From Rhodospirillales bacterium (GTDB lineage Bacteria; Pseudomonadota; Alphaproteobacteria; Acetobacterales; Acetobacteraceae): a DNA stretch of 64,000 bases. Each line of letters starts with the position of its first letter. Within the stretch, counting starts at the first letter, position 1. Where the stretch lies: NCBI GenBank assembly GCA_025352665.1, contig JANXSM010000115.1:1-64000 (forward strand), given 5' to 3'. A program made the position numbers and the translations under genes. Below are positions 1 through 64,000 of the stretch, piece by piece. The notes beneath the pieces are model-generated. The model made no database searches and was not told the origin of the DNA. It saw only the letters and a list, made by a program, of their open reading frames with translations.

Positions 1-139
1 GTCACCCACCACTGCGATATCCTGGAAACCGGCAATGACTCCTTCCGCTTCAAGCAACGCAAAAAACAGCCGAAATCCGGCTGACAAAGTGGAAACTTTT
101 GGACGCTGTTTGGTGGAAACTATTCAACGCTGATTGACA
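1..139 (+). mobile_element. istB: IS21-family element, 3' end with istB C-terminus
   Basis: The first 84 bases are an open reading frame running in from outside the window and ending in TGA. They encode the last 27 residues of an IstB-type helper ATPase (THHCDILETGNDSFRFK is the characteristic IstB C-terminus). After the stop, the heptamer TGGAAAC recurs and the stretch ends in GATTGACA near 139, which fits the repeated transposase-binding sites and TG..CA tip of an IS21 terminus. The rest of the element, including istA, lies left of the window. Family call is from motif recognition; the exact outer end is inferred. Confidence 0.75.
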
Positions 140-199
140 GACGCGGAGCGGACCGGAGGGAGCACCGTGTCAGAAAAGGCTCCCTCAAAACGGGGGAGG

Positions 200-275
200 T
201 GGCGTCCGCGGCGGGATTCGAACCCGCGGCCCCAGGATTAGGAATCCTGTGATCTATCCTCTGATCTACGCGGAC
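200..275 (-). tRNA. tRNA-Arg (anticodon CCU)
   Basis: On the minus strand the 7-bp acceptor stem GTCCGCG/CGCGGAC closes a full cloverleaf. The anticodon loop reads CTAATCC-side with anticodon CCT, and the T arm has the usual GGTTCGAATCC. The discriminator G is followed by an encoded CCA (200-202). The 3' end points towards the IS21 remnant, so this tRNA may mark an integration site. Confidence 0.95.
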
Positions 276-420
276 ATACTCAGGCAAGTGTAGCCCCAGC
301 CACTGTCATCGACAATCGGCCGAATGACGTAGCCAGCGGACCCGTAACCCCAACTGGTAGCCTTACCGATTGCCTTCGCCCAACGAAACCGGGCTAAACT
401 ACATACACGGTAGGGTGGTA

Positions 421-458
421 GGGTCTAAAAACCACTCTATCCGGCTGAGCTATGGAGA
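421..458 (-). pseudogene. tRNA 5'-half-like fragment
   Basis: On the minus strand there is a canonical D-arm sequence (AGCTCAGCCGGATAGAG) followed by an anticodon-arm-like GGTTTTTAGACC, but no T arm or matching acceptor stem follows. It looks like a truncated tRNA gene copy, of the kind left at an attachment site or by decay. The rest of 276-505 shows no gene. Confidence is modest because only about half a tRNA is recognisable. Confidence 0.4.
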
Positions 459-505
459 CAGCTTGGTGCTCCTATAGCCAATCCTGTGCCCGGCGTCAGC
501 CGTCT

Positions 506-1045
506 TCAGCGGGGGCGGCGGGGTTCGCGGGCGTTGGCTTCGATGAGGGCGCAGAGACCGTCGAGAATGGCTGTGGGCGTGGGGGGGCAGCCCCGGATGA
601 CGAGGTCGACGGGCAGCGCCGAGTCGATGCCGCCGGTGATGGCGTAGCTGCCTTTGAACACGCCGCCGTCGATGGCGCAGTCGCCGACGGCCACCACCCA
701 TTTGGGATCGGGCGTGGCCTGCCAGGTGCGGGTCAGTGCGGGGTGCATGGTACGGGTGACAGGGCCTGTGACCAACAACACGTCGGCGTGGCGGGGGCTG
801 GCGACGAATTTCAGGCCGAAGCGTTCGAGATCGTAGACGATGCCGGTGAGCATGGCGATTTCGAGCTCGCAGCCGTTGCAGCTGCCGCTGTCGACTTGGC
901 GGATGGCCAGCGTCCGGCCGAGGCGGTTGAAGGCGGCGGCCTTGAGGCGGGCGGCGAGGATTGCCACTTCGTCTTCGGGCGGCGGCGTGGCCGGTTCGGT
1001 GAGCGGGCCTTCGCGGAGTGCTCGGAACATCTCTCGCCAGGCCAT
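506..1045 (-). CDS. hyfI: NuoB/HyfI-like Fe-S subunit of an Ehr (hydrogenase-4-like) complex
   Basis: A 179-residue protein of the NADH dehydrogenase 20 kDa / hydrogenase-4 component I family, which carries the [4Fe-4S] cluster next to the large subunit. All four expected ligands are visible: C56 and C59 in GSCNGCELE, C123 in VGDCAIDGG and C153 in RGCPPTPTAIL. It is the last gene of the six-gene minus-strand operon, and its ATG overlaps the TAA of the large-subunit gene by one base. The intact cluster site contrasts with the altered Ni-Fe site in the partner subunit, suggesting an electron-transfer role in a complex that no longer handles H2. The acceptor or donor is unknown. Confidence 0.85.
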   Translation of the reverse strand: MAWREMFRALREGPLTEPATPPPEDEVAILAARLKAAAFNRLGRTLAIRQVDSGSCNGCELEIAMLTGIVYDLERFGLKFVASPRHADVLLVTGPVTRTMHPALTRTWQATPDPKWVVAVGDCAIDGGVFKGSYAITGGIDSALPVDLVIRGCPPTPTAILDGLCALIEANAREPRRPR

Positions 1046-2550
1046 TAGAGGTCGACTCCGGAATAAGAGCAGTTGAAGCTTTTGTTGCACAGTGGGAAGT
1101 CGGCCACGATGTTGCCCTCGATGGCGGCCTGCAGCAGCGGCCATTGGCGCCAGCTCGGGTCAGCCAGGAAGGCTGCGGTGATCAGCCCGCCTTCGAGGCG
1201 CAGCCAATGCCAGATGTCGCCGCGGAAACCCTCGCTCCAGCCGATGCCCTCGCCGCTGGCCATGGGCAGTGGCAGGGCGATCGGGCCGTCCGAAAGCTCG
1301 GTCAGCAGCAGGCGAAGCAGGCGGATGCTTTCGGTGATTTCGGCGAGCCTGACCCTCACGCGGGCATCGACGTCGCCTTGGTCGAGGCAGACTGCGGTGA
1401 CGTCCAGCCGATCGTAGGGCGCGTAGCCGGGGATGCGCCTGGCATCAAAGCGCCGTCCGCTGGCGCGGCCCACGAAGCCGCCGGCGGCGAAGCGTTCGGC
1501 CAGATCCGGACGCAGCGTGCCGGTCGATTGCAAACGGTCCGCCAGGCTCGAGGTATCGTCGTAGATGCGGACGAGTCCGGGCAACTCGGCCTCGATGGCG
1601 GCCACGGTGGCCAGGATCGCGCGGGCGCCTTCGGTGGCGAGGTCTTCGGCGAGGCCCCCGGGGATGACGGCGTCCATCATCAGGCGGTGGCCGAAGGCGC
1701 GGGCGGCGGCACGCAGCACGGCTTCACGGTGCCAGCCGAAGCGGGCAGGCAGAACGGCGAAGCTGGCGTCGCCGATGATGGCGCCGATGTCACCAAGGTG
1801 GTTGGCGATGCGTTCGATCTCGCCCATGACGCCGCGCAGCTGGGTGGCGCGAGGTGGGGCTGCCACGCCGCAGGCGGCTTCGGCGGCGTGGGCGAAGGCG
1901 ATGGCGTGGGCGACGGTGCTGTCACCCGACAGGCGGGCGGCGAAGCGGGCGGCGGCGCGCGGCGATTTGCCGCGCAGCAGGCCGAGCGTGCCCTTGTGCA
2001 GGTAGCCGAGGCGGATTTCGAGCCGCACTATCGTCTCGCCATTGCAGGTGAAGCGGAAATGGCCGGGCTCGATGATGCCCGCATGCACCGGGCCGACGGC
2101 GATCTGGTGCAGGCCTTCACCCTCAGAGGTGAGGAATTCCGCGGGTTCGGCGGCTGCGAGGTTGGGGCTGGGGCGGGCGGCCAGCGGTGTGGTGGTTGCC
2201 CAGTGGCCGTGGTCAAGCCAGGGGCGCTGGTCGATCCCGTCGGCGGCGGTGTGGCCCCAGAGGTCGCGGATCATGCGTTCGAACCAGGCGGCGGCCGGGC
2301 GGGTGGGGGAAAGGGCCGGGTAGAGGCCAATCTCGACGGCGACGGAGACGGGCAGGAAATCCGCGCTGTCGCGGTCGTGCAGCAGGGCATGGACGTGGGT
2401 TGGGTCGGCCCACAGGGCGAGCAGTTCCAGCGCGGGGGTTGCGGCAAGGGCTGCGGCGAATTCGGCCCAGGCGGACTGGTCGAGCACGCGGCGCGGGAAT
2501 GGGGCGCAGGCGACGAAGGCGGCAGTGTCGAGTATCGCGTGGGCGGTCAT
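1045..2550 (-). CDS. hyfG: HyfG/NuoCD-like large subunit lacking Ni-Fe cysteines
   Basis: A 501-residue fusion of a 30-kDa-like N-terminal domain (about 1-130) with a 49-kDa/Ni-Fe large-subunit domain (about 140-501), the architecture of HyfG/HycE. In true hydrogenases the first metal site is R-x-C-G-x-C-x-x-x-H; here the same frame reads R206-L-S-G-D-S-T-V-A-H215, so both cysteines are serine while R, G and H are kept. At the C-terminus the CxxC pair is reduced to C494-x-x-S497, and only four residues follow, so the usual maturation tail is absent. It therefore should not bind a Ni-Fe centre and matches the Ehr class described for Hyf-like complexes. ATGA overlap with the upstream hyfF. Confidence 0.85.
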   Translation of the reverse strand: MTAHAILDTAAFVACAPFPRRVLDQSAWAEFAAALAATPALELLALWADPTHVHALLHDRDSADFLPVSVAVEIGLYPALSPTRPAAAWFERMIRDLWGHTAADGIDQRPWLDHGHWATTTPLAARPSPNLAAAEPAEFLTSEGEGLHQIAVGPVHAGIIEPGHFRFTCNGETIVRLEIRLGYLHKGTLGLLRGKSPRAAARFAARLSGDSTVAHAIAFAHAAEAACGVAAPPRATQLRGVMGEIERIANHLGDIGAIIGDASFAVLPARFGWHREAVLRAAARAFGHRLMMDAVIPGGLAEDLATEGARAILATVAAIEAELPGLVRIYDDTSSLADRLQSTGTLRPDLAERFAAGGFVGRASGRRFDARRIPGYAPYDRLDVTAVCLDQGDVDARVRVRLAEITESIRLLRLLLTELSDGPIALPLPMASGEGIGWSEGFRGDIWHWLRLEGGLITAAFLADPSWRQWPLLQAAIEGNIVADFPLCNKSFNCSYSGVDL

Positions 2551-3995
2551 TTCGCGACACTTGCGGCAGCGCCCAGCCAGGCGACCACGCTGGTGGGCAT
2601 GGCGAAGCCGAGCACGAGCACCAGGGTGAGGTGGACCCAGGCAGGGATCAGCGCGAGCGGGCTCGTGGCGGGGCCGGGGCCGTAGGTGGGGGTTCCCAGG
2701 CAGAGGCCGACCAGGCGGGACAGCAGCGCCCAGCCGCCGACGACGAGGCCGATCCCGACCAGCGGGGTCAGATACGGGGCGCGGTTGACGGTCTCGCCGA
2801 GGATCAGCACTTCGCTGGTGAACAGGCCGAACGGGGGCAGGCCGGCGACCACGACGATGGCTGTGGCGAGCGTGAGGCCGAGAGCGCGGTCGGAGCCGAT
2901 CAGGCCGCTGATCCCCGCGAATACCTGCAGTCCCTTGCGCTGGGCGACGCGGCCGACGCATTGGAACAGAGCGGCCTTGGCGAGCGTGTGCACGGTCATG
3001 TGCAGGAGGCCGGCGAAGGTGGCGGCGGGGCCGCCGAGCCCGAAGGCAAAGGCGACGAGGCCGGATTGTTCGATGGTGGAGAAGGCGAAGAAGCGCTTCA
3101 CGTCGCGCCGGCCCCACATACTGAGGGAGGCGAGCAGCACCGACAGCAGGCCGAGCGCCATGAGGAATGGGCCAGGTGCGATCGCCTCGGCATTGGCGTC
3201 CATCACGCCGCGGAGGCGCAGGATGGCGACGAGGGCGACGTTGAGCACCGAGCCTGCGAGCACGGCGGAGACCGGGGTTGGGCCTTCGGCATGGGCGTCC
3301 GGCATCCAGCCATGCAGGGGCGCCAGGCCGGCCTTGGTGCCGTAGCCGAGTAGCAGGAACACGAAGGCAAGGTTGAGCAGCGTGCCACGGCAGCGGGGCG
3401 CTGCCAGCGCTAGGTCGGACCAGCTCATGGCGGCGTAGCCGGGGCCGAGGGCGGGGAGAGCTGCGAGATATAGTACCACCGTGCCGAACAGGGCGAGAGC
3501 GATGCCGACGCCACAGATGAGGAAGAACTTCCAGCTCGCCTCGATCGCATTCTCAGTGCGCGGCAGGCCGACCACGAGCACGGAGGCGATCGTGGCCGCC
3601 TCCAGCGCCACCCAAGTGACGCCGAGGTTGTTCGACAGCAACGCCAACAGCATGAAGCCAAGGAAGGTTAGCAGCAGCACATGGTAGAGGCGCGCGCGCG
3701 GCGGATCCAGTCGGCCCGAGGTGAGCTCGGTACGGATATAGCCGTAGCTGAAGATGGCCGAGGTAAGGCCGACGAAGCTGGTCAGCAGGGCCACCTGGGC
3801 GGACAGCGGGTCGACCAGCAAGAAGACGCTGACCTGCATTTCCCAGGGCAGCGCGCAGGCGGCGGCGAAGCCACCGGCGGCAGCGATAATGACGATGACG
3901 GCGCCGGCGCGGGCGTTGGTCGTCATCGCCGCCAGCAGTGCCCCCAGCAGAGGAAGTGTGGGCACCAGAGCGACGGGGTTGATCAGGTCGGTCAC
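2547..3995 (-). CDS. hyfF: HyfF-like proton-pumping membrane subunit
   Basis: A 482-residue hydrophobic protein of the NuoL/M/N-type antiporter family (hydrogenase-4 component F). Many transmembrane helices are evident, with the conserved sequences GLAPLHGWMPDAHAEGP (lysine upstream in GYGTKAG) and FFAFSTIEQSGL typical of proton-translocating subunits. The start is GTG: it overlaps the hyfE stop as GTGA, and translation gives MTDLINPVALVPTLPLLG. Its own stop overlaps the hyfG ATG. Together with HyfB it would form the ion-pumping arm of the complex. Confidence 0.87.
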   Translation of the reverse strand: MTDLINPVALVPTLPLLGALLAAMTTNARAGAVIVIIAAAGGFAAACALPWEMQVSVFLLVDPLSAQVALLTSFVGLTSAIFSYGYIRTELTSGRLDPPRARLYHVLLLTFLGFMLLALLSNNLGVTWVALEAATIASVLVVGLPRTENAIEASWKFFLICGVGIALALFGTVVLYLAALPALGPGYAAMSWSDLALAAPRCRGTLLNLAFVFLLLGYGTKAGLAPLHGWMPDAHAEGPTPVSAVLAGSVLNVALVAILRLRGVMDANAEAIAPGPFLMALGLLSVLLASLSMWGRRDVKRFFAFSTIEQSGLVAFAFGLGGPAATFAGLLHMTVHTLAKAALFQCVGRVAQRKGLQVFAGISGLIGSDRALGLTLATAIVVVAGLPPFGLFTSEVLILGETVNRAPYLTPLVGIGLVVGGWALLSRLVGLCLGTPTYGPGPATSPLALIPAWVHLTLVLVLGFAMPTSVVAWLGAAASVAK

Positions 3996-4669
3996 CGGTG
4001 GGCGCCTCCAACCCGGTCGAGATGGCGGATTTCGAGGCTGTCGAACTGGGCGCGGATGCGGAAGAAGAACACGCCGAACACGACGAAGGCGACCAGCACC
4101 AGGACGGCGACGGAGAGTTCGACGACCAGCGGCATGCCCTCGACGCCGACGGCGGCCAGGATCAGCCCGTTTTCGAGCGACATGAAGCCGATCACCTGGG
4201 TGAGGGCGGTGCGACGGCTGATCATCATGAGCAGCCCGAGCAGCACCACGGACAGGGCGGTGGCGAGGTCTTCCCGGGTCAGCGCCTGGGACTGGATGGT
4301 GGTGGGCAGCACCACCAGGATGGACAGCGCGACCAGCATCACGCCGAGCGCCATGGTGGGGAAGATGCCGAGTGCCGTATCGATGCCGCGGGAGATGCGC
4401 AGGCGGGTGACGATGCCGTGCAGGGCGATCGGGATGACGATGCCCTTGGCGAACAGCGCCAGGGCTGCGGTGATGTAGAGATGCGGTGCGTGCTGTACCC
4501 AGCCCTGCCAGCCGGCGGCGGCTGCGAGCGCCCAGGCCTGCAGCGCGTAGGTGTTGATCACCGAAGTGACCCGCGCCTGTGACAGCAGGGCGAAGGACAG
4601 CACCAGCACGACCGCGCCGAGCAGATGGGCGAGGTCGTAGGAGAAGGCACCGAAGCCGATATGCTCCAT
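3992..4669 (-). CDS. hyfE: HyfE-like membrane subunit (NuoK-related)
   Basis: A 225-residue membrane protein with about six to seven helices. It matches hydrogenase-4 component E, whose C-terminal half resembles NuoK; the glutamate in the helix containing FMSLENGLIL is the typical proton-channel residue. The ATG overlaps the hyfC stop by one base, and its TGA overlaps the GTG of hyfF, indicating translational coupling. Such a subunit links the pumping modules to the HyfC anchor. The role is family knowledge; only helices and motifs are seen. Confidence 0.85.
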   Translation of the reverse strand: MEHIGFGAFSYDLAHLLGAVVLVLSFALLSQARVTSVINTYALQAWALAAAAGWQGWVQHAPHLYITAALALFAKGIVIPIALHGIVTRLRISRGIDTALGIFPTMALGVMLVALSILVVLPTTIQSQALTREDLATALSVVLLGLLMMISRRTALTQVIGFMSLENGLILAAVGVEGMPLVVELSVAVLVLVAFVVFGVFFFRIRAQFDSLEIRHLDRVGGAHR

Positions 4670-5628
4670 CAGGCGAACCCCTGGCTGACGAACAGTAAGA
4701 TCGCTGCGAGCAGGCCGAGCAGCAGCGCCACGCCCAGGAACTCCGGCACGCGGAACACGCGCAGCTTGGCGCGGGTGGTCTCGAAGGCGGACAGCGCCAG
4801 GCCGAGGAGGGCGATCTTGATGACCCACACAAGGGCTGCGGGGATCCACAGCAGGGTTGGGCCGGCGGCGTGGGCGATGGCGAACGGGGCGAACACGCAG
4901 GCGAGCAGCGACATCCAAAGCAGCAGGCGCAGGGCGGCGCCGAGTTCGATCATGGCGAGGTGACGGCCGGAATACTCCAGCACCATCGCCTCATGCACCA
5001 TTGTGAGCTCCAGATGCGTCGCGGGGTTGTCGACGGGGATGCGGCCGCACTCGGCGACGGCCACGGCGGCCAAGCCCACGAGGCTGAGCGCCATCGAGAC
5101 GCGCAAGCCGAAGGCGCCGGTGGCAATCTGGCCGACGATGGCGTCGAGATTGGTGGTGTTGGCGAGCAGGGCGAGGGTGAACACAAACAGAAACAGACCA
5201 GGTTCAGCGAAGGTGGCGAACGCCATTTCGCGGCTGGCGCCGATGCCACCGAACGCGGTGCCGGTGTCCATCGCGGCGAGCGCCGTCACCGCGCGGGACA
5301 AGGCGAGCAGGCCGGCGATCACCAACAGGTCCGAGACATCGGCGGTGGCCATGCCGAGGGCGAAGCTGGGCACCAGGGCGATGGCTGCGAGACTGGCGGA
5401 CAGCGACACGGCGGGGGCGACGCGGAACAGCCAACTGGTGCCCTCGGCCACCACCGGTTGCTTGCGCAACAAGCGGATGAGGTCCCGCCAAGGCTGCTGC
5501 GGGGGCGGGCCGAGCCTGCCGACCATCCGCGCCTTGGCCCAGCGGACCAGGCCGGTCAGGAATGGTGCGACCGCGACCAGCAGCGCCAGGTGCAGCAGCA
5601 GCGCCAGCAATCCCGCCAACGCTGTCAT
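4669..5628 (-). CDS. hyfC: HyfC-like membrane anchor (NuoH-related)
   Basis: A 319-residue NuoH-like integral membrane protein, hydrogenase-4 component C. The N-terminal cytoplasmic loop reads KARMVGRLGPPPQQPWRDLIRLL, as in formate hydrogenlyase subunit 4, and the charged loop around GRIPVDNPATHLELTMVHEAM is a signature of the NuoH/HyfC family, contacting the peripheral Fe-S arm. The ATG at 5628 is chosen because it overlaps the hyfB stop (ATGA) and places the first helix directly after it. Confidence 0.88.
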   Translation of the reverse strand: MTALAGLLALLLHLALLVAVAPFLTGLVRWAKARMVGRLGPPPQQPWRDLIRLLRKQPVVAEGTSWLFRVAPAVSLSASLAAIALVPSFALGMATADVSDLLVIAGLLALSRAVTALAAMDTGTAFGGIGASREMAFATFAEPGLFLFVFTLALLANTTNLDAIVGQIATGAFGLRVSMALSLVGLAAVAVAECGRIPVDNPATHLELTMVHEAMVLEYSGRHLAMIELGAALRLLLWMSLLACVFAPFAIAHAAGPTLLWIPAALVWVIKIALLGLALSAFETTRAKLRVFRVPEFLGVALLLGLLAAILLFVSQGFA

Positions 5629-7661
5629 ATCTGTTCCAGCAGCGCGATGAGGCCGAGGAAGGCGACCAGAGCCGTGAAGATCACCGCCAGCGACTGGCGC
5701 ACGGTGAGGAACTGCAGCAGGTCGGCCACGCCGGACAGGTGCTGACGCAGCCGGGCGACGGGGGCAAACAGCCAGCGCTCGGCCGGATCCAGCGTGGTGG
5801 CGGAAAACCTCGCTGGCCGGATGTCGCCGGGTTCGGGCATGTCGACGGTCTCGGTGGCGCCGAGCAGGGCTGGGCCGAGCACGCGGCGTAGCGGCTGCGA
5901 GAAGCTGGCGCCGCCGTATTGGGTCAGCGGGTCGCCATTCGCAAGCCAGGCGGGAGCGGCGCCGAAACCGCTGTCCCAGGCCGGCCCGGTGCGATGGCCC
6001 GCGACCGCGCGAGCGCGCAGCACGGCTGCGACCAGGAGGGCGGCGAGCACCAGCAGCGCCGCGATTTCGAGCGGCGCGTAGCCGGCCGCGTTCTCCTGAG
6101 CAGCGATCCCGGTCCATCCGGCCCGACCGGCCATGTCGGTATTTCCCAGCATGCGCAGCGCGGGGCCGGCGAGGCCGAGCACACCAGCGGGGACCAGGCC
6201 GATCAGGACGACCACGATGCCGAGGCCGAGCATTGCCCAGCGCAGTGGGGGGGCTGCGTCATGCGCCTGGGCGGCGGCCTCCGTGCGCGGCCTTCCCAGC
6301 AGCACGATACCGACCAGCCGCACCGCGGCGGCGGCGGCCAGCGCCGTCGCCAGGGCGAGCGCCGCAGCCAGGATACAAACGACGATCTGCAGCCCCAGCC
6401 CGCCGAGACGGACCGCCGCAATCATCGATTGGAACAACATCCACTCGCCAGCAAAACCGGCGCCAGGAGGCAGGCCCGCGAGGCAGGCGGCTCCCAGCAG
6501 CAGGGCGCCGGCGGCGTAGGGCATACGCCGGATCAGCCCGCCGAGGTTTTTCAGCTGGCGGCTGCCGGCACCGTGCTGCACGGCTCCGGCAGCAAGGAAC
6601 AGCAGCGACTTGAACAGGCCGTGCGCCATGGCGTGCAGCAGCGCCGCCCCGATCGCAAGGCTTGCCAGCGCCGAGATATCCGCAGCACGGGCGGCCAGGC
6701 CCAGCCCAAGTCCGATGGCCACGAGGCCGACGTTCTCGACCGTGGAGCAGGCCAGGATCGCCTTGATGTCGGTCTCCAGATTGGCCCGCAATGCGCCGAG
6801 CACGGCGCTGGCAATGCCCATGGCGAGCAGCGGCAGACCCCACCAGAGCGGCTGCGCGGGACCGCTGAGGTCGAACAGCACACGCACCAGAACATAGATC
6901 GCGACCTTGGTCATGGCGCCGGACATGAGGGCGGAAACATGGCTGGGTGCGGCGGCATGGGCCGGGGGAAGCCACACGTGCAGCGGGGCCAGCCCGGCCT
7001 TGGAGCCGGCGCCGATCAGGACGGCGACCAATACCAGGACGGCGCGCAGGCCTTCCGGCGGATGGGCGCGCATGGCGGCAAAGCCGATGCCGTAGCGTGA
7101 CAGGGCGGCGAGCCCGGCGATCAGGCACACGCCCGATATTGCAGCCATGCCGACATAGAGTAGCCCGGCGACGCGGACCGAGGCCTGGCGATGATCGCTC
7201 AGCACCAGGGCGAAGGAGGCGAGCGACATCAGCTCGAACCCGGCCACGAGAGAAAAGGCGTCCGCGGCCAGAAGTGTGACAACCATTGCGCCGACGAACA
7301 CGGGCAAGGCGGGTGCCGTGGCTGACAGTGGCCCGTGGCGTTCGAGCGAGGCGGCGCCGGCGGCGCGTTCGAGCGAAGCGGCGCCGGCGGCGGCGCCGAC
7401 CAGGAACAGCAGCAGGGCGAAGAAGGCTGCGATCCCGTCGAGGGCGAGCACGCTGTCCAGGCCCGGCAGGCCGATCGCGAGCGTCAGGCTTTGCGGCCTG
7501 GCACCACCGATCAGGAAGCCGAGGTCGATCAGGGCGCCCAGGCAGCACAGCACCAGCACCCCCCACCCGGCGATGCGCGACCCGGTGACGGCGGTGACCG
7601 GGCCGAGTGCCAGCAGCAAGGCTGCGATGGCCGCGAGCAGGGGCAGGGCGGTGCCGCTCAA
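5625..7661 (-). CDS. hyfB: HyfB-like proton-pumping membrane subunit
   Basis: A 678-residue member of the NuoL/HyfB antiporter-like family and the first gene of the hyfBCEFGI operon. Conserved features include GSKAGLAPLHVWLPPAHAAA and CSTVENVGL, plus numerous helices; the long C-terminal tail resembles the lateral helix region of HyfB. The only reasonable initiation codon near the 5' end is TTG at 7661, with no obvious strong ribosome-binding site. No hyfA/hyfH ferredoxin gene precedes it, nor are maturation genes nearby. The promoter should lie within 7662-7852, shared with the divergent phosphodiesterase gene. Confidence 0.85.
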   Translation of the reverse strand: MSGTALPLLAAIAALLLALGPVTAVTGSRIAGWGVLVLCCLGALIDLGFLIGGARPQSLTLAIGLPGLDSVLALDGIAAFFALLLFLVGAAAGAASLERAAGAASLERHGPLSATAPALPVFVGAMVVTLLAADAFSLVAGFELMSLASFALVLSDHRQASVRVAGLLYVGMAAISGVCLIAGLAALSRYGIGFAAMRAHPPEGLRAVLVLVAVLIGAGSKAGLAPLHVWLPPAHAAAPSHVSALMSGAMTKVAIYVLVRVLFDLSGPAQPLWWGLPLLAMGIASAVLGALRANLETDIKAILACSTVENVGLVAIGLGLGLAARAADISALASLAIGAALLHAMAHGLFKSLLFLAAGAVQHGAGSRQLKNLGGLIRRMPYAAGALLLGAACLAGLPPGAGFAGEWMLFQSMIAAVRLGGLGLQIVVCILAAALALATALAAAAAVRLVGIVLLGRPRTEAAAQAHDAAPPLRWAMLGLGIVVVLIGLVPAGVLGLAGPALRMLGNTDMAGRAGWTGIAAQENAAGYAPLEIAALLVLAALLVAAVLRARAVAGHRTGPAWDSGFGAAPAWLANGDPLTQYGGASFSQPLRRVLGPALLGATETVDMPEPGDIRPARFSATTLDPAERWLFAPVARLRQHLSGVADLLQFLTVRQSLAVIFTALVAFLGLIALLEQI

Positions 7662-7852
7662 CGCATCGCCCGGGTCAGGGGTGCTTGGATTTCCACCATT
7701 CAGGCCATAGCAGGCTCGACCACCGTGCCGGAAGGGCTGGCAGTGGTCGGACCATCATGAGAACTTCACACGACGGGGGCTGGGCCGCGGCTTTACGGCA
7801 CCGCGAACAGGTGGCGCCCAAATTTTGGGAGCGCCAGGGTAAGGCAGGTGTG

Positions 7853-9271
7853 ATGCAGTCGGTTCTTCTGGTGGTGTTCGATGGTCTGCGGCCAGACCGG
7901 GTGCAACAGGATGTCACGCCAAATCTGGTGCGTTTTGCGGCGATGGGTACGCGGGTGCCAGGCGCGCGGTCGGTGTTTCCCTCGGAGACGCGGGTGTGCA
8001 CTGCCTCGGTTGCGACCGGCCACCATCCCCGGCGCCACGGGCTGGTGGCCAACCGCATGCTGCATCCGAGCGATCCCCAGGTTGTGGTGGAAACCGGCTC
8101 GGCCGCGCAGCTGCGGGCCATGGAGCAGACGATTGGCCAGGCGGCGATCCTCAAGCCCGGCCTGTCCGATCTGCTGGGCGCGGCGGGGCGCGACTATGCG
8201 GTGTTCAGCTCCGGCACCACCGGACAGACGTTTATCCTGGCGCCGCGCGCGCAGGCCCTGGGCCAGACGGTGGTAAGCGCGCATGGCGCCGCCGCGTGTT
8301 CGCCTGCGGGCGCCAGGCTTTTGGAGCGGCTGGATCCGCCGCCTGCGGACTCCGCGGCGCGGGCGGTGTGGATTGCCGATGCGTGGCGCACCAGCATGCT
8401 CGACTCACCGCCCGCTGTCAGCGTGCTGTGGCTTTGCGAGCCCGACAGCACGGCGCACCAGCTGGGGCTCGACAGCCCTGGCCAGCGACACGCGCTGCGC
8501 GAGGTGGATGCTGCGTTCGGGCGGATCCTCGATGACTGGGTGGCGGGCGATCAGCGTGACAGCCTCCAGATCATCGTCGCGTCCGACCATGGCCATGTCA
8601 CCGGGGATGGGATGGTCGGTGTGAATACACTGCTTTCGCGCCGGCCGGAGCTGGCCGGGTGCACGTCCACTGGCGGCAACAGTGGCGGCATCGGGGTGCC
8701 CGGCGGTGAGCGCGAGCAGGTGGTGGCGGTGGCCGAGTTCCTGATGCGGCAGGACTGGATCGGCCATGTGTTCACCGCCGAAGCGGCCGAGCCGCCGCCG
8801 GGCGCCCTGCCGTGCAGCGCCGTGATGGTCGACCATCCCCGCACCGCCCATGTGCTTTACACGCTGCGCAACAGCGCCAACCTGGCGCCCAACGGCCTGG
8901 GCGGCACCAGCCTGCTTGATACCGCGAGCCATCTTTCCGTCGGCGCTGGCACCCACGGCGGGCTCAACGCGGGCGAAATGGCGACGGTGCTGATGCTGGC
9001 GGGGTCGGCGATCCGGGCGGGCGTCGTGACCGGCTGGCCGGCCGGGCTGGTCGATATCGCGCCGACCATTCTGGAATTGCTCGGCGTGCCCGGCGGTGTT
9101 TCGATGGATGGTCGTGTGCTGCGGGAAACCTTGGTTGCGGGCACGGAGCCTGTCGACAGCTATGGGCCCGAGACATGGGAGGCCGCGGGCGACGGCTACG
9201 CCCAACGGGTCGCGCGCATGCGGATGGGCCGGCACGTGTGGCTCGACCACGGCTTGCGCGAGGCAATCTGA
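7853..9271 (+). CDS. alkaline-phosphatase-superfamily phosphodiesterase/nucleotide pyrophosphatase
   Basis: A 472-residue protein of the type I phosphodiesterase/nucleotide pyrophosphatase fold. The first metal-ligand motif VVFDGLRPD is at residues 6-14, the nucleophile region FPSETRVCTASVATGHHPRRHG follows (longer form of the family FPTxTxPxxxxxxTG signature), and ASDHGHVTGDG and GTHGGLN supply the later Asp/His metal ligands. The ATG at 7853 is preferred because the FDGLRPD strand then starts the protein; an upstream in-frame ATG at 7757 is possible. No signal peptide is evident, so it is probably cytoplasmic. The substrate cannot be told. Confidence 0.8.
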   Translation: MQSVLLVVFDGLRPDRVQQDVTPNLVRFAAMGTRVPGARSVFPSETRVCTASVATGHHPRRHGLVANRMLHPSDPQVVVETGSAAQLRAMEQTIGQAAILKPGLSDLLGAAGRDYAVFSSGTTGQTFILAPRAQALGQTVVSAHGAAACSPAGARLLERLDPPPADSAARAVWIADAWRTSMLDSPPAVSVLWLCEPDSTAHQLGLDSPGQRHALREVDAAFGRILDDWVAGDQRDSLQIIVASDHGHVTGDGMVGVNTLLSRRPELAGCTSTGGNSGGIGVPGGEREQVVAVAEFLMRQDWIGHVFTAEAAEPPPGALPCSAVMVDHPRTAHVLYTLRNSANLAPNGLGGTSLLDTASHLSVGAGTHGGLNAGEMATVLMLAGSAIRAGVVTGWPAGLVDIAPTILELLGVPGGVSMDGRVLRETLVAGTEPVDSYGPETWEAAGDGYAQRVARMRMGRHVWLDHGLREAI

Positions 9272-9366
9272 AATCCTGGCATCCTGCCAGACGGGCGGTT
9301 TGACAGTTTGGCATTTTATTTTGCCGGGCTTTGCATCTCGCGGCCGGCCGCCACGTAAATAACCTC

Positions 9367-10248
9367 ATGGTCCATCATCTCCGCGCTGCAGCGCTTCTGC
9401 TTGCCTCCGTCGTATTGCCGTCTTGCACACCGGTCGATGCGTTGAATGCCACGATTTCGACCGGTGGGCTTACCATCACCCGCGATGTCGCTTATCGCCC
9501 GGGGCCGCGCGGAGGGATGGATGTGTATCGCCCTAAGGGATCCGCGCTGCTGCCCTTGGTGGTGTTCCTCTACGGCGGCAGCTGGCAGAGCGGATCGAAG
9601 CATGACTATGAATTCGTGGCAGCGCCCCTGGCGCGCGAAGGCCTGGTGGTCGCGGTTCCGGATTACCGGCTGTATCCCGAAGTGCAATATCCGACGTTCA
9701 TCGAGGACACGGCCCAGGCGGTGGCTTATGCTCGAAGCCATGCTGCGGACTGGGGTGCCGACCCCACGCACCTGTTTATCGTGGCCCACTCGGCAGGCGG
9801 CTACAACGCGCTGATGCTGGCAACCGACCCGCAATACCTGCGCGCCGTGGGAATGCGGCGAAGCGATTTGGCAGCCGTTGTCAGTCTCGCAGGTCCCGCT
9901 GATTTCCTGCCGATCCGGGAAGAAGATATCAAAGCCGTGTTTGGGGCGGCGAAGGCCTCGCCGGACACCCAGCCGATCGACCATGTCGACGGCCACAACC
10001 CGCCGCTGCTGTTGTTGCACGGCGCCGATGACGACACGGTTTCCCCGCGCAACAGCATCAACCTCGCGGCCAAGATCCGGGCGGCCGGCGGGCCGGTGGA
10101 GCTGAAGATATACCCAGGAATAGGCCACATCGGCATCATCATCGCCTTCGCGCCGCTGTTTCGCAGCAAGGCACCAGTGCTGGCGGACGTCGTGGCCACC
10201 ATCCGCGCCCATGCTCAGACGCCCGAGCCGGCGGCGGCGGGTCTTTAG
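9367..10248 (+). CDS. alpha/beta hydrolase, probable lipoprotein (esterase-like)
   Basis: A 293-residue protein with an N-terminal hydrophobic signal ending in LPSC, a plausible lipobox, so probably a membrane-anchored periplasmic enzyme. The oxyanion-hole motif LYGGSWQSG, the nucleophile elbow AHSAGG, the acid HGADDDTV and a terminal histidine in GIGHIG follow the BD-FAE/hormone-sensitive-lipase-like order. Start at 9367 is chosen because it begins the signal peptide; an in-frame start 12 codons earlier exists. The gene sits just upstream of the hopanoid cluster and on the same strand; a link to hopanoids is only positional. Confidence 0.8.
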   Translation: MVHHLRAAALLLASVVLPSCTPVDALNATISTGGLTITRDVAYRPGPRGGMDVYRPKGSALLPLVVFLYGGSWQSGSKHDYEFVAAPLAREGLVVAVPDYRLYPEVQYPTFIEDTAQAVAYARSHAADWGADPTHLFIVAHSAGGYNALMLATDPQYLRAVGMRRSDLAAVVSLAGPADFLPIREEDIKAVFGAAKASPDTQPIDHVDGHNPPLLLLHGADDDTVSPRNSINLAAKIRAAGGPVELKIYPGIGHIGIIIAFAPLFRSKAPVLADVVATIRAHAQTPEPAAAGL

Positions 10249-10299
10249 CTACGAGCGGACTTCGGTCTATATCGCGAACTTATCCTGGGGTGCTGACAT

Positions 10300-11289
10300 T
10301 TGGCTCGTCCGCTGACGCTGGTGACCGGGGCGACCGGTTTTGTGGGCTCCGCTGTGGCTCGCTGCCTGCTGGCCCGTGGGCATGCCGTGCGGGCGCTGGT
10401 GCGACCGTTGAGCGATCGGGCCAATCTTGCCGGACTGGCACTCGAGCTGGTCGAAGGAGACCTGACCGACCCCCAGTCGCTGGTTCGCGCCGTGGCTGGC
10501 TGTGACCATGTTATGCATGTCGCCGCAGACTATCGCATCTGGGTGCCCGACCCGGAGGCGATGCTGCATGCCAATGTGGGTGGCACGCGCGCGCTCATGC
10601 TGGCGGCGCGAGAGGCCGGCGTTGGCCGGATCGTTTATTGCAGCTCGGTCGCAGCACTCGGGCTGAAATACGACGGGAGCTCCGCCGACGAAACCACGCC
10701 GGTCAGCGAAGCAAGCGTGGTCGGGATCTACAAGAAGTCGAAATATCGGGCCGAGCAAGCAGTGCTGTCGTTGGTTGCCGAGGGAATGGACATCGTGGTG
10801 GTCAATCCCGCCGCCCCCGTGGGGCCGCGCGACATCAAACCGACGCCGACCGGGCGCATGATCGCCGATGCCGCGCGAGGGCGGATGCCGGCGTATTTGC
10901 CGACCGGGCTGAACATCGTGCATGTCGACGATGTCGCCGAAGGGCATTTGCTGGCGTTGGAACGCGGGCGGGCTGGGGAGCGCTATATTCTCGGTTCGGA
11001 GAACATGACGCTGAAAACCCTGCTGGAAATGGTCGATGGCGTGAGTGGCCGCCGGCAGCGACGGCTGGCGCTGTCGGCGCGTGTGCTGTGGCCGTTGGCC
11101 ATCGCCTGTGAGCGGTTGGCGAGGTTCGGCATCGAGCCGATGGTCACCCGCGACCATCTTCGCATGGCGACCAAGACAATGTTCTTCAGCCACGCGAAGG
11201 CTGCACGCGAGCTTGGCTATGCGCCGCGCCCGGCGCTGGCTGCAGTCGTTGACGCGGTGGCATGGTTTCGCGCCCACGGCGTGGCGTGA
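10300..11289 (+). CDS. hpnA: HpnA, NAD-dependent epimerase/dehydratase of hopanoid side-chain synthesis
   Basis: A 329-residue extended short-chain dehydrogenase. The Rossmann motif VTGATGFVGSAVA is at the N-terminus, and the catalytic YxxxK is seen as YKKSKYRAEQ. This is the hopanoid-associated sugar epimerase that opens most hpn clusters. The start is TTG at 10300, preceded by a GGGG-rich Shine-Dalgarno-like stretch. Its TGA overlaps the ATG of hpnB. In the pathway HpnA is thought to act on the ribosyl-hopane/aminobacteriohopanetriol branch, but its exact substrate is unsettled. Confidence 0.9.
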   Translation: MARPLTLVTGATGFVGSAVARCLLARGHAVRALVRPLSDRANLAGLALELVEGDLTDPQSLVRAVAGCDHVMHVAADYRIWVPDPEAMLHANVGGTRALMLAAREAGVGRIVYCSSVAALGLKYDGSSADETTPVSEASVVGIYKKSKYRAEQAVLSLVAEGMDIVVVNPAAPVGPRDIKPTPTGRMIADAARGRMPAYLPTGLNIVHVDDVAEGHLLALERGRAGERYILGSENMTLKTLLEMVDGVSGRRQRRLALSARVLWPLAIACERLARFGIEPMVTRDHLRMATKTMFFSHAKAARELGYAPRPALAAVVDAVAWFRAHGVA

Positions 11290-12392
11290 TGCTGGTGGCG
11301 TCAACCGCTGCCTTTTTGGCATGGATCTACTTATTGGTGGCGCACGGCCGGTTCTGGCAGGCGGGACCGATCCTAGAGCCCTCGGCGCCGATCAGTCACC
11401 CGGCGGTGGCGATCGTGGTGCCGGCGCGTGACGAGGCAGAGGGGATTGCGGCCAGCCTGTCCAGCCTGTTGGCACAGAGCTACCAGGGCCGGTTTCGTGT
11501 GGTGATGGTCGATGACAACTCGACCGATGACACGGCTGCCATTGCACGGATGTTGCCTGGGGCGGAGCGGTTGACGGTGATTTCAGGCAAGGCCCGGCCC
11601 GCGGGCTGGGCCGGCAAGCTTTGGGCGGTACACCAGGGCGTGGCCGCCACCGGCGAGGAACTGGTGCTGCTGACCGATGCGGACATCGTGCATGACCCGC
11701 GCCATCTCTCCACGTTGGTGGCCAAGCTGCTGTCCAGCCGCGTCGATATGGTCAGTGAAATGGTGGCATTGCGCTGCGAGGCGCTGGCGGAGCGGGCGCT
11801 GATTCCGGCCTTCGTGTATTTCTTCGCATTGCTGTATCCGTTCGCTCGTGTAAACGACGGGCTTTGTGCGACGGCTGCAGCAGCAGGCGGCACGGTGCTG
11901 ATCCGCCGCGCTGCTCTTGAGCGGATCGGTGGCATCACGGCCATCAGCGGCGCCCTGATCGACGATGTGGCGTTGGCAGGGCGCGTAAAGCGTGGCGGGC
12001 GGATCTGGCTCGGGCATAGCCGGCTGGCGCGCTCGGTGCGGCCATATCCGGATTTGGGCTCGATCTGGCGCATGGTGGCGCGCTCTGCCTACGTGCAGCT
12101 GCGCCTGTCGCCGTGGCTGCTGGCAGGGTCGACCGTGGGATTGGCTTGGCTGTTCCTGGTGCCGGTGGTGGCATGCTTGGCGGGGTCGGTGGTGGGCTTG
12201 GCCGCGTGGCTACTGATGGCCGGAAGCTTTGTTCCGACCTTGCGGCGTTTCGGGCTGTCCCCGCTGTGGGGTGTGGCTCTGCCAGGCATTGCCATATTCT
12301 ATATGGCGGCGACGCTGGGCTCGGCGCTCGACCACCACCGCGGCCGAGGCGTGGTTTGGAAGCGGCGCGCCTACACGGAGGCTGGATCGTGA
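11289..12392 (+). CDS. hpnB: HpnB, hopene-associated glycosyltransferase
   Basis: A 367-residue GT2-family glycosyltransferase. The GT-A nucleotide-binding region reads VAIVVPARDEAEGI, and the metal-binding DxD equivalents are VVMVDDNSTDDT and LLTDADIVHDP; a C-terminal block of transmembrane helices (about 265-350) anchors it to the membrane. It matches the HpnB family found with squalene-hopene cyclase. The ATG at 11289 overlaps the hpnA stop, and its TGA overlaps the GTG of hpnC, so coupling is expected. Confidence 0.88.
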   Translation: MLVASTAAFLAWIYLLVAHGRFWQAGPILEPSAPISHPAVAIVVPARDEAEGIAASLSSLLAQSYQGRFRVVMVDDNSTDDTAAIARMLPGAERLTVISGKARPAGWAGKLWAVHQGVAATGEELVLLTDADIVHDPRHLSTLVAKLLSSRVDMVSEMVALRCEALAERALIPAFVYFFALLYPFARVNDGLCATAAAAGGTVLIRRAALERIGGITAISGALIDDVALAGRVKRGGRIWLGHSRLARSVRPYPDLGSIWRMVARSAYVQLRLSPWLLAGSTVGLAWLFLVPVVACLAGSVVGLAAWLLMAGSFVPTLRRFGLSPLWGVALPGIAIFYMAATLGSALDHHRGRGVVWKRRAYTEAGS

Positions 12393-13225
12393 GTGCTGTT
12401 ATGGACAATGTCGAAAACTGGTCGGGTAAAACTCGGTCTGACGAGAACTTTCCCGTGGGTGCGATCGTGGCGCCACGGCTGCGCGGACACGTGCATGCGT
12501 TCTATGCGTTTGCTCGCAACGCCGACGACATCGCTGACAGCGCCGAGCTTGAGGCCGCTGACAAAATTGCCCGGCTCGATGTGATGGAAGCGGTACTGCT
12601 GGGCCATGCAACCCATGGTTCGCCCAGTGCGACCGCGTTGCGCCGCAGTCTTCTGGAAACCTCGGTGACGTCGCAGCATGCCTGTGACTTGCTGGTGGCG
12701 TTTCGCCAGGACGCGACCAAACATCGTTGCGCGAGCTGGCACGAGCTTTATGATTATTGCCGCTATTCGGCGATGCCGGTGGGTCGCCACGTGCTCGATT
12801 TGCACGGCGAAAGCACCGACACCTGGGTCTCGTCGGACGCGCTGTGCAGCGTGCTGCAAGTGCTGAACCATCTGCAAGACGGCAAAAAGGACCTGCTGGC
12901 GTTGGATCGGTGCTATTTGCCCAACGATCTGCTGGCGCGGTTCGGCACCGGGGTGGCGGATCTGCTGGGGATCGCGGAAACCCCGGGACTGCGCCAGGTA
13001 TTCACTGAATTGCTCAATGAATGCGACCGGTTGAACGCGCTGGCGCAGGGATTGCCCAAGCTGGTGCGAAACCGCCGGTTGCGCCTGGAGACCGCGGTGA
13101 TCGTGCAGCTTTCGAAGCGGCTCGCGGCTCGGCTACGCGTCGGCGATCCGGTCGCCACGCGGGTGAAGCTGCGCCGGACCGATGCAATTTTCAGCATGCT
13201 GGCCAGCCTGCGGTATCTGTCGTGA
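12389..13225 (+). CDS. hpnC: HpnC, hydroxysqualene synthase
   Basis: A 278-residue squalene/phytoene synthase family protein. In the HpnCDE route HpnD makes presqualene diphosphate, HpnC converts it to hydroxysqualene and HpnE reduces that to squalene. The aspartate-rich motif is NADDIADSAE in helix context AFYAFARNADD, with the second motif degenerate (LNHLQDGKKD), as expected for HpnC. The start is GTG at 12389 overlapping the hpnB stop; ATG at 12401 is an alternative. Confidence 0.9.
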   Translation: MSAVMDNVENWSGKTRSDENFPVGAIVAPRLRGHVHAFYAFARNADDIADSAELEAADKIARLDVMEAVLLGHATHGSPSATALRRSLLETSVTSQHACDLLVAFRQDATKHRCASWHELYDYCRYSAMPVGRHVLDLHGESTDTWVSSDALCSVLQVLNHLQDGKKDLLALDRCYLPNDLLARFGTGVADLLGIAETPGLRQVFTELLNECDRLNALAQGLPKLVRNRRLRLETAVIVQLSKRLAARLRVGDPVATRVKLRRTDAIFSMLASLRYLS

Positions 13226-14079
13226 GCGCGGTGCCGGCGCTGGGCGCGGATCCACAGGACCTCGCCGCTGTTGAAACCATCGTGCGTGAGGCCGGGACGA
13301 GCTTCTACCGTGGCATGCGCATTCTGCCGGCTGATCGGCGCATGGCGATGTATGCGATCTATGCGTTCTGCCGGATCGTCGACGATATCGCCGACGATCC
13401 GGCGCCGTTCGAGACAGTGCTGCCGCGGCTGATTGAGTGGCGTGTGCGCGTCGAGGCGATCTTTGCCGGGCAAGCCAGCACGCCCGTCACCCGCGTGCTG
13501 CTGCGCGCGACGCAGGCGTTCCAGCTGCGCCAGGCCGACTTCGAGGCAGTCATCGACGGCATGCAGATGGATGCGCAGAACTTGATCGTGGCGCCCGAGC
13601 TGGCAACGCTCGATCTTTACTGTGACCGAGTGGCCGCCGCCGTCGGCAGGCTTTCGGTGCGCGCTTTCGGCGATGCCTCGCCCAATGCGGACGCTGTTGC
13701 CTGGTCGCTGGGCCGTGCCCTGCAGCTCACCAACATCTTGCGCGACGTGCATGAGGATGCCGGGCGCGGGCGGCTGTATCTGCCGGCGGAATATCTTGAT
13801 GCCGCCGGCATTCCCCACAATCCCGCCCAGGCGCTGGCCCATCCCGGCCTGCCTGGCGTCTGTAAGCGCCTGGCGGCCGATGCCCACGGCCATTTCGCCG
13901 ATGCGGCGGAGGCGATGCGTCGCTGTGACAAGACGGCGATGAAACCGGCGCGGTTGATGGGCGCCACCTACGCGGCACTGCTCGCAGTTCTGGAGAAACG
14001 GGGCTGGGACCGGCTGGACGTGAAGGTGAGGGTGGCGAAATGGCGTAAACTCTTGCTGGCCCTGCGGTTCGTGCGTTGA
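13222..14079 (+). CDS. hpnD: HpnD, presqualene diphosphate synthase
   Basis: A 285-residue squalene/phytoene synthase condensing two farnesyl diphosphates to presqualene diphosphate. Both aspartate-rich motifs are clear: FCRIVDDIADD and LRDVHEDAGRGR, with YLPAEYL after the second. The start is GTG at 13222, overlapping the hpnC stop. The stop overlaps the TTG of hpnE. Position, size and motifs distinguish it from the neighbouring HpnC paralogue. Confidence 0.92.
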   Translation: MSAVPALGADPQDLAAVETIVREAGTSFYRGMRILPADRRMAMYAIYAFCRIVDDIADDPAPFETVLPRLIEWRVRVEAIFAGQASTPVTRVLLRATQAFQLRQADFEAVIDGMQMDAQNLIVAPELATLDLYCDRVAAAVGRLSVRAFGDASPNADAVAWSLGRALQLTNILRDVHEDAGRGRLYLPAEYLDAAGIPHNPAQALAHPGLPGVCKRLAADAHGHFADAAEAMRRCDKTAMKPARLMGATYAALLAVLEKRGWDRLDVKVRVAKWRKLLLALRFVR

Positions 14080-15323
14080 CCGGCCATGTGAATGTCATCG
14101 GCGCGGGCCTGGCCGGCCTGTCGGCGGCGATGGCGCTGGTCGAGGCCGGCCGCGGTGTGACGCTGCATGAGGCAGGACCCGCTGCGGGCGGCCGTTGCCG
14201 CTCGTATTTCGACCGGGCACTCGGCCTGCGCATCGACAACGGCAACCATCTGCTGCTGTCGGGCAATGTCGCCGCCATGGCGTATCTCGACCGCATCGGG
14301 GCGCGGAACAGCATGACCGGCCCCGGCGATGCACTGTTTCCGTTCATGGATCTCGCCACCGCCGAGCGCTGGACGGTGGCGCCCGGCGCTGGCTGGCTGC
14401 CCTGGTGGCTACTTGACCGCAGCCGCCATGTGCCGGGCGCCAGGCTGGCCGACTTGCTCTCGCTTGCCAAGCTGCGCTTTGCCGGTCCCACTGCGACAGT
14501 GGCGGACACGCTGGGCGGCACCGAGCTGTATCGCCGGCTGCTCGAACCGCTTGCGATCTCTGCCCTCAACACGCCGCCGGAACAGGCGTTGGCGCGGTTG
14601 ATGTGGGCGGTGGTGGAGGGGTCGCTGCTCAAAGGTGGTGCGGCCTGCGTGCCGATGATGCCGCGGGTCGGCCTGTCCGAGAGCTTCATCGATCCCGCCG
14701 TCGCCTGGCTGGAAGCGCGCGGCGCGGTTCTGCGGGTGTCGCACCGAATTTCCGCGCTGGAGATCGAGGGCCGGAGAGTCGTTTCGTTGCGCGGGCCGGA
14801 CGGTCCAGTCTTGATCGGACCCAATGACGATATTGTGTTGGCCACGCCCGCGTGGATCGCCGGCGACCTGTTGCCGGAGCTTCCCACGCCCCTGGCGTTC
14901 GAGACGATCGTGAACATTCATTACCGCATCGGCGCCGACCCGGGCCCGGCCGGGTTCATAGGCCTGGTCGGCGGCATGGCGGAATGGATCTTCATCAAGC
15001 CTGGCGTGGTCTCGATCACCATCAGCGCCGCCAATCGCCTGCTGAACCATTCGCCGGATGAGTTGGCCGAACAAGTGTGGGGCGAGGTGCGGGGGGCGCT
15101 GGACCTGCCCGGGCCGATGCCGCCGGTGCGGGTGGTGCGCGAGAAACGCGCCACCTTCGCCGCGACCGCCGAAAACGAGAGGCGGCGCCCCGTGCCGCGG
15201 CCCCCGGCGGCCCCCGCCAATCTCGCAGTTGCGGGAGACTGGACCGCGACTGGCTTGCCCGCCACGATCGAAGGTGCGATCAGATCTGGCCTGGCTGCGG
15301 CGAAATCGCTGATGCCCGCCTGA
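14076..15323 (+). CDS. hpnE: HpnE, hydroxysqualene dehydroxylase (FAD)
   Basis: A 415-residue flavin amine-oxidase-like protein with the FAD-binding motif VIGAGLAGLSAAMAL at the N-terminus, followed by GGRCRSY, and a C-terminal FAD contact region VAGDWTATGLPATIEGAI. It completes squalene synthesis from hydroxysqualene. Initiation is at TTG 14076, which overlaps the hpnD stop; no ATG lies upstream of the FAD motif. It is followed after 14 bases by the cyclase gene. Confidence 0.9.
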   Translation: MTGHVNVIGAGLAGLSAAMALVEAGRGVTLHEAGPAAGGRCRSYFDRALGLRIDNGNHLLLSGNVAAMAYLDRIGARNSMTGPGDALFPFMDLATAERWTVAPGAGWLPWWLLDRSRHVPGARLADLLSLAKLRFAGPTATVADTLGGTELYRRLLEPLAISALNTPPEQALARLMWAVVEGSLLKGGAACVPMMPRVGLSESFIDPAVAWLEARGAVLRVSHRISALEIEGRRVVSLRGPDGPVLIGPNDDIVLATPAWIAGDLLPELPTPLAFETIVNIHYRIGADPGPAGFIGLVGGMAEWIFIKPGVVSITISAANRLLNHSPDELAEQVWGEVRGALDLPGPMPPVRVVREKRATFAATAENERRRPVPRPPAAPANLAVAGDWTATGLPATIEGAIRSGLAAAKSLMPA

Positions 15324-15337
15324 GCCAAGTGAGTAGA

Positions 15338-17257
15338 ATGACCGCCGTTACGCTGCCCGCCACCCTCGAAGCCGCAATCGCCCGCGCCTCGGCGGCCCTG
15401 ACCCGGCGGCAGAAGCCCGATGGCCACTGGGTGTTCGAACTGGAGGCGGACGCCACCATCCCGGCCGAGTTCGTGTTGCTGCAGCATTACCTCGACCGCA
15501 TCGATCCGGAGCTTGAACGCAAGATCGGCGTGTATCTGCGTGAGATCCAGATCCCAGCTGGCGGATGGCCGCTGTTTCACGACGGCGCATTCAATCTTTC
15601 CGCCAGCGTTAAGGCGTATTTCGCGCTCAAGTTGATCGGGGATGACCCAGAGGCCGCCCATATGGTGCGAACGCGTCAGGCGATTCTGGCGGTTGGCGGG
15701 GCGCAACGCTGCAACGTGTTCACCCGCATTCAGCTGGCTTTATACGGCGAAATTCCCTGGGCGGGCGTGCCCGTGATGCCGGTTGAGATCATGCTGCTGC
15801 CGTCGTGGTTTCCGTTCCACCTCGACAAGGTCAGCTATTGGTCGCGCACCGTGACCGTGCCGCTGCTGGTGCTGATGGCGCTGAAGCCGCGTGCTCGCAA
15901 TCCGCGCAACGTGCATGTGCAGGAGTTGTTCACCACACCGCCTGCGCAGATCCGCCGTTGGATCAGCGGGCCATATCGATCCGCCTGGGGGCATATGTTT
16001 GGCGCGATTGATCATGTGCTGTATCGGCTGGAGCGGCAGTTCCCGGCTTCGCTGCGCAAAAGCTCCATCGACAAGGCGGTCGCCTTCGTGACCGAGCGGC
16101 TGAACGGCGAGGATGGTCTGGGCGCCATTTACCCCGCCATCGCCAACAGCGTCATGATGTTCGACGTACTCGGCTATGCGCCCGACCATCCCGATGCCGC
16201 GATCGCATGGGCCAGCCTGCACAAGCTGCTGGTGGTGGAACCGGACCGTGCCTATTGCCAGCCGTGCCTGTCGCCGGTGTGGGACACGGGCCTGGCCGGC
16301 CATGCCATCGCCGAGGCGGAGGGGGCGTCGGCGCCCGCCGTCATCGCCGCCAACCGGTGGCTGCGCTCCAAGCAGATCAACGACGTGGTGGGCGACTGGG
16401 CGCGGCAGCGGCCAAACGCGCCGCCGGGCGGCTGGGCGTTCCAGTACGAGAACCCGCATTACCCCGATGTCGACGACACCGCCGTGGTGGCCATGCTGCT
16501 GCATCGCGAGGATGCCGACGAGCATGCCAATTCCATTGCCCGGGCGCGGGACTGGATCGTCGGCATGCAGTCGCGCGACGGCGGTTGGGGCGCCTTCGAT
16601 GCCGATAACGACAAGCAGTATCTGAACCACATCCCGTTCGCCGATCATGGGGCGTTGCTGGACCCGTCGACCGCTGACGTGACCGCGCGCTGCGTCTCGT
16701 TCCTGGCCCAGATCGGCCACGATGCCGGCGAGCCTGTGATGAAGCACGCGATCGGCTGGCTTCGCCGGGAACAGCTTGACGACGGCAGCTGGTTCGGTCG
16801 CTGGGGGACCAACTACATCTATGGCACCTGGTCGGTTTTGTGCGCCCTCAACGCCGCGGGATTGCCGCATGACGACCCTTCAATCACCCGCGCCACCGGG
16901 TTTCTCATCGACACCCAGCGCGAAGATGGCGGCTGGGGCGAGGACAATGAGAGCTATGATCAGGCGCCGCGCGGGCAGTACCACCGCTCCAACCCCTCGC
17001 AGACCGCCTGGGCGCTGCTGGGACTGATGGCGGCCGGCCGCGCCGACCATCCAGCCGTTGCCCGCGGCATCGCCTATCTGGAAGCCACCCAGCGCGCGGA
17101 TGGCGAGTGGGAGGAGCAGCCCTACACGGCGGTGGGATTCCCCCGCGTGTTCTACCTGCGCTACCACGGCTATAAGCTGTTCTTCCCACTGCTCGCGATG
17201 GCGCGGTTCCGCAACCTTGGGCTTCGCAACGACAAGCGTGTGGCCTTCGGGTTTTGA
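15338..17257 (+). CDS. shc: squalene-hopene cyclase
   Basis: A 639-residue squalene-hopene cyclase that cyclises squalene to hopene/diplopterol at the membrane. The catalytic DxDDTA motif is present as DVDDTA near residue 378, and several QW repeats are visible (for example SRDGGWGAF, REDGGWGED and RADGEWEEQ). Length is normal for the family. The ATG at 15338 is preceded by a weak AG-rich site. Its TGA overlaps the TTG of hpnG. This is the central enzyme of the cluster. Confidence 0.96.
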   Translation: MTAVTLPATLEAAIARASAALTRRQKPDGHWVFELEADATIPAEFVLLQHYLDRIDPELERKIGVYLREIQIPAGGWPLFHDGAFNLSASVKAYFALKLIGDDPEAAHMVRTRQAILAVGGAQRCNVFTRIQLALYGEIPWAGVPVMPVEIMLLPSWFPFHLDKVSYWSRTVTVPLLVLMALKPRARNPRNVHVQELFTTPPAQIRRWISGPYRSAWGHMFGAIDHVLYRLERQFPASLRKSSIDKAVAFVTERLNGEDGLGAIYPAIANSVMMFDVLGYAPDHPDAAIAWASLHKLLVVEPDRAYCQPCLSPVWDTGLAGHAIAEAEGASAPAVIAANRWLRSKQINDVVGDWARQRPNAPPGGWAFQYENPHYPDVDDTAVVAMLLHREDADEHANSIARARDWIVGMQSRDGGWGAFDADNDKQYLNHIPFADHGALLDPSTADVTARCVSFLAQIGHDAGEPVMKHAIGWLRREQLDDGSWFGRWGTNYIYGTWSVLCALNAAGLPHDDPSITRATGFLIDTQREDGGWGEDNESYDQAPRGQYHRSNPSQTAWALLGLMAAGRADHPAVARGIAYLEATQRADGEWEEQPYTAVGFPRVFYLRYHGYKLFFPLLAMARFRNLGLRNDKRVAFGF

Positions 17258-17901
17258 AACCCGCCGTCGTCACCGGGCTGACCGCGGAAGCGCACATCGC
17301 GAAACTGCTGGGCTGGCCGGTCGCGGCCGGCGGGGGCATGCCTTGGGGTGCCGAGCAGGCGGCCGAGCGGCTGGTGGCGGAGGGCGCGACGGCTTTGGTC
17401 AGTTTCGGTCTGGCGGGAGGGCTGGATCCGGATTTTCGCCCAGGCGCCATCATTGTGCCGATCGCCGTGGTGGAGGCCGGACGGATCCGGCCGACCAACG
17501 CGGCCCTGTCGGACCGGTTGGGCGGCTGGTTCGGGGGCATGCTGCACGCGGGCAGCGAGATCGTGGCGCGGGCCGACGCGAAGGCAGCGCTTGCGAAATC
17601 GACCTTGTGTGGCGCGATCGACCTCGAATCGGGCGCGGTGGCGAGGGTGGCCGAACGTCACGGCATTCCGTTCGCCGTGCTGCGCGCCATCTGCGACCCG
17701 GCTGAGCGAAACCTGCCGCCGGCCGCCCTGGCGACGCTGAACGCTAACGGCGCCATTGCGGTGGGGGCACTGGCCGTGTCGATCCTGGCGCGGCCCTGGC
17801 AGATACCAGGCCTGATCGCGCTTGGGCGGGATGCCGCCCGGGCGCGCCGGGCCCTAGTCGGCCGCGTCGACCAGATCCGCCTGCTTGGGAGCGTGCTTTA
17901 G
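17254..17901 (+). CDS. hpnG: HpnG, hopanoid phosphorylase (nucleosidase family)
   Basis: A 215-residue member of the nucleoside phosphorylase superfamily. HpnG releases adenine from adenosylhopane to yield phosphoribosyl- or ribosylhopane. The FGLAGGLDPDFRPGAI stretch and the DLESGAVARVAERHGIPFAVLRAICD region correspond to the substrate-binding loops with the conserved E-S pair. The start is TTG at 17254 inside the shc stop. The last 48 bases overlap the convergent hpnH gene, so the two C-termini are encoded on opposite strands of the same DNA. Confidence 0.88.
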   Translation: MKPAVVTGLTAEAHIAKLLGWPVAAGGGMPWGAEQAAERLVAEGATALVSFGLAGGLDPDFRPGAIIVPIAVVEAGRIRPTNAALSDRLGGWFGGMLHAGSEIVARADAKAALAKSTLCGAIDLESGAVARVAERHGIPFAVLRAICDPAERNLPPAALATLNANGAIAVGALAVSILARPWQIPGLIALGRDAARARRALVGRVDQIRLLGSVL

Positions 17902-19005
17902 CTTCGCCATCGCGGTCTCCACATGGCGGCTGAACACGTATTCGGCGGGGCGCTGGTTGGCGAGCGACAGATCGGGCGCCATCTTGCCCTTGGTTTTAAT
18001 GCCGAAGATTCCGACCGCCAGCATCTTCCACGGCTTGGTGACGGCTTGAGTCACAGCCGTTGCCTCATAGCCGCAATGGACCATGCAGTCGGCGCATTTC
18101 TCGTATTTGCCAGTGCCATATTTATCCCACTCGGTGGTGTCCATCAGCTCCTTGAAGGTTTTCACGTAGCCTTCGCCGAGCAAGTAGCAGGGCTTCTGCC
18201 AGCCAAAATAGTTGCGCGTGGGGTTGCCCCACGGCGTGCATTCGTAGGTCTGGTTGCCGGCCAAGAAGTCGAGGAACAGGCTCGACTGGTTGAACTGCCA
18301 CTTCTTTTTGCCCGGCTGCTTGCGCGAGAAGATCGACCGGAACAGCTCTTTGGTGGCATTGCGGTTCAGGAAATGCTGCTGGTCCGGTGCGCGCTCATAG
18401 GCGTAGCCCGGCGAGACGCTGATGCCATCGACTCCCATGTCCATCACATCGTCAAAGAAGCGCGCCTGGCGCTCGGGGTCGGCGTTGTTGAACAAGGTGG
18501 CGTTGATGATGGTGCGGAAGCCACGCTTTTTGGCGGCGGCGATGGCGGTGACGCAGCGCTCATAGACACCGACCTGGCAGACCGAGCGGTCGTGGTCGCC
18601 CTTGTCACCGTCCAGATGCACCGACCATGAGAAGTATTTGTTCGGCTTGAACAGATCCATCTTCTTCTCGAGCAACAAGGCGTTCGTGCAAACGATAACG
18701 AACTTTTTGCGGTCGATGATGCCCTTCACGACCTCGGCAATTTCTTTGTGCAACAGTGGCTCGCCACCTGCGATGACCACCACCGGTGCCCCGCATTCGT
18801 CGACCGCTTCGAGGCATTCGGCGACCGACAGGCGCTGGTTCAGGATCTCGGCGGGGTAGTCGATCTTGCCGCAGCCGGCGCAGGCCAGATTGCAGCGGAA
18901 CAACGGCTCCAGCATCAGCACCAGCGGGTAGCGCTTGCGCCCGATCAGGTGCTGCTTGACCACATAGGCGCCGACCTTGAGAGCCTGGTGCAGGGGAACA
19001 GCCAT
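17854..19005 (-). CDS. hpnH: HpnH, radical-SAM adenosylhopane synthase
   Basis: A 383-residue radical SAM protein that adds the adenosyl group to hopene-derived hopanoid, the first step of side-chain extension. The cluster-binding CxxxCxxC is C38-x3-C42-x2-C45 (FRCNLACAGCGK), followed by the SAM-binding AGGEPLL. A C-terminal cysteine-containing segment (KCADCMVHCGYEA) is typical of HpnH. It is encoded on the opposite strand from the rest of the cluster and overlaps hpnG by 48 bp. Its promoter shares an 88-bp region with the divergent TetR gene. Confidence 0.93.
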   Translation of the reverse strand: MAVPLHQALKVGAYVVKQHLIGRKRYPLVLMLEPLFRCNLACAGCGKIDYPAEILNQRLSVAECLEAVDECGAPVVVIAGGEPLLHKEIAEVVKGIIDRKKFVIVCTNALLLEKKMDLFKPNKYFSWSVHLDGDKGDHDRSVCQVGVYERCVTAIAAAKKRGFRTIINATLFNNADPERQARFFDDVMDMGVDGISVSPGYAYERAPDQQHFLNRNATKELFRSIFSRKQPGKKKWQFNQSSLFLDFLAGNQTYECTPWGNPTRNYFGWQKPCYLLGEGYVKTFKELMDTTEWDKYGTGKYEKCADCMVHCGYEATAVTQAVTKPWKMLAVGIFGIKTKGKMAPDLSLANQRPAEYVFSRHVETAMAKLKHAPKQADLVDAAD

Positions 19006-19033
19006 CGAGAGATCCTTTGGTGCGGAGCAACAT

Positions 19034-19055
19034 GCGAATGCGACGTCGTGTTCGC
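19034..19055. promoter_or_regulatory. candidate TetR operator between hpnH and tetR
   Basis: A 22-bp near-perfect palindrome centred at 19044/19045: left half GCGAATGCGAC, right half GTCGTGTTCGC, matching at 9 of 11 positions around the core CGACGTCG. It sits in the 88-bp gap between the divergent hpnH and tetR genes, the classic location for a TetR autoregulatory operator. Function is inferred from symmetry and position only. Confidence 0.55.
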
Positions 19056-19093
19056 GTATTGGCAGCGGGCACGGGCCGTGTCAATAACCGGCG

Positions 19094-19714
19094 ATGAGCA
19101 CCACCACGACTCGCAGGCAACCGGTTCAGGAACGTAGCCAGGAAACCGTCGCCCGGGTGCTGGCGGCCTCGGCCGTGCTGCTGGCGCGCGGCGTTTCGAT
19201 TGAGGCGATCACCACGGCGCAGATCGCGCAGGAGGCGGGGCTTTCGGTGGGCAGCCTGTATCGCTTCTTTCCGGACAAGCAGGCGATCCTGGACGCGATC
19301 GCAGTGCGGCACATGGAAGGCTTCCAGGCGCAGGTTACGGGCCTGCTGCTGGCGGACTTCCCAGAGACGCCGCGGAATTTCCTGTCGGCCGTGATCGATG
19401 CGTTCGTGGCCTATCTCGACGATCACCCCGACTTCCGCACGCTGGCCTTCGGCAAGCCGGGCGGCGGCCGCTACATCAGCCGCCCCACGCGGGAGGATTA
19501 TGCCGGCACCCAGGTTTCCGAACTAGTGATGGACTTTATCTCCGGCGCGTTCGAAATCGAACTTACGCCGCAACTGGCGTTCCGGTTGCGCATGACCATC
19601 GAGATCGGCGACCGACTGCTCGCCTATGCGTTTGAGCAGCTGAGTGCTGAGGAACGCAGCCGGGTGCTGGACGAGGCAAAGGCGTTGCTGGGCGGCTATT
19701 TGTTCGAGATCTAG
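19094..19714 (+). CDS. TetR/AcrR-family transcriptional regulator
   Basis: A 206-residue one-domain repressor. The N-terminal helix-turn-helix is TTAQIAQEAGLSVGSLYRFFPDKQAILDAI (given here in pieces: TTAQIAQEAGLSVG, SLYRFFPDK), preceded by basic residues; the C-terminal ligand domain is helical and unassigned. It is divergent from hpnH with a palindrome between them, so control of hpnH and of itself is likely. The stop codon TAG lies in the first bases of the adjoining IS terminus (CTAGGGCC at 19711), so the IS inserted right at the gene end and the final residue could have been altered. Confidence 0.85.
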   Translation: MSTTTTRRQPVQERSQETVARVLAASAVLLARGVSIEAITTAQIAQEAGLSVGSLYRFFPDKQAILDAIAVRHMEGFQAQVTGLLLADFPETPRNFLSAVIDAFVAYLDDHPDFRTLAFGKPGGGRYISRPTREDYAGTQVSELVMDFISGAFEIELTPQLAFRLRMTIEIGDRLLAYAFEQLSAEERSRVLDEAKALLGGYLFEI

Positions 19715-19749
19715 GGCCTGTTGAGTTTCATCGTGAATTGATGCGTGCA

Positions 19750-20685
19750 GAGCGAAGTTTCCATCCGGGAACAGCGTGAGTCGGACGAGTCGGTTGTGAT
19801 TCGATGGCGTCCAGACCGATCCGCTGGAGCCATCGCATTTGGACACTGGAAAACCGCTCCGTTATAACCGCAGCAAGTTTCGCTATCCGAGCGATCTGAC
19901 CGACGATGAACGGGCGCTGATTAAGACATTGATCCCGCCCGTCCAGGCGCGGTGGCAACGAGCGCACGGTCGATGTGCGCGAGGTGGTCAACGGCGCCAT
20001 GTTCATCCTCTCGACCGGGTGCCAGTGGGGATCGCTGCCTAAAGACTTGCCGCCGTGTCGCACGATCAACGATTATTTCTGTCGTTGGGATTATGACGGC
20101 ACACTGAACCGCATCCGCCATGCGCTCTATTTGCAATGTCGCGAACAGGGCGGGCGCGAGGCCGGTCCGACGGCCGCAATCATCGATAGCCAGAGCATAA
20201 AAAGCGCAGAAAAAGGGGGATCTCTGGCCCGCCTGACTATGACGCTGGGAAGAAGATCAAGGGCAAGAAATGCCACATTCTCGTCGATACCCAGGGCCTG
20301 CTAGTGCAGGGAGTTGTCCATGCGGCAGATGTGCAGGATCGCAATGGCGGCGTGGTGCTGATGGCCTCGCTGTTCGCGCTGTTCCCCTTCCTGCTCGGCT
20401 CTATGCCGACAGCGGCTATCAGGGGCCAAAATTTCAGGATGGCCCGGCACGGGTCTGCCACCACGTGAATGTCGACATCGTCAAGCGTTCCGATATCGGC
20501 AAATTCGTCGTGTTGCCCAAAAGATGGATTGTCGAGCGCACCATCGGCTGGCTCAACCGATGCCGCCGTTTGGCTAAGGACTAGGACCGAATGAACCGCA
20601 ACGCGCTTGCCTTCCTCCGCTGGGCATCCATCAGAATGATGCTACGAAAGCTCTATCAAACCTGAAATTGATCCCGGAGGGGCTC
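19750..20685 (+). mobile_element. IS5-family element nested in the IS427-type element
   Basis: A plus-strand transposase remnant lies here, with ends tentatively set at GAGC (19750) and GCTC (20685). Reading frames spread over 19839-20042, 19975-20304 and 20270-20584 together cover an IS5-family DDE transposase: [66 protein letters not shown] and KRWIVERTIGWLNRCRRLAKD. At least two frameshifts and a stop make it inactive. Exact ends and target duplication are uncertain. Confidence 0.65.
19839..20584 (+). pseudogene. IS5-family transposase, frameshifted
   Basis: The transposase of the inner element. The first frame (from TTG 19839) ends in nonsense after LIPPVQAR, the second resumes at 19975 with the start of the DDE domain and is lost after EKGGSLARL, and a third frame carries the C-terminal [11 protein letters not shown] and the ERTIGWLNRCRR catalytic-glutamate region, ending in TAG within what is normally DWECLNRKALAFLRWAS. 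The residual sequence past the stop still encodes the usual ending. Not expected to be functional. Confidence 0.75.
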
Positions 20686-20689
20686 TAAG

Positions 20690-21411
20690 ATGGATCATGG
20701 CTGCAAAGCTTGTGTCGGCCTTGCAGCTTCGCATTGCCACTCTCTTGAATTCCTTGAGCTTGCAAAAGAAGTTCTCGATGAGGTGCCGCCATTTATAGAC
20801 CTCTCGGTCAATTTTGAGCGGCACCGTTCGGTTCACCTTTTGCGAGATGACGATCTTTGCGCCGCGTTGGTTCAATTCGACGATGATCCAGTCCGCGTCG
20901 AACGCTTTGTCTGCGATCAGCCCGTTGAACGCGATCCCCTTGATAAGCGGTGCGAAGCCGATCGTGTCGTAGCGCTGCCCGGGCAGGAGTTCGAACCGAA
21001 CGGGGTTGCCCAGCGCATCGGTCAGTGCCAGAATTTTCGTCGTCAGGCCGCCGCGAGACTTACCGATGGCCTGGCTTTGGGTCCCCCTTTTGCGCCTTGA
21101 CCATGGCGATGGACCCGGACAATCGTGGCATCGACCATCGCATATTCCATATCGGGCTCGTCGGAAACGGCATCGGACATGCGTTTGAACACGCCCGCCT
21201 TCACCCAATCACGAAAACGCTTGAAGACCGTGTTCCACTTGCCAAATCACGCGGGAAGATCACGCCGCGGACTGCCGGTCCTGGCGATCCACAAGACAGC
21301 CTCTGTGAACAGACGGGCGTCTCCTCCTGTCCGCCCCGGATCAGTCGGCTTGCCCAAGCAGAAGGGCTGCATCTTCTTCCATTGTGCGTCCGTCAGAATG
21401 AACCGGTCCAT
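20690..21411 (-). pseudogene. IS427-type transposase, disrupted
   Basis: Starting at ATG 21411 (MDRFILTDAQWKKMQPFC), this is the two-frame transposase of IS5/IS427-group elements. An N-terminal frame reaches the region EYAMVDATIVRVHRHGQGAK, and a second frame continues KSRGGLTTKILALTDALGNPVRFELLPG with the DKAFDADWI and IENFFCKLKEFKRVAMR motifs. An additional frame break lies upstream (around 21230-21260), and the C-terminus is separated by the inner IS. The two-frame layout is normal for the group; the other breaks indicate decay. Confidence 0.75.
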
Positions 21412-21485
21412 GTCAAACTCCTTTCAGAATCTTGAATCACAGACGTCGTGGTCGAGGGAATCTCCCAATTATTAACAGGCCCTAG

Positions 21486-21838
21486 AAGTCAGGCTTATGT
21501 TTCACACTTGATCGGTGCCGGTGACTTGGGCGTCATTTCAAAAGCATGCGCTGCAAGCGTCGGGAGGCTCATGATCAGGTCGGCCTCTCGCGCGTTTCAG
21601 ATCATTTTCACTCTGGCCTTTGCGCGCCATTGCGGTGTCAATAGGATGTCGCCGAGGAAAATGTTCAGAGCAAGCCATGATACTGCGTTTTTAGACCTAT
21701 CCGACCACAGTGTCTTCGTTCTTAAGTTAAAGGAGCACATTGGCACGCTGATCAGCGTTGGAGGTCCATGCTTTTCTACGATCACGGCCACGCAAGACTG
21801 AGGTTGGAATCATTCAGCCGCAACGACGGGAGAACGAC
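21486..21838. other. 353-bp gap before the sugar ABC operon, no gene recognised
   Basis: Between the IS end and the transporter operon there is less GC-rich sequence with no convincing gene. A 64-codon minus-strand frame (21597-21791) shows no recognisable motif and no ribosome-binding site. The operon promoter presumably lies here. AT-rich stretches around 21715-21735 are possible -10 regions, but I cannot assign a promoter with confidence. Confidence 0.4.
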
Positions 21839-22825
21839 ATGAAAAAGAGAACGCTGATCAAAGCGCTCATGGGGTCCGCACTGGTGGCAGGAACCGGGCC
21901 GCTAGTAACCGGTTCGGCCCGGGCGGCGGGCAAGACGATTGTCTATCTGACACCTGGGCTGGACCTGCCATTCTGGCGCTATCTGTCCAAGGGCATTGAG
22001 GCCGCGGTAACTGCCAAAGGCTACACGTTCCAGGCGCTTGATTCACACAACAGCGCGCAGACCCAGTTGCAGAACGCACAAGACGCCATCACCAAGGGTG
22101 TAGCCGGCATCGTCATCTCGCCGACTGACTCCTCCACCGCCCCAAGCGTACTCGAACTTGCCAAAAAAGCCGGAATTCCGGTCGTCATCGGCGATATCGG
22201 CACGAACAGTGGCGACTACGTGTCGTTCATCAGCTCGAACAACTACGAGGGGGCCAAGGGCGTCGGCATGGCATTGGCGGCCGCTTTGAAGAAGAAGGGA
22301 TGGGAGAAGGGCTCGGTCGGACTGATCACGATCTCCCAGGCCCGTAAGAATGGCCAGGCACGCACCAAGGGCTTCCGCGACGGTCTGGTGGCCGGCGGCG
22401 TTACCACCAAGGAGGCCGGGCTGCAGCAGATGCAGACCTACACGACCGACGAGACATTCAAGTTCACGCAGGACATGCTGACCGCAAATCCCGACATGCG
22501 TGGTCTCTTCATCCAGACCGACCAGCCCGCCCTCGGGGCACTGCGCGCCATCAAGGCCGCCCGCCGCGAAGGACAAGTTCTGGTTGCGGCTTTTGACGGC
22601 ATTCCGGAGTTCGTCGACCTGCTGAAATCCGGCCAGATCGTCGTCTCCGGCATGCAGCAGCCCTATCTCATGGGGCAGCAGTCCGGCGACGAACTGTTGA
22701 AAGCACTGGCCGGCCAGCCAGCGCAGAAGGACATAGCGATCGAGATCCTGGTCGTCACCAGCGAGAACATCGACAAGGTTCTTCCAACGGTGAAGCGGAC
22801 CGTCTTCGCCAATGAGGTGAGCTGA
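21839..22825 (+). CDS. ribose-type sugar ABC transporter substrate-binding protein
   Basis: A 328-residue periplasmic binding protein of the RbsB/type-1 fold. A Sec signal peptide (MKKRTLIKALMGSALVAG, cleaved after about ARA at 30) is followed by DLPFWRYLSKGIEAAVTAKGY and the ligand-contact regions SPTDSSTAPSVLELAKKAGIPVV and VAAFDGIPEFVDLLKSGQI typical of pentose binders. The start has a GGGAGA site seven bases upstream. It heads an operon with ATPase, permease and a D-apionate-lactonase-like protein, so D-apiose or a related branched sugar is the best ligand guess. Confidence 0.85.
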   Translation: MKKRTLIKALMGSALVAGTGPLVTGSARAAGKTIVYLTPGLDLPFWRYLSKGIEAAVTAKGYTFQALDSHNSAQTQLQNAQDAITKGVAGIVISPTDSSTAPSVLELAKKAGIPVVIGDIGTNSGDYVSFISSNNYEGAKGVGMALAAALKKKGWEKGSVGLITISQARKNGQARTKGFRDGLVAGGVTTKEAGLQQMQTYTTDETFKFTQDMLTANPDMRGLFIQTDQPALGALRAIKAARREGQVLVAAFDGIPEFVDLLKSGQIVVSGMQQPYLMGQQSGDELLKALAGQPAQKDIAIEILVVTSENIDKVLPTVKRTVFANEVS

Positions 22826-22881
22826 TCCGGAAAAGCGACGCACCTGTGCCCCGGTGGACGCGCCGGGGTACTTTTCCGGGA
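22826..22881 (+). promoter_or_regulatory. intercistronic stem-loop between binding protein and ATPase genes
   Basis: Directly after the binding-protein stop, CCGGAAAAG (22827-22835) pairs with CTTTTCCGG (22871-22879), and inside it GTGCCCCGG (22846-22854) pairs with CCGGGGTAC (22863-22871). There is no following U-run, so it looks like an RNA-stability or attenuating hairpin that keeps binding protein in excess over the membrane components. It buries the GTG at 22846 and lies just before a GGGAG site and TTG at 22891. Confidence 0.6.
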
Positions 22882-22890
22882 GTTGCAGCA

Positions 22891-24786
22891 TTGACCATTA
22901 CCGAGGCACAGGGCCGGACCGACGACATCTTGTCCGCGGTAGGCATCACCAAGAGCTTCGGCCGCACACGCGCGCTCGACGGCGCCAGCCTACGGCTTGG
23001 TCGCGGCGAGATCCACGCGTTGATCGGCGCCAACGGCGCCGGGAAGTCGACACTGTCGAAAGTGATCAGTGGCCATCTCGTGCCGGATGCGGGTGAGTTG
23101 ATCTACCAGGGTGCCCCGCTGCGCCTACGCTCGACACGCGATGCGCTGGATGCCGGCATCGCCATGGTCATGCAGGAGACAAGCCTGGTTCCGGACCTTT
23201 CAGTGGCCGAGAATATCTTCCTGCCGGAACTCGCACAGCCCGGACGGTTCTCCTATGCCAGCCTCTATCGCCGTGGGGCGGACTTGTTGGCAACACTGGG
23301 CCAGCAGGACGTGCTGGCGCTCGACATCAAGGTGCGCGAGCTGTCAGCGGCCCAGCGTCAGCTGGTCGAGATCGCCAAGGCGCTCAGTGTGCAGGCCAAG
23401 CTTATCATTTTCGACGAACCCACGGCATCGCTGAGCCCAAGCGAGGTCGAGCGCCTGTTCGACATCATGATCCGTCTGCGTGACCAAGGCAGCGCACTAG
23501 TCTTTGTGTCCCACCGCCTCGAGGAGGTCTTCGACGTCACCGATCACGTCACGGTCTTGCGCGAAGGGCGCACGGTATTGGCGTCGCATCCAACCGCCAA
23601 CCTCAGCCAAGGCGAGTTGATCCGCGCGATGGTCGGCCACGACCTCGCTGCGATCTACGAACACCCTCACGTGGCCGTAACACCGGTTATGCCGGTGGCT
23701 CTGGAGGTCTGCGGTCTCTCGGCACCCCCACTGGTCCACAACGTCTCGTTTCGTGTCCACGAGGGTGAGATCCTGGGGCTCGGCGGCCTGGTCGGCGCCG
23801 GTCGATCGGAAGCCGTGGAAGCGATCTTCGGGCTGCGTCCACGCAGCGCCGGCACGATGACGATGCAAGGCCGCCTGATCGATCCGCGCAGCCCGGCCGA
23901 AGCGGTGCGCGCTGGAATGGGGTTTGTGGCAGAGGACCGGCGCACGCAGAACATCGTCCCGCATCTGTCGGTAAAGGAGAATCTCCTGCTCGCGCATCTG
24001 GGCACGCACAAAGGCTTCGGGCTCGGCTATCGCGGGCGCGAGCGGCAGATCGCAGTGTTGCTGCAAAGCCTCGGCCTGCCCGCCGACCGGTTGCTGGACG
24101 CAAACATGCTGAATTTCTCAGGCGGCATGCAGCAGAAGATCATCATCGCGCGATGGCTGCTGCTGGAGCCGCGCGTGCTGATCCTCGATGAGCCGACCAA
24201 GGGTGTGGATATCGGAACCCGCGCCTCGATCTATGCGCTGCTGCGCGACATCACCGCCAAAGGGACCGCCGTGATCGTGATCTCGTCCGATTTCGAGGAA
24301 CTGCTCGGCGTGGCCGACCGCATCGTCGTCATCAGCGATGGCATCAGCGTGGCAAACCTGCCATCGGCCCTGCTCGACAAGGAGAAGCTGACGCTGCTAG
24401 CAGCGCCGCGCACCTCAATGGCCCGTAACACCGCGCTGCTACGCGAACTGAGCACAGAAACGGGGGGAACCGGATTTTGGGCGTTGCTGGACGCCGATCG
24501 GCTGATCTGCCTCAACCTTGTAACGCGAGACTCAGGCTCGGGGCCGGGCTTTGCCGCGGGGGACGCAAAAACCTTCGGCGAGACGCTGATCCCGCAGGCC
24601 CTTGCCCGCCGTGCGCCGACCCTTGTGACAGAGTCGTCCGGCAGCCACACTACCATGCTCTGCCCGCTGCAGAGCCGCCGCGGGCACAATCTGGGATGGA
24701 TCGGTCTGACGATGACCACCGCCACCAAGCTCCCCTCACCCGCATCGATCCAAAGCAGGGTCGCGGCACTCGCCGACACTCTATGA
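22891..24786 (+). CDS. sugar ABC transporter ATPase (RbsA-type, two NBDs) with C-terminal extension
   Basis: A two-domain ABC ATPase. NBD1 has Walker A GANGAGKST, signature LSAAQRQLVEIAKAL and Walker B LIIFDEPTAS; NBD2 has the degenerate Walker A GLVGAGRSE, signature FSGGMQQKIIIARWL and Walker B VLILDEPTKGVD. The start TTG 22891 (631 residues) is preferred for its GGGAG site; GTG 22846 (646 residues) lies in a hairpin. RbsA proteins are about 500 residues; here about 130 extra residues follow (from about SMARNTALLRELSTETGGTGFW), resembling a small GAF-like sensory domain. That assignment is tentative. Confidence 0.85.
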   Translation: MTITEAQGRTDDILSAVGITKSFGRTRALDGASLRLGRGEIHALIGANGAGKSTLSKVISGHLVPDAGELIYQGAPLRLRSTRDALDAGIAMVMQETSLVPDLSVAENIFLPELAQPGRFSYASLYRRGADLLATLGQQDVLALDIKVRELSAAQRQLVEIAKALSVQAKLIIFDEPTASLSPSEVERLFDIMIRLRDQGSALVFVSHRLEEVFDVTDHVTVLREGRTVLASHPTANLSQGELIRAMVGHDLAAIYEHPHVAVTPVMPVALEVCGLSAPPLVHNVSFRVHEGEILGLGGLVGAGRSEAVEAIFGLRPRSAGTMTMQGRLIDPRSPAEAVRAGMGFVAEDRRTQNIVPHLSVKENLLLAHLGTHKGFGLGYRGRERQIAVLLQSLGLPADRLLDANMLNFSGGMQQKIIIARWLLLEPRVLILDEPTKGVDIGTRASIYALLRDITAKGTAVIVISSDFEELLGVADRIVVISDGISVANLPSALLDKEKLTLLAAPRTSMARNTALLRELSTETGGTGFWALLDADRLICLNLVTRDSGSGPGFAAGDAKTFGETLIPQALARRAPTLVTESSGSHTTMLCPLQSRRGHNLGWIGLTMTTATKLPSPASIQSRVAALADTL

Positions 24787-24802
24787 GATCGAGGCACCCA
24801 TC

Positions 24803-25777
24803 ATGACTTTGTCGCCCATGCCGAAGGCTGCGCGAAGCCCGTTTCTCACGCTCACCCGCAGCCTCGAATTCCGCATGCTGGTCCTGGCCGGCTTACTTGC
24901 TATTGGCCTGTCTTTTCTATCGCCATATTTCATGACCTGGAACAATATTTTCAACGTGCTCGATCAGTCGGTGGTGATCGGCATCGTCGCGGTCGGGATG
25001 ACCTTCGTGATCCTGACGGGTGGCATCGACCTATCGGTGGGATCGATCGCCGGCCTGAGCGGGGTGATCCTCGGCCTCTCAGCCCAAATCATACCCTGGC
25101 CAGTCGCCATTCTGATAGCCGTGGCCGCAGGCGCCGGCATCGGCCTCATCTCCGGCTGCCTGATCACCTTCTTCCGCCTGGCCCCGTTCGTGGTCACGCT
25201 TGGCATGATGGCGATCGGGCGCAGCCTCGCCTACATCCTCTCTGGTCAGACCGCGATCTCGGATATTCCATCGGGCCTGTCATCGATCGTCTACACCAAC
25301 CTGTTGGTGATTCCATCGAACGTCGGATTTCTTGCCGTTCTCTATGTGATCGCATGGGCCTACCTCACCTACACCAAGGGCGGACGGACGATCTATGCCG
25401 TCGGTTCCAACAAGGAGGCGGCGCGTGCGGCAGGACTGCGGGTGACGTTCTATTCAATCCTGCCTTACGTGATCTCGGGTGCGTTATCGGCCGTTGCAAT
25501 CACGTTTTCCATCGCCCAAATCCTGTCTGCCGACCCGCTTGCCGGCAACGCCATGGAGTTGGACGCAATCGCCGCCGTCGTGATCGGCGGCGCCAGCCTG
25601 TTCGGCGGCCGCGGCTCCGTCGTCGGCACGCTGATCGGCGTACTCATCATGGTGATGATCCGTAACGGCTTGAATCTCATGGGTATCTCGCCCTTCTGGC
25701 AGGGTTCGGCGATCGGGTCGATCATCATTATCGCCCTGTTGGTCGAAAGCATCGTCAGCCGCCTGAACGCACGATAG
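24803..25777 (+). CDS. sugar ABC transporter permease (RbsC-type)
   Basis: A 324-residue inner-membrane permease of the RbsC/XylH family with roughly eight to ten helices. The family motifs are plain: GIVAVGMTFVILTGGIDLSVGSIAGLSGV near the N-terminus, GRTIYAVGSNKEAARAAGL (the EAA-like loop contacting the ATPase), and AAVVIGGASLFGGRGSVVGTLIGV. It follows the ATPase gene by 16 bases on the same strand and completes the importer. Confidence 0.9.
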   Translation: MTLSPMPKAARSPFLTLTRSLEFRMLVLAGLLAIGLSFLSPYFMTWNNIFNVLDQSVVIGIVAVGMTFVILTGGIDLSVGSIAGLSGVILGLSAQIIPWPVAILIAVAAGAGIGLISGCLITFFRLAPFVVTLGMMAIGRSLAYILSGQTAISDIPSGLSSIVYTNLLVIPSNVGFLAVLYVIAWAYLTYTKGGRTIYAVGSNKEAARAAGLRVTFYSILPYVISGALSAVAITFSIAQILSADPLAGNAMELDAIAAVVIGGASLFGGRGSVVGTLIGVLIMVMIRNGLNLMGISPFWQGSAIGSIIIIALLVESIVSRLNAR

Positions 25778-25797
25778 CTCGTTAACAGGAGAGTTGC

Positions 25798-27738
25798 ATG
25801 AAGACACAACCCAGCGAAGCCGTGATGTTCTTCGGCACGGACGAAGAATTGCCAAAAGTTTCCATTCTCCGCGCCGGTGCATTGAGCGCCGAATTCGACA
25901 TGGGCAACCTCCGTCATATCCGGATCAACGGCGTCGAAATCATCCGGGCAATCTCGTTCATCATCCGCGATCGAGACTGGGGCACCTACAATCCAATTTT
26001 TACAGGTATCGAGATAGAGGAAAGTGACGGCGCGTTCACCGCCAGCTATCGCGCTACTGTCGAAGACGGACAGCAGGGCCTGTCCTACCGCGCCGTGATC
26101 AAAGCTAACCAGGGCCGACTCAGCTTTCAGGTGCAGGCGGAGGCAACAACCGACTTCGTGACGAACCGCACCGGGTTCGTCGTGCTGCATCCCATTGCGG
26201 GTGTGGCCGGCGCCCCAGTGGAGGTCGAGCAGGTCGACGGTTGCATCGTGCAGTCCCACTTTCCCGAACTGATCAATCCCGTACAACCGATGATGTCGCT
26301 GCGCGCATTGACGCATGAAGCAGCGCCCGGCTTGCACGTCACCTGCCGGATGGAGGGCGACACGTTCGAAATGGAGGACCAGCGCAACTGGACCGATGCC
26401 TCCTACAAAACCTATGTCCGCCCACTTGCGTTGCCCTGGCCGTACACGCTGGACGCCGGCACCACATTGGAACAGGCCGTCACCCTCACGGTTTCTGGCG
26501 ACGGCGCGTCAATCCCAAAAACCCCAGCGGCCATCACGCTGACGCTGGGCGAGACCTGCGGCACGGCGCCCGATGTCGGGATCGGCTTCGACCCTGCGAA
26601 CTGGGAAACCACGCTCGCTGCCACCGATCTTCTGGCCGCGGCCGCCCCCCGGTATCTGGTCGTCCATCATGACCCCCGCCGCCAGCACAACGAAGCGACG
26701 TTACGCAATGCCGTGGCCCTCGGCCGGTCTTTGGGAACAAAGCTCTGGCTCGAAGCCGTGGTCGTGTCCATCGACGAGTTCGAGCACGAATTGATGCAGC
26801 TAGGCACGGTGGTGCAGGCGCTGGGTAACCCCTTCACGACGGTTCTGCTCTCACCCGCACCGGATCTGAAATGCACATTACCCGGCAGTATTTGGCCGGA
26901 TACGCCACCGTCACAGGCGCTGTTCGATGTCGCAAGGCGGATTTTTCCCGGTTGCCGGATCGGCGGCGGCATGTTCAGTTACTTTACCGAATTGAACCGC
27001 AAGCGCCCCGCGACTGACTGCATTGATCTCGTCAGCTTCACAACATCTGCCATCGTCCATGCCGCCGACGACCTGTCAGTGATGGAAGGCCTGGAATCTC
27101 TGCCCGCCGTCGCCGCCAGCGCCAAGGTTATCGCCAAGGGCCTGCCGGTATCGGTGGGGCCCAGTGCCATCGGCATGCGCATGAACCCATACGGCGCCGC
27201 CCCGATGCAGAATCCCGGCAATAAACGACAGGCGATGAATGACAGCGACCCGCGCCAACGCGGCCTTCTCGGCGCATCGTGGGCGCTTGGGTATTACGCT
27301 CATCTTGCCCGCGGCGGGATCGCCACAATCGCCTTTGGCGGAACAACTGGCACCCAGGGGCTGGTTCATGCCGATTCTGGATGGCCGGCCCCATGGTACG
27401 ACGCGCATTACGGCGTCTATCCGGTTTTTCATGTCGTGCGCGGCCTTGCTGCACAATCTGGGGAGACGCTGCTATCACTCGAGATTTCTGTGCCGGCAAA
27501 GGTCCAGGGCGTAGCTTTCGATGGCGCCAATGGGCGCCGGCTCTGGCTTGCAAATCTTACCGCACAACCGCAGGACGTGAAGCTTCCGACACTGCCGATC
27601 GGTGTTTCGATGCTTGATACCGCCAATTTCATCAGAGCCAGCCTTGCGCCAGATCTTCTGGAACGGCTCGAACCAGCCCATTCAGACATGCTGACGTTGC
27701 CCCCCTATGCAGTGGCGCATGTTCATCTGAGTTCGTAG
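25798..27738 (+). CDS. apnL: D-apionate lactonase-like protein
   Basis: A 646-residue protein I recognise as resembling D-apionate lactonase (ApnL), the enzyme hydrolysing apionolactone to apionate in bacterial D-apiose catabolism. The hallmark N-terminal segments GNLRHIRINGVEIIRAISFI and VRDRDW-type RDRDWGTYNP, NRTGFVVLHPIAGVAG and MEGDTFEMEDQRNWTDASYKTY are highly conserved-looking, followed by a barrel-like middle and a small C-terminal beta domain. It has no signal peptide. It follows the sugar permease by 20 bases, so import and lactone hydrolysis are co-expressed. No apiose dehydrogenase gene is nearby. The family name is from memory of the sequence pattern. Confidence 0.65.
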   Translation: MKTQPSEAVMFFGTDEELPKVSILRAGALSAEFDMGNLRHIRINGVEIIRAISFIIRDRDWGTYNPIFTGIEIEESDGAFTASYRATVEDGQQGLSYRAVIKANQGRLSFQVQAEATTDFVTNRTGFVVLHPIAGVAGAPVEVEQVDGCIVQSHFPELINPVQPMMSLRALTHEAAPGLHVTCRMEGDTFEMEDQRNWTDASYKTYVRPLALPWPYTLDAGTTLEQAVTLTVSGDGASIPKTPAAITLTLGETCGTAPDVGIGFDPANWETTLAATDLLAAAAPRYLVVHHDPRRQHNEATLRNAVALGRSLGTKLWLEAVVVSIDEFEHELMQLGTVVQALGNPFTTVLLSPAPDLKCTLPGSIWPDTPPSQALFDVARRIFPGCRIGGGMFSYFTELNRKRPATDCIDLVSFTTSAIVHAADDLSVMEGLESLPAVAASAKVIAKGLPVSVGPSAIGMRMNPYGAAPMQNPGNKRQAMNDSDPRQRGLLGASWALGYYAHLARGGIATIAFGGTTGTQGLVHADSGWPAPWYDAHYGVYPVFHVVRGLAAQSGETLLSLEISVPAKVQGVAFDGANGRRLWLANLTAQPQDVKLPTLPIGVSMLDTANFIRASLAPDLLERLEPAHSDMLTLPPYAVAHVHLSS

Positions 27739-27769
27739 CGGTGAGGACGCGACGGCATGCACACGCTCG

Positions 27770-28470
27770 TTGCTCGACCACCAGAGCAGAATCCGACCAA
27801 TCTGGCTCATATCCGGCGGCGCTGAACATGTTGGCGCATTCTTTTGGTGTGAACTGCGGCAAGGCGCGGCCTTGCGCAGGATCGCCTTCAGCTTGGCGAA
27901 TGCGTTCTCGATGGGATTGAAGTCGGGCGAGTAGGGCGGCGGCAGCCAGAGCCGGGCACCGACGGCCTGGATGGCGGCACGAACGCCTGCGACCTTGTGG
28001 GCGGCCAAGTTATCCATCACGACTGTCTGGCCACGTCGCAGGGTGGGAACCAGCACCTGCTCGATATAGGCCAGAAAAGCTGGGTTATTCATCGGCCCGT
28101 CGAGCACCATGGGTGCGGGCATGCCGCACAGTGTGAGTGCGGCGACGAAGGTGATTGTCTTCCAGTGCCCATGCGGGATCGGCGCCCGGCACCGCTTTCC
28201 CCGTGGCGCACGCCCGCGAAGCCGGGCCATCTTCGTTGACGTTTCGGTCTCATCAAGGAACACAAGGTTCTCTGGGTCGAGGTCAGGCTGCGCGTCTAAC
28301 CAGTCCTGGCGATAAGCGGCCACGTCGGGGCGCTCCTGCTCGCTGGCATGCGCCGTTTTTTTTAAAGGTGAGACCATGGCGGTCGAGGAAGCGCCACACC
28401 GTGCTGGGTGCGAACCAGACACGGTGCCGGCTGCGGAGCAACTAGGCCAACTCAACCGGCGTAATGTGTA
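27770..28470 (-). mobile_element. IS630-family element remnant
   Basis: The minus strand encodes an IS630-type transposase. The N-terminal part (RHRVWFAPSTVWRFLDRHGLTFKK) is in one frame and the DDE domain (LDPENLVFLDETETSTKMARL, TVVMDNLAAHKVAGVRAAI, LPPPYSPDFNPIENAFAKLKA) in another, switching at an A8 run (T8 at 28356-28363 on the plus strand). A run-length change or programmed slippage could explain it. After RKAAP a deletion removes residues normally following, and a third frame holds the C-terminal ANMFSAAGYEPDWS. Inactive. Confidence 0.75.
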
Positions 28471-28935
28471 AGCGCCGGAGGCGAAATCCCTCAGTGAAGC
28501 GGCCGGGTAGTCCGGCCGCGCCGGCGTAAAAGTCCATCGGTGGGAAGCTCTTTGCGTTGAGCGCGGAGGGTTGGGGAATGAAGCTCGTGGAATTGTACGG
28601 GTTGGTCCGCTACGCGGTCTGGATCGAGGGGATCAGCGGCCGCGAGGCGGCGCGGCGGGACACGACCTCACCACGGCGGCGGCCCTGGTGCACGAACTGA
28701 TCGAGGCGCGCGACGAGAAGCGGCTGTTGCGGCTACAACGCCAGCTTTCCAGCTACAAGCTGCCGGTGATCGACGAACTCGGCTACGTGCCGCTGTCGTA
28801 GACCGGCGCCGAACTGCAGTTTGAGGTGCTCAGCCAGCGATACGAGCGCGGCTCGACGATCGTGACCAGCAACCTGCCGTTCGACGAATGGACCGGCGTG
28901 TTCGCCTCCAAGCGTCCTACCCGCGCGCTGCCCTG
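28471..28935 (+). mobile_element. IS21-family remnant with istA/istB internal deletion
   Basis: From ATG 28579 the reading frame begins as IstA (MKLVELYGLVRYAVWIEGIS) but after about 27 codons jumps into IstB (LTTAAALVHELIEARDEKRL, LSSYKLPVIDELGYVPLS), where a TAG follows at 28799. Beyond it the frame continues as IstB (GSTIVTSNLPFDEW). About 1.5-2 kb of the element has therefore been deleted. It abuts the IS630 remnant on the left and the IS1380 remnant on the right. Confidence 0.75.
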
Positions 28936-29446
28936 CAAAACAGCGAGCAAAACTTTCCAGATTCCAGGGGCAAACAGCATCCAATAGTGGCGTCACCGCG
29001 CGGGGCGGACGCGGATAGCTGGCGCGGTAGATATCGACCATGGCGTCGGTCAGGCGCCTGACCTCGCGCAGTGTCGGTGCGTTTTCCCAGCGCGACACTG
29101 TTGGTTGCGAGCAGAGGTTGCGGCCGCTGTCGGGCAGGCGCCCGCAGGCGAGTTCGAAGCCGGGATCGGAGCGCAGATGATCGAGGTCGTCACCATCCTC
29201 GTAGCCACAGGCGATGGCGAGCATGCGCGCCCGCAAGATGTAGGCGACGTTATGCGTCACAAACGCCGGGTTACGAGGGTCGGCGAGCAGCGGGGCCAGT
29301 CTGGCGGCGATGCCGAGACGGGTCTCGATGGTAGCGAGCAGCATGACGCCGCCATCGGAGGTCATGCGTCCACCGTCGAACGCGGCGGTGACTTTCTTGC
29401 GCTGGACCGATGACAGCAAGAACGGCAGCAGGGTATCTTCGTGCAC
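28936..29446 (-). mobile_element. IS1380-family transposase, 5' fragment
   Basis: The minus strand encodes the N-terminal ~160 residues of an IS1380-type transposase: TAAFDGGRMTSDGGVMLL, GIAARLAPLLADPRNPAFV, IACGYEDGDDLDHLRSDPGF and LCSQPTVSRWENAPT. The sequence departs from the family after about PPRAV, before the catalytic aspartate region, and the catalytic domain is missing. The fragment is a dead remnant. The 120 bp between it and livF show no gene. Confidence 0.75.
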
Positions 29447-29566
29447 GGTGGGTGTGCCACCGTCAGCTTCAGCAAAACTTGGCGTCGATACCAGAATTTC
29501 TGTTTCAGATCAGATGCTTACGCTACATCCGCCAGCGAATCCCTGGCATGCGCTGAATAAGACGGG

Positions 29567-30271
29567 CTAAATCCCAAGATACGATGCCTGGACTTGCTTG
29601 TTGTTGGCGAGTTCGATGCTGGAGCCGTTCATGATCACCCGTCCGCCTTCCAGCACATAGGCACGGTCAACCAAGGTCAGCGCACGGCTGACGTTTTGTT
29701 CGACCAGCAGGATAGCCGTTCCCGAGGTATGGATTTCGTGGATTTTCTCGAACGTCAGGTCCGCCATCACCGGCGACAGCCCCAATGATGGCTCGTCGAG
29801 TATCAGCAGTCGCGGCATTAGCATCAGGCCGCGTCCCACTGCCACCATCTGCTGCTCGCCGCCGCTCATCGTGCCGGCCAACTGCTTCTGCCGCTTGGCC
29901 AGGACCGGGAAGATGGTGAACACACGGTCCAATGATCGCTGCCGCTGGGCCTTTGGGCCGGGCAGATAAGCTCCGATTTCAAGATTTTCGCGCACAGTCA
30001 GTTCCGGAAACACCTGCCGCCCCTCCGGCACATGCGCGATGCCGAGTTCAGTGATTTTGTAGGGGGGCATGCCCTTGGTGTTGATCCCGCCGAAGGTGAC
30101 CGAACCCGCTGTCAGCTTGATGAGGCCCGAGATCGCCCTCAGCGTGCTGCTTTTGCCGGCACCATTGGCCCCGAGCAGCCCCACAGCCTCGCCCTCGCCC
30201 ACCTCGATGCAGATATCGCTGATCGCCGGAACGCGGCCATAGCTGGCGCTGACATTGGTAACGCTCAGCAT
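29567..30271 (-). CDS. livF: branched-chain amino-acid-type ABC transporter ATPase LivF
   Basis: A 234-residue ABC ATPase. Walker A is GANGAGKSS, the signature is MSGGEQQMVAVGRGLM, Walker B LLILDEPSLGLSP and the switch histidine region ILLVEQNV. The pattern is of LivF. It is the last gene of the livKHMGF-like operon; its start overlaps the 3' end of livG by seven bases. Hydrophobic amino acids, amides or small carboxylates are all possible cargoes for the family. Confidence 0.88.
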   Translation of the reverse strand: MLSVTNVSASYGRVPAISDICIEVGEGEAVGLLGANGAGKSSTLRAISGLIKLTAGSVTFGGINTKGMPPYKITELGIAHVPEGRQVFPELTVRENLEIGAYLPGPKAQRQRSLDRVFTIFPVLAKRQKQLAGTMSGGEQQMVAVGRGLMLMPRLLILDEPSLGLSPVMADLTFEKIHEIHTSGTAILLVEQNVSRALTLVDRAYVLEGGRVIMNGSSIELANNKQVQASYLGI

Positions 30272-31017
30272 TGGCCGGCTCCGGATGCTTCGGCGTGGAC
30301 GTAGTTGCTGCCCAAATAGGCGCGGATCACTTCTGGGTTGGTCATGACGTCATTTGGATTGCCCTCGGCGATTTTCTGGCCGTGGTCAAGCACCACGATA
30401 TGCCGAGCCAGCGCCATGATCGCACGCATGACGTGTTCGATCACCACGACAGTCAGGCCGCGCTGCTTGAGCCTGATGATCAGCGCCACCGCCTGATCGG
30501 TCTCCGACGGGTTTAGCCCGGCCATTACCTCGTCGAGCAACAGGATACGCGGCTGGGTGGCCAACGCCCGCGCCAATTCAAGCCTGCGTTGATCGATGGT
30601 GGTGAGGTCGCGGGCGGGGGCGTGTTCGTGGGCCGATAGCCCGACGAAATCGATCACCTCACGCGCCTTGCGCTTGGCGACATCGTGCTTTTTGTCGCGC
30701 AGGAACGCGCCCGTCATCACATTGGCCAGCACCGTCATCTTGCCGAACGGACGCGCCACTTGAAAAGTGCGTGCGAGGCCATGCGCGCACACGTCTTGCG
30801 GCTCCAACCCGACCAATTCGCGGCCGAACGCCATGACTGACCCGGTGTCGGCGCGATGATAGCCGGTGATCAGGCTGAACGTGGTGGTTTTGCCCGCACC
30901 ATTGGGCCCGATCAGCGCAACCGTCTCTCCCTCAGGAATTGAAAAGCTAACATCCTGCACGGCACGCAGCCCACCGAAACTTTTGTTAAGATTGCGAATA
31001 ACCAGTGCGTCAGCCAT
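30265..31017 (-). CDS. livG: branched-chain amino-acid-type ABC transporter ATPase LivG
   Basis: A 250-residue ABC ATPase with Walker [10 protein letters not shown], the LivG-type insert [22 protein letters not shown], a degenerate signature ([15 protein letters not shown] instead of LSxGxxR), Walker [14 protein letters not shown] and the switch VVVIEHVM. The signature lacks the usual S-G-G/S-Y-G-Q form, a variation seen in some LivG relatives. Its start overlaps the livM stop by eight bases. Confidence 0.87.
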
Positions 31018-32017
31018 CTAGCGCAGCCTCCTGCTCGGATTGCTGTTTGTTGCCGAAAATCCGGTGATAGACGTCGGTGATCAGGCCCAGCAGCCCCGCC
31101 GGACGCCATAGGATGACGGCCATCAGAATGAGGCTGTAGACCGTCAACTGCACCCCGCCATGGCCGCCGCCGAGCCAGCTCTGCAGCAGGGTGGAGGTGA
31201 CTTCGAGCAGCACCGTACCCACGACCGGCCCCCACAACGTGCCAATGCCGCCGACGATGGAGACCAGAGCGGCCTCGACCGAGATGTTGAAGCTGAACGC
31301 AGTCGGTGGGTCGATGAAATAGATATACTGGATATAGAACGTGCCGGCGAGCGCGGTGAGAAACGTGCTGATCAGGTAGATGTGGCGCTTCATTTTCGGC
31401 ACATTTACGCCGATCGCTTGAGCGGCGTCTTCATCCTCGCCGAGTGCGACAAGGTAATATCCCATCCACGATCGCTCGACGGCCCATGTCACCACCAGTC
31501 CGACCACCAACAGCGCGAGCGCTATATAAAAATACGCAGCCTTTTCCTCGAACTGCATCATCCATGGCGCATCGCCCAGATTGGGAATCGTAGTCCCCTC
31601 GGCGCCCCAGGCGAAGTCGCGGAATTTGAGGAAAAGCAGCATCAGCACCTGCGCCATTGCGATGGTGGAGATGGTAAAATACGGCCCACGCAGACGGAAG
31701 CAGAGGGCGCCGATGGGAAGGCTTGCCAGCATCGCAACCCCGCCACCGGCAATCATGCCGATCCAGGGCGAGATGCCGTAATTGATCTGCAACATTGTCG
31801 ATGTATAGGCGCCGAGGCCGAAATACGCGGCGTGGCCGAGGGAGAGCTGCTTGGCGTATCCACCCATCAGGTTCCAAGCCACCCCGATGAAGGAGAACAG
31901 CAGCACACGGATGACTATATCCATGTAGAAACGGCTGGTGACGAACTGCGGTAGCAGCAGCATCAGCGCAAATAGCACGCTTAGCCAAAGCGTCTTTCGT
32001 GAAAATTTTCCAGACAT
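31010..32017 (-). CDS. livM: branched-chain amino-acid-type ABC transporter permease LivM
   Basis: A 335-residue permease with about eight to nine helices. The family motifs are [25 protein letters not shown] near residue 50 and [20 protein letters not shown] near residue 240, with the ATPase-contact loop [15 protein letters not shown] between. Its ATG overlaps the livH stop by one base. Confidence 0.88.
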
Positions 32018-32886
32018 CAGCGTCGCTTTCCGCCAAAAAGGCCGTTGGGCCGGATGATCAGGGTGACGAGGAACATGACAAAAACCACGATCAGGCCGGA
32101 GTCAGCGCCGACGAACTGAATGCCCAGAGATTCCGCGACACCCATCATCAAACTGGCAATCAACGCGCCGGTGACATTGCCGAGTGTGCCTAGCACAACA
32201 GCGACAAAGGCCATCAGGATGAACACCTGGCCGACCATCGGATATGCCGGATAGAACGGCATCAGCAGCGATCCCGCAGCGCCCGCCAGCGCCAAGGCTA
32301 AGCCTACCGCCACGGCAAAAACCAGGTCGGGGTTGATCCCCATCAGCATCGAGACTTCCGGATTCTGCGCTGAGGCGCGCATCGCCTTACCGAGATCAGT
32401 CGTGCGCAGGAACACCCAGAGCAAGGCACTCAACAGCATCGCCACACCAAAAGCGATCAGTTTCGCCACCGCGATATAAACCGGGCCAATATGGATCGCC
32501 GTGTCGGAATAAGAGGTTTGGATCGTCCGGTAATCCGCCTTGAACAGCAGCAGTGCTACGTTGGTCAGCAACAGCGACAACGCAAAGGTAAGGAAGATCT
32601 GTGGCATATCGCCGAGTTTGAGCACGCGCCGGATCAAAAAATGCTGCAAGCACACGCCGACGATGAATAACGCTGGCATCGAAATGAGCAGTGAGACCAG
32701 CGGATCGATGCCAAGCAGCGTGGCACAGAAATAGCTGGTATACATGCCGGCCATCACGATCTCGCCCTGAGCGAAATTGACCACCTTAACCACGCCAAAA
32801 ATCAGCGTGACTCCGATGCTGACCAGTGCATAGATTCCGCCAATCAGCAGGCCGTTAATGAGGGCCTGCGCCACTGTAACCAGCAT
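32017..32886 (-). CDS. livH: branched-chain amino-acid-type ABC transporter permease LivH
   Basis: A 289-residue membrane permease. It begins with MLVTVAQALINGLLIGGIYALVS-type family sequence (GLLIGGIYALVSIGVTLIFG), followed by VNFAQGEIVMAGMY and, later, the EAA-like loop MRASAQNPEVSMLMGIN. Seventy-four bases separate it from the binding-protein gene, and that gap holds a stem-loop, as often seen where the soluble component must be made in excess. Confidence 0.88.
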   Translation of the reverse strand: MLVTVAQALINGLLIGGIYALVSIGVTLIFGVVKVVNFAQGEIVMAGMYTSYFCATLLGIDPLVSLLISMPALFIVGVCLQHFLIRRVLKLGDMPQIFLTFALSLLLTNVALLLFKADYRTIQTSYSDTAIHIGPVYIAVAKLIAFGVAMLLSALLWVFLRTTDLGKAMRASAQNPEVSMLMGINPDLVFAVAVGLALALAGAAGSLLMPFYPAYPMVGQVFILMAFVAVVLGTLGNVTGALIASLMMGVAESLGIQFVGADSGLIVVFVMFLVTLIIRPNGLFGGKRR

Positions 32887-32923
32887 AGCGGTATCCTAAT
32901 TCTTTCGTTGGAAGTCAACTCGG

Positions 32924-32954
32924 TCCGGCCCAGGTAACGACTACCTGAGCCGGA
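32924..32954 (-). promoter_or_regulatory. stem-loop between binding-protein and livH genes
   Basis: TCCGGCCCAGGTA (32924-32936) and TACCTGAGCCGGA (32942-32954) form 13-bp arms with one mismatch and a 5-nt loop. It begins seven bases after the binding-protein stop on the transcribed (minus) strand. There is no U-run, so partial termination or 3'-end protection of the binding-protein transcript is more likely than full termination. It parallels the hairpin at 22826. Confidence 0.6.
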
Positions 32955-32960
32955 GATCAG

Positions 32961-34184
32961 CTAGGACTTTATTAAAGACGCGTGCGCGTCTTTTTCTGGG
33001 AAGACGCTAACAAGGTCGCCCTTCTGCCACTGCACACCGACCGGATAGGCATAGAGATTTTTGCCATCTGGCCCAAACTTAACGCGTCCGCCTGGGCACA
33101 TCGCAGCATAGCCTTCGGTAAATTCTAGCTGTGTCAGCGCCTCATGCACCTTCTTCGGATCAGCCGAGCCGGCCTTTTCCAAAGCGGCCGCGATCATGAA
33201 GGTCTGCGCCACTATGCCGCCAGAGTATTCAAAGATGAAGTCACCGTATTGCTTCTTGTAGGCGGCGTTCACTTCCAGTGTCGCCGGGCTCATGTCATGG
33301 TTCCAATGTGCCACGCCGAGCAGGCCTTCGGCCAAATCACCAACGCTTTTCTGGAAGTCCGGCAGAACAAAGCCGCCCGATCCACCATTGATCACAACTT
33401 TTAGACCGGCCTGTTTGATTGAGCGAATGATCAGGATAAGATCGTTCAGATATGACACTGGGAACACCATGTCCGCACCCGAAGCCTTGATCTTGTTGAT
33501 CAGCGGGCTGGCATCAGCGAAGCCGGCCGAATAGGGCTCAAACAGCACAATTTCCACGCCCAAACCAGGGGCCTTCTCGCGCAGGCCGTTCGAGGTAGCG
33601 GTCCCGAATGCCGTGTTCTCAAACACAACAGCCACTTTTGGCTTGTCGCTGACCAGCCTCGCCATCTTGAGCTGCGCTTCAGCAAACTGCGAGGCGCGCG
33701 CGAATGGGGTGAAGGTGTAGTGCCGAGTGCCTGCATTGAGCTGGTCGCTGCTCGACCCCGTAAGCAATGGCATCCGCGCCCGCTCGGCCACTTCGCTGGC
33801 AATCAGCGTCAGCGCACTGGCGTAGCAGCCATGGATTGCCGAGAGCTTGTTGTTGCTGATCAGACGATCAGTCTCGGTGCGGGTTACCGTGGTGTCGCTC
33901 TGATTGTCCGACAGGATCAGGTTGAGCTTCGCACCGCCCAGCGATTTGATGCCGCCGGCGTCATTGATCATCTGAATCGCCAGCTTGGTCGCGTTCACGC
34001 AGCCTTGACCGGTTTGCGCGAGGCTGCCGGTGGTGGGATAGAGGGCCCCGATATTCACCACATCGGCGGCAAATGCTGCGTGTTTGATGTTGAACAGGCT
34101 TATGACCCCCGCTGCGGCAGTTGTGCTGAGCACCTGCCTGCGGCCGACTTTCAGTTTGTCAGTGTTGTTCTTCGACAATCCCAT
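32961..34184 (-). CDS. ABC transporter substrate-binding protein, LivK-like
   Basis: A 407-residue periplasmic binding protein of the leucine/amide family. A twin-arginine-like signal (KVGRRQVLSTTAAAGVISL) precedes VVNIGALYPTTGSLAQTGQGCVNATKLAIQ, and the family region LSDNQSDTTVTRTETDRLI and YEAA-like PLLTGSSSDQLN follow. It is the first gene of the liv-type operon and lies downstream of a ModA-like and an FMN-oxidase gene, so the ligand may be a 2-hydroxy acid or aromatic acid rather than leucine; this is inference from context. Confidence 0.85.
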   Translation of the reverse strand: MGLSKNNTDKLKVGRRQVLSTTAAAGVISLFNIKHAAFAADVVNIGALYPTTGSLAQTGQGCVNATKLAIQMINDAGGIKSLGGAKLNLILSDNQSDTTVTRTETDRLISNNKLSAIHGCYASALTLIASEVAERARMPLLTGSSSDQLNAGTRHYTFTPFARASQFAEAQLKMARLVSDKPKVAVVFENTAFGTATSNGLREKAPGLGVEIVLFEPYSAGFADASPLINKIKASGADMVFPVSYLNDLILIIRSIKQAGLKVVINGGSGGFVLPDFQKSVGDLAEGLLGVAHWNHDMSPATLEVNAAYKKQYGDFIFEYSGGIVAQTFMIAAALEKAGSADPKKVHEALTQLEFTEGYAAMCPGGRVKFGPDGKNLYAYPVGVQWQKGDLVSVFPEKDAHASLIKS

Positions 34185-34280
34185 TTTATATTCTCCCGGG
34201 AGGTTTTGCGCCGCTTTTCTGGCGTTATTTTTGGTAGGTAGGGACGTCTCTGGCCAGTGGGCTGAGAAGGGCCCGCAGTT

Positions 34281-34979
34281 TCAGGCAGCTGGACAAGGCA
34301 CCAAGCCGTTCTTGCGATAGGCGGCATCCGCTGCTTCGGTATGCAGGGAGGCGAGGAAGCGCTTTGCGCGTTCAGCATTTTGCGTATCGCTCATCATCGC
34401 AGCAGATGCCATCACTGTATTTTGCAACACGTCGGGGAAGCTGCCGATGATGTCAATGCCGCTCACCGTTAGCAATTCGCTGTGCTGCTGCACCGCCAGA
34501 TCGGCCTGGCCGGTGAGCAGCGTCTCTGCGGTGAAGCCTGCGGGGATGATGGTGGCTCGGGCATTGATGTCATCTGCGATACCGAGGTTCTCGATCATCT
34601 GTCTGAAATAGATTCCACTCGCACCACCGCGCGAATAGGCGACCGAGCGGGCGGCGAGAAGCGAATTCTTGAATGCCTCGGCGGTGGAAATGTCTGGATG
34701 CGGCGCGCCGGCGAGCACGGCTACGCCAAGGGTCGAGGTGCAGACATCAACACGGCTTGTACGGTCGACCACGCCTTGCTCAATCAGCACGTCCATTGAG
34801 TCAGACAGCACAAGTATTATATCGGTTGCTTGGCCCTCGGCGAGAGCTTTCATGATGACCGTGCTCGGCGACCACGTAATTTCCACTGATCCCTGCGCTG
34901 CCTCGAAAGTCGGCACAATCACCTGATCGAACGGGGTGCGAACCACCAGGGCGCACATCATCTTGACTGGGGCGGCCAT
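34281..34979 (-). CDS. ModA-like solute-binding domain protein without signal peptide
   Basis: A 232-residue protein resembling extracellular solute-binding (PBP2/ModA-like) domains: VEITWSPSTVIMKALAEGQATDIILVLSDSMDVLIEQG in the first lobe and SRGGASGIYFRQMIENLGI, GQADLAVQQHSELLTVSGIDIIGSFP in the second (each quoted in part). It starts directly with MAAPVKMMCALVVRTPFDQVI and has no signal peptide, so a cytoplasmic ligand sensor or an enzyme accessory is possible. It lies three bases after the hydroxyacid oxidase gene on the same strand. Confidence 0.65.
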   Translation of the reverse strand: MAAPVKMMCALVVRTPFDQVIVPTFEAAQGSVEITWSPSTVIMKALAEGQATDIILVLSDSMDVLIEQGVVDRTSRVDVCTSTLGVAVLAGAPHPDISTAEAFKNSLLAARSVAYSRGGASGIYFRQMIENLGIADDINARATIIPAGFTAETLLTGQADLAVQQHSELLTVSGIDIIGSFPDVLQNTVMASAAMMSDTQNAERAKRFLASLHTEAADAAYRKNGLVPCPAA

Positions 34980-34982
34980 CGT

Positions 34983-36230
34983 CTAGACCTCCGCTCGCAG
35001 GAATTCCAGCCCGAGTTCATTGAGGCGCGACACGCCCACTAGCGCCATATCACGATCGATCTCGTCTTGCAGCAGCCGAATGGCATGTTGCACACCAGCG
35101 GTACCGCCAAGCGCTGCCGCATACAGAAATGGCCGTCCGAGCAGGACAAAATCCGCCCCCAACGCGATCGCCTTGATCACGTCCGTGCCGCGGCGAATGC
35201 CGCTGTCAATGATAATCTTCATGCCGCCCTTGGTCGCGGCAATCTCGGGCAGCACAGATAGAGGCGCCACAGTTTGATCGAGCTGGCGACCGCCATGACT
35301 TGACAGCACCACGCCGTCCGCACCGAATTCTCGCGCCATCGCCACATCGGCGGGGGCGAGCAGGCCTTTGACCAAAAGATTGCCCTTCCAGCGGCGACGA
35401 ATGGCTTGCAAATGCGTCCAGCTCAGCTTGTCGCGAGCCGTGGTGTTGCGCAACGCTTGTTGCGACATCATCGCCGGGCCGCGCTCGGCCTCCATGTTCT
35501 CGAAATGCGGCGGGCCGTGGCGCAAAAAGGTCTGTGCGAGCACTCCGAGCAGCCAGCGTGGATGCATCGCCGATTGCCATACCACTTTCGGCGTGACGCG
35601 GATCGGCATGCTGAATCCGCTGCGAATATTGTGCTCGCGATTGCCCAGCATCGGTGTGTCAGCGGTGACGACCAACGTTCGGAAGCCGGCGGCAGCGACG
35701 CGATCGACGAGACGGTCGATACGATCCTGATCGCCCGCCAGATAGGCCTGAAACCATGCATCCGGGTTTTCCGAGTGCACGTCTTCGAGCTTGATCAGCG
35801 AAGATGCGCTCAAGATCATCGGGATACTGGCCAGTCGTGCCGCCTCGGCAAGCACGATATCGCCGCGATAGGCGAAGAAGGCTGCCCCGCCGAGCGGCGC
35901 AATGCCGAAGGGTGAGGCGTAGGTAGTGCCGAAAAGTTCAGTTTGCTGACTGCGCCCTGAGACGTCACGCATCATACGCGGCAGCAGCGCCAGGTTCTGA
36001 TAGGCCGCACGAGCGCGGCGCAGCGAAGTGCCGGTCTCGACGGCGCCCGCCACGTAGAGATAGATCATCGCTGGCAGACGCCGCTGCGCGCAGCCTTCGA
36101 AATCATCCAGTGCCAAAAGATCGCGGAACCGGGGTGGGGTCGGCGGTCCGCTGCGCTTGTGGCGAGTGACGATTTGCGGGGTGTTCCCCGCACCAGAATC
36201 ACCCAGTTTGATGTCGCCTATGACGGTCAA
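34983..36230 (-). CDS. FMN-dependent alpha-hydroxyacid oxidase/dehydrogenase (LldD-like)
   Basis: A 415-residue enzyme of the FMN-dependent 2-hydroxyacid dehydrogenase family, oxidising a 2-hydroxyacid such as L-lactate, glycolate or mandelate to the 2-oxoacid. The active-site histidine/arginine motif SSHGGRQLDQT and the phosphate-binding IIDSGIRRGTDVIKAIALGADFVLLGRPF are intact, and FGIAPLGGAAFFAYRGD and VTADTPMLGNREHNIRSGF are family-typical. It heads the minus-strand operon divergent from the LacI-family regulator, so its expression is likely controlled by it. Confidence 0.85.
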   Translation of the reverse strand: MTVIGDIKLGDSGAGNTPQIVTRHKRSGPPTPPRFRDLLALDDFEGCAQRRLPAMIYLYVAGAVETGTSLRRARAAYQNLALLPRMMRDVSGRSQQTELFGTTYASPFGIAPLGGAAFFAYRGDIVLAEAARLASIPMILSASSLIKLEDVHSENPDAWFQAYLAGDQDRIDRLVDRVAAAGFRTLVVTADTPMLGNREHNIRSGFSMPIRVTPKVVWQSAMHPRWLLGVLAQTFLRHGPPHFENMEAERGPAMMSQQALRNTTARDKLSWTHLQAIRRRWKGNLLVKGLLAPADVAMAREFGADGVVLSSHGGRQLDQTVAPLSVLPEIAATKGGMKIIIDSGIRRGTDVIKAIALGADFVLLGRPFLYAAALGGTAGVQHAIRLLQDEIDRDMALVGVSRLNELGLEFLRAEV

Positions 36231-36248
36231 GCGATCCTACCCATTGAT

Positions 36249-36262
36249 GTGCATCGTTGCAC
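36249..36262. promoter_or_regulatory. inverted repeat upstream of hydroxyacid oxidase operon
   Basis: GTGCA-TCGT-TGCAC is a perfect 5-bp-arm inverted repeat 19 bases upstream of the oxidase start, in the 86-bp gap between divergent genes. It may be part of an operator. A second looser repeat ACATC-N7-GATGT lies at 36278-36294. Neither can be assigned to a regulator from sequence alone. Confidence 0.35.
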
Positions 36263-36295
36263 TTGTATTGGCGGCCAACATCAAATCATGATGTC

Positions 36296-36309
36296 TGAAC
36301 GCGCTTACA
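36296..36309. promoter_or_regulatory. LacI-family-type operator 1
   Basis: TGAACGCGCTTACA resembles the LacI/GalR-family consensus, a pseudo-palindrome with a central CG. It lies just before the LacI-family gene. A nearly identical box, TGAAATCGCTTACA, is found at 37470-37483 before the racemase gene, sharing 12 of 14 bases; such repetition beside a LacI-type regulator supports a shared operator. Confidence 0.6.
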
Positions 36310-36316
36310 ATGCAGC

Positions 36317-37441
36317 ATGACGCTTCATCTACGTCAACGGCTGGCCGCTGATGAAACGCGCGAAGTCTCAATGCAGGTGGCAATCCGAATGAAGCAGCAG
36401 GCCGTCGACCCAAACCTCGCCCGTTTCCCTGTCGCCCGCGACGTGGCCGAGCGCGCCGGGGTCTCCACAGCCACTGTGTCGCGGGTTATGAACGGTACGC
36501 TCGGCGTAAGGGCTGAAAAGCGCGAGGCGGTGCTGCGTGCGGTGAGTGATCTGGGCTTCGTTGCCAACGGAGCCGCGCGCGCCTTGTCGATGCGCAGGTT
36601 CAAAACCGTGGGCGCGGTGATCCCCAACATCGAAAACGAGGTGTTCGTCCGGGCGCTATCAGCGTTTCAAAAGCGGCTGCACGAGAGCGGCTACACTATG
36701 CTGCTGACCAACGCCAGCTACGACCTCGACGTCGAATTGCGCGAGGCCGTCGCCTTACTGGAGCGTGGTGTCGATGGGTTAATGCTGGTCGGCGACATCC
36801 ATCACCCGGAGCTTTACGCGCGATTGCAGCGCCAGATCGTGCCAACGGTGCAGATTCTGACACTGTCTGAGCACTATGATTGCATCGGATTCGACAATGT
36901 GGGCGCAGCCCAACGCGCCACGTCCTATCTGCTCGACCTGGGCCATCGCCGCATCGGCATCGTCACTGGCTCGCGCAAGGACAATGACCGCAGCGGTGCG
37001 CGCGTCGAAGGCGTCCGGCGAAGTCTCGCAGCCCGAGCGCTGAGCGTTCATCCCGCCCACGACATCACCACCTCCTATGGCATCGCTGCGGGACGCGACG
37101 CGTTGCGTCAAATGATGGCATCGCCCATACCAGCGCCCACCGCCTTGATCTGCGGCACCGACCAACTGGCGTTCGGCGTGATGGTCGAGACGCAAAAACA
37201 GGGACTGCGCGTGCCGGACGATTTGTCGGTCATCGGCTTCAATGACGCTGATTACGCCGCTTTCCTTAGCCCTCCACTGACCACGGTGCGGATTCGGGCC
37301 GCCGATATTGGACACGCGGCAGGTGATCACCTGATCGCGGTTATGGCGGGTGCTGCGCGCGTGCGTGTCACCGAGATCGACGCCGAGTTGATTGTGCGCG
37401 GCAGTACCGCACCACCACGGCCCGACAGCGTAATTGTTTAA
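36317..37441 (+). CDS. LacI/GalR-family transcriptional regulator
   Basis: A 374-residue (from ATG 36317) regulator. The helix-turn-helix is VARDVAERAGVSTATVSRVMNG with the hinge GFVANGAARALSM, followed by the periplasmic-binding-like sensor (VGAVIPNIENEVFVRALSAF, LGHRRIGIVTGS, LSVIGFNDADYAAFLSPPLTTVR). The HTH begins about 40 residues in, so internal ATGs at 36371 or 36389 are equally likely starts. It is divergent from the oxidase/liv-type operon and upstream of the racemase-family gene; boxes at 36296 and 37470 fit its family. Confidence 0.88.
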   Translation: MTLHLRQRLAADETREVSMQVAIRMKQQAVDPNLARFPVARDVAERAGVSTATVSRVMNGTLGVRAEKREAVLRAVSDLGFVANGAARALSMRRFKTVGAVIPNIENEVFVRALSAFQKRLHESGYTMLLTNASYDLDVELREAVALLERGVDGLMLVGDIHHPELYARLQRQIVPTVQILTLSEHYDCIGFDNVGAAQRATSYLLDLGHRRIGIVTGSRKDNDRSGARVEGVRRSLAARALSVHPAHDITTSYGIAAGRDALRQMMASPIPAPTALICGTDQLAFGVMVETQKQGLRVPDDLSVIGFNDADYAAFLSPPLTTVRIRAADIGHAAGDHLIAVMAGAARVRVTEIDAELIVRGSTAPPRPDSVIV

Positions 37442-37453
37442 CTGGACATCTTG

Positions 37454-37467
37454 AGACCTTAAGGTCT
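37454..37467. promoter_or_regulatory. 14-bp perfect palindrome upstream of racemase gene
   Basis: AGACCTTAAGGTCT is a perfect palindrome 13 bases after the LacI-gene stop and adjacent to the LacI-type box at 37470. Without a loop or a following U-run it is more likely a protein-binding site than a terminator. Function unassigned. Confidence 0.35.
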
Positions 37468-37469
37468 TC

Positions 37470-37483
37470 TGAAATCGCTTACA
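37470..37483. promoter_or_regulatory. LacI-family-type operator 2
   Basis: TGAAATCGCTTACA, 28 bases before the racemase-family gene start, is nearly the same as the box at 36296. This suggests that the adjacent LacI-family protein controls both transcription units. Based on sequence similarity of the two boxes and position. Confidence 0.55.
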
Positions 37484-37510
37484 AAAAATATCCCAGGGAG
37501 GGACCGGAGA

Positions 37511-38167
37511 ATGGCCATGCGCATCGTTCTGCTGCACGCCACGCCGATTGCAATGCAGCCAATTCAGGCGGCCTTTGCGGATCTCTGGCCCGAGGCCGAA
37601 ATCGTTAATCTGCTCGATGACGGCCTCACCATCGATCGCGCCCGCGAGGACAATTTGTCCGAAACGACCATCGAACGATTCGTCGACTTCGGAAAATACG
37701 GCCACCGGATGGGGGCTGCGGGAATTCTGGTCACTTGCTCCGCGTTCGGCCCTGCGATTGATCGCTTAGCAGCTAGTGTCCCAGTGCCGGTGCTGAAGCC
37801 GAACGAAGCCATGTTCCAGGCCGCCATCGAGCAAGGCAGCCGTATCGGCATGCTGGCCACTTTTGGTCCTTCGGTTGGCACAATGACCGCTGAATTCGAC
37901 GCGTATGTGGCCATCGCTGGCAAGCACGCCACGCTCACCACTCTCGTCGTCGAAAACGCTATCGACTTGCTGCGCAAGGGCGACGCCGACACACATAACC
38001 GTCTGGTGGCGGAGCGCGCGTCAGATTTGGCCCATTGCGACGCGATTATGCTCGCGCATTTCTCCACATCGCGTGCGGCATCGGCGGTGCGGGCCAAAGT
38101 GGCCACTAAGGTGCTGACCGCACCACATGCGGCGGTCAACCGGATGCGCATGATACTCGCGGCTTGA
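37511..38167 (+). CDS. aspartate/glutamate (hydantoin) racemase family protein
   Basis: A 218-residue protein of the Asp/Glu/hydantoin racemase superfamily. The two active-site regions read AGILVTCSAFGPAIDRLA (first cysteine) and AHCDAIMLAHFSTSRAAS, where the second catalytic cysteine of racemases is replaced by H/F context, so simple racemase activity is doubtful; arylmalonate decarboxylase or maleate-isomerase-like chemistry in the superfamily uses fewer cysteines. It follows a GGGAGG ribosome site and a LacI-type box. Substrate unknown. Confidence 0.7.
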   Translation: MAMRIVLLHATPIAMQPIQAAFADLWPEAEIVNLLDDGLTIDRAREDNLSETTIERFVDFGKYGHRMGAAGILVTCSAFGPAIDRLAASVPVPVLKPNEAMFQAAIEQGSRIGMLATFGPSVGTMTAEFDAYVAIAGKHATLTTLVVENAIDLLRKGDADTHNRLVAERASDLAHCDAIMLAHFSTSRAASAVRAKVATKVLTAPHAAVNRMRMILAA

Positions 38168-38583
38168 TCTCCTGGTAGATAACCGACCCCGGCGAACGGC
38201 AGCTACCTGGCGCAAGGGCCTTGCCGGAGAACGGCGAGGTTGGGAGCGAAACCTACCGCCTTGTCCCGACGCAAGCGGACTGACTGTGGCTAGGCCCTTT
38301 AGAGCGTGATGACCGAAGGTGGAATCGCCGAAAGGTCTGAATCACGCAATAAAACAAAGAGCTAGAGCGGGATAACGTCGCCTATCAGACGTCATCCCGC
38401 TCTAGCTAATCGTGGGTGCCTATCAACCCCGATGCCGTTTCCATGCCGCGGTCAGGGTCTTTTTCGAGGTCCAAGCCTCATGATTGTGTTCGGGGGGCTC
38501 GACGTGCCAGTCGACGTGCAAGTGAGTTGCCTTCGGCCGATTCAACGAGGTGACCGTCGGAAAATCGCAGCCTGCGATGGCGG
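38168..38583. other. 416-bp intergenic region with repeat and possible gene remnant
   Basis: No complete gene. It contains the double-hairpin repeat at 38300-38407. On the minus strand, 38423-38550 keeps a protein-like frame (ATHLHVDWHVEPPEHNHE, AWTSKKTLTAAWKRH, ending in TGA-side stop at 38423) in a region downstream of the GntR gene. It could be the 3' end of a deleted gene, but I do not recognise the family. Confidence 0.35.
38300..38407 (+). repeat. double-hairpin intergenic repeat, copy 1
   Basis: About 108 bp made of a weaker hairpin (GCGTGATGACCGAAGG with its partner up to ATCACGC at 38346), the spacer AATAAAACAAAGAG, and a strong one with arms AGCTAGAGCGGGAT/ATCCCGCTCTAGCT region (38360-38407). 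The same element lies at 46532-46636 in inverse orientation with about 90% identity. It has the look of a short nonautonomous palindromic element (MITE/REP-like). Confidence 0.75.
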
Positions 38584-39369
38584 CTAAGGATCGATCTGCA
38601 GCGCTGGGAGAGTTTTCGGCGCTCCGGCGAACGGGCTGTGGCCAAGGATGCGCACGATGTCGTCGGCGGAATGCTGCATTAGCACCGCTGTCGCCTCCCG
38701 CGCGACGGCGGCATCGCCTGAGCTGATTGCCTCCATTACCGCGCGATGTTCGGCCAATGAGCGCGGCCGATGTTCGCCAGGGGCGGCGATGGTGAAGCTC
38801 CGCCGCAGTGCCACCTCGAACATCTGCGCCACTGACCAGAAGAACTCGTTGCCGGTGGCGGTGTAGATGGTGACGTGAAACGCGATATCCGCAGTGACAT
38901 AGGCCTCGCTGCTCTCGGCGGATGCCATCGCCTCCCAAGCGGCACGCAGCCGGGATTTGGCTTCCGCATTCGCCGCTCCCGCCGCGAGAGCCGCAGCGCT
39001 CGGCTCCAGTGCCATGCGCAGGGCGAACAGCTTGGCGAGATAGGTGTCGATATCTGTGCCACTGAGTTGCCAGCGGAGCACGTCGGGGTCGAAATAGTGC
39101 CACAGCTCCGGCGCCCGCACCCGCGTGCCGCTTTTCGCGCGCGACTCCACCAATCCCTTGCCGGTCAAAATCCGGATGGCCTCGCGCACCGCGGTGCGGC
39201 TGACGGCGAGCATGTCGCAGATCCGCATCTCGGACGGCAGCGGTTCACCTGGCGCGATTTCGCCACGGATGATCGAGGTGCCGATGCGCTCGGCGATCTG
39301 GGTGTGAAGATTGCGGCTCAGCGTGTTGGGCGTGCGGAACATCGTTGTGCGTTCTTCAAATCTGGTCAT
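38584..39369 (-). CDS. GntR/FadR-family transcriptional regulator
   Basis: A 261-residue regulator. The winged helix reads EIAPGEPLPSEMRICDMLAVSRTAVREAIRILTGKGLVESR (in parts PSEMRICDMLAVSRTAVREA and GKGLVESRAKSGTRV), and the C-terminal FCD domain carries FHVTIYTATGNEFF and EHRAVMEAISSGD with the metal-binding histidines. It is divergent from the TRAP transporter operon, across an 83-bp gap with a GACGCGTC palindrome at 39386, and is its probable regulator. An internal start at MFRTPNTLS is possible. Confidence 0.85.
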   Translation of the reverse strand: MTRFEERTTMFRTPNTLSRNLHTQIAERIGTSIIRGEIAPGEPLPSEMRICDMLAVSRTAVREAIRILTGKGLVESRAKSGTRVRAPELWHYFDPDVLRWQLSGTDIDTYLAKLFALRMALEPSAAALAAGAANAEAKSRLRAAWEAMASAESSEAYVTADIAFHVTIYTATGNEFFWSVAQMFEVALRRSFTIAAPGEHRPRSLAEHRAVMEAISSGDAAVAREATAVLMQHSADDIVRILGHSPFAGAPKTLPALQIDP

Positions 39370-39452
39370 ACAATAAGGCTAGACTGACGCGTCTGACACA
39401 AAAATAATGATGCGGCGGCCAGCGTCGGCGCCGCACACCAAGGGGGAAGACC

Positions 39453-40490
39453 ATGTCCATTTCCGTGGATCGCCGGGGGCTGTTGCGTTCGTCGCTTACA
39501 GTGGGTGCGCTTGCAGCGGGTGGGCTTGTTACCCCGGGGCTGATCGGACGGGCGCGTGCGGCCACGTTGAAGCTCAAGCTCTCATCGTCACAGCCCAACG
39601 ACCCGAAATTCGCCAATGGTCGAGTATATTACGACAATTTGGTCAAGCAGTTGAAGGTGGCCGGTCTGGACGGACAGGTGGAGGTGGCGTTCTTTCCGGA
39701 CAACCAGCTTGGCCAGGAGATTGACGTCATCAATTCGGTCAAGCTCGGCGTTATCGACATGATGGTCTCGGGCTCTTCCATCGCCGCCAATCTGGTCCCG
39801 GTGGTGGGTACTTATGACCTCGGATACTTATTTTCTTCCTTCGCGCAACAGACCAAGGCGTTCGATGCCGGGGCGACGGCTCCCATCGAGCAGGCGCTGC
39901 TGAAGGGGGCAAATATCCGCATCATCGCCTGGGCTTATAATTTTGGCGCGCGCTCGGTGCTGGCGCGCAAGGCAGTGCATGGACCGGAGGATTTGGCGGG
40001 GTTAAAGATCCGCACGCTGCCCAACCCGGTGATCACCGAATGCCTGCGCCTGATGGGTGCAGCGGCGACTCCGCTGGCGTTCGGCGAAATTTACACCGCC
40101 ATGCAGGCTGGCGTGCTTGATGGGCTGGAGCACGATCCGCCAACTATTGTCGCCTCGAAATTCTATGAGACAGCGAAGTTCTACTCGCTGACGCAACACA
40201 ATTTCTCGCCGCTGGCGATTTACTTCTCCGACGCCACCTATAACCGCATGGCGCCCTCGTTGCGCGACAAGTTCATCGCTGCGGCGAAACTCGCCGCTGG
40301 CGACACCCGCGTGCATGGCCTGGCCGTGGAGCAGGATGCGTTGGGCGAGTTGAAGGCGAAGGGTGTGACCGTGGTTGATTGTGACCGCGATACGTTCCGC
40401 AAGCGGGTGGCACCCTCGATCGAGAACTTCGTCAAGGCCCATCCAGACGCCAAGCCAGTGGTCGAACTGATCCAGGCCACCCAGGTCTGA
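39453..40490 (+). CDS. dctP: TRAP transporter substrate-binding protein (DctP-type)
   Basis: A 345-residue periplasmic binding protein with a twin-arginine-like signal (DRRGLLRSSLTVGALAAGG, ending in ARA). The DctP-family core is seen in KLSSSQPNDPKFANGRVYYDN, VEVAFFPDNQLGQEIDVINSV, and LKIRTLPNPVITECLRLMGA; the conserved arginine of that last motif binds the ligand carboxylate. AGGGGGAAG precedes the ATG by 9 bases. It is followed directly by the fused membrane component. Confidence 0.9.
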   Translation: MSISVDRRGLLRSSLTVGALAAGGLVTPGLIGRARAATLKLKLSSSQPNDPKFANGRVYYDNLVKQLKVAGLDGQVEVAFFPDNQLGQEIDVINSVKLGVIDMMVSGSSIAANLVPVVGTYDLGYLFSSFAQQTKAFDAGATAPIEQALLKGANIRIIAWAYNFGARSVLARKAVHGPEDLAGLKIRTLPNPVITECLRLMGAAATPLAFGEIYTAMQAGVLDGLEHDPPTIVASKFYETAKFYSLTQHNFSPLAIYFSDATYNRMAPSLRDKFIAAAKLAAGDTRVHGLAVEQDALGELKAKGVTVVDCDRDTFRKRVAPSIENFVKAHPDAKPVVELIQATQV

Positions 40491-40492
40491 CG

Positions 40493-42364
40493 ATGACCGA
40501 TCATGCCATGACACTGCCCGGCGCCGATTCTGGCGCTGGGCGGCAGGCGACGCGCCTCTTGTTGCCGGTGACCGATGCGGTGGCGGCGGTGTTTCTTGCC
40601 GCCGACCTCGCGGTGGTGATCTTCTCGGTGGTGGCGCGCTCGGTGTTCACCGCCCCGGTGGAGTGGGCGGACGACGTCGCACGCGGGCTCATGGTCGCGT
40701 CGGCCTTCTTCGGCGCGGCGTCTGCCCTCGCGCGCGGCGAGAATCCCGGTGTGGTATTCTTCCGTGCTTTGTTGCCACCGCCGATGCAACGGTTGGCCGA
40801 TGATGTTGGGGCGGCGCTGGTGCTGGCGGTTGCGGCCTACGTAGCGTGGCACGCCACGGCACTCGGCTTCCTCACCACCGGCCAGACCACCGGCTCCGGG
40901 CTGCCGTTGCAATTGACGTTCTACCCAATGGGCGTCGGCGCGATGTGCATGACAATCTTCGCCGCCGATATCTTCCTCGCCCGGCCCAAGCGGGATGTGC
41001 TGCTGGCAATCGGCGTGCTGGCGGCGGTGATTGCAGTCTATCTCGGCTGCGATACGATATTTGACGAGGCGATGCCGTCGCCCGGCACGTTGATGCTGAT
41101 GGGTTTCGTGCTGACGTTGGCTGGTGGCTTGCCGATCGGCTTCGCGCTGGCGCTGGCCGCGCTGATTTTCATCTGGGTGGAGGGCAATCTGCCCGGTGTC
41201 ATCTTCGCCCAGCAAATGGCGCGCGGCATCGACAATTTCGTGCTGTTGGCGATCCCTTTCTTCATCCTGGTTGGCTATTTGATGGAAGCCAACGGCATGT
41301 CCATCCGGCTGATCGAGTTGCTGCAACGTCTGGTCGGGCGGGTGCGTGGCGGGCTGAATGTGGTGATGGTGATGGCGATGGTGCTGTTCTCCGGCATCTC
41401 CGGCTCGAAGATGGCCGATGTTGCCGCTGTTGGGGCGGTGTTGATCCCCGCATCGCGCAAATCCGGTCAGAATCCGGGCTCAGCGGTCGCATTGCTGGCG
41501 GCATCGGCAGTGATGGCCGAGACGATTCCGCCATGTATCAACCTGATCATCCTGGGCTTCGTTGCCAATCTCTCCATCGGCGGGCTGTTTGCCGCCGGAT
41601 TGCTGCCAGCTGCGCTGATGGCCTCGGCACTGGTCGGCGTATCGGTCCTGTTCGGCAAGAAGCAGGACACGATGCCCAAGGTAATACTGGCACCAGCCGA
41701 GGCGCGGCGGATGTGGTTCGGCGGCGCGGTCTCGCTTGGCCTCATCGCGATGATCTTCATCGGCTTCAAATCGGGCTTCGCGACGGCGACCGAAATCTCA
41801 GCCTTTGCGGCACTCTATGCGGTGGTGGTGGGCGCAGCGGTGTTCCGCGAACTGAGCTGGAACGCCGCCTGGCGCAGCTTCACCCAGGCCGCCGCGCGTT
41901 CCGGTCTGGTGCTGTTCATCGTCGCCACCGCGCAATCGCTGGCTTTCGTACTGACGTTGCAGCAAGTGCCGCATGCTGTGGGTGAGTTCATGGTGGGGCT
42001 GTCGGAGGGCAACGGAACCTGGATGTTCATGCTGCTTTCTATCGGCATTCTTATCGTGATGGGCTCGGTGCTGGAGGGAGCGGCGGCGCTGATCATCTTC
42101 GGCCCGCTGCTGTTGCCGGTGGCGCGGCATCTCGGTATCGCGCCGCTTCATTACGGCGTGGTACTGGTGATCGCGATGGGCATCGGATTGTTCGCTCCCC
42201 CGCTGGGGCTCGGCCTTTACGGTGCCTGCCTGATCGGCAAGGTCCCTGTGGAGCAGACGGTTAAGCCGATGATGGGCTATCTCGGTCTGTTGCTTGTCTG
42301 CCTGCTGGTGATCGCCTTCGTGCCGGCAATCAGCACCTTTTTGCCGCGCATCATGGGATATTGA
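40493..42364 (+). CDS. TRAP transporter fused DctQM membrane protein
   Basis: A 623-residue fusion: a four-helix DctQ-like small subunit (about 1-170) followed by a DctM-like large subunit (about 175-623) with LTLAGGLPIGFALALAALIF, VLLAIPFFILVGYLMEANGM and MALVLFSGISGSKMADVAAVG-type helices (quoted in part). Fusion of Q and M is known in several TRAP systems. It starts two bases after the dctP stop and ends one base before the next gene, so the three genes form a tight operon importing an organic acid. Confidence 0.9.
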   Translation: MTDHAMTLPGADSGAGRQATRLLLPVTDAVAAVFLAADLAVVIFSVVARSVFTAPVEWADDVARGLMVASAFFGAASALARGENPGVVFFRALLPPPMQRLADDVGAALVLAVAAYVAWHATALGFLTTGQTTGSGLPLQLTFYPMGVGAMCMTIFAADIFLARPKRDVLLAIGVLAAVIAVYLGCDTIFDEAMPSPGTLMLMGFVLTLAGGLPIGFALALAALIFIWVEGNLPGVIFAQQMARGIDNFVLLAIPFFILVGYLMEANGMSIRLIELLQRLVGRVRGGLNVVMVMAMVLFSGISGSKMADVAAVGAVLIPASRKSGQNPGSAVALLAASAVMAETIPPCINLIILGFVANLSIGGLFAAGLLPAALMASALVGVSVLFGKKQDTMPKVILAPAEARRMWFGGAVSLGLIAMIFIGFKSGFATATEISAFAALYAVVVGAAVFRELSWNAAWRSFTQAAARSGLVLFIVATAQSLAFVLTLQQVPHAVGEFMVGLSEGNGTWMFMLLSIGILIVMGSVLEGAAALIIFGPLLLPVARHLGIAPLHYGVVLVIAMGIGLFAPPLGLGLYGACLIGKVPVEQTVKPMMGYLGLLLVCLLVIAFVPAISTFLPRIMGY

Positions 42365-43342
42365 ATGATGAAGATATTGCTCACCCATACGCCGCACATG
42401 CGTGCCAACTACTATGGCAAGCGCGCAATAGCGGGGTTGCAGGCTTTGGGCGAAGTGACGCTTTACCAGGGCGACACGACGCTGGAAGATGCGGGGCTGA
42501 TCAAGGCGGCCGGCGGCATGGACATCATCGTCGTTGACCGCGCGACGGCGGTGCCCGCGGCGATCTTCGCCACTCTTCCCGGCCTGCGCGCGGTGCACCG
42601 CTGCGCGGTGGATATCCGCAACATCGATGTTGATGCCGCCTCGCGTGCCGGCGTGCTGGTAACGCGGGCCAAGCCGGGCTTTGTTGAATCGGTCACCGAG
42701 TTGGTGTTCGGCTTGCTTGTCGATCTCAACCGCGGCATCTCACACGCTGCGGCGGCCTACCATACAGGGATTCTCCCTGAGGCGCGGTTGGGTCGACAAC
42801 TTAGCGGCACAACCATCGGCCTCATCGGCTATGGCGCCATTGGCCGGGCGTTGGCGCCCCTGGCGTGCGCGATGGGAATGGAAGTGCTGATCTCCGACCC
42901 CTATGCGCGCATCGATCCGGCCTATCGTCACGTGTCGTTTGAAGATTTGCTGGCGCAGTCCGATCACGTGGTCTGCCTCGCGGCGGCGACCGAGGAGACC
43001 GAGAACTTGATCAACGCGACGGCATTGGCGCGAATGAAGCCGGATGCGGTGTTCATCAATGTCTCGCGTGGCAATCTGGTCGATGAAGATGCCTTGGCCA
43101 CTGTGCTGCACGAAGGCCGCATCGCGGGGGCGGCACTGGATGTCGGGCGCGCGCCGGATCAGATGCCGACGCCCTATCTCGCCGGGTTCCCCAATGTCAT
43201 TGCCACCCCGCATATTGGCGGCCTCACGCCACCCGCCATCGAGGCGCAAGCGCTGCACACCGTTGAGCAGGTCCGTGCGCTGGTGGACGGCGGGGTGCCA
43301 GAGGGCGCCGTCAACAGTGCGACCTGGAGCCGTCGCCCATGA
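42365..43342 (+). CDS. D-2-hydroxyacid dehydrogenase
   Basis: A 325-residue NAD(P)-dependent dehydrogenase. The Rossmann motif is GLIGYGAIGRALAP; catalytic residues appear in the usual order: Arg in NVSRGNLVDEDAL, an acidic residue in AALDVGRAPDQMP and His in TPHIGGLTPP. It lies directly after the TRAP genes and probably oxidises or reduces the imported hydroxy/keto acid. ATG 42365 or the next codon 42368 may be used. The 3' end overlaps an amidohydrolase fragment by four bases. Confidence 0.88.
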   Translation: MMKILLTHTPHMRANYYGKRAIAGLQALGEVTLYQGDTTLEDAGLIKAAGGMDIIVVDRATAVPAAIFATLPGLRAVHRCAVDIRNIDVDAASRAGVLVTRAKPGFVESVTELVFGLLVDLNRGISHAAAAYHTGILPEARLGRQLSGTTIGLIGYGAIGRALAPLACAMGMEVLISDPYARIDPAYRHVSFEDLLAQSDHVVCLAAATEETENLINATALARMKPDAVFINVSRGNLVDEDALATVLHEGRIAGAALDVGRAPDQMPTPYLAGFPNVIATPHIGGLTPPAIEAQALHTVEQVRALVDGGVPEGAVNSATWSRRP

Positions 43343-43497
43343 ATTGGGTGCCGATTGGCGCCTGTGACAGCCATATCTACACCTGCGGCTCCGGCATGCC
43401 ACCCGCCTATGGGCTTAACAATGACTGCGTGCTCGTCGTCATCGCTGCTCTCGGCCGTGACAGCACCCGCGGAACTGCGGTGATCGATGGCGCACCA
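43339..43497 (+). pseudogene. amidohydrolase, internally deleted and cut by IS427-type element
   Basis: The first ten codons (MNWVPIGACDSHIYTCGSG) match the start of amidohydrolases of the 2-pyrone-4,6-dicarboxylate-hydrolase type (GACDxHIHV). The frame then jumps to sequence normally about 50 residues later (PPAYGLNNDCVLVVIAALG, STRGTAVIDG, compare PSAYGxDNxxLxxAL), and at 43497 runs into the IS end AGGGCCTGTT. So a deletion and an IS insertion have destroyed the gene, which was the fourth member of the TRAP operon. Confidence 0.6.
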
Positions 43498-44104
43498 GGG
43501 CCTGTTGAGAATTGGGGACTCCCCCGACCACGGCGTCTGTGATTCAAGCTCCTGAAAGGAGTTTGGCATGGATCGGTTCATTCTGACGGACGCGCAATGG
43601 ACGAAGATGCAGCCCTTCTGCTTGGGCAAGCCGACTGATCCGGGGCGGACCGGAGGAGACGCACGTCTGGTCACAGAGGCTGTCTTGTGGATCGCAAGGA
43701 CCGGCAGTCCGTGGCGCGATCTTTCCGCGTCGTTTGGCAAGTGGAACGCGGTCTTCAAGCGTTTTCGTGATTGGGTGAAGGCGGGCGTGTTCAAACGCAT
43801 GTTCGATGCCGTCTCCGGCGAGCCCGATATGGAATACGCGATGGTACGATTGTCCGGGCCCATCGTCATGGTCAAGGCGCAAAAGGGGGACCCAAAGCCA
43901 GGCCATCGGTAAGTCTCGCGGCGGCCTGACGACGAAAATTCTGGCGTTGACCGATGCGCTGGGCAACCTCGTTCGGTTCGAACTCCTGCCTGGGCAGCAC
44001 TCAGCTCCGATCGGCGTGGCGCTGCTTCTCAAGGGCGTCGAGTTCAACGGGCCGATCGAAGACAAAGCGTTCAACGCGAACTGGATCATCGCCGAGCTAA
44101 ACCA
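43498..44104 (+). mobile_element. IS427-type element, 3'-truncated copy
   Basis: The same element as at 19711-21485, now on the plus strand. Its 5' end GGGCCTGTTGAGAATTGGGG is followed by the transposase start at 43568 (MDRFILTDAQWTKMQPFC). The first frame (to 43912) contains a small deletion relative to the other copy in the VDATIVRV stretch; the second frame (from about 43890) continues GKSRGGLTTKILALTDALGN until NWIIAELNQ at about 44104, where the similarity stops. The C-terminal third and right inverted repeat are missing. Confidence 0.75.
43568..43912 (+). pseudogene. IS427-type transposase, N-terminal frame
   Basis: A 114-residue frame for the N-terminal part of the IS5/IS427-group transposase, starting nine bases after a GGAG site. 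The sequence LVTEAVLWIARTGSPWRDL and KWNAVFKRFRDWVKAGVF is typical. The catalytic domain would require a frame shift at the CAAAAGGGGG run near 43876, but the second frame is truncated at 44104. Not functional for transposition on its own. Confidence 0.75.
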
Positions 44105-44137
44105 ACCGTACGATGAAATTGCTCGTTAAAACAGAGG

Positions 44138-44185
44138 GCTCGGGCTTGATCGCTTCGCCTACCGGAAGCGATCAGGCCCGAGCCG
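44138..44185. repeat. long perfect-type inverted repeat (20-bp arms)
   Basis: GGCTCGGGCTTGATCGCTTC (44138-44157) and GAAGCGATCAGGCCCGAGCC (44166-44185) are complementary apart from one T/G-type mismatch, with an 8-nt loop. It sits just after the truncated IS. No T-run follows, so it is not a clear terminator; it may be a small palindromic element or the end of another mobile sequence. Confidence 0.6.
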
Positions 44186-44540
44186 TTACGGGCACCCGAA
44201 TAGTGAACCCCGAGAGCCCGATACTTCTTGTTGTTTCGTCACCCTGGGCCTCCAGGGGACGGCAAGGGACACAGCGCCGCATGCGATCCACAAACAGCGC
44301 AGCCTCACCGATGGCCGCATCGGCTTCGTCGGCGGCCAGCCACGGCATGATCGCTCGTCTGTCCGCGCAGCTGGGCGTGGGTCGACGTTACGCGAGGCAT
44401 GAAACCTCCCACCAGAGGCGGATTTGCATCGGGCGCATAATCGCCGGCAGATTGAGCGCCGCGGATCTGACACAATCCCAATCTAGCGACTTGCCGACGA
44501 TTTCAAAAAACCTGCTCGGATTGCTATCCGCCGAAGACCG
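44186..44540. other. gene-free stretch left of tRNA-Gly
   Basis: About 355 bp with no convincing gene. A minus-strand frame (44186-44473) is open for 95 codons but has no recognisable motif or ribosome site. The stretch lies between the last IS remnant and the 3' side of tRNA-Gly, where an integrase relic might be expected; I do not see one. Confidence 0.4.
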
Positions 44541-44570
44541 GATAAACAAAAGCGGCCCTGCAGGACCGCT
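44541..44570 (-). terminator. rho-independent terminator of tRNA-Gly
   Basis: Downstream of tRNA-Gly on the minus strand, AGCGGTCCTG/CAGGGCCGCT (44551-44570) forms a 10-bp hairpin with near-perfect pairing, followed on the minus strand by TTTGTTTATC. This is a good intrinsic terminator about 30 bases past the tRNA 3' end. Confidence 0.75.
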
Positions 44571-44599
44571 TTCAATCTGCCGATCCCATTCAAAAAATC

Positions 44600-44674
44600 T
44601 GGAGCGGGCGATGGGATTCGAACCCACGACCCCAACCTTGGCAAGGTTGTGCTCTACCCCTGAGCTACGCCCGC
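44600..44674 (-). tRNA. tRNA-Gly (anticodon GCC)
   Basis: Minus strand: acceptor GCGGGCG/CGCCCGC, D arm AGCTCAGGGGTAGAGC, anticodon loop TTGCCAA with anticodon GCC, and T arm GTGGGTTCGAATCCC. CCA is encoded (44600-44602). The 3' end faces the accessory block to the left, the usual arrangement for islands integrated at tRNA genes. Confidence 0.95.
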
Positions 44675-44850
44675 ACTCCATACGGCTTATCGATCAGCGA
44701 GGGCGGGTTCTAGGCGTGAATTTATCGGGATGCAAGTGGGTGAATCGCAATCGCGCGGCTGACTTGCCCGTCTTGATGTTTCATGGCTTGTGCGGTGGCG
44801 GGCAGGCGACATCTATAGTCGCGATCTCACGGAGCAGGCGAGAAACGGAT

Positions 44851-45849
44851 ATGGACTATATCATCGGACAGAAGACGCCCGGGCCCTTGCAAGGGGTGGC
44901 GCCAAGCAATGTGGCACTACCGAATTCGCCCATGCCGGCTGCGGCTGGGACGTTGCCGCCGAACACGATCATGGACAGCACCGAGGCCGGGTTTATGGCC
45001 GATGTCATCGAGGCGTCCCGTACGCTGCCGGTGCTGGTCGATTTCTGGGCCACTTGGTGCGGCCCGTGTCGCCAGCTTACGCCGACGCTGGAAAAGGTGG
45101 TGCGGGCGGCCGGTGGGCGAGTCAAGCTGGTCAAGATCGACATCGACAAGACGCCCGATCTCGTCGCGCAGCTAAGCCGGATGGGGCTGCCGTTGCAGTC
45201 CATTCCGACCGTGGTGGCCTTCTGGCAAGGGCAGATCGCCGATCTGTTCCAGGGTGCCCAGTCGGAATCTGAGGTCAAGCGTTTTGTCGAGACGATGCTC
45301 AAGACGGCTGGCGGCGCGATGCCTTCGGCCGATCTGATTGGAGAGGCGCGGGCTGCCATGGCGGCCGGCCAGCCAGAAGAGGCCGGACATCTGTTCAGCG
45401 AAGTGCTGGGCCAGGAGCCGGACAACCCCGAGGCCTGGGGTGGTCTGATCCGAGCGATGCTGGCGATGGGAGACGAGGAGCAGGCGACCGATGCGCTCGC
45501 CAACGTTCCGGCCAAAATCGCCGAGCACGCCGAGGTGGCGGGGGCCCGCAGCGCCCTGGCGTTGGCGTCCGAAGGTCGGGTCGCGCGGGCCCAGCTGGAC
45601 AACCTGCAGGCGCGTCTGGCAGCTGACCCCAACGATCATCAGGCGCGCTACGACCTTGCCACCGCCTATAACGCCATGGACCGCCGCGAGGAGGCCGCAG
45701 AGGCGCTGCTCACCATCGTCAAGGCCGATCGCGGCTGGAACGAAGGTGCCGCGCGGATGCAGCTTTTGAAGCTGTTCGAGGCCTGGGGCATGGATGACGA
45801 GACGACGATGGCCGCCCGGCGCAAACTGTCTGCCATCCTGTTCAGCTGA
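44851..45849 (+). CDS. thioredoxin-domain protein with TPR-like tail (YbbN/CnoX-type)
   Basis: A 332-residue protein. Residues about 55-155 form a thioredoxin domain with a complete active site (DFWATWCGPCRQL) and the cis-proline region SIPTVVAFWQG; residues about 165-332 are helical TPR-like repeats (PEEAGHLFSEVLGQEPDNPEAW, DPNDHQARYDLATAYNAMDRREEAAEAL in part). This is the architecture of co-chaperone/holdase CnoX (YbbN), here with an intact CxxC. ATG 44851 is chosen because it removes a non-conserved upstream stretch. The following LON-domain gene starts one base later. Confidence 0.88.
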   Translation: MDYIIGQKTPGPLQGVAPSNVALPNSPMPAAAGTLPPNTIMDSTEAGFMADVIEASRTLPVLVDFWATWCGPCRQLTPTLEKVVRAAGGRVKLVKIDIDKTPDLVAQLSRMGLPLQSIPTVVAFWQGQIADLFQGAQSESEVKRFVETMLKTAGGAMPSADLIGEARAAMAAGQPEEAGHLFSEVLGQEPDNPEAWGGLIRAMLAMGDEEQATDALANVPAKIAEHAEVAGARSALALASEGRVARAQLDNLQARLAADPNDHQARYDLATAYNAMDRREEAAEALLTIVKADRGWNEGAARMQLLKLFEAWGMDDETTMAARRKLSAILFS

Positions 45850-45850
45850 T

Positions 45851-46537
45851 ATGAACGACATCCAGCCGCTGTTGACCGAACTGCCGGAGCGATTTCCCGT
45901 TTTCCCGTTGACCGGAGCGTTGATGCTGCCAGGCGGCCGGTTACCGTTGAACATCTTCGAGCCTCGCTATCTCGCCATGATTGAGGACGCGCTGGGAAGT
46001 GGGCGGATGTTCGCCATAATCCAGCCGGACGATAGCCGCCCGGCCGGCGAGACCGGCCCCGCGATGTTCCGGGTGGGCTGCCTTGGGCGCCTGTCGAGTT
46101 TTTCCGAGACCGACGATGGGCGCTACCTCATCACCCTGTCCGGCCTGATCCGCTTCGAAGTGGTGGAGGAACTAGAGATGCGGCGCGGCTATCGACGGGT
46201 GCGCGGCGACTTCCGTCGCTTCGAAGCTGATCTCGACCCCGAGGCGGCCAGTCGGATCATCGATCGCGCGCCGCTGCTGGAGGCTCTTCGCGGCTACTTC
46301 CGCCATCGCGGCTTCGATGCGAACTGGGATGCCATCCAGGCGCTCGACGATGCCCCTCTCGTGACCAGCCTTGCCATGGTTTGCCCGTTCGACCCGCTAG
46401 AGAAACAAGCTTTGCTGGAGGCGTCTGATCTTGCCGAGCGCGCCACCACCCTGCGCACCCTGCTCAGCATCGATACGCACGAGGCCCCGGAGGATCCGGA
46501 CGACGACACGCCGCCTGCCCGCCGCTTTGCAAGCTAG
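45851..46537 (+). CDS. LON peptidase substrate-binding-domain protein
   Basis: A 228-residue stand-alone Lon N-terminal domain: FPVFPLTGALMLPGGRLPLNIFEPRYLAMIEDAL is the family start (quoted in parts PLTGALMLPGG and LNIFEPRYLAMI), followed by the helical bundle ending SLAMVCPFDPLEKQALLEA. It lacks the AAA and protease domains, so a binding or adaptor role is likely. It is coupled to the thioredoxin gene. The TAG stop (46535-46537) lies within the first bases of the intergenic repeat, so the repeat may have supplied the stop. Confidence 0.85.
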   Translation: MNDIQPLLTELPERFPVFPLTGALMLPGGRLPLNIFEPRYLAMIEDALGSGRMFAIIQPDDSRPAGETGPAMFRVGCLGRLSSFSETDDGRYLITLSGLIRFEVVEELEMRRGYRRVRGDFRRFEADLDPEAASRIIDRAPLLEALRGYFRHRGFDANWDAIQALDDAPLVTSLAMVCPFDPLEKQALLEASDLAERATTLRTLLSIDTHEAPEDPDDDTPPARRFAS

Positions 46538-46636
46538 AGCGAGATGACGTCTGAAAGGCGACGTAATCCCCCTCTGGCTCTTTGTTTTATCGCGTGATGA
46601 CCTTTCGGTGATTCCACCTTCGGTCATCACGCTCTA
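46532..46636 (-). repeat. double-hairpin intergenic repeat, copy 2 (inverted)
   Basis: The reverse complement of the element at 38300-38407, with the strong hairpin (AGCTAGAGCGAGATGACGTC and its partner) now on the left, spacer CTCTTTGTTTTAT, and the weaker one ending GGTCATCACGCTCTA. It begins at the stop codon of the LON-domain gene and ends 12 bases before the Trm112-like gene, so it lies within an otherwise tight gene string. Confidence 0.75.
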
Positions 46637-46648
46637 GGATTGAAACCT

Positions 46649-46837
46649 ATGGCCGATCCTGCTCCCATCGACCCGCGCCTGCTGGAGATCTTGGTCTGTC
46701 CGGTCACTCGGGGGCCGTTGGAATACGACCGCGCCGCCGGCGAGCTGATTAGCCGCACGGCAGGTCTCGCCTACCCGATCCGTGACGGCATTCCGATCAT
46801 GCTGGCGGAAGAGGCGCGGGTGCTGGCCGAAACCTGA
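46649..46837 (+). CDS. Trm112-family small protein (YcaR-like)
   Basis: A 62-residue protein of the Trm112/UPF0434 family. The family pattern [17 protein letters not shown] and [14 protein letters not shown] is complete, including the CPxxxGxL turn. Eukaryal Trm112 activates methyltransferases; the bacterial role is undefined. The ATG 46649 is preferred over an upstream TTG at 46640. It is coupled to the DUF971 gene (stop and start overlap by one base). Confidence 0.85.
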
Positions 46838-47190
46838 TGGTCACGGCGCGCGAGATCCGGCTGAAGCGAGCCCAGAAGCGGCTCGACGTGGCATTCGATG
46901 ACGGGTTTGAGGCGCAGTTACCGGCCGAATATCTGCGCGTGGAGAGTCCGAGCGCTGAGGTGCAGGGGCACGGCCCCGGCCAGCGCAAAACCGTGGCGGG
47001 GCGGCGGCATGTTGGGATCCTCAGCGTTGAGCCGGTCGGCCATTATGCCGTGCGACTGGTGTTCGACGATCTACACGACAGCGGGATCTATTCCTGGGAA
47101 TTCCTCTACCAGCTTGCGCTTGAGCAGCCGCAGCGGTGGCAGGATTATCTCAACGCCCTCGCATCCAAGGGGCTTTCGCGCGAGCCTTGA
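46837..47190 (+). CDS. DUF971-domain protein
   Basis: A 117-residue DUF971 (gamma-butyrobetaine hydroxylase N-terminal-like) protein. Family-typical features are the basic start REIRLKRAQKRLDVAFDDG, LPAEYLRVESPSAEVQGHG and YAVRLVFDDLHDSGIYSWEFLYQL. The ATG overlaps the Trm112-like stop. Stand-alone DUF971 proteins are often linked to Fe-S cluster functions, but no precise role follows from the sequence here. Confidence 0.85.
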   Translation: MVTAREIRLKRAQKRLDVAFDDGFEAQLPAEYLRVESPSAEVQGHGPGQRKTVAGRRHVGILSVEPVGHYAVRLVFDDLHDSGIYSWEFLYQLALEQPQRWQDYLNALASKGLSREP

Positions 47191-47688
47191 TCATCCTACC
47201 AACACGCGCAGCGCGGTGAGACCGCGGGCCAGCAGGGTCAGCAGATCGGCACGGGGCAGGGCGATGCACCCGTCGGTCGGGGCGAAGTCGGGGCGGCTGA
47301 TATGCAGGAAGATCGCCGAGCCACGGCCGCGCTCTACCGGGGCGTCGTTCCAGCCGAGCACACCGATTACGTCGTAGAGCGCATCGTCACGCCACAGCGC
47401 CTCATGATGTGCCTCATTCGGCAGGCGGATCTCGTGGTTGTAGAGCCGGCTGGTCGGATCGTCGCACCAGCCGTCGTCCGGCGCCAACGGGGCTCTCGGC
47501 ACGGCGCAGGTCGGTGGCGGCAGGCGGTCGGCGCGAAACAGCACTCGGCGCAGCATCAGCAAGCCCGCGGGAGTGGCGCCGTCGCCTTCTTCCTTGTGCT
47601 GACGCACGCCGCCGCGGCCGAGAGCTGCGCGGAAAACCTGGCCTTCGAGCGCCACGCGCCCATCAGCAAAGACCAGCGCCTCGCTCAC
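47191..47688 (-). CDS. L,D-transpeptidase (YkuD-like) family protein
   Basis: A 165-residue protein with the catalytic pattern of L,D-transpeptidases: an upstream histidine (IFLHISRPDF) and the cysteine motif TDGCIALPRADL, replacing the more usual SHGCxR. N-terminally GGVRQHKEEGDGATPAG matches the strand that precedes the catalytic core (KxEGDGxTPxG). No signal peptide or membrane segment is visible, so secretion is unclear. Its ATG overlaps the ribA stop, and the genes are transcribed together on the minus strand. Confidence 0.8.
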   Translation of the reverse strand: MSEALVFADGRVALEGQVFRAALGRGGVRQHKEEGDGATPAGLLMLRRVLFRADRLPPPTCAVPRAPLAPDDGWCDDPTSRLYNHEIRLPNEAHHEALWRDDALYDVIGVLGWNDAPVERGRGSAIFLHISRPDFAPTDGCIALPRADLLTLLARGLTALRVLVG

Positions 47689-48866
47689 CCGAGCAGATGG
47701 CCAAAGCGACGGGCCTTGGTGCCGAGATAGTCGTCGTTCTCACCATTCGGTGCGAAGCGGTGCGGCACGCGCTCCATAACGCCGACGCCACAGGCCACCA
47801 AGGCCGCAACCTTGTCTGGATTGTTGGTCAGCAGACGCACCTGCGATACACCGAGTTGCTCAAGCATGGTGGCGGCGACCAGGAAGTTGCGTTCGTCGGC
47901 ACCCCAGCCAAGTGCGAGGTTGGCGTCCAGAGTGTCCAGGCCGCTATCCTGCAACGCGTAAGCGCGCAGCTTGTTGATCAGGCCGATGCCGCGGCCCTCC
48001 TGTGCCAAATAGATGACGATGCCGCTGCCGGCATCTGCCATTTTCTGAATAGCACCACGTAGCTGCGGGCCGCAATCGCAGCGCAGGCTGCCCAGCAGAT
48101 CGCCGGTGAAACATTCCGAATGCAGGCGCACCAGTGGCGCGGTATCGGTCTCGGGGCGACCGATCAATATGGCAAGATGCTCGATTCCGGCGTCCGGCGC
48201 GCGGAATGCCACCACGCGGGCGTCGCTGACGTTCTGCAGCGGCACGCGTGCCTCCGCCACACGAACAAGATGGGTGGCGATGGCGTTGGGATAGTCGAGC
48301 ACCGCTTGCGCAGACACGCTCAGCAGGTCCGGTGATGCGCCGTTGAGCGGCCGCGCCGGGGCCACGATGACGGCTGGCAGCAGCCGGGCAAGCTTGGCCA
48401 ATCCAAGCACAGCGGCCGCATCGGCAGGTGCCGAGGACTCGCGCAGGATCGGTTGCGGCAGCAGTTGTTCAGCGGTGGGGTCGGCGACGGCGTGCAACAT
48501 GTCAGGCGTAAACAGGCTGTCGGGCAGGCGGATCGCAACCGCCGCCGTGGCCGGCTCTACCGGGCGGCGCAACACGGCGGCAGCGCGCACCGGGGCCAAC
48601 AGCAACAGGGCGGGGCCGGCAGCCAGGGCCGCAAATTCCGCAAGCCCCGCGGCACCCGCGGTTTCAGCCGGCAGGATCACAAGTCGGCTGGTGCCTTGCA
48701 TTACGACAGGTGTGCCCCGCTTTAGCTCGGAAGCGGCCCGGTGCACCTCACGCAGGGCGACCAGAGCGCCAGCTTGCAGCGAATCGGGCCGATACGGATC
48801 TAATATCAACGAGGAAGGCTGTAACCCGGCTGCCTCAGCGTTGTCACGATATGGAATGTGATTCAT
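47685..48866 (-). CDS. ribA: GTP cyclohydrolase II with degenerate N-terminal domain
   Basis: A 393-residue riboflavin-pathway protein. The C-terminal ~200 residues are GTP cyclohydrolase II: the zinc-binding HSECFTGDLLGSLRCDCGPQL (three cysteines), catalytic YLAQEGRGIGLINKL and the ending LLTNNPDKVAALVACGVGV. The N-terminal half resembles a diverged RibB (dihydroxybutanone phosphate synthase)-like region without its acidic active-site motif, a known arrangement in several alphaproteobacteria. The start at 48866 lacks a strong upstream site, so an internal start cannot be excluded. The 283-bp upstream region shows no FMN riboswitch. Confidence 0.88.
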   Translation of the reverse strand: MNHIPYRDNAEAAGLQPSSLILDPYRPDSLQAGALVALREVHRAASELKRGTPVVMQGTSRLVILPAETAGAAGLAEFAALAAGPALLLLAPVRAAAVLRRPVEPATAAVAIRLPDSLFTPDMLHAVADPTAEQLLPQPILRESSAPADAAAVLGLAKLARLLPAVIVAPARPLNGASPDLLSVSAQAVLDYPNAIATHLVRVAEARVPLQNVSDARVVAFRAPDAGIEHLAILIGRPETDTAPLVRLHSECFTGDLLGSLRCDCGPQLRGAIQKMADAGSGIVIYLAQEGRGIGLINKLRAYALQDSGLDTLDANLALGWGADERNFLVAATMLEQLGVSQVRLLTNNPDKVAALVACGVGVMERVPHRFAPNGENDDYLGTKARRFGHLLG

Positions 48867-49149
48867 TTACTCACCCGACGGACAAACCTCAGCAGGCTGG
48901 AACTTGTGGAGCGGAACAGCGTCGTCCGTTGATAACACGCCAGGATTCCGTATTACCTGCCACACTCCGCCCCCCTGCCACCACACGGCACGTATGGTGC
49001 ACTGCCAACAAAACAAGGCCGGGCCTCGGATGGCGGTTTACCTCGATGATGATTTGTCGAATGATATCAAGCTCGAACCGGATACAAAACGATTGCCTCC
49101 CGGCTAACATTCCGTCAGCCTGTGGCGACCTCGTGAAGGACATTGATGC

Positions 49150-49866
49150 ATGAGCGGCGAACGTCCCATCCTGCTGGTCGACGATGACAAAAGCCTGCGC
49201 ACCATGCTGGTGGAGCAGCTGTCCGTCGACGGCGAGTTCGTCGCCACGGAGGCCGCTAGCCTGAAGGAAGCCGAAACCCTGATGTCGGCCCCGGGCGCGC
49301 ATTTCGATGCGTTGATTCTCGATGTTTCGCTGCCAGACGGCGACGGCCGCGACCTGTGTGCTCGCTTGCGACAGCTTGGCCACAAGCTGCCTATCATCAT
49401 GCTGACCGGCTCGGATGCCGAGATGGACGTGGTGCGCGGCCTCGACTCTGGCGCCAACGACTACATTGCCAAGCCGTTTCGCCTAGCAGAACTGTTGGCC
49501 CGCCTGCGCGCCCAGATGCGCATCTTCGAGAACAGCGAGGACGCCGTGTTCACCATCGGGCCCTATCTGTTCCGCCCGTCCGCCAAGCTGTTGCAGGACA
49601 ACGCCAAAAACAAGCGCATTCGGCTGACCGAGAAGGAAGCGGCGATTTTGAAGTTTCTCTACCGGGCCGGAACCACCCCGGTGGCGCGTCAGGTGCTGCT
49701 GAACGAGGTATGGGGCTATAACGCTTCGGTCACCACCCACACCCTGGAAACCCATATTTACCGTCTTCGGCAGAAGATTGAGCCAGATCCGGGCAATCTG
49801 CGCCTGTTAATCACCGAGGCAGGTGGTTACCGGCTCGATCCGTCCGGGGTGCCGGGCGCGAATTAG
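49150..49866 (+). CDS. OmpR/PhoB-family response regulator
   Basis: A 238-residue two-domain regulator. The receiver has the acidic pair in LVDDDKSLR, phosphoacceptor Asp in LILDVSLPDGDG, Thr in MLTGSD and Lys in AKPFRLAELLARL. The C-terminal winged helix contains LTEKEAAILKFLYRAG, LLNEVWGYNASVTTHTLETHIYRLRQKIEP (in parts) and ITEAGGYRL. It converges on a histidine kinase gene 34 bases downstream on the other strand, so the pair may work together although not co-transcribed. Confidence 0.9.
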   Translation: MSGERPILLVDDDKSLRTMLVEQLSVDGEFVATEAASLKEAETLMSAPGAHFDALILDVSLPDGDGRDLCARLRQLGHKLPIIMLTGSDAEMDVVRGLDSGANDYIAKPFRLAELLARLRAQMRIFENSEDAVFTIGPYLFRPSAKLLQDNAKNKRIRLTEKEAAILKFLYRAGTTPVARQVLLNEVWGYNASVTTHTLETHIYRLRQKIEPDPGNLRLLITEAGGYRLDPSGVPGAN

Positions 49867-49900
49867 CTTTACCCCGGGCAGCCAGCTTTGGCTTGTCGCG

Positions 49901-52042
49901 CTACCCAGGCTCTGGGTCGGAGCCGAACGCGCGCGGCAAGATAATGCGGATCGTCGTGCCTTCGCCCAGCGCGCTGATGATCTCGGCCCTGCCGCCGGAT
50001 TGGCGGGTAACACCGTAGACCTGGCTCAGCCCGAGGCCGGATCCTTTGCCGGCGGCCTTGGTGGTAAAAAAGGGGTCGAAGGCGTTGCGCCGCACCTCTT
50101 CCGACATGCCCGTGCCGTTGTCTCCGATATCGATTGTCACGTAGTCGCCGGCGGCCAGGTCGTCGGGCCCCTGGGGCGCGCAAATCATATGGTTGAAGCT
50201 GCGCATGGTCAGCACGCCGCCTTCGGGCATGGCGTCGCGGGCGTTGATGACGAGGTTGAGAATGACGTTCTCGATCTGCACAAGATCGACCAGGACCGGC
50301 CAGAGCCCGCTCTGAAGCTCCATCTGCAGGCGGATTTGCGAACCGATCGAAGTGCGGATGATTTCGCGCATGCCCTCGATGGTTGCGTTGATGTGAATGA
50401 GCTGCGGCACTAGGTCCTGCTTGCGCGAAAAGGCCAGCAGCTGATGCACCAGCGCCGCCCCGCGCTGCGTTGCCTGGAGGATGATGTTGGCCCGATGCAT
50501 CAGCGTCGGATTGTCCTCCAGGTCGATTTCCAGCATCTCTGCGTTCAGCGTGATCGAGGCCAGCAGATTGTTGAAATCATGCGCAAGCCCGGCGGTCAGT
50601 CGGCCCACGGCTGCCATGGTTTGAGCCTGGTGCAAACGCTCGGCAGCGACACGGCGCTCAGTGACGTCGGCGTAGAGTGTGACAAAGCCGCCGCCTGGCA
50701 GGACGTTGCGGCGGATTTCCAGGAGCCGCCCGTTCGGGCGCAGCCGCTCGAGCGTGCCAACTCTGGGTGAGCGTTGCAGCAGGCTGATACGCCGGTCGGC
50801 TTCCACGTCTGGGTCGACCGTGCCAAATTCGCCACACTCCGCTTGCGCCCGCAGAATATCACGCATCGGCAGGCCGACGCGCAGTATGTTGTCCGGCACA
50901 CCGGTGAATTCGACGAACTGGCGATTCCACTCGAGCAGGTGCATCTGAGCATCCAGCATCATAATGCCGTCGCTCATGCCCGAAAGGGCGGCCTGCAGCC
51001 GAGCGGCCTTGGCCTGCGCCTCGCCGCGCGCTTCCTCCAGGGCCGCGTTTGCGGTGCGCAGCACGCCCTGCTCCTGGGCCAGCGAGTCTTCGCGGGCATA
51101 AGCGACATGGGTGGCCTGCAGCAGCAGCCCGGAGCAGGCCAACAGGAACAAGGCGGTGAGCGCTGCGAAGGAGAACGCCGCGGTGCGCCATTCGTAGAAC
51201 GGCTGCATCGCGGCCTCCAGCTCGATGCCGACCAGCACCACCATGTTGCGATCGGGTAGCGGGGCGAACGCGTGGATGCGCGTGATCCCGTCATTGGGAG
51301 ACGAGCCGACCCAGTCGGTATCGCGGCCATTCTGTGCCGCCTGAAGCAGCGGCGAACCGGCAATGATCTTGAACGTCTGGTTGCCGCCCGCGCCTGACTG
51401 GGACAGCAGGCCGCCATCGCCGAGGCTGAGCAGCGCGATCAGGCCGTTGTTGCCCAGTTCGATCGTGTCGGCAAAGGCGTCGAGCGCCGTGGTGGACAAG
51501 GTTGCGGCGATCACGCCGCCGAAACTCCCATCCGGACCCTGCAGGCGCCGTGCCAGGTTGAGCTGCCAGCTGCGCGTGACCAAGCCTTGCACCGGCACGC
51601 CGACGAACATGTTGGCTTCGCCGCGTTGCAGAGACTGCTCATGGCGAAAATAATCCCGGCCGACCACGTTCGCGCCGACGATTTCTGGCCGCGTACTCTG
51701 TCGGACCACGCCTGCGGCATCAACGATGAAAAGATGCAGTGTGGTGTCGGGCATGGCCAGCATCTGGCCGGGAAACCGCTCGAACTGGAAATGCGTGGGG
51801 TCGCGTTCCCAGGAATCGGCCAGAATTCGCAGCGTCTGGTCGCTGGTCAGCAGTTGCCGGTTTAGCTGCTCCTCAACCGCCAGTGCCTTGCGGCTGAGCG
51901 TGGCCCGCACGCTGACGCTGGTTTCGGTCTGATGGGCGCGGAGCAGCATGGCGGCGCTGACGGCGACCAGCGCAAGCATCAGTAGCGTGCCTGCGATCAG
52001 CAGCCACTGGCGGAAAACGCGGCCGCTTTTCACACCGGGCAT
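49901..52042 (-). CDS. membrane PAS histidine kinase
   Basis: A 713-residue sensor kinase. A membrane segment at about 12-34 and another at about 287-308 flank a periplasmic PDC/CHASE-like sensor; a coiled coil (about 320-350) leads to a PAS domain (about 350-455: [21 protein letters not shown]). The HisKA box is [16 protein letters not shown] with the phosphoacceptor H, and the ATPase has N box [12 protein letters not shown]1 IGDNGTGM and G2 GKGSGLGL. The N-box and AHDFNN style match the class with NtrB-like HisKA. It converges with the response regulator. Confidence 0.88.
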
Positions 52043-52308
52043 GAGCGCATCGTGGTCCTGAGGTGACGGGTCCTCGAAGACTGCATCAACAAGTCCATTA
52101 TTACCCGTGTCAATGATCGCATGTCGGTTGGCCTAGCCCAGCCACAGACATGTGACCATCGTGAAAAGTCTGCAGCAAAAATAATGGACCAATACCGATC
52201 ACGAATGTCTGACGAAGCGACTGGTCAGGGGATCCGGCGCGGGTGTCCTCCACCCCCGACACGTGCGAGATTGGTGCTTCGGCATCGCTTCCAAGGTCAG
52301 GATCTCCC

Positions 52309-52995
52309 ATGAGCGCGTTCGTCATTCCAGCCCCCGCCATCGCCGCTGTTCCGGTCGCCGGAGGCGGATCGTTTCCTGTGCGGCGCATTTTCTGCGTCGG
52401 CCGCAACTACGCCGCTCACGCGCGCGAAATGGGGCACGACCCCGATCGCGAGGCGCCGTTCTTTTTTTGCAAACCCTCCGACAGTATTCTGACAGGCGGG
52501 CGCGATATGCCATACCCAACGATGTGCAACGATTTGCATCATGAAATGGAACTCGTGGTCGCACTGGGTTCGGGCGGTTGCGACATTGCCGAGGCGGATG
52601 CGCTGGCCAAGGTGTGGGGCTACGCCGCGGGCCTGGATATGACCCGGCGCGACTTGCAGAACGAGGCGAAGAAGGCAGGTCGCCCCTGGGACATGGCGAA
52701 GGGCTTCGATTGCTCCGCCCCGATCGGCGAGCTGGTGCCCGCTGCCGCCTTGGCCGACCCGACCAAGGGCAAGATCGAGCTCAAAGTCAACGGCGTGGTG
52801 CGCCAGACCAGCGATCTGTCGACGCTGATCTGGTCGATCGCCGAGACGATTTCCTATCTCTCGCGCCTGGTGCGGCTTGAGGCTGGCGACCTCATCTTCT
52901 CCGGAACCCCCGAAGGCGTGGCAGCGGTCAAGCGTGGCGACCTGATGGAAGGCTTTGTGGAACACGTCGGCACGGTCACGGCGCGGGTGGTTTGA
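52309..52995 (+). CDS. fumarylacetoacetate hydrolase (FAH) family protein
   Basis: A 228-residue FAH-fold hydrolase or decarboxylase. The fold-typical start is IFCVGRNYAAHAREMGHD, and the metal-binding acidic residues are in DLHHEMELVVALG and YAAGLDMTRRDLQ; the end has GDLIFSGTPEGVAAVKRGDLM. Size and sequence match the short FAH group (fumarylpyruvate or acylpyruvate hydrolase-like). The last 20 bases overlap the convergent hpnN gene. Confidence 0.87.
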   Translation: MSAFVIPAPAIAAVPVAGGGSFPVRRIFCVGRNYAAHAREMGHDPDREAPFFFCKPSDSILTGGRDMPYPTMCNDLHHEMELVVALGSGGCDIAEADALAKVWGYAAGLDMTRRDLQNEAKKAGRPWDMAKGFDCSAPIGELVPAAALADPTKGKIELKVNGVVRQTSDLSTLIWSIAETISYLSRLVRLEAGDLIFSGTPEGVAAVKRGDLMEGFVEHVGTVTARVV

Positions 52996-55603
52996 CAGGC
53001 AAAGCCGTCAGCAACGGCGGCATGCAGATCAGGGTGACAAGAAGAGTGGACCCCAGGCTTAGCAGCAGCAGAGCGCCCATGCTAGCGGTGCCGGGATGGG
53101 CGCTCAATGCCAGGGAGCCAAACGCCGTCGAGGTGGTCAGGGCCGAGAACAGGATGGCGCGTGCAGTGCCGGTGCCGAGATAGGCCCGGGCGCCCGCGCG
53201 CCAGTTCATCACGAAATAGATGTTGAAGCTGACGCCGACGCCCAGCAGCAACGGGAGGGCGATGATGTTGGCGAAGTTGAGCGGCAGCGGCAGCAACACT
53301 GCCACCACCACAGTGATCAGGGCGGATAGCAGCAAAGGGCCCAGCACCAGCGCCACATCGACCACGCGGCGAAGCACGAGGGCGAGCAGTACTGCGATCG
53401 ATAGCAGGGCGCCGGTCGCCGCCACCCTGAAGGCATGTGTGATTGTACCGGCGGTTTCGACGATGGTGACGGCGGAGCCGGCCGCATCCGGTGCCACACT
53501 GCGCACTTGGGCCACGAAATCATGCAGCCCCTGGCTGTCGCGCGCGGCCGCCGTGGAAAGTGCCTGCACCCGTACTCGCCCGTCGGGCAGCCGCCAGTCG
53601 CGGGCGAAATCGGCAGGAATGTCGGCCACTGCCACGGGATGGACGTTCAGCGACAGTTTCAGCCGCTGCAGCTGCAACGGAAGGAAGCGGGTGAGTGCGG
53701 CGTTGACAGCCATCAGCGTATCGGCAGGGGCGACTTCCAGAGCCTTGAGGTCACCGATCAGCGGCTGCAGCGTGACGCCCGCCGGGGTATTGCCGGCGCG
53801 CTCAAGTTGAACGGCCGCGGTATGGGCGGCCAGTCTCAGATCCTCCGGTTGCACGGCTGCTGCTGGCGCGTGTGCCGCCAGCGTGGAACCCAGAATGTTC
53901 GATGCATCCGCCAGTAGGGCCATCTTGGCGGGTTGATCCTCCGGCACAAAGCTCGAGAGGGTCAGAACCTCCGCCACCAGCGGCAGCTTGCGCAGCTTCG
54001 CCGCAAGTGCGTCAGCGTCTGCCTGGTTGGCTGCGAGGATATCGACCGAATAGGGGTTGGTCAGAGGTGAATCCATCAGGTCGGACAGGGTACGCATCGC
54101 CTCCGTGTGCGGATCCTTGGTGTGCAGCGGGTCGCTGTCGAACGTCAGGCGAGGCAGTAGAATCGCGCCAGCGATGCCCAGGATCGCGAACACCAGCAGC
54201 ACTGGCCGACCGCGACGCACCAGAACGGCCTCCAGCCGGTGGCCCCAGGCGAAGCCGACTTCGGCCGCCTCCGGTCTCGGGCGGCACAGCACCAGGGCAG
54301 CGGGCAGGAACAGCAAGGTGCACAGGAACGCCACGATCATGCCCACGCCGGCGATTAGGCCCAGCTCGGCGACTCCCACGAAATCGGTCGGCACGAAGGC
54401 AAGGAAACCCGCCGCGGTCGCCAGCGCCGCCACCATGATCTGTGGTCCCACCGAGCGCACGGTGGCGTCGATCGCAGCGCCTGCGTCGGCGATGCCGTGG
54501 CGTTGCTCGCGGTATCGTACCGAGAACTGGATTCCGAAATCGACCGCGATGCCGACGAACAGGATGGCGAAGGCCACCGAGATCAGGTTCAGCGTGCCAA
54601 CGGCCACGGCGGCAAAACCTGTTGTCACCAGCAGCCCCAGCATGAGGGTTCCCACGATCGGCAGGATCAGCCGCCACGAGCGGACCGCAAGCGTCAGCCA
54701 CAGGAGCACCAACACGACGCTGGCCGCGGTGCCGATTGCAGCACCCTGGGCGACGGTTGCGAACTCCTCGTCCGCCAGCGCCACGGCGCCGGTGATGCGG
54801 ACATGGGCAACACCGGCGCGTACGAATTCCAGATTGGCGGCAGCTGCGCGTATTGCCGCACTTGCCGACCCGCCCGGTTCCAGCGCGCCATAATCGAGCT
54901 TCGGCCGCGCCAGCACGAAGCGGTATTTGCCGGCCTGCTCGGACAGCGAGCCCGCCAGCAGGGTTTGCCACGACAACGGTTCGGCGTGGCCTGCCAAGGC
55001 CGATGCCAGCGCCTTATGGAACGCGTTGAGGGACGGGGCAAAGCTTGCCGCATTCGCCTGACCGCGTTCGATGCCCTGACCGACCAGGCCCAAGGCTGCG
55101 AACAGCCCACGTGCCGATGGGTCGTTGGCGAGCTGACCCAGGAAGGGTTGCGCGTCGATCGTGCTGTCGAGCAGCTTGCCGAGCTGCTTCTGGTCGAGGA
55201 ACAGCAGGCCGTTCTCCTCAAGATAGGGTGAGGCGTCCGGCCGGCGCACATCCATGAAATGCTGGGTGTCGCGCGACAAGGCGGCTGCGAGGTCGGCAGC
55301 TGTCTGGTCCTCGATCTCCGGAGAGCTGCCGTCCACCACCGCCACCAGCAGGTCCTGGAACTGCGGGAACGCCTTGTTGTAGGCGATGTCGCGCTGGTGC
55401 CAGGGCAGGTCGGCCGCGAACAGCTTGTCGGTGTCGGTCGAAACACCCAGCCGCGTCGTGGTCAGCGCCAGGCAGATGCCACCGAGGACGACGCCTACCA
55501 GGACCGTCAGCCAGGCGCGCGAACAGCATCGCGCCACAATGCGCGCGAGCAGCGAAGTGAGGGACATCAGGGGGCTGGATCCGGATCTGTCGGTATTGGC
55601 CAC
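52976..55603 (-). CDS. hpnN: HpnN, hopanoid-associated RND-type transporter
   Basis: An 875-residue RND-superfamily protein (MMPL/SSD type) with two halves of six helices each separated by large periplasmic loops. The sequence LTTTRLGVSTDTDKLFAADLPW, FPQFQDLLVAVVDG, and AILFVGIAVDFGIQFSVRYREQRHG is that of HpnN, which moves hopanoids to the outer membrane. It sits 33 kb from the rest of the hpn genes. The start is GTG 55603, 11 bases after GGGAGGG; ATG 55567 is the alternative. The C-terminus overlaps the FAH gene by 20 bases. Confidence 0.88.
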   Translation of the reverse strand: MANTDRSGSSPLMSLTSLLARIVARCCSRAWLTVLVGVVLGGICLALTTTRLGVSTDTDKLFAADLPWHQRDIAYNKAFPQFQDLLVAVVDGSSPEIEDQTAADLAAALSRDTQHFMDVRRPDASPYLEENGLLFLDQKQLGKLLDSTIDAQPFLGQLANDPSARGLFAALGLVGQGIERGQANAASFAPSLNAFHKALASALAGHAEPLSWQTLLAGSLSEQAGKYRFVLARPKLDYGALEPGGSASAAIRAAAANLEFVRAGVAHVRITGAVALADEEFATVAQGAAIGTAASVVLVLLWLTLAVRSWRLILPIVGTLMLGLLVTTGFAAVAVGTLNLISVAFAILFVGIAVDFGIQFSVRYREQRHGIADAGAAIDATVRSVGPQIMVAALATAAGFLAFVPTDFVGVAELGLIAGVGMIVAFLCTLLFLPAALVLCRPRPEAAEVGFAWGHRLEAVLVRRGRPVLLVFAILGIAGAILLPRLTFDSDPLHTKDPHTEAMRTLSDLMDSPLTNPYSVDILAANQADADALAAKLRKLPLVAEVLTLSSFVPEDQPAKMALLADASNILGSTLAAHAPAAAVQPEDLRLAAHTAAVQLERAGNTPAGVTLQPLIGDLKALEVAPADTLMAVNAALTRFLPLQLQRLKLSLNVHPVAVADIPADFARDWRLPDGRVRVQALSTAAARDSQGLHDFVAQVRSVAPDAAGSAVTIVETAGTITHAFRVAATGALLSIAVLLALVLRRVVDVALVLGPLLLSALITVVVAVLLPLPLNFANIIALPLLLGVGVSFNIYFVMNWRAGARAYLGTGTARAILFSALTTSTAFGSLALSAHPGTASMGALLLLSLGSTLLVTLICMPPLLTALPVKPPAP

Positions 55604-55722
55604 AGGGGATAGTCCCTCCCGGCGCGTCGGTCCATCTCGGCACCGCCGGCGCGGGTGGTTTGAGCGTCGCCACTTCTACGCCAAACCGGGCTGGCGTATG
55701 ACCGCGCAAACAGGAGGACCCC

Positions 55723-56856
55723 ATGAGCACGACACTCGCCCCGAAGCCCCGCACCCGCGCGCCGTTCCGCGCCGATCACGTCGGCAGCCTGCTGCGTCCG
55801 CAGGCACTGCGCGAGGCCCGAGCGGCGCGTGCCGTGGGCACGATCACAGCAACACAGCTGCGTGAGGTCGAGGACCGTTGTATCAAGGAGGCGGTCACCC
55901 GCCAGGAATCGATAGGCCTGCGCGCCGCGACCGACGGAGAATACCGCCGCGCCTTCTGGCACTACGACTTCATGGCGGGCCTCGAAGGTGTCGAACTGGT
56001 GGCGCCGCCGACCAAGGTGGCGTTCAGCGGCGGCGTTTTGCTGCCCTATACGTTGCAGGTCAACAGCCGTGTCGCGTGGCAGAAGCCGGTGATGATCGAT
56101 GACTACAAATACACCGCCAGCTGCGTGACCACGGCGGTGGCCAAGCAAACCATCCCGTCGCCCAGCGTGCTGCATTTCCGCGGCGGGCGGCGTGCCATCG
56201 ACAACACGATCTATCCTGACATGGGTCAGTTCTTCAGCGACCTCGAAAATGCCTATCACCGTGCTGTCCACGCCTTTGCGGACGCTGGCTGCCGCTATCT
56301 GCAGCTCGACGAGGTCAACATCGCCTATCTTTGCGACCCCGAGCAGATCGAAGGCCTCAAGGCGCGTGGCGAGCATGTCGAGGGGCTGCTCGAAACCTAC
56401 GGCGCCATGATCAACACGGCGATCGAGGGCCGGCCGGACGACATGGTCGTCACCATGCATCTGTGCCGCGGTAATTTCCGCTCCACCTGGGCCGCCAAGG
56501 GCGGCTACGAGCCGGTGGCGGAGACGCTGTTCAACACGATCGGCGTCGATGCGTATTTCATGGAATACGACACCGACCGCGCCGGTGGCTTCGAGCCACT
56601 GCGCTTCGTGCCGCGCGGCCGCAAGATGGTGGTGCTCGGCATCATGACCAGCAAGACCGGCGAGCTTGAGAGCAAGGACAGCCTTAAGCGGCGGCTGGAC
56701 GAAGCGAGCAAGTTCTTGCCGCTGGAGCAGTTGGCCCTCAGCCCGCAATGCGGATTTGCCAGCACCGAGGAAGGCAATCTGCTGACTGAGGACGAGCAGT
56801 GGAAGAAGCTCGAGCGCTGCGTGGAAGTGGCGCGCGATGTGTGGGGCGAGGTGTAG
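55723..56856 (+). CDS. cobalamin-independent methionine-synthase-like (MetE C-domain) protein
   Basis: A 377-residue single-domain protein of the MetE/YxjG type (the C-terminal domain of MetE). Key features: RADHVGSLLRP at the N-terminus, YLQLDEVNIAYL, MHLCRGNF (zinc ligand His and Cys) and LALSPQCGFAS (second zinc Cys). It has an AGGAGG site nine bases before the ATG. Such short proteins use small methyl donors rather than folate, but the donor is unknown here. A dense hairpin region separates it from the convergent ppdK. Confidence 0.87.
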   Translation: MSTTLAPKPRTRAPFRADHVGSLLRPQALREARAARAVGTITATQLREVEDRCIKEAVTRQESIGLRAATDGEYRRAFWHYDFMAGLEGVELVAPPTKVAFSGGVLLPYTLQVNSRVAWQKPVMIDDYKYTASCVTTAVAKQTIPSPSVLHFRGGRRAIDNTIYPDMGQFFSDLENAYHRAVHAFADAGCRYLQLDEVNIAYLCDPEQIEGLKARGEHVEGLLETYGAMINTAIEGRPDDMVVTMHLCRGNFRSTWAAKGGYEPVAETLFNTIGVDAYFMEYDTDRAGGFEPLRFVPRGRKMVVLGIMTSKTGELESKDSLKRRLDEASKFLPLEQLALSPQCGFASTEEGNLLTEDEQWKKLERCVEVARDVWGEV

Positions 56857-56862
56857 GCAAGC

Positions 56863-56976
56863 GCTTCTTTTTTGAAAAAAAGAAGCAAAAAACTTTCAAT
56901 GGATAAAAGTTTTTTGGTCCTTTTTTTCAAAAAAGGACTGCTTGGCGAAGAACGCGGCGAGCTTCAGCTCGCCGCG
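56863..56976. terminator. array of four hairpins between convergent genes
   Basis: Four consecutive inverted repeats lie in 114 bp: GCTTCTTTTTT/AAAAAAGAAGC (56863-56886), AAAAAACTTT/AAAGTTTTTT (56887-56915), GTCCTTTTTT/AAAAAAGGAC (56917-56938) and CGCGGCGAGC/GCTCGCCGCG (56953-56976). The U-rich and A-rich arms can terminate transcription from either side, from the MetE-like gene and from ppdK. Confidence 0.75.
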
Positions 56977-56979
56977 TTG

Positions 56980-59649
56980 TTACGCGGTCCGGTCGACGCC
57001 CACTCCCAGGGCCGCCTGGGCCGCGGCCAAGCGGGCCACCGGCACGCGATACGGTGAGCATGAAACATAATCGAGGCCGACCGCCTCGCAAAAAGCGATC
57101 GATGCGGGATCGCCGCCATGTTCGCCGCAAATGCCCATCTTCAGAGCGTTCTTGGTGGAACGGCCCTTTTCCGCGGCAAGCCGGATCATGGCGCCGACGC
57201 CCTCGATGTCGAGCGAGATGAACGGGTCTTTGGCGAGAATGCCCTGCTCCACGTAGCTGGGCAGAAACTTGCCGGCGTCGTCGCGTGACAGGCCGAACAC
57301 GGTCTGGGTCAGATCGTTGGTGCCGAAGCTGAAGAAATCGGCGACCTCGGCAATCTTGTCCGCGGTGATGGCGGCTCGCGGCAACTCGATCATGGTGCCC
57401 ACGATGTATTCGATGCGCATGCCTTGCTCCGCGAACACGGCTTCGGCCATTTTATCCACTTGGGCGCGGGCGATTTCCAGCTCGCGCTTCATGCCGACCA
57501 GCGGGATCATGATTTCGGGGATCGGCGCGGTGCCGAGTTCCCGGGTGGCTGCAATGGCGCCTTCGAAGATGGCGCGTGCTTGCATTTCGTAGATCTCGGG
57601 GTAGGTGATGCCCAGGCGGCAGCCGCGATGGCCGAGCATAGGATTGCTCTCGGCCAGTTCGTCCATCCGGCGGTGCATGGCTGCCAGATCGGTGCCCAGC
57701 GCCTTGGCGACTTCGGCAAGCTCGGCTTCGGCATGCGGCAGGAATTCATGCAGCGGCGGGTCGAGCAGGCGGATCGTCACGGGCAGCCCCGCCATGATGC
57801 GGAACAGCTCCAGGAAGTCCTGGCGCTGAAACGGCAGCAGCTTGGCGAGAGCCGTACGTCTGCCGGCTTCGTCGGACGACATGATCATCTGGCGTACGGC
57901 ACCGATGCGGGTCGGATCAAAGAACATATGCTCGGTGCGGCACAGCCCAATGCCTTCAGCGCCGAACTTGCGCGCCGTCTCGGCATCGAGCGGTGTCTCC
58001 GCGTTGGTGCGAACCTTGAGGCGGCGCACTTCGTCGGCCCAGCCCATCAGCGTTGCGAACTCGCCGGCGAGCTTTGGTTCCACCATCGGCACGGTGCCGA
58101 GGAACACTTCACCGGTGGCGCCATCGAGAGTGATGATATCGCCGGCGTTGACCACATGGCCGCCGGCCCGCAGCGTTTGCGCACCGTAGTCGACGGCGAC
58201 ACCGCCGGCGCCGGACACACAGGGGCGACCCATGCCGCGGGCCACCACGGCTGCGTGGCTGGTCATGCCGCCGCGGGTGGTGAGGATGCCCTTCGCGGCG
58301 TGCATGCCGTGAATGTCCTCCGGCGAAGTCTCGATGCGTACCAGGATGACTGCCTCGCCTTTGGCTGCGCGCATCTCGGCCTCGTCGGCGTTGAACACCA
58401 CGGCGCCGCAGGCGGCGCCGGGGCTCGCAGGTAGGCCCTTGCTGATCAGGGTGCGCTTTGCGTTAGGATCCAGCGTCGGGTGCAGCAGCTGGTCAAGCGA
58501 GGACGGGTTGACGCGCTTGATCGCCTCGTTGCGATCGATCAGGCCGTCCTCGGCCATTTCGACGGCGATCCGGAGCGAGGCCGCGGCGGTTCGTTTGCCA
58601 TTACGAGTCTGAAGCATATACAGCTTGTTCTGCTGCACGGTGAACTCGATGTCTTGCATGTCCTGGTAGTGGCGTTCCAGGGTTTCCCGAACCTTCATCA
58701 GCTCGGCGTAAGCCGCGGGCATTGCCACTTCCATTGGCTGCTCGTCGGGCTTGGCGCGCTCTTTGGCCATCGGCTGCGGGGTGCGGATGCCGGCGACGAC
58801 GTCCTCACCCTGGGCGTTCACCAGATATTCGCCGTAGAACATGTTCTCCCCGGTCGAGGGGTCGCGGGTGAAGCAGACGCCGGTGGCGCAATCCGCCCCC
58901 ATGTTGCCGAACACCATGGCCTGGACGTTGACGGCGGTGCCCCAGCTGGCGGGAATGTCGTGCAGCCTGCGATAGGTGTTGGCGCGCGGGTTCATCCAGC
59001 TGCCGAACACGGCGCCGATGGCGCCCCACAGCTGCTCATGCGGGTCCATTGGGAATGCGCGGCCGTTTTCCTGGGCCACCATGTCCTTGTAGCCCTCGAC
59101 CACGCCGCGCCAGTCTTTGGCGGTCAGCGCCGTGTCCTCGACCACGCCCGCGTCGATCTTGGCCGACTCGATGATTTCCTCGAAACGGTGATGGTCGACG
59201 TTGAGGACGACCGAGCCGTACATCTGAATGAAGCGGCGATAGCTGTCCCAGGCGAAACGCTCGTCGCCGGATGCCTTTGCCAGTCCCTCGACGGTGGTGT
59301 CGTTGAGACCGAGGTTGAGCACCGTGTCCATCATGCCCGGCATCGAGACGCGGGCGCCGGAGCGAACGGAGACCAGCAGCGGCCGGGTCGCATCGCCAAA
59401 GCTGAGGCCGACCGCGGTTTCGATCAGGGCGAGGGCTGCTGCGACCTGTTGCTTCAGTTCGGCCGGATAGTTCTGGTTGTTGTCGTAATAGGCGGTGCAC
59501 ACCTCGGTCGTGATGGTGAAGCCAGGTGGCACCGGCAGGTCGATCGAAGCCATTTCCGCGAGGTTGGCACCCTTGCCGCCCAGCAGGTTGCGCATGTCAG
59601 CGCGGCCTTCGTTGTGGCCGGCGCCGAAGCTGTAAACCCATTTGGACAT
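56980..59649 (-). CDS. ppdK: pyruvate phosphate dikinase
   Basis: An 889-residue PPDK interconverting pyruvate, ATP and phosphate with PEP, AMP and PPi. N-terminal ATP-binding domain: GGKGANLAEM and SVRSGARVSMPGMMDTVLN. Swivelling phosphohistidine domain: TTRGGMTSHAAVVARGMGRP. C-terminal PEP domain: FGTNDLTQTVFGLSRDDAGKF and GICGEHGGDPAS. ATG 59649 is chosen after GAGGGAG and because it starts with the family WVYSFG. Together with glyS upstream it is the last gene of the minus-strand string. Serves gluconeogenic PEP formation. Confidence 0.95.
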   Translation of the reverse strand: MSKWVYSFGAGHNEGRADMRNLLGGKGANLAEMASIDLPVPPGFTITTEVCTAYYDNNQNYPAELKQQVAAALALIETAVGLSFGDATRPLLVSVRSGARVSMPGMMDTVLNLGLNDTTVEGLAKASGDERFAWDSYRRFIQMYGSVVLNVDHHRFEEIIESAKIDAGVVEDTALTAKDWRGVVEGYKDMVAQENGRAFPMDPHEQLWGAIGAVFGSWMNPRANTYRRLHDIPASWGTAVNVQAMVFGNMGADCATGVCFTRDPSTGENMFYGEYLVNAQGEDVVAGIRTPQPMAKERAKPDEQPMEVAMPAAYAELMKVRETLERHYQDMQDIEFTVQQNKLYMLQTRNGKRTAAASLRIAVEMAEDGLIDRNEAIKRVNPSSLDQLLHPTLDPNAKRTLISKGLPASPGAACGAVVFNADEAEMRAAKGEAVILVRIETSPEDIHGMHAAKGILTTRGGMTSHAAVVARGMGRPCVSGAGGVAVDYGAQTLRAGGHVVNAGDIITLDGATGEVFLGTVPMVEPKLAGEFATLMGWADEVRRLKVRTNAETPLDAETARKFGAEGIGLCRTEHMFFDPTRIGAVRQMIMSSDEAGRRTALAKLLPFQRQDFLELFRIMAGLPVTIRLLDPPLHEFLPHAEAELAEVAKALGTDLAAMHRRMDELAESNPMLGHRGCRLGITYPEIYEMQARAIFEGAIAATRELGTAPIPEIMIPLVGMKRELEIARAQVDKMAEAVFAEQGMRIEYIVGTMIELPRAAITADKIAEVADFFSFGTNDLTQTVFGLSRDDAGKFLPSYVEQGILAKDPFISLDIEGVGAMIRLAAEKGRSTKNALKMGICGEHGGDPASIAFCEAVGLDYVSCSPYRVPVARLAAAQAALGVGVDRTA

Positions 59650-59716
59650 GCGAAGCGGCTCCCTCGTGGTGATGGGCATGCGGTAATGGCTTGATAGAGC
59701 ATGCGCGGGGATTGGA

Positions 59717-61744
59717 CTACTGGCTGTCGATTTTTGAGAAATCCGCAACCGACAGCATGATGACGCGCAATTGGGCAAGTAGTTTCAAACGATTGCGGCG
59801 AATTGCGGGTTCTGGATCATTCACCGTAACAGTGTCGAAAAACGCATCGAGCGGTGTACGCAATGATGCGAGGTGGCGCATGGCCTCGCCGTAAGACTCC
59901 TCAGCCAGGCAGGTGGCGATGGCCGGTTCGATGTCGGCGAGTGCGGCAGCGAGCGCCTGTTCCTCCGGCAGGGTGAGCAGCGAGGGCTCGGGCTGGCCGG
60001 TATGCGGGCCGTCCTTCTTGTCCTCGATGCGCAGGATGTTTGCGGCGCGTTTGGCGGCGGCGAGCAGGTTGGTGCCGTCGGGCGTGGCAAGCGTCGCCGC
60101 GAGCGTCTCGGTGCGGGCGAGCAGGCGGGTGAGGTCGTCGTCGACGCCGCGAGCGAGAATGGCCGACAGCACATCGTGCCGGGCGCCTTCGGTACGGAGC
60201 TGGACGCGCAGCCGTTCGGCCAGGAACTCCATGATCTCTTCAGAATGGAACGAGGCCATGACCTTGGTTAGCGAGAGCCTAAGCCGGTTGTCGCGAATAA
60301 TTTTGATCACCCCTAGCGCTGCCCGCCGCAGGGCGTAAGGATCGCCAGAACCTGTAGGTTTTTCGTCGATCGCAAAAAAAGCCCGCAGCATGTCGAGCTT
60401 GTCAGCGAGCGCCACGGCGACGGTGACGGGCGCAGTCGGCGCCGGATCGCCAAGGCCTTTGGGTGCGTAATGATCGCGCGCGGCGGCGGCCACCGCCGGG
60501 TCCTCGCCGTCGTATGCAGCATAATAGGCGCCCATGACGCCTTGCAGCTCGGGGAATTCACCCACCATGCCAGTGGTCAGATCCGCCTTGGCCAGATGGG
60601 CCGCGCGGCGGGCGAGCGCCGGATCGGCACCGACCAGCGGCGCAATTTCTCCCGCGAGTATCACCACACGGCGCACCCGCTCGCCCTGGCTGCCGAGCTT
60701 GGCGTGGAAGGTTATGGCGTCCAGCGCTGCGACCCGGCTGTCCAGCGTCCGCGTCCGGTCGAGATCCCAGAAATGCCGTGCGTCCGAAAACCTCGCGCGC
60801 AGCACGCGCTCGTTGCCGGCGATGATCGTGGCCCCCCCGTCTGGCGCTGCGATGTTGGCGGCGAAGGCGAAATACGGCGCGGCCGCCCCGTCGGCGTTGC
60901 GCAGCGCGAAGTAGCGTTGGTTCACGCGCATCGAGACCTGCATGACCTCGGCCGGCAAATCCATGAACTCCGCCCCGATCCGGCCCATCAGCGGCACGGG
61001 GTATTCGACCAGTCCGGCGACTTCGTCGAGCAGGCCGGGGTCTTCGACGACGATGCATTGGCGCTCGGCGGCGAGGGCAGCCACGCCGTCGGCGATGATC
61101 CGGCGGCGCTCGGTGGCGTCGACCACGACGTGGCGGTCGCGCAACTCCTGCTGCCAATGCGCCGCCGAGGTGACCATGAAGGCGCCGGGCGAGAGAAATC
61201 GGTGGCCTTCGCTGAAGTTGGAGGCAGCGAGGCCGTGGCCGTCGTCATCGCCCAGCTGCAGGTCGAACGGCACCACGCAGCCATCGAGAATGGCGGTGAT
61301 CCGGCGCAGCGGGCGTACCCAGGTGAGCGTACTGGTGCCGCCCCAGCGCATCGATTTCGGCCAGGGGAAACGGCGGATCAGGGCGGGGATGGCGCGGGCG
61401 ATCAGGCTGGCCGCGTCCTCGCCAGGCACCACGCGGTCAAGCAGCCAGAACTCGCCTTCCTGGTTGAGCTGTTCGCGGGTGGCGTTGTGCTTGCGTAGGA
61501 AACCGGCCAGTGCCTGTTCCGGCGCCGAGATGCGCGGTCCGCGCTCGCTGCTGCTGCTTTCGGCCACGCCTGCTGCGATGGTGGCGACCAGTGCGAGGCG
61601 GCGCGTGCCATAAAACCCCACGACATCAGCCGGCGACAACGGTGCCAGCGCTTCGGTGACCAGGCGCTCGAGATCGTCTGCGCCGCGCGCCTGCATGCGC
61701 GCGGGGATTTCCTCGCTGAACAGCTCCAGAAAAAATTCAGGCAT
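59717..61744 (-). CDS. glyS: glycyl-tRNA synthetase beta subunit
   Basis: A 675-residue GlyS. It starts with [19 protein letters not shown] and contains RWGGTSTLTWVRPLRRI, FVHPIVxLx-type RFLSPGAFMV, and ADKLDMLRAFFAIDEKPTGSGDPYALRRAALGVI (quoted in part), all characteristic, with the C-terminal anticodon domain VMVNDPEPAIRRNRLKLLAQL-like. The ATG overlaps the preceding gene by eight bases. Works as alpha2beta2 with GlyQ. Confidence 0.95.
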   Translation of the reverse strand: MPEFFLELFSEEIPARMQARGADDLERLVTEALAPLSPADVVGFYGTRRLALVATIAAGVAESSSSERGPRISAPEQALAGFLRKHNATREQLNQEGEFWLLDRVVPGEDAASLIARAIPALIRRFPWPKSMRWGGTSTLTWVRPLRRITAILDGCVVPFDLQLGDDDGHGLAASNFSEGHRFLSPGAFMVTSAAHWQQELRDRHVVVDATERRRIIADGVAALAAERQCIVVEDPGLLDEVAGLVEYPVPLMGRIGAEFMDLPAEVMQVSMRVNQRYFALRNADGAAAPYFAFAANIAAPDGGATIIAGNERVLRARFSDARHFWDLDRTRTLDSRVAALDAITFHAKLGSQGERVRRVVILAGEIAPLVGADPALARRAAHLAKADLTTGMVGEFPELQGVMGAYYAAYDGEDPAVAAAARDHYAPKGLGDPAPTAPVTVAVALADKLDMLRAFFAIDEKPTGSGDPYALRRAALGVIKIIRDNRLRLSLTKVMASFHSEEIMEFLAERLRVQLRTEGARHDVLSAILARGVDDDLTRLLARTETLAATLATPDGTNLLAAAKRAANILRIEDKKDGPHTGQPEPSLLTLPEEQALAAALADIEPAIATCLAEESYGEAMRHLASLRTPLDAFFDTVTVNDPEPAIRRNRLKLLAQLRVIMLSVADFSKIDSQ

Positions 61745-62546
61745 TGGAGTCTTTCAGTGGCGGTTCGGCGCCGTCGTCCCAGGGTTCTGGCTCGTCAGCA
61801 GCGACCTGGACCACGAGTTCGTAGCTGACGGCGCGCACGTCGATCTCGAAGGCAAAGCCGGTCACCGGTGGCGCCCCGGGGAACAAGGTCAGCCCGATGT
61901 TGGCCAGCCCGCTCGAGCGCAGCAGCCCCATCGTGGGGTCGAGCGAGTGGATGGTGTAGGCCTGTGCGCCAGTCACGTTGTGCCAACTTGCCCCAAGTGC
62001 TGCGACACGGTCCTGCAGGGCGGTGATCACATGGGCGGCCTTGGCCTGCATGCCCGCCGGCGAGAGGTCGCCGGAGGCGACGATGCCGGGCGGACCATCG
62101 GTATTTTCAGGCTTGCCGGAAATAACGAAATCCGAACCGCCCGGGCCGGCGCTCGGCGTGGCAAACGTGAAGGCAAACAGGGTGTTGACACGAGGGGCGT
62201 CATACTGTGGCGCCATGTTGCTGCGTGCGATTGGAAACCCTGCCTCGGCGGCGAACCCGACTGCGTCCAGCATTGCCGCGTATTGCGTGTTGAAGGCGGC
62301 GAACTCCGCCGGGCTCATGGCGGCCGGCGAGCGCACTTCCAGGGCGGCAAGCGCTGCCTGCGGCCGGTTCTGGGCGGCGATGAAGTCGGCCGCGAAGGCC
62401 AGGCCCTCGGCCAGCGGCAGCATCGGGCGCAGGCGCACGCGGATCAGCGCGTGTTCCTCTAGCGCCACCACGCCGTGCGAGAAAGGCTGGGTGCCACCGC
62501 GCAGATAGGCGAACCCGCCCTCGGGCATGGCGATCAGGTCGGTCAT
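61737..62546 (-). CDS. unrecognised protein encoded between glyQ and glyS
   Basis: A 269-residue soluble protein, not identified. It is Ala/Gly-rich, begins [26 protein letters not shown] and shows two segments of similar style ([45 protein letters not shown]) reminiscent of tandem RidA/YjgF-like folds, which I cannot confirm. The ATG overlaps the glyQ stop (ATGA) and its stop overlaps glyS by eight bases, so it is co-translated with both synthetase subunits. No signal peptide or membrane segment. Confidence 0.75.
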
Positions 62547-63406
62547 GCGGCTTCCCCGGCCAGCCAGCCCTCGCAGCAGCCCTTCGCCAGGGTGCGGACA
62601 CGGCCGATGTAGCCGGCGCGTTCGGTGACGCTGATGACGCCGCGGGCGTCGAGCAGGTTGAACAGATGGCTTGCCTTGATGCATTGGTCGTAGGCCGGAA
62701 GCGGCAGTTTCTCGTTGAGCAGGGCAGCGCATTCGCCCTCCGCGTCGGCGAAGTGGCGGGCCAGCATCTCTACGTTGGCGTGCTCGAAATTATGCGCGGA
62801 AGATTCTTTCTCGGCCCGCAGGAACACGTCGCCGTAGGTGACGCCGCGGCCGTTGAAGTCGAGGTCGTAAACTCGCTCGACGTCCTGGGCATACATGGCC
62901 AGGCGCTCCAGCCCGTAGGTCATCTCGAAGCTGGGCAGGACCGTCGCGATGCCGCCGACCTGTTGGAAATAGGTGAACTGGCCGACCTCCATGCCGTCGC
63001 ACCAGATTTCCCAGCCGAGGCCCCACGCGCCGAGGGTGGGGCTTTCCCAATCGTCCTCGACGAAGCGGAAATCATGCAGCAGCGGGTCGAGCCCGATGGC
63101 GCGATAGCTGTCCAGCAGCAGGGCCTGGGCATCGGCCGGGCTCGGCTTGATGATAACCTGATATTGATAGTAGTGCTGCAGCCGGTTGGGGTTCTCGCCG
63201 TAGCGTCCGTCGGTCGGGCGGCGACAGGGCTGCACATAGGCTGCTGCCCAGGGCTTCGGGCCGAGCGCACGCAAGGTGGTGGCGGGGTGGAAGGTGCCGG
63301 CGCCCATTTCCACATCATAGGGCTGCAGGATCACACAGCCCTGGTTCGCCCAGAAATTGTGCAGGCGGAGGATCAGGTCCTGAAAGCTGAGCGCGGTATG
63401 GGTCAT
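62543..63406 (-). CDS. glyQ: glycyl-tRNA synthetase alpha subunit
   Basis: A 287-residue class II synthetase subunit. Class II and family motifs include [31 protein letters not shown] (in parts), [31 protein letters not shown] and [16 protein letters not shown] 63406 is the start that gives normal family length; the longer open frame upstream is not conserved-looking. First gene of the glyQ-orf-glyS-ppdK string and divergent from the CoA-binding gene. Confidence 0.95.
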
Positions 63407-63479
63407 GAACGATCGGTGGCTGTGAACGGGCCGCACCATAGGGTCCGGCCAGAACTGGAACAAGGCAGAGGAGAGAGCG

Positions 63480-63902
63480 ATGAGCATTGATGGGCTGGAC
63501 GACGCGACGATCCGTCGCGTGTTGCGCGAAACCCGCCGGATCGCAGTGGTCGGCGCCTCCGCCAACCCGGCGCGGCCTTCCCATGGAGTGACCGGCTTCC
63601 TGATCGGCCGCGGCTACCAGACCACCCCGGTCAATCCAGGCCTGGCCGGTCAGAGCCTCCAAGGCCAAACGGTCGCAGCCAGCCTGGACGAAGCCACACC
63701 GCTCGACATGGTCGATGTGTTCCGCGCCTCCGACCAGGTTCCTGGCGTGGTCGATGACGCCATTCGGCTGGGCGCGCGGGTGGTGTGGATGCAACTCGGC
63801 GTGATCCACCAGGCGGCGGCGGCGCGCGCGCGGGCGGCCGGGATCACCGTGGTGATGGACCGCTGCCCGGTTATCGAGGTTCACCGATTGGGTCTTTTCT
63901 GA
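63480..63902 (+). CDS. CoA-binding-domain protein (YccU-like)
   Basis: A 140-residue Rossmann-type CoA-binding protein. The N-terminal strand-loop [26 protein letters not shown] and the later [31 protein letters not shown], with [11 protein letters not shown] at the end, are the usual family pattern. It is preceded by GAGGAGAG. Function in the family is unknown. It is divergent from glyQ. Confidence 0.88.
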
Positions 63903-63975
63903 CGGTGCGGCCCGCTTGAACGAGCGGCAGATCCACGCCACATCACCTCTATAACAGGACCCTTGGGGACCCGAT

Positions 63976-64000
63976 ATGACCAACGAGGAACGCGATCTGA
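63976..64000 (+). CDS. start of a further gene, truncated at the window end
   Basis: ATG at 63976 after GGGGACCCGATATG opens a frame MTNEERDL that runs out of the window. The start resembles DUF2076-type proteins (TNEERDLI), but eight residues are too few to assign. The 73 bases between it and the previous gene show no gene. Confidence 0.3.

Follow-up and report, generated by a model that had tools for sequence, protein, structure and literature searches.

The window analysed here, a stretch of 64,000 nucleotides from a Rhodospirillales bacterium of the Acetobacteraceae (contig JANXSM010000115.1), carries on its minus strand six overlapping genes (positions 506 to 7661) which, on balance, appear to encode a short complex I-like, ion-translocating oxidoreductase of the Hyq/Ehr type, its Ni-Fe site turned into a cavity free of metal ligands. 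Hyq/Ehr is a widespread family that has already been described: Ehr complexes are reported from Geobacter (GSU0739-45), comammox Nitrospira and Margulisbacteria, and the accessible text of these reports suspects charge translocation (PMC10284858, PMC6349859, PMC7894505). Exactly this six-gene form was published from Azorhizobium caulinodans under the name Hyq between 2009 and 2012, complete with deletion mutants (PMC2650096, PMC2930871, PMC3357923). The suggestion in a preliminary description of this DNA that the six-gene, ferredoxin-less form had yet to be studied is therefore not supported; its placing of the operon with the Ehr-like complexes, on account of a HyfG without Ni-Fe ligands, is supported.

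The genes run in the order HyfB-C-E-F-G-I, all on the minus strand. HyfB/HyqB is a NuoL-like antiporter-type subunit (5625..7661; 678 residues from a TTG, the precise start being uncertain), HyfC/HyqC is NuoH-like (4669..5628; 319 residues; PF00146, E 2.8e-35), HyfE/HyqE is NuoK/J-like (3992..4669; 225 residues) and HyfF/HyqF is a NuoM/N-like antiporter-type subunit (2547..3995; 482 residues; PF00361, E 5e-45). The large subunit HyfG/HyqG (1045..2550; 501 residues) has a NuoC-like N-terminus fused to a NuoD/hydrogenase-type domain, and the small subunit HyfI/HyqI (506..1045; 179 residues; PF01058, E 3e-32) carries one set of [4Fe-4S] ligands and matches HycG (7z0s_G) with E 1.4e-40. HyfB matches the NCBIfam hydrogenase 4 subunit B model with E 2e-159 and yet stays under the curated cut-off, as does HyfE against hydrogenase 4 membrane subunit E (5e-21). 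A tRNA-Arg lies downstream of the operon at 200-275; the contig begins at base 1 of the window, and the downstream view ends there. No gene for HyfA, HyfD, HyfH or a maturation protein is found within the operon, so the gene calls bear out the earlier statement that ferredoxin subunits and maturation genes are missing from it. Among 80 relatives, 59 have all six genes in the order BCEFGI; in the other 21 HyfG mostly sits close to the end of the locus, and in two of them (L008 and L015) upstream sequence is present with HyfB and HyfC undetected. When 81 loci together with L094-L122 were searched for E. coli HyfH, it was found next to HyfG in the [NiFe] controls L121 and L122 only; five weak matches to HyfA or HyfH (below 46 bits, in four loci) lie some 4-8 kb past the operon, and on this search a HyfA or HyfH hidden nearby was rejected.

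The large subunit has lost its metal ligands. In HyfG, R206-L-S208-G-D-S211-T-V-A-H215 stands where RxCGxCxxxH is expected: the L1 motif RLSGDSTVAH (residues 206-215; 1906..1935, minus strand) aligns with RVCGICGFAH of HycE/HyfG, and both cysteine positions are read directly as serine (Ser208, TCG; Ser211, AGC), as first noticed. The C-terminal (L2) segment DFPLCNKSFNCSYSGVDL (residues 484-501; 1048..1101, minus strand) aligns without gaps to HycE (DFPLCNKSFNCSYSGVD over DAPLIIGSLDPCYSCTD), and S495 and G498 fall on the two Ni-Fe cysteines; C494 falls on the proline of DPC in HycE, and S497 on a serine common to HycE and NuoD. The pair C494/S497 put forward earlier is thus one residue off, and the alignment rules it out as a ligand pair. 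By alignment, all four Ni-Fe ligands are absent from HyfG (0/4 cysteines), and the proposed loss of the site stands. It is a property of the whole group: cysteine occurs at 208 or 211 in none of 108 window-type HyfG rows, position 208 being serine in 107 of them and alanine in one, and in alignment A1 position 498 is glycine in 85/85 rows, with cysteine at 495 in a single row, that of Mycobacterium branderi. The remark that every other motif residue remains holds for the window itself but not for the family, where residue 215 is His in 77 rows, Tyr in 26, Phe in three, and Ser and Leu in one each. That the substitutions are a sequencing error, or disguise a functional Ni-Fe site, has a negligible probability, because position 208 is Ser or Ala in 108/108 rows and the codons vary: in the 78 of 80 loci that were read, all four TCN codons are used at position 208, and TCN, AGY, ACN and GCN at position 211. 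A disguised site is also at odds with most tested carriers having no HypD above the cut-off. E. coli HycE and HyfG continue beyond the second cysteine position, whereas the window protein has no C-terminal maturation extension and stops at VDL, three residues past 498.

The genomic setting of the operon points the same way. In the window genome, rated 100% complete, HypC gave no match and HypD a 41-residue match only (21.1 bits, below the cut-off of 25), both profiles being detected in E. coli by the same searches; this is what the genome-wide search for hyp genes proposed in the preliminary description yields for these two families. HyfG is this genome's only match to the Ni-Fe large-subunit family, and no nifD was found; a separate complex I is present. 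Among carriers, HypD exceeds the cut-off in 5/24, and of the 19 negatives 14 are at least 90% complete and five below 90%; HypD is present in both of the [NiFe]-type genomes examined, which carry the RVCGIC motif. For nifD the counts are 4/26 carriers and 3/48 non-carriers, not a clear association, and a link to nitrogenase was dropped. The HypD and nifD counts are evidence against a Ni-Fe enzyme that is in general selected together with nitrogenase. The published view of such complexes as nickel-iron hydrogenases linked to nitrogen fixation is likewise disfavoured by the genome evidence. A simple-pattern search for NifA or sigma-54 sites found none in nine upstream regions, the window's among them; since the regions of the named orthologues were also empty, this result is uninformative.

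The window operon matches Hyq in its six structural genes and their order, in a large subunit without either CxxC motif, in the four cysteines of the small subunit and in a genome where complex I is unlinked to the operon; Hyq orthologues in Xanthobacter, Rhizobium and Bradyrhizobium records read RQSGDSTVAY, RTSGDSTVAY and RVSGDSTVAY, respectively. Compared with the published description of Hyq, the window differs in having no evident hyqR-like gene upstream of the operon and I259 in place of Cys-258, and no nifD was found in its genome. The accessible parts of the Azorhizobium papers name Hyq an H2-recycling endo-hydrogenase from deletion phenotypes, with H2 uptake and evolution in vivo dependent on hyq (PMC2650096, PMC2930871, PMC3357923). 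Expressed in pmol per 10^9 cells per min, H2 evolution rose on deletion from 12 to 175 at 20 uM O2 and fell from 61,000 to 14,000 in a hup background below 1 uM O2; the same paper stated in 2012 that both HyqG CxxC motifs are absent (PMC3357923). The preliminary description had named hydrogenase activity dependent on the operon as evidence that would count against a lost site; the hyq phenotypes resemble such activity, but a Ni-Fe site is untenable by sequence. The present data sharpen this published contradiction: H2 cycling is reportedly driven by an operon whose product cannot bind Ni-Fe, and neither HypD nor nitrogenase is present in most of the carriers tested.

One way out would be an H2-active endo-hydrogenase with a catalytic site other than Ni-Fe, perhaps on conserved cysteines, and we regard it as very unlikely. 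H2 recycling was reported in strains without the whole hup/hyp operon, and likewise for Rhodocista centenaria without hup/hyp ('data not presented') (PMC2930871, PMC3357923). The 2012 paper, which calls Cys 258, 491 and 497 of HyqG completely conserved, describes a cell-free assay of H2 uptake as 'not at hand' (PMC3357923). With the Azorhizobium numbering matched by alignment inference, these three are jointly present in 52/85 A1 rows and all missing in 5/85, and the window has C488 and C494 with I259 at the first position. Given 52/85, we do not treat the three-cysteine set as defining, and a catalytic site of this kind conserved in all members is ruled out; nor is position 259 a new site, because E. 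coli HycE and HyfG also have cysteine there. C488 and C494 do co-vary, and changes at the two positions tend to coincide: among seven supported contrasts, across 200 random pairings, both moved the same way in 5.2 and in opposite ways in 0.1 (median p 0.06), on trees from quick searches, the first of them with long branches. The window genome, in which searches for nifD and HypC came back empty and HypD stayed below the cut-off, also weighs against such an enzyme. We hold it to be highly improbable that Hyq-type complexes represent a fourth kind of hydrogenase, group-4-like but lacking Ni-Fe ligands and independent of Hyp, which would produce and consume H2 in vivo at a site perhaps formed by C488/C494 and the HyfI cluster. 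Such a fourth kind would be compatible with the Azorhizobium phenotypes, published as independent of hup/hyp, and with the absence of HypD from most tested carriers.

The small subunit and the pump are well preserved. HyfI has C56, C59, C123 and C153 in the pattern of the proximal cluster, with an additional C165, and the ion-path residues are present in HyfB (E143, K221, K252, K351, E406) and HyfF (E132, K221, K340, E395), in agreement with the initial reading of four retained Fe-S cysteines and intact-looking pumping subunits. Across 30 window-type loci, drawn from plasmids and the class sample, all four HyfF residues are kept in 29/29 aligned sequences and all five HyfB residues in 24/26, the exceptions being a short ORF (L084) and an Asn at K8 (L088); four loci have no separate HyfB ORF. 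All four HyfI cysteines are present in 28/29, the last being Ala in L108. The complex might instead be a redox-gated ion transporter, with HyfGI a sensor or structural cap and zero net electron flow. This would suit the M. branderi homologue, in which HyfI has lost all four proximal cysteines and HyfB/F keep nearly all ion-path residues (HyfB K8 being Asn), but the retention in 28/29 window-type loci, together with a nested derived clade in which the proximal cysteines are kept after loss of the pump residues (13/14), points to a redox role, and we consider the transporter unlikely.

Within the window's family the operon is common, and it is found across the class: 24/289 genomes sampled from the class carry the six-subunit form, as do 86/150 sampled genomes of the family, counted at 450 bits or more. 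Of 35 family matches below 440 bits 22 were retrieved, of which 16 are pump-less, four have or lie near a ferredoxin-fused HyfI and two are [NiFe]-type. The derived clade, with its cluster and without its pump residues, indicates that coupling is no fixed requirement in the wider family, and it offers a natural separation of the cluster half from the pump half; no report of it was found in literature searches that were not aimed at it directly and barely at Acetobacteraceae. In three related complexes of the window's family (L127, L129 and L131) a two-cluster ferredoxin domain is present at the N-terminus of HyfI, which keeps all four proximal cysteines; we counted these for ferredoxin as the partner.

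The predicted HyfG structure (pLDDT 83.5) has HycE (7z0s_E) as its best PDB match (Z 43.5, rmsd 2.8 over 453 residues), and HycE and complex I chains appear throughout the best 50 matches listed. With the Hyf and Hyc systems of E. coli (formate hydrogenlyase, group 4) the window shares subunit homology, the HyfG fold, the pump residues of HyfB/F and the CxxC-type proximal cluster; unlike them it lacks the Ni-Fe ligands and a C-terminal maturation extension, its operon is without HyfA/D/H, and neither HypC nor HypD was found over the cut-off. The overall plan is that of complex I (NuoB, NuoCD, NuoH, NuoL/M/N, NuoK), and the NuoC::NuoD fusion is common to HyfG and E. coli complex I, but CNGC replaces the tandem CC, the cluster N2 motif is absent, and the operon has no NADH module. 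The usual ligands of the quinone head-group in complex I are His38 and Tyr87 (Thermus thermophilus numbering), and these positions align with I160 and G209 of HyfG, so that a quinone acceptor remains a proposal.

In the oxidoreductase that we favour, the cavity would be lined by Ser208, Ser211, Ser495 and Gly498 and hold no metal ligands, the HyfI cluster would be the only bound redox centre, and electrons would pass through it, with a soluble low-potential partner at one end and, at the other, an acceptor placed in the former active-site cavity or close to it. The partner, as a first guess free ferredoxin or flavodoxin, might dock where HyfH sits in formate hydrogenlyase, and the acceptor would most simply be the quinone pool. 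The energy would drive ions through HyfC/E/F/B, and a high ion-motive force could run the complex in reverse. Such a complex would be neither a [NiFe] hydrogenase nor specifically an enzyme of nitrogen fixation, and a plain ferredoxin:quinone enzyme would explain the hyq H2 phenotypes of Azorhizobium only indirectly. Alternatively, the HyfI cluster may reduce a small substrate, sulfur or a disulfide, within the cavity, coupled to the pump, as in the sulfane-sulfur reductase of Pyrococcus (Mbs/Mbx), where the cluster itself reduces the sulfur substrate and ions are pumped. The shared architecture, the vanished Ni-Fe site, the retained proximal cluster and a match of HyfG to 6u8y_L, presumably that Pyrococcus complex (E 2.5e-10), are compatible with this, but HycE (2e-43) and MBH (1e-31) are far closer to HyfG and no recurrent neighbour family, viewed by eye, suggests sulfur metabolism; we rate a sulfur reductase as improbable.

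The accessible portions of the literature gave no established electron donor or acceptor for Hyq/Ehr. With its small size, among the smallest of complex I-like machines with a full pump, and its single bound cluster, the chemistry of Hyq/Ehr bears on the coupling of electrons to ions in complex I. The formate dehydrogenase partner proposed for the Ehr complex of Margulisbacteria gains no support from co-occurrence in the window's class: the alpha subunit exceeds the cut-off in 18/24 carriers against 39/48 other genomes, with none in the window genome, and this partner was dropped. When flanking ORFs of the 80 relatives and the window were clustered, no conserved partner gene appeared beside the operon; families reach 27 loci at most and were judged by eye to be lineage synteny, and a conserved neighbour as electron partner was dropped. 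The earlier judgement that donor and acceptor are unknown is, with no such neighbour and no formate dehydrogenase association, a fair one. A TRAP-transporter-like permease flanks 27 loci, and hopanoid-like genes flank the window operon as well as those of at most six further loci.

The six minus-strand open reading frames at 506-7661 encode HyfB, HyfC, HyfE, HyfF, HyfG and HyfI, and neighbouring ends overlap. All six are assigned to hydrogenase-4 and complex I subunits by Pfam and NCBIfam (HyfE by NCBIfam alone); among the NCBIfam models listed, a single NuoB subfamily model, for HyfI, passed its curated cut-off. The large subunit HyfG joins a NuoC-like domain to one of the NuoD/hydrogenase type, and its AlphaFold model (pLDDT 83.5; segments 114-117, 128-130, 132-186 and 497-501 below 50) superposes on E. 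coli HycE over 453 residues (Z 43.5, rmsd 2.8). The solved chain closest by sequence is HycE (E 2e-43), followed by the archaeal MBH large subunit (1e-31) and then Thermus Nqo4 (2e-26). The operon corresponds to hyqBCEFGI of Azorhizobium caulinodans; it is conserved, looks functional and belongs to the known Hyq/Ehr kind, and its complex is not a [NiFe] hydrogenase.

The L1 motif of HyfG reads RLSGDSTVAH and, since S495 and G498 lie under the two L2 cysteines in an ungapped alignment, all four Ni-Fe ligands are absent; nor do the protein sequence and alignment contain a C-terminal maturation peptide. The loss of these ligands, central to the preliminary description, is thus confirmed; it is not new, because the same operon had been published as A. 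caulinodans hyqBCEFGI and its CxxC loss stated in 2012. Position 208 is Ser in 107 of 108 window-type HyfG rows and Ala in the other; at position 211, Ser occurs in 87, Thr in 16 and Ala in 5. An alignment of 85 rows shows no variation at R206 or G209, and 84 of its rows have Asp at D210. All named orthologues in the set analysed carry R-x-SGDSTVAY: Xanthobacter autotrophicus (L058 and L069), X. oligotrophicus (L059), Rhizobium ruizarguesonis (L084) and Bradyrhizobium (L085). C488 and C494, in the L2 region, are both present in 84 of the 108 rows, both absent in 15 and found singly in nine; seven supported contrasts on the tree, with changes in the same direction 5.2 on average and opposite 0.1 (median p 0.06), are suggestive only of a tendency to change together, and C259 showed no comparable link on the same tree.

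By alignment, the HyfI ligands form the hydrogenase-type set CxxC...C...C, as opposed to the tandem cysteines of N2. HyfB and HyfF retain the Glu and Lys residues equivalent to NuoL/M E144, K229/K234 and K342, plus a Glu at NuoM E407; HyfF has Asn at the NuoM K265 position, as does E. coli HyfF. Among 30 further window-type loci, the four HyfF ion-path residues are retained in 29 of 29 aligned sequences, the five of HyfB in 24 of 26, and the four HyfI cysteines in 28 of 29.

We favour an ion-translocating oxidoreductase in which the HyfI cluster is the only bound redox centre. In another Ehr type from the window's family, HyfI is fused to a ferredoxin domain with two clusters (L127 2870-3679, L129 9114-10022, L131 9150-9953), which makes ferredoxin the most natural electron partner; in the window type it would dock from solution. 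Window HyfI apparently shares the short N-terminal segment preceding this insert, so a ferredoxin domain may have been deleted from it. Quinone would be the simplest acceptor, though the usual ligands are missing: the canonical complex I quinone ligands align with I160 and G209 of HyfG. A sulfur or disulfide substrate is a possible acceptor.

Published work on the hyq operon concerns A. caulinodans. According to Ng et al. (2009; PMC2650096), hyq is NifA-dependent, and its in-frame deletion slows diazotrophic growth from 7.2 to 8.8 h (4.2 to 5.0 h with 20% H2), ammonium-grown cells being hardly affected (2.3 to 2.4 h). A 2010 paper (PMC2930871) has nodule H2 recycled through either Hup or Hyq, with recycling said to persist without the hup/hyp operon and hyq said to be generally absent from non-diazotrophs. 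The 2012 paper (PMC3357923) describes in vivo H2 uptake and evolution as dependent on hyq, HyqG of eight genera as being without both CxxC motifs, and its Ni-Fe site as "uncertain, if not unlikely"; three conserved HyqG cysteines are also named. Under the favoured mechanism, these H2 phenotypes could be indirect effects of a changed ferredoxin and quinone redox poise. A small helix-turn-helix-type gene lies directly upstream of hyfB, at the published place of hyqR, in L058 (4459-4815, recognized by eye), L084 (4425-4739) and L085 (4443-4763; both annotated); none is evident at the window operon.

A scan of genome contigs gave at least 584 relatives among at least 592 matched stretches; 80 were kept, and 59 of these have all six genes in order. 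Clear window-type matches (E <1e-140) occur in 24 of 289 class genomes, the window's own included, and intermediate ones (1e-87 to 6e-67) in four more; other matched genomes are at the level of NuoD (about 1e-41 to 1e-56). Within the window's family, 106 of 150 genomes have a match below 1e-60 and 86 reach at least 450 bits, a count by score with motifs read in a minority of the 86. The operon is also present in annotated records of plasmids from Azospirillum, Rhizobium, Bradyrhizobium and Burkholderia; no neighbour gene is shared by the four, and two of them have a YoaK-family gene upstream.

The window's genome, rated 100% complete, has one complex I NuoD, away from the operon. It has no other Ni-Fe large-subunit family match and no HypC match, and its HypD match is only a sub-cut-off fragment; its three formate dehydrogenase alpha matches all fall short of the cut-off (the best 393 against 666 bits), and nifD was not found. 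Of the 24 carriers in the class sample, 5 have HypD over cut-off, 3 have nifD (as does one of two tested carriers of the window's genus) and 18 have formate dehydrogenase; among 48 non-carriers, 3 have nifD and 39 have formate dehydrogenase. No complex I NuoD was found in addition to HyfG in two carriers, G170 (0.9 Mb, completeness rated at 100%) and G178 (88%); in G170, whose Hyq operon is L113, neither HypD nor nifD nor formate dehydrogenase alpha was found over cut-off either. Beyond the published work, then, most tested carriers are without above-cut-off HypD, most are without nifD, and the three HyqG cysteines are not universal.

Sixteen loci in the window's family (L119, L120, L123-L126, L130, L132-L134, L136, L138-L142) are pump-less derivatives, forming one group (support 99) nested in a set with 20 window-type rows including the window (98), long branches calling for caution. 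Long hydrophobic open reading frames, four in most, adjoin the HyfG-like gene in all 16; seven such membrane subunits tested from two genomes had no Pfam match. HyfI was detected in 14 loci and keeps its four cysteines in 13. The 15 HyfB-like proteins have no Lys or Glu at aligned ion-path positions, although some positions did not align, among them E5 in 9 of these 15 proteins, and a second alignment places Glu at E5 of HyfB in L126; the 14 HyfF-like proteins have none except Glu at E5 in L132, with Asp at E12 in two. The genes are open and under some purifying selection in the pairs compared, dN being well below dS for HyfG and HyfI and less so for the membrane subunits, with one pair near saturation. 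The Mycobacterium branderi homologue shows the reverse, most pump residues being kept and the four HyfI cysteines lost, so the redox and pump halves can be lost separately. In this Ehr-type plasmid operon (L087 6769-14208), the small subunit, without any of the four proximal Fe-S cysteines, has a ferredoxin domain with a single cluster at its N-terminus.

The genes of a plus-strand run at 10300-14079, a few kb away from the operon in the window, resemble those for hopanoid synthesis (hpnA, B, C and D-like); six other loci also have a member of the first gene's family close to the operon.
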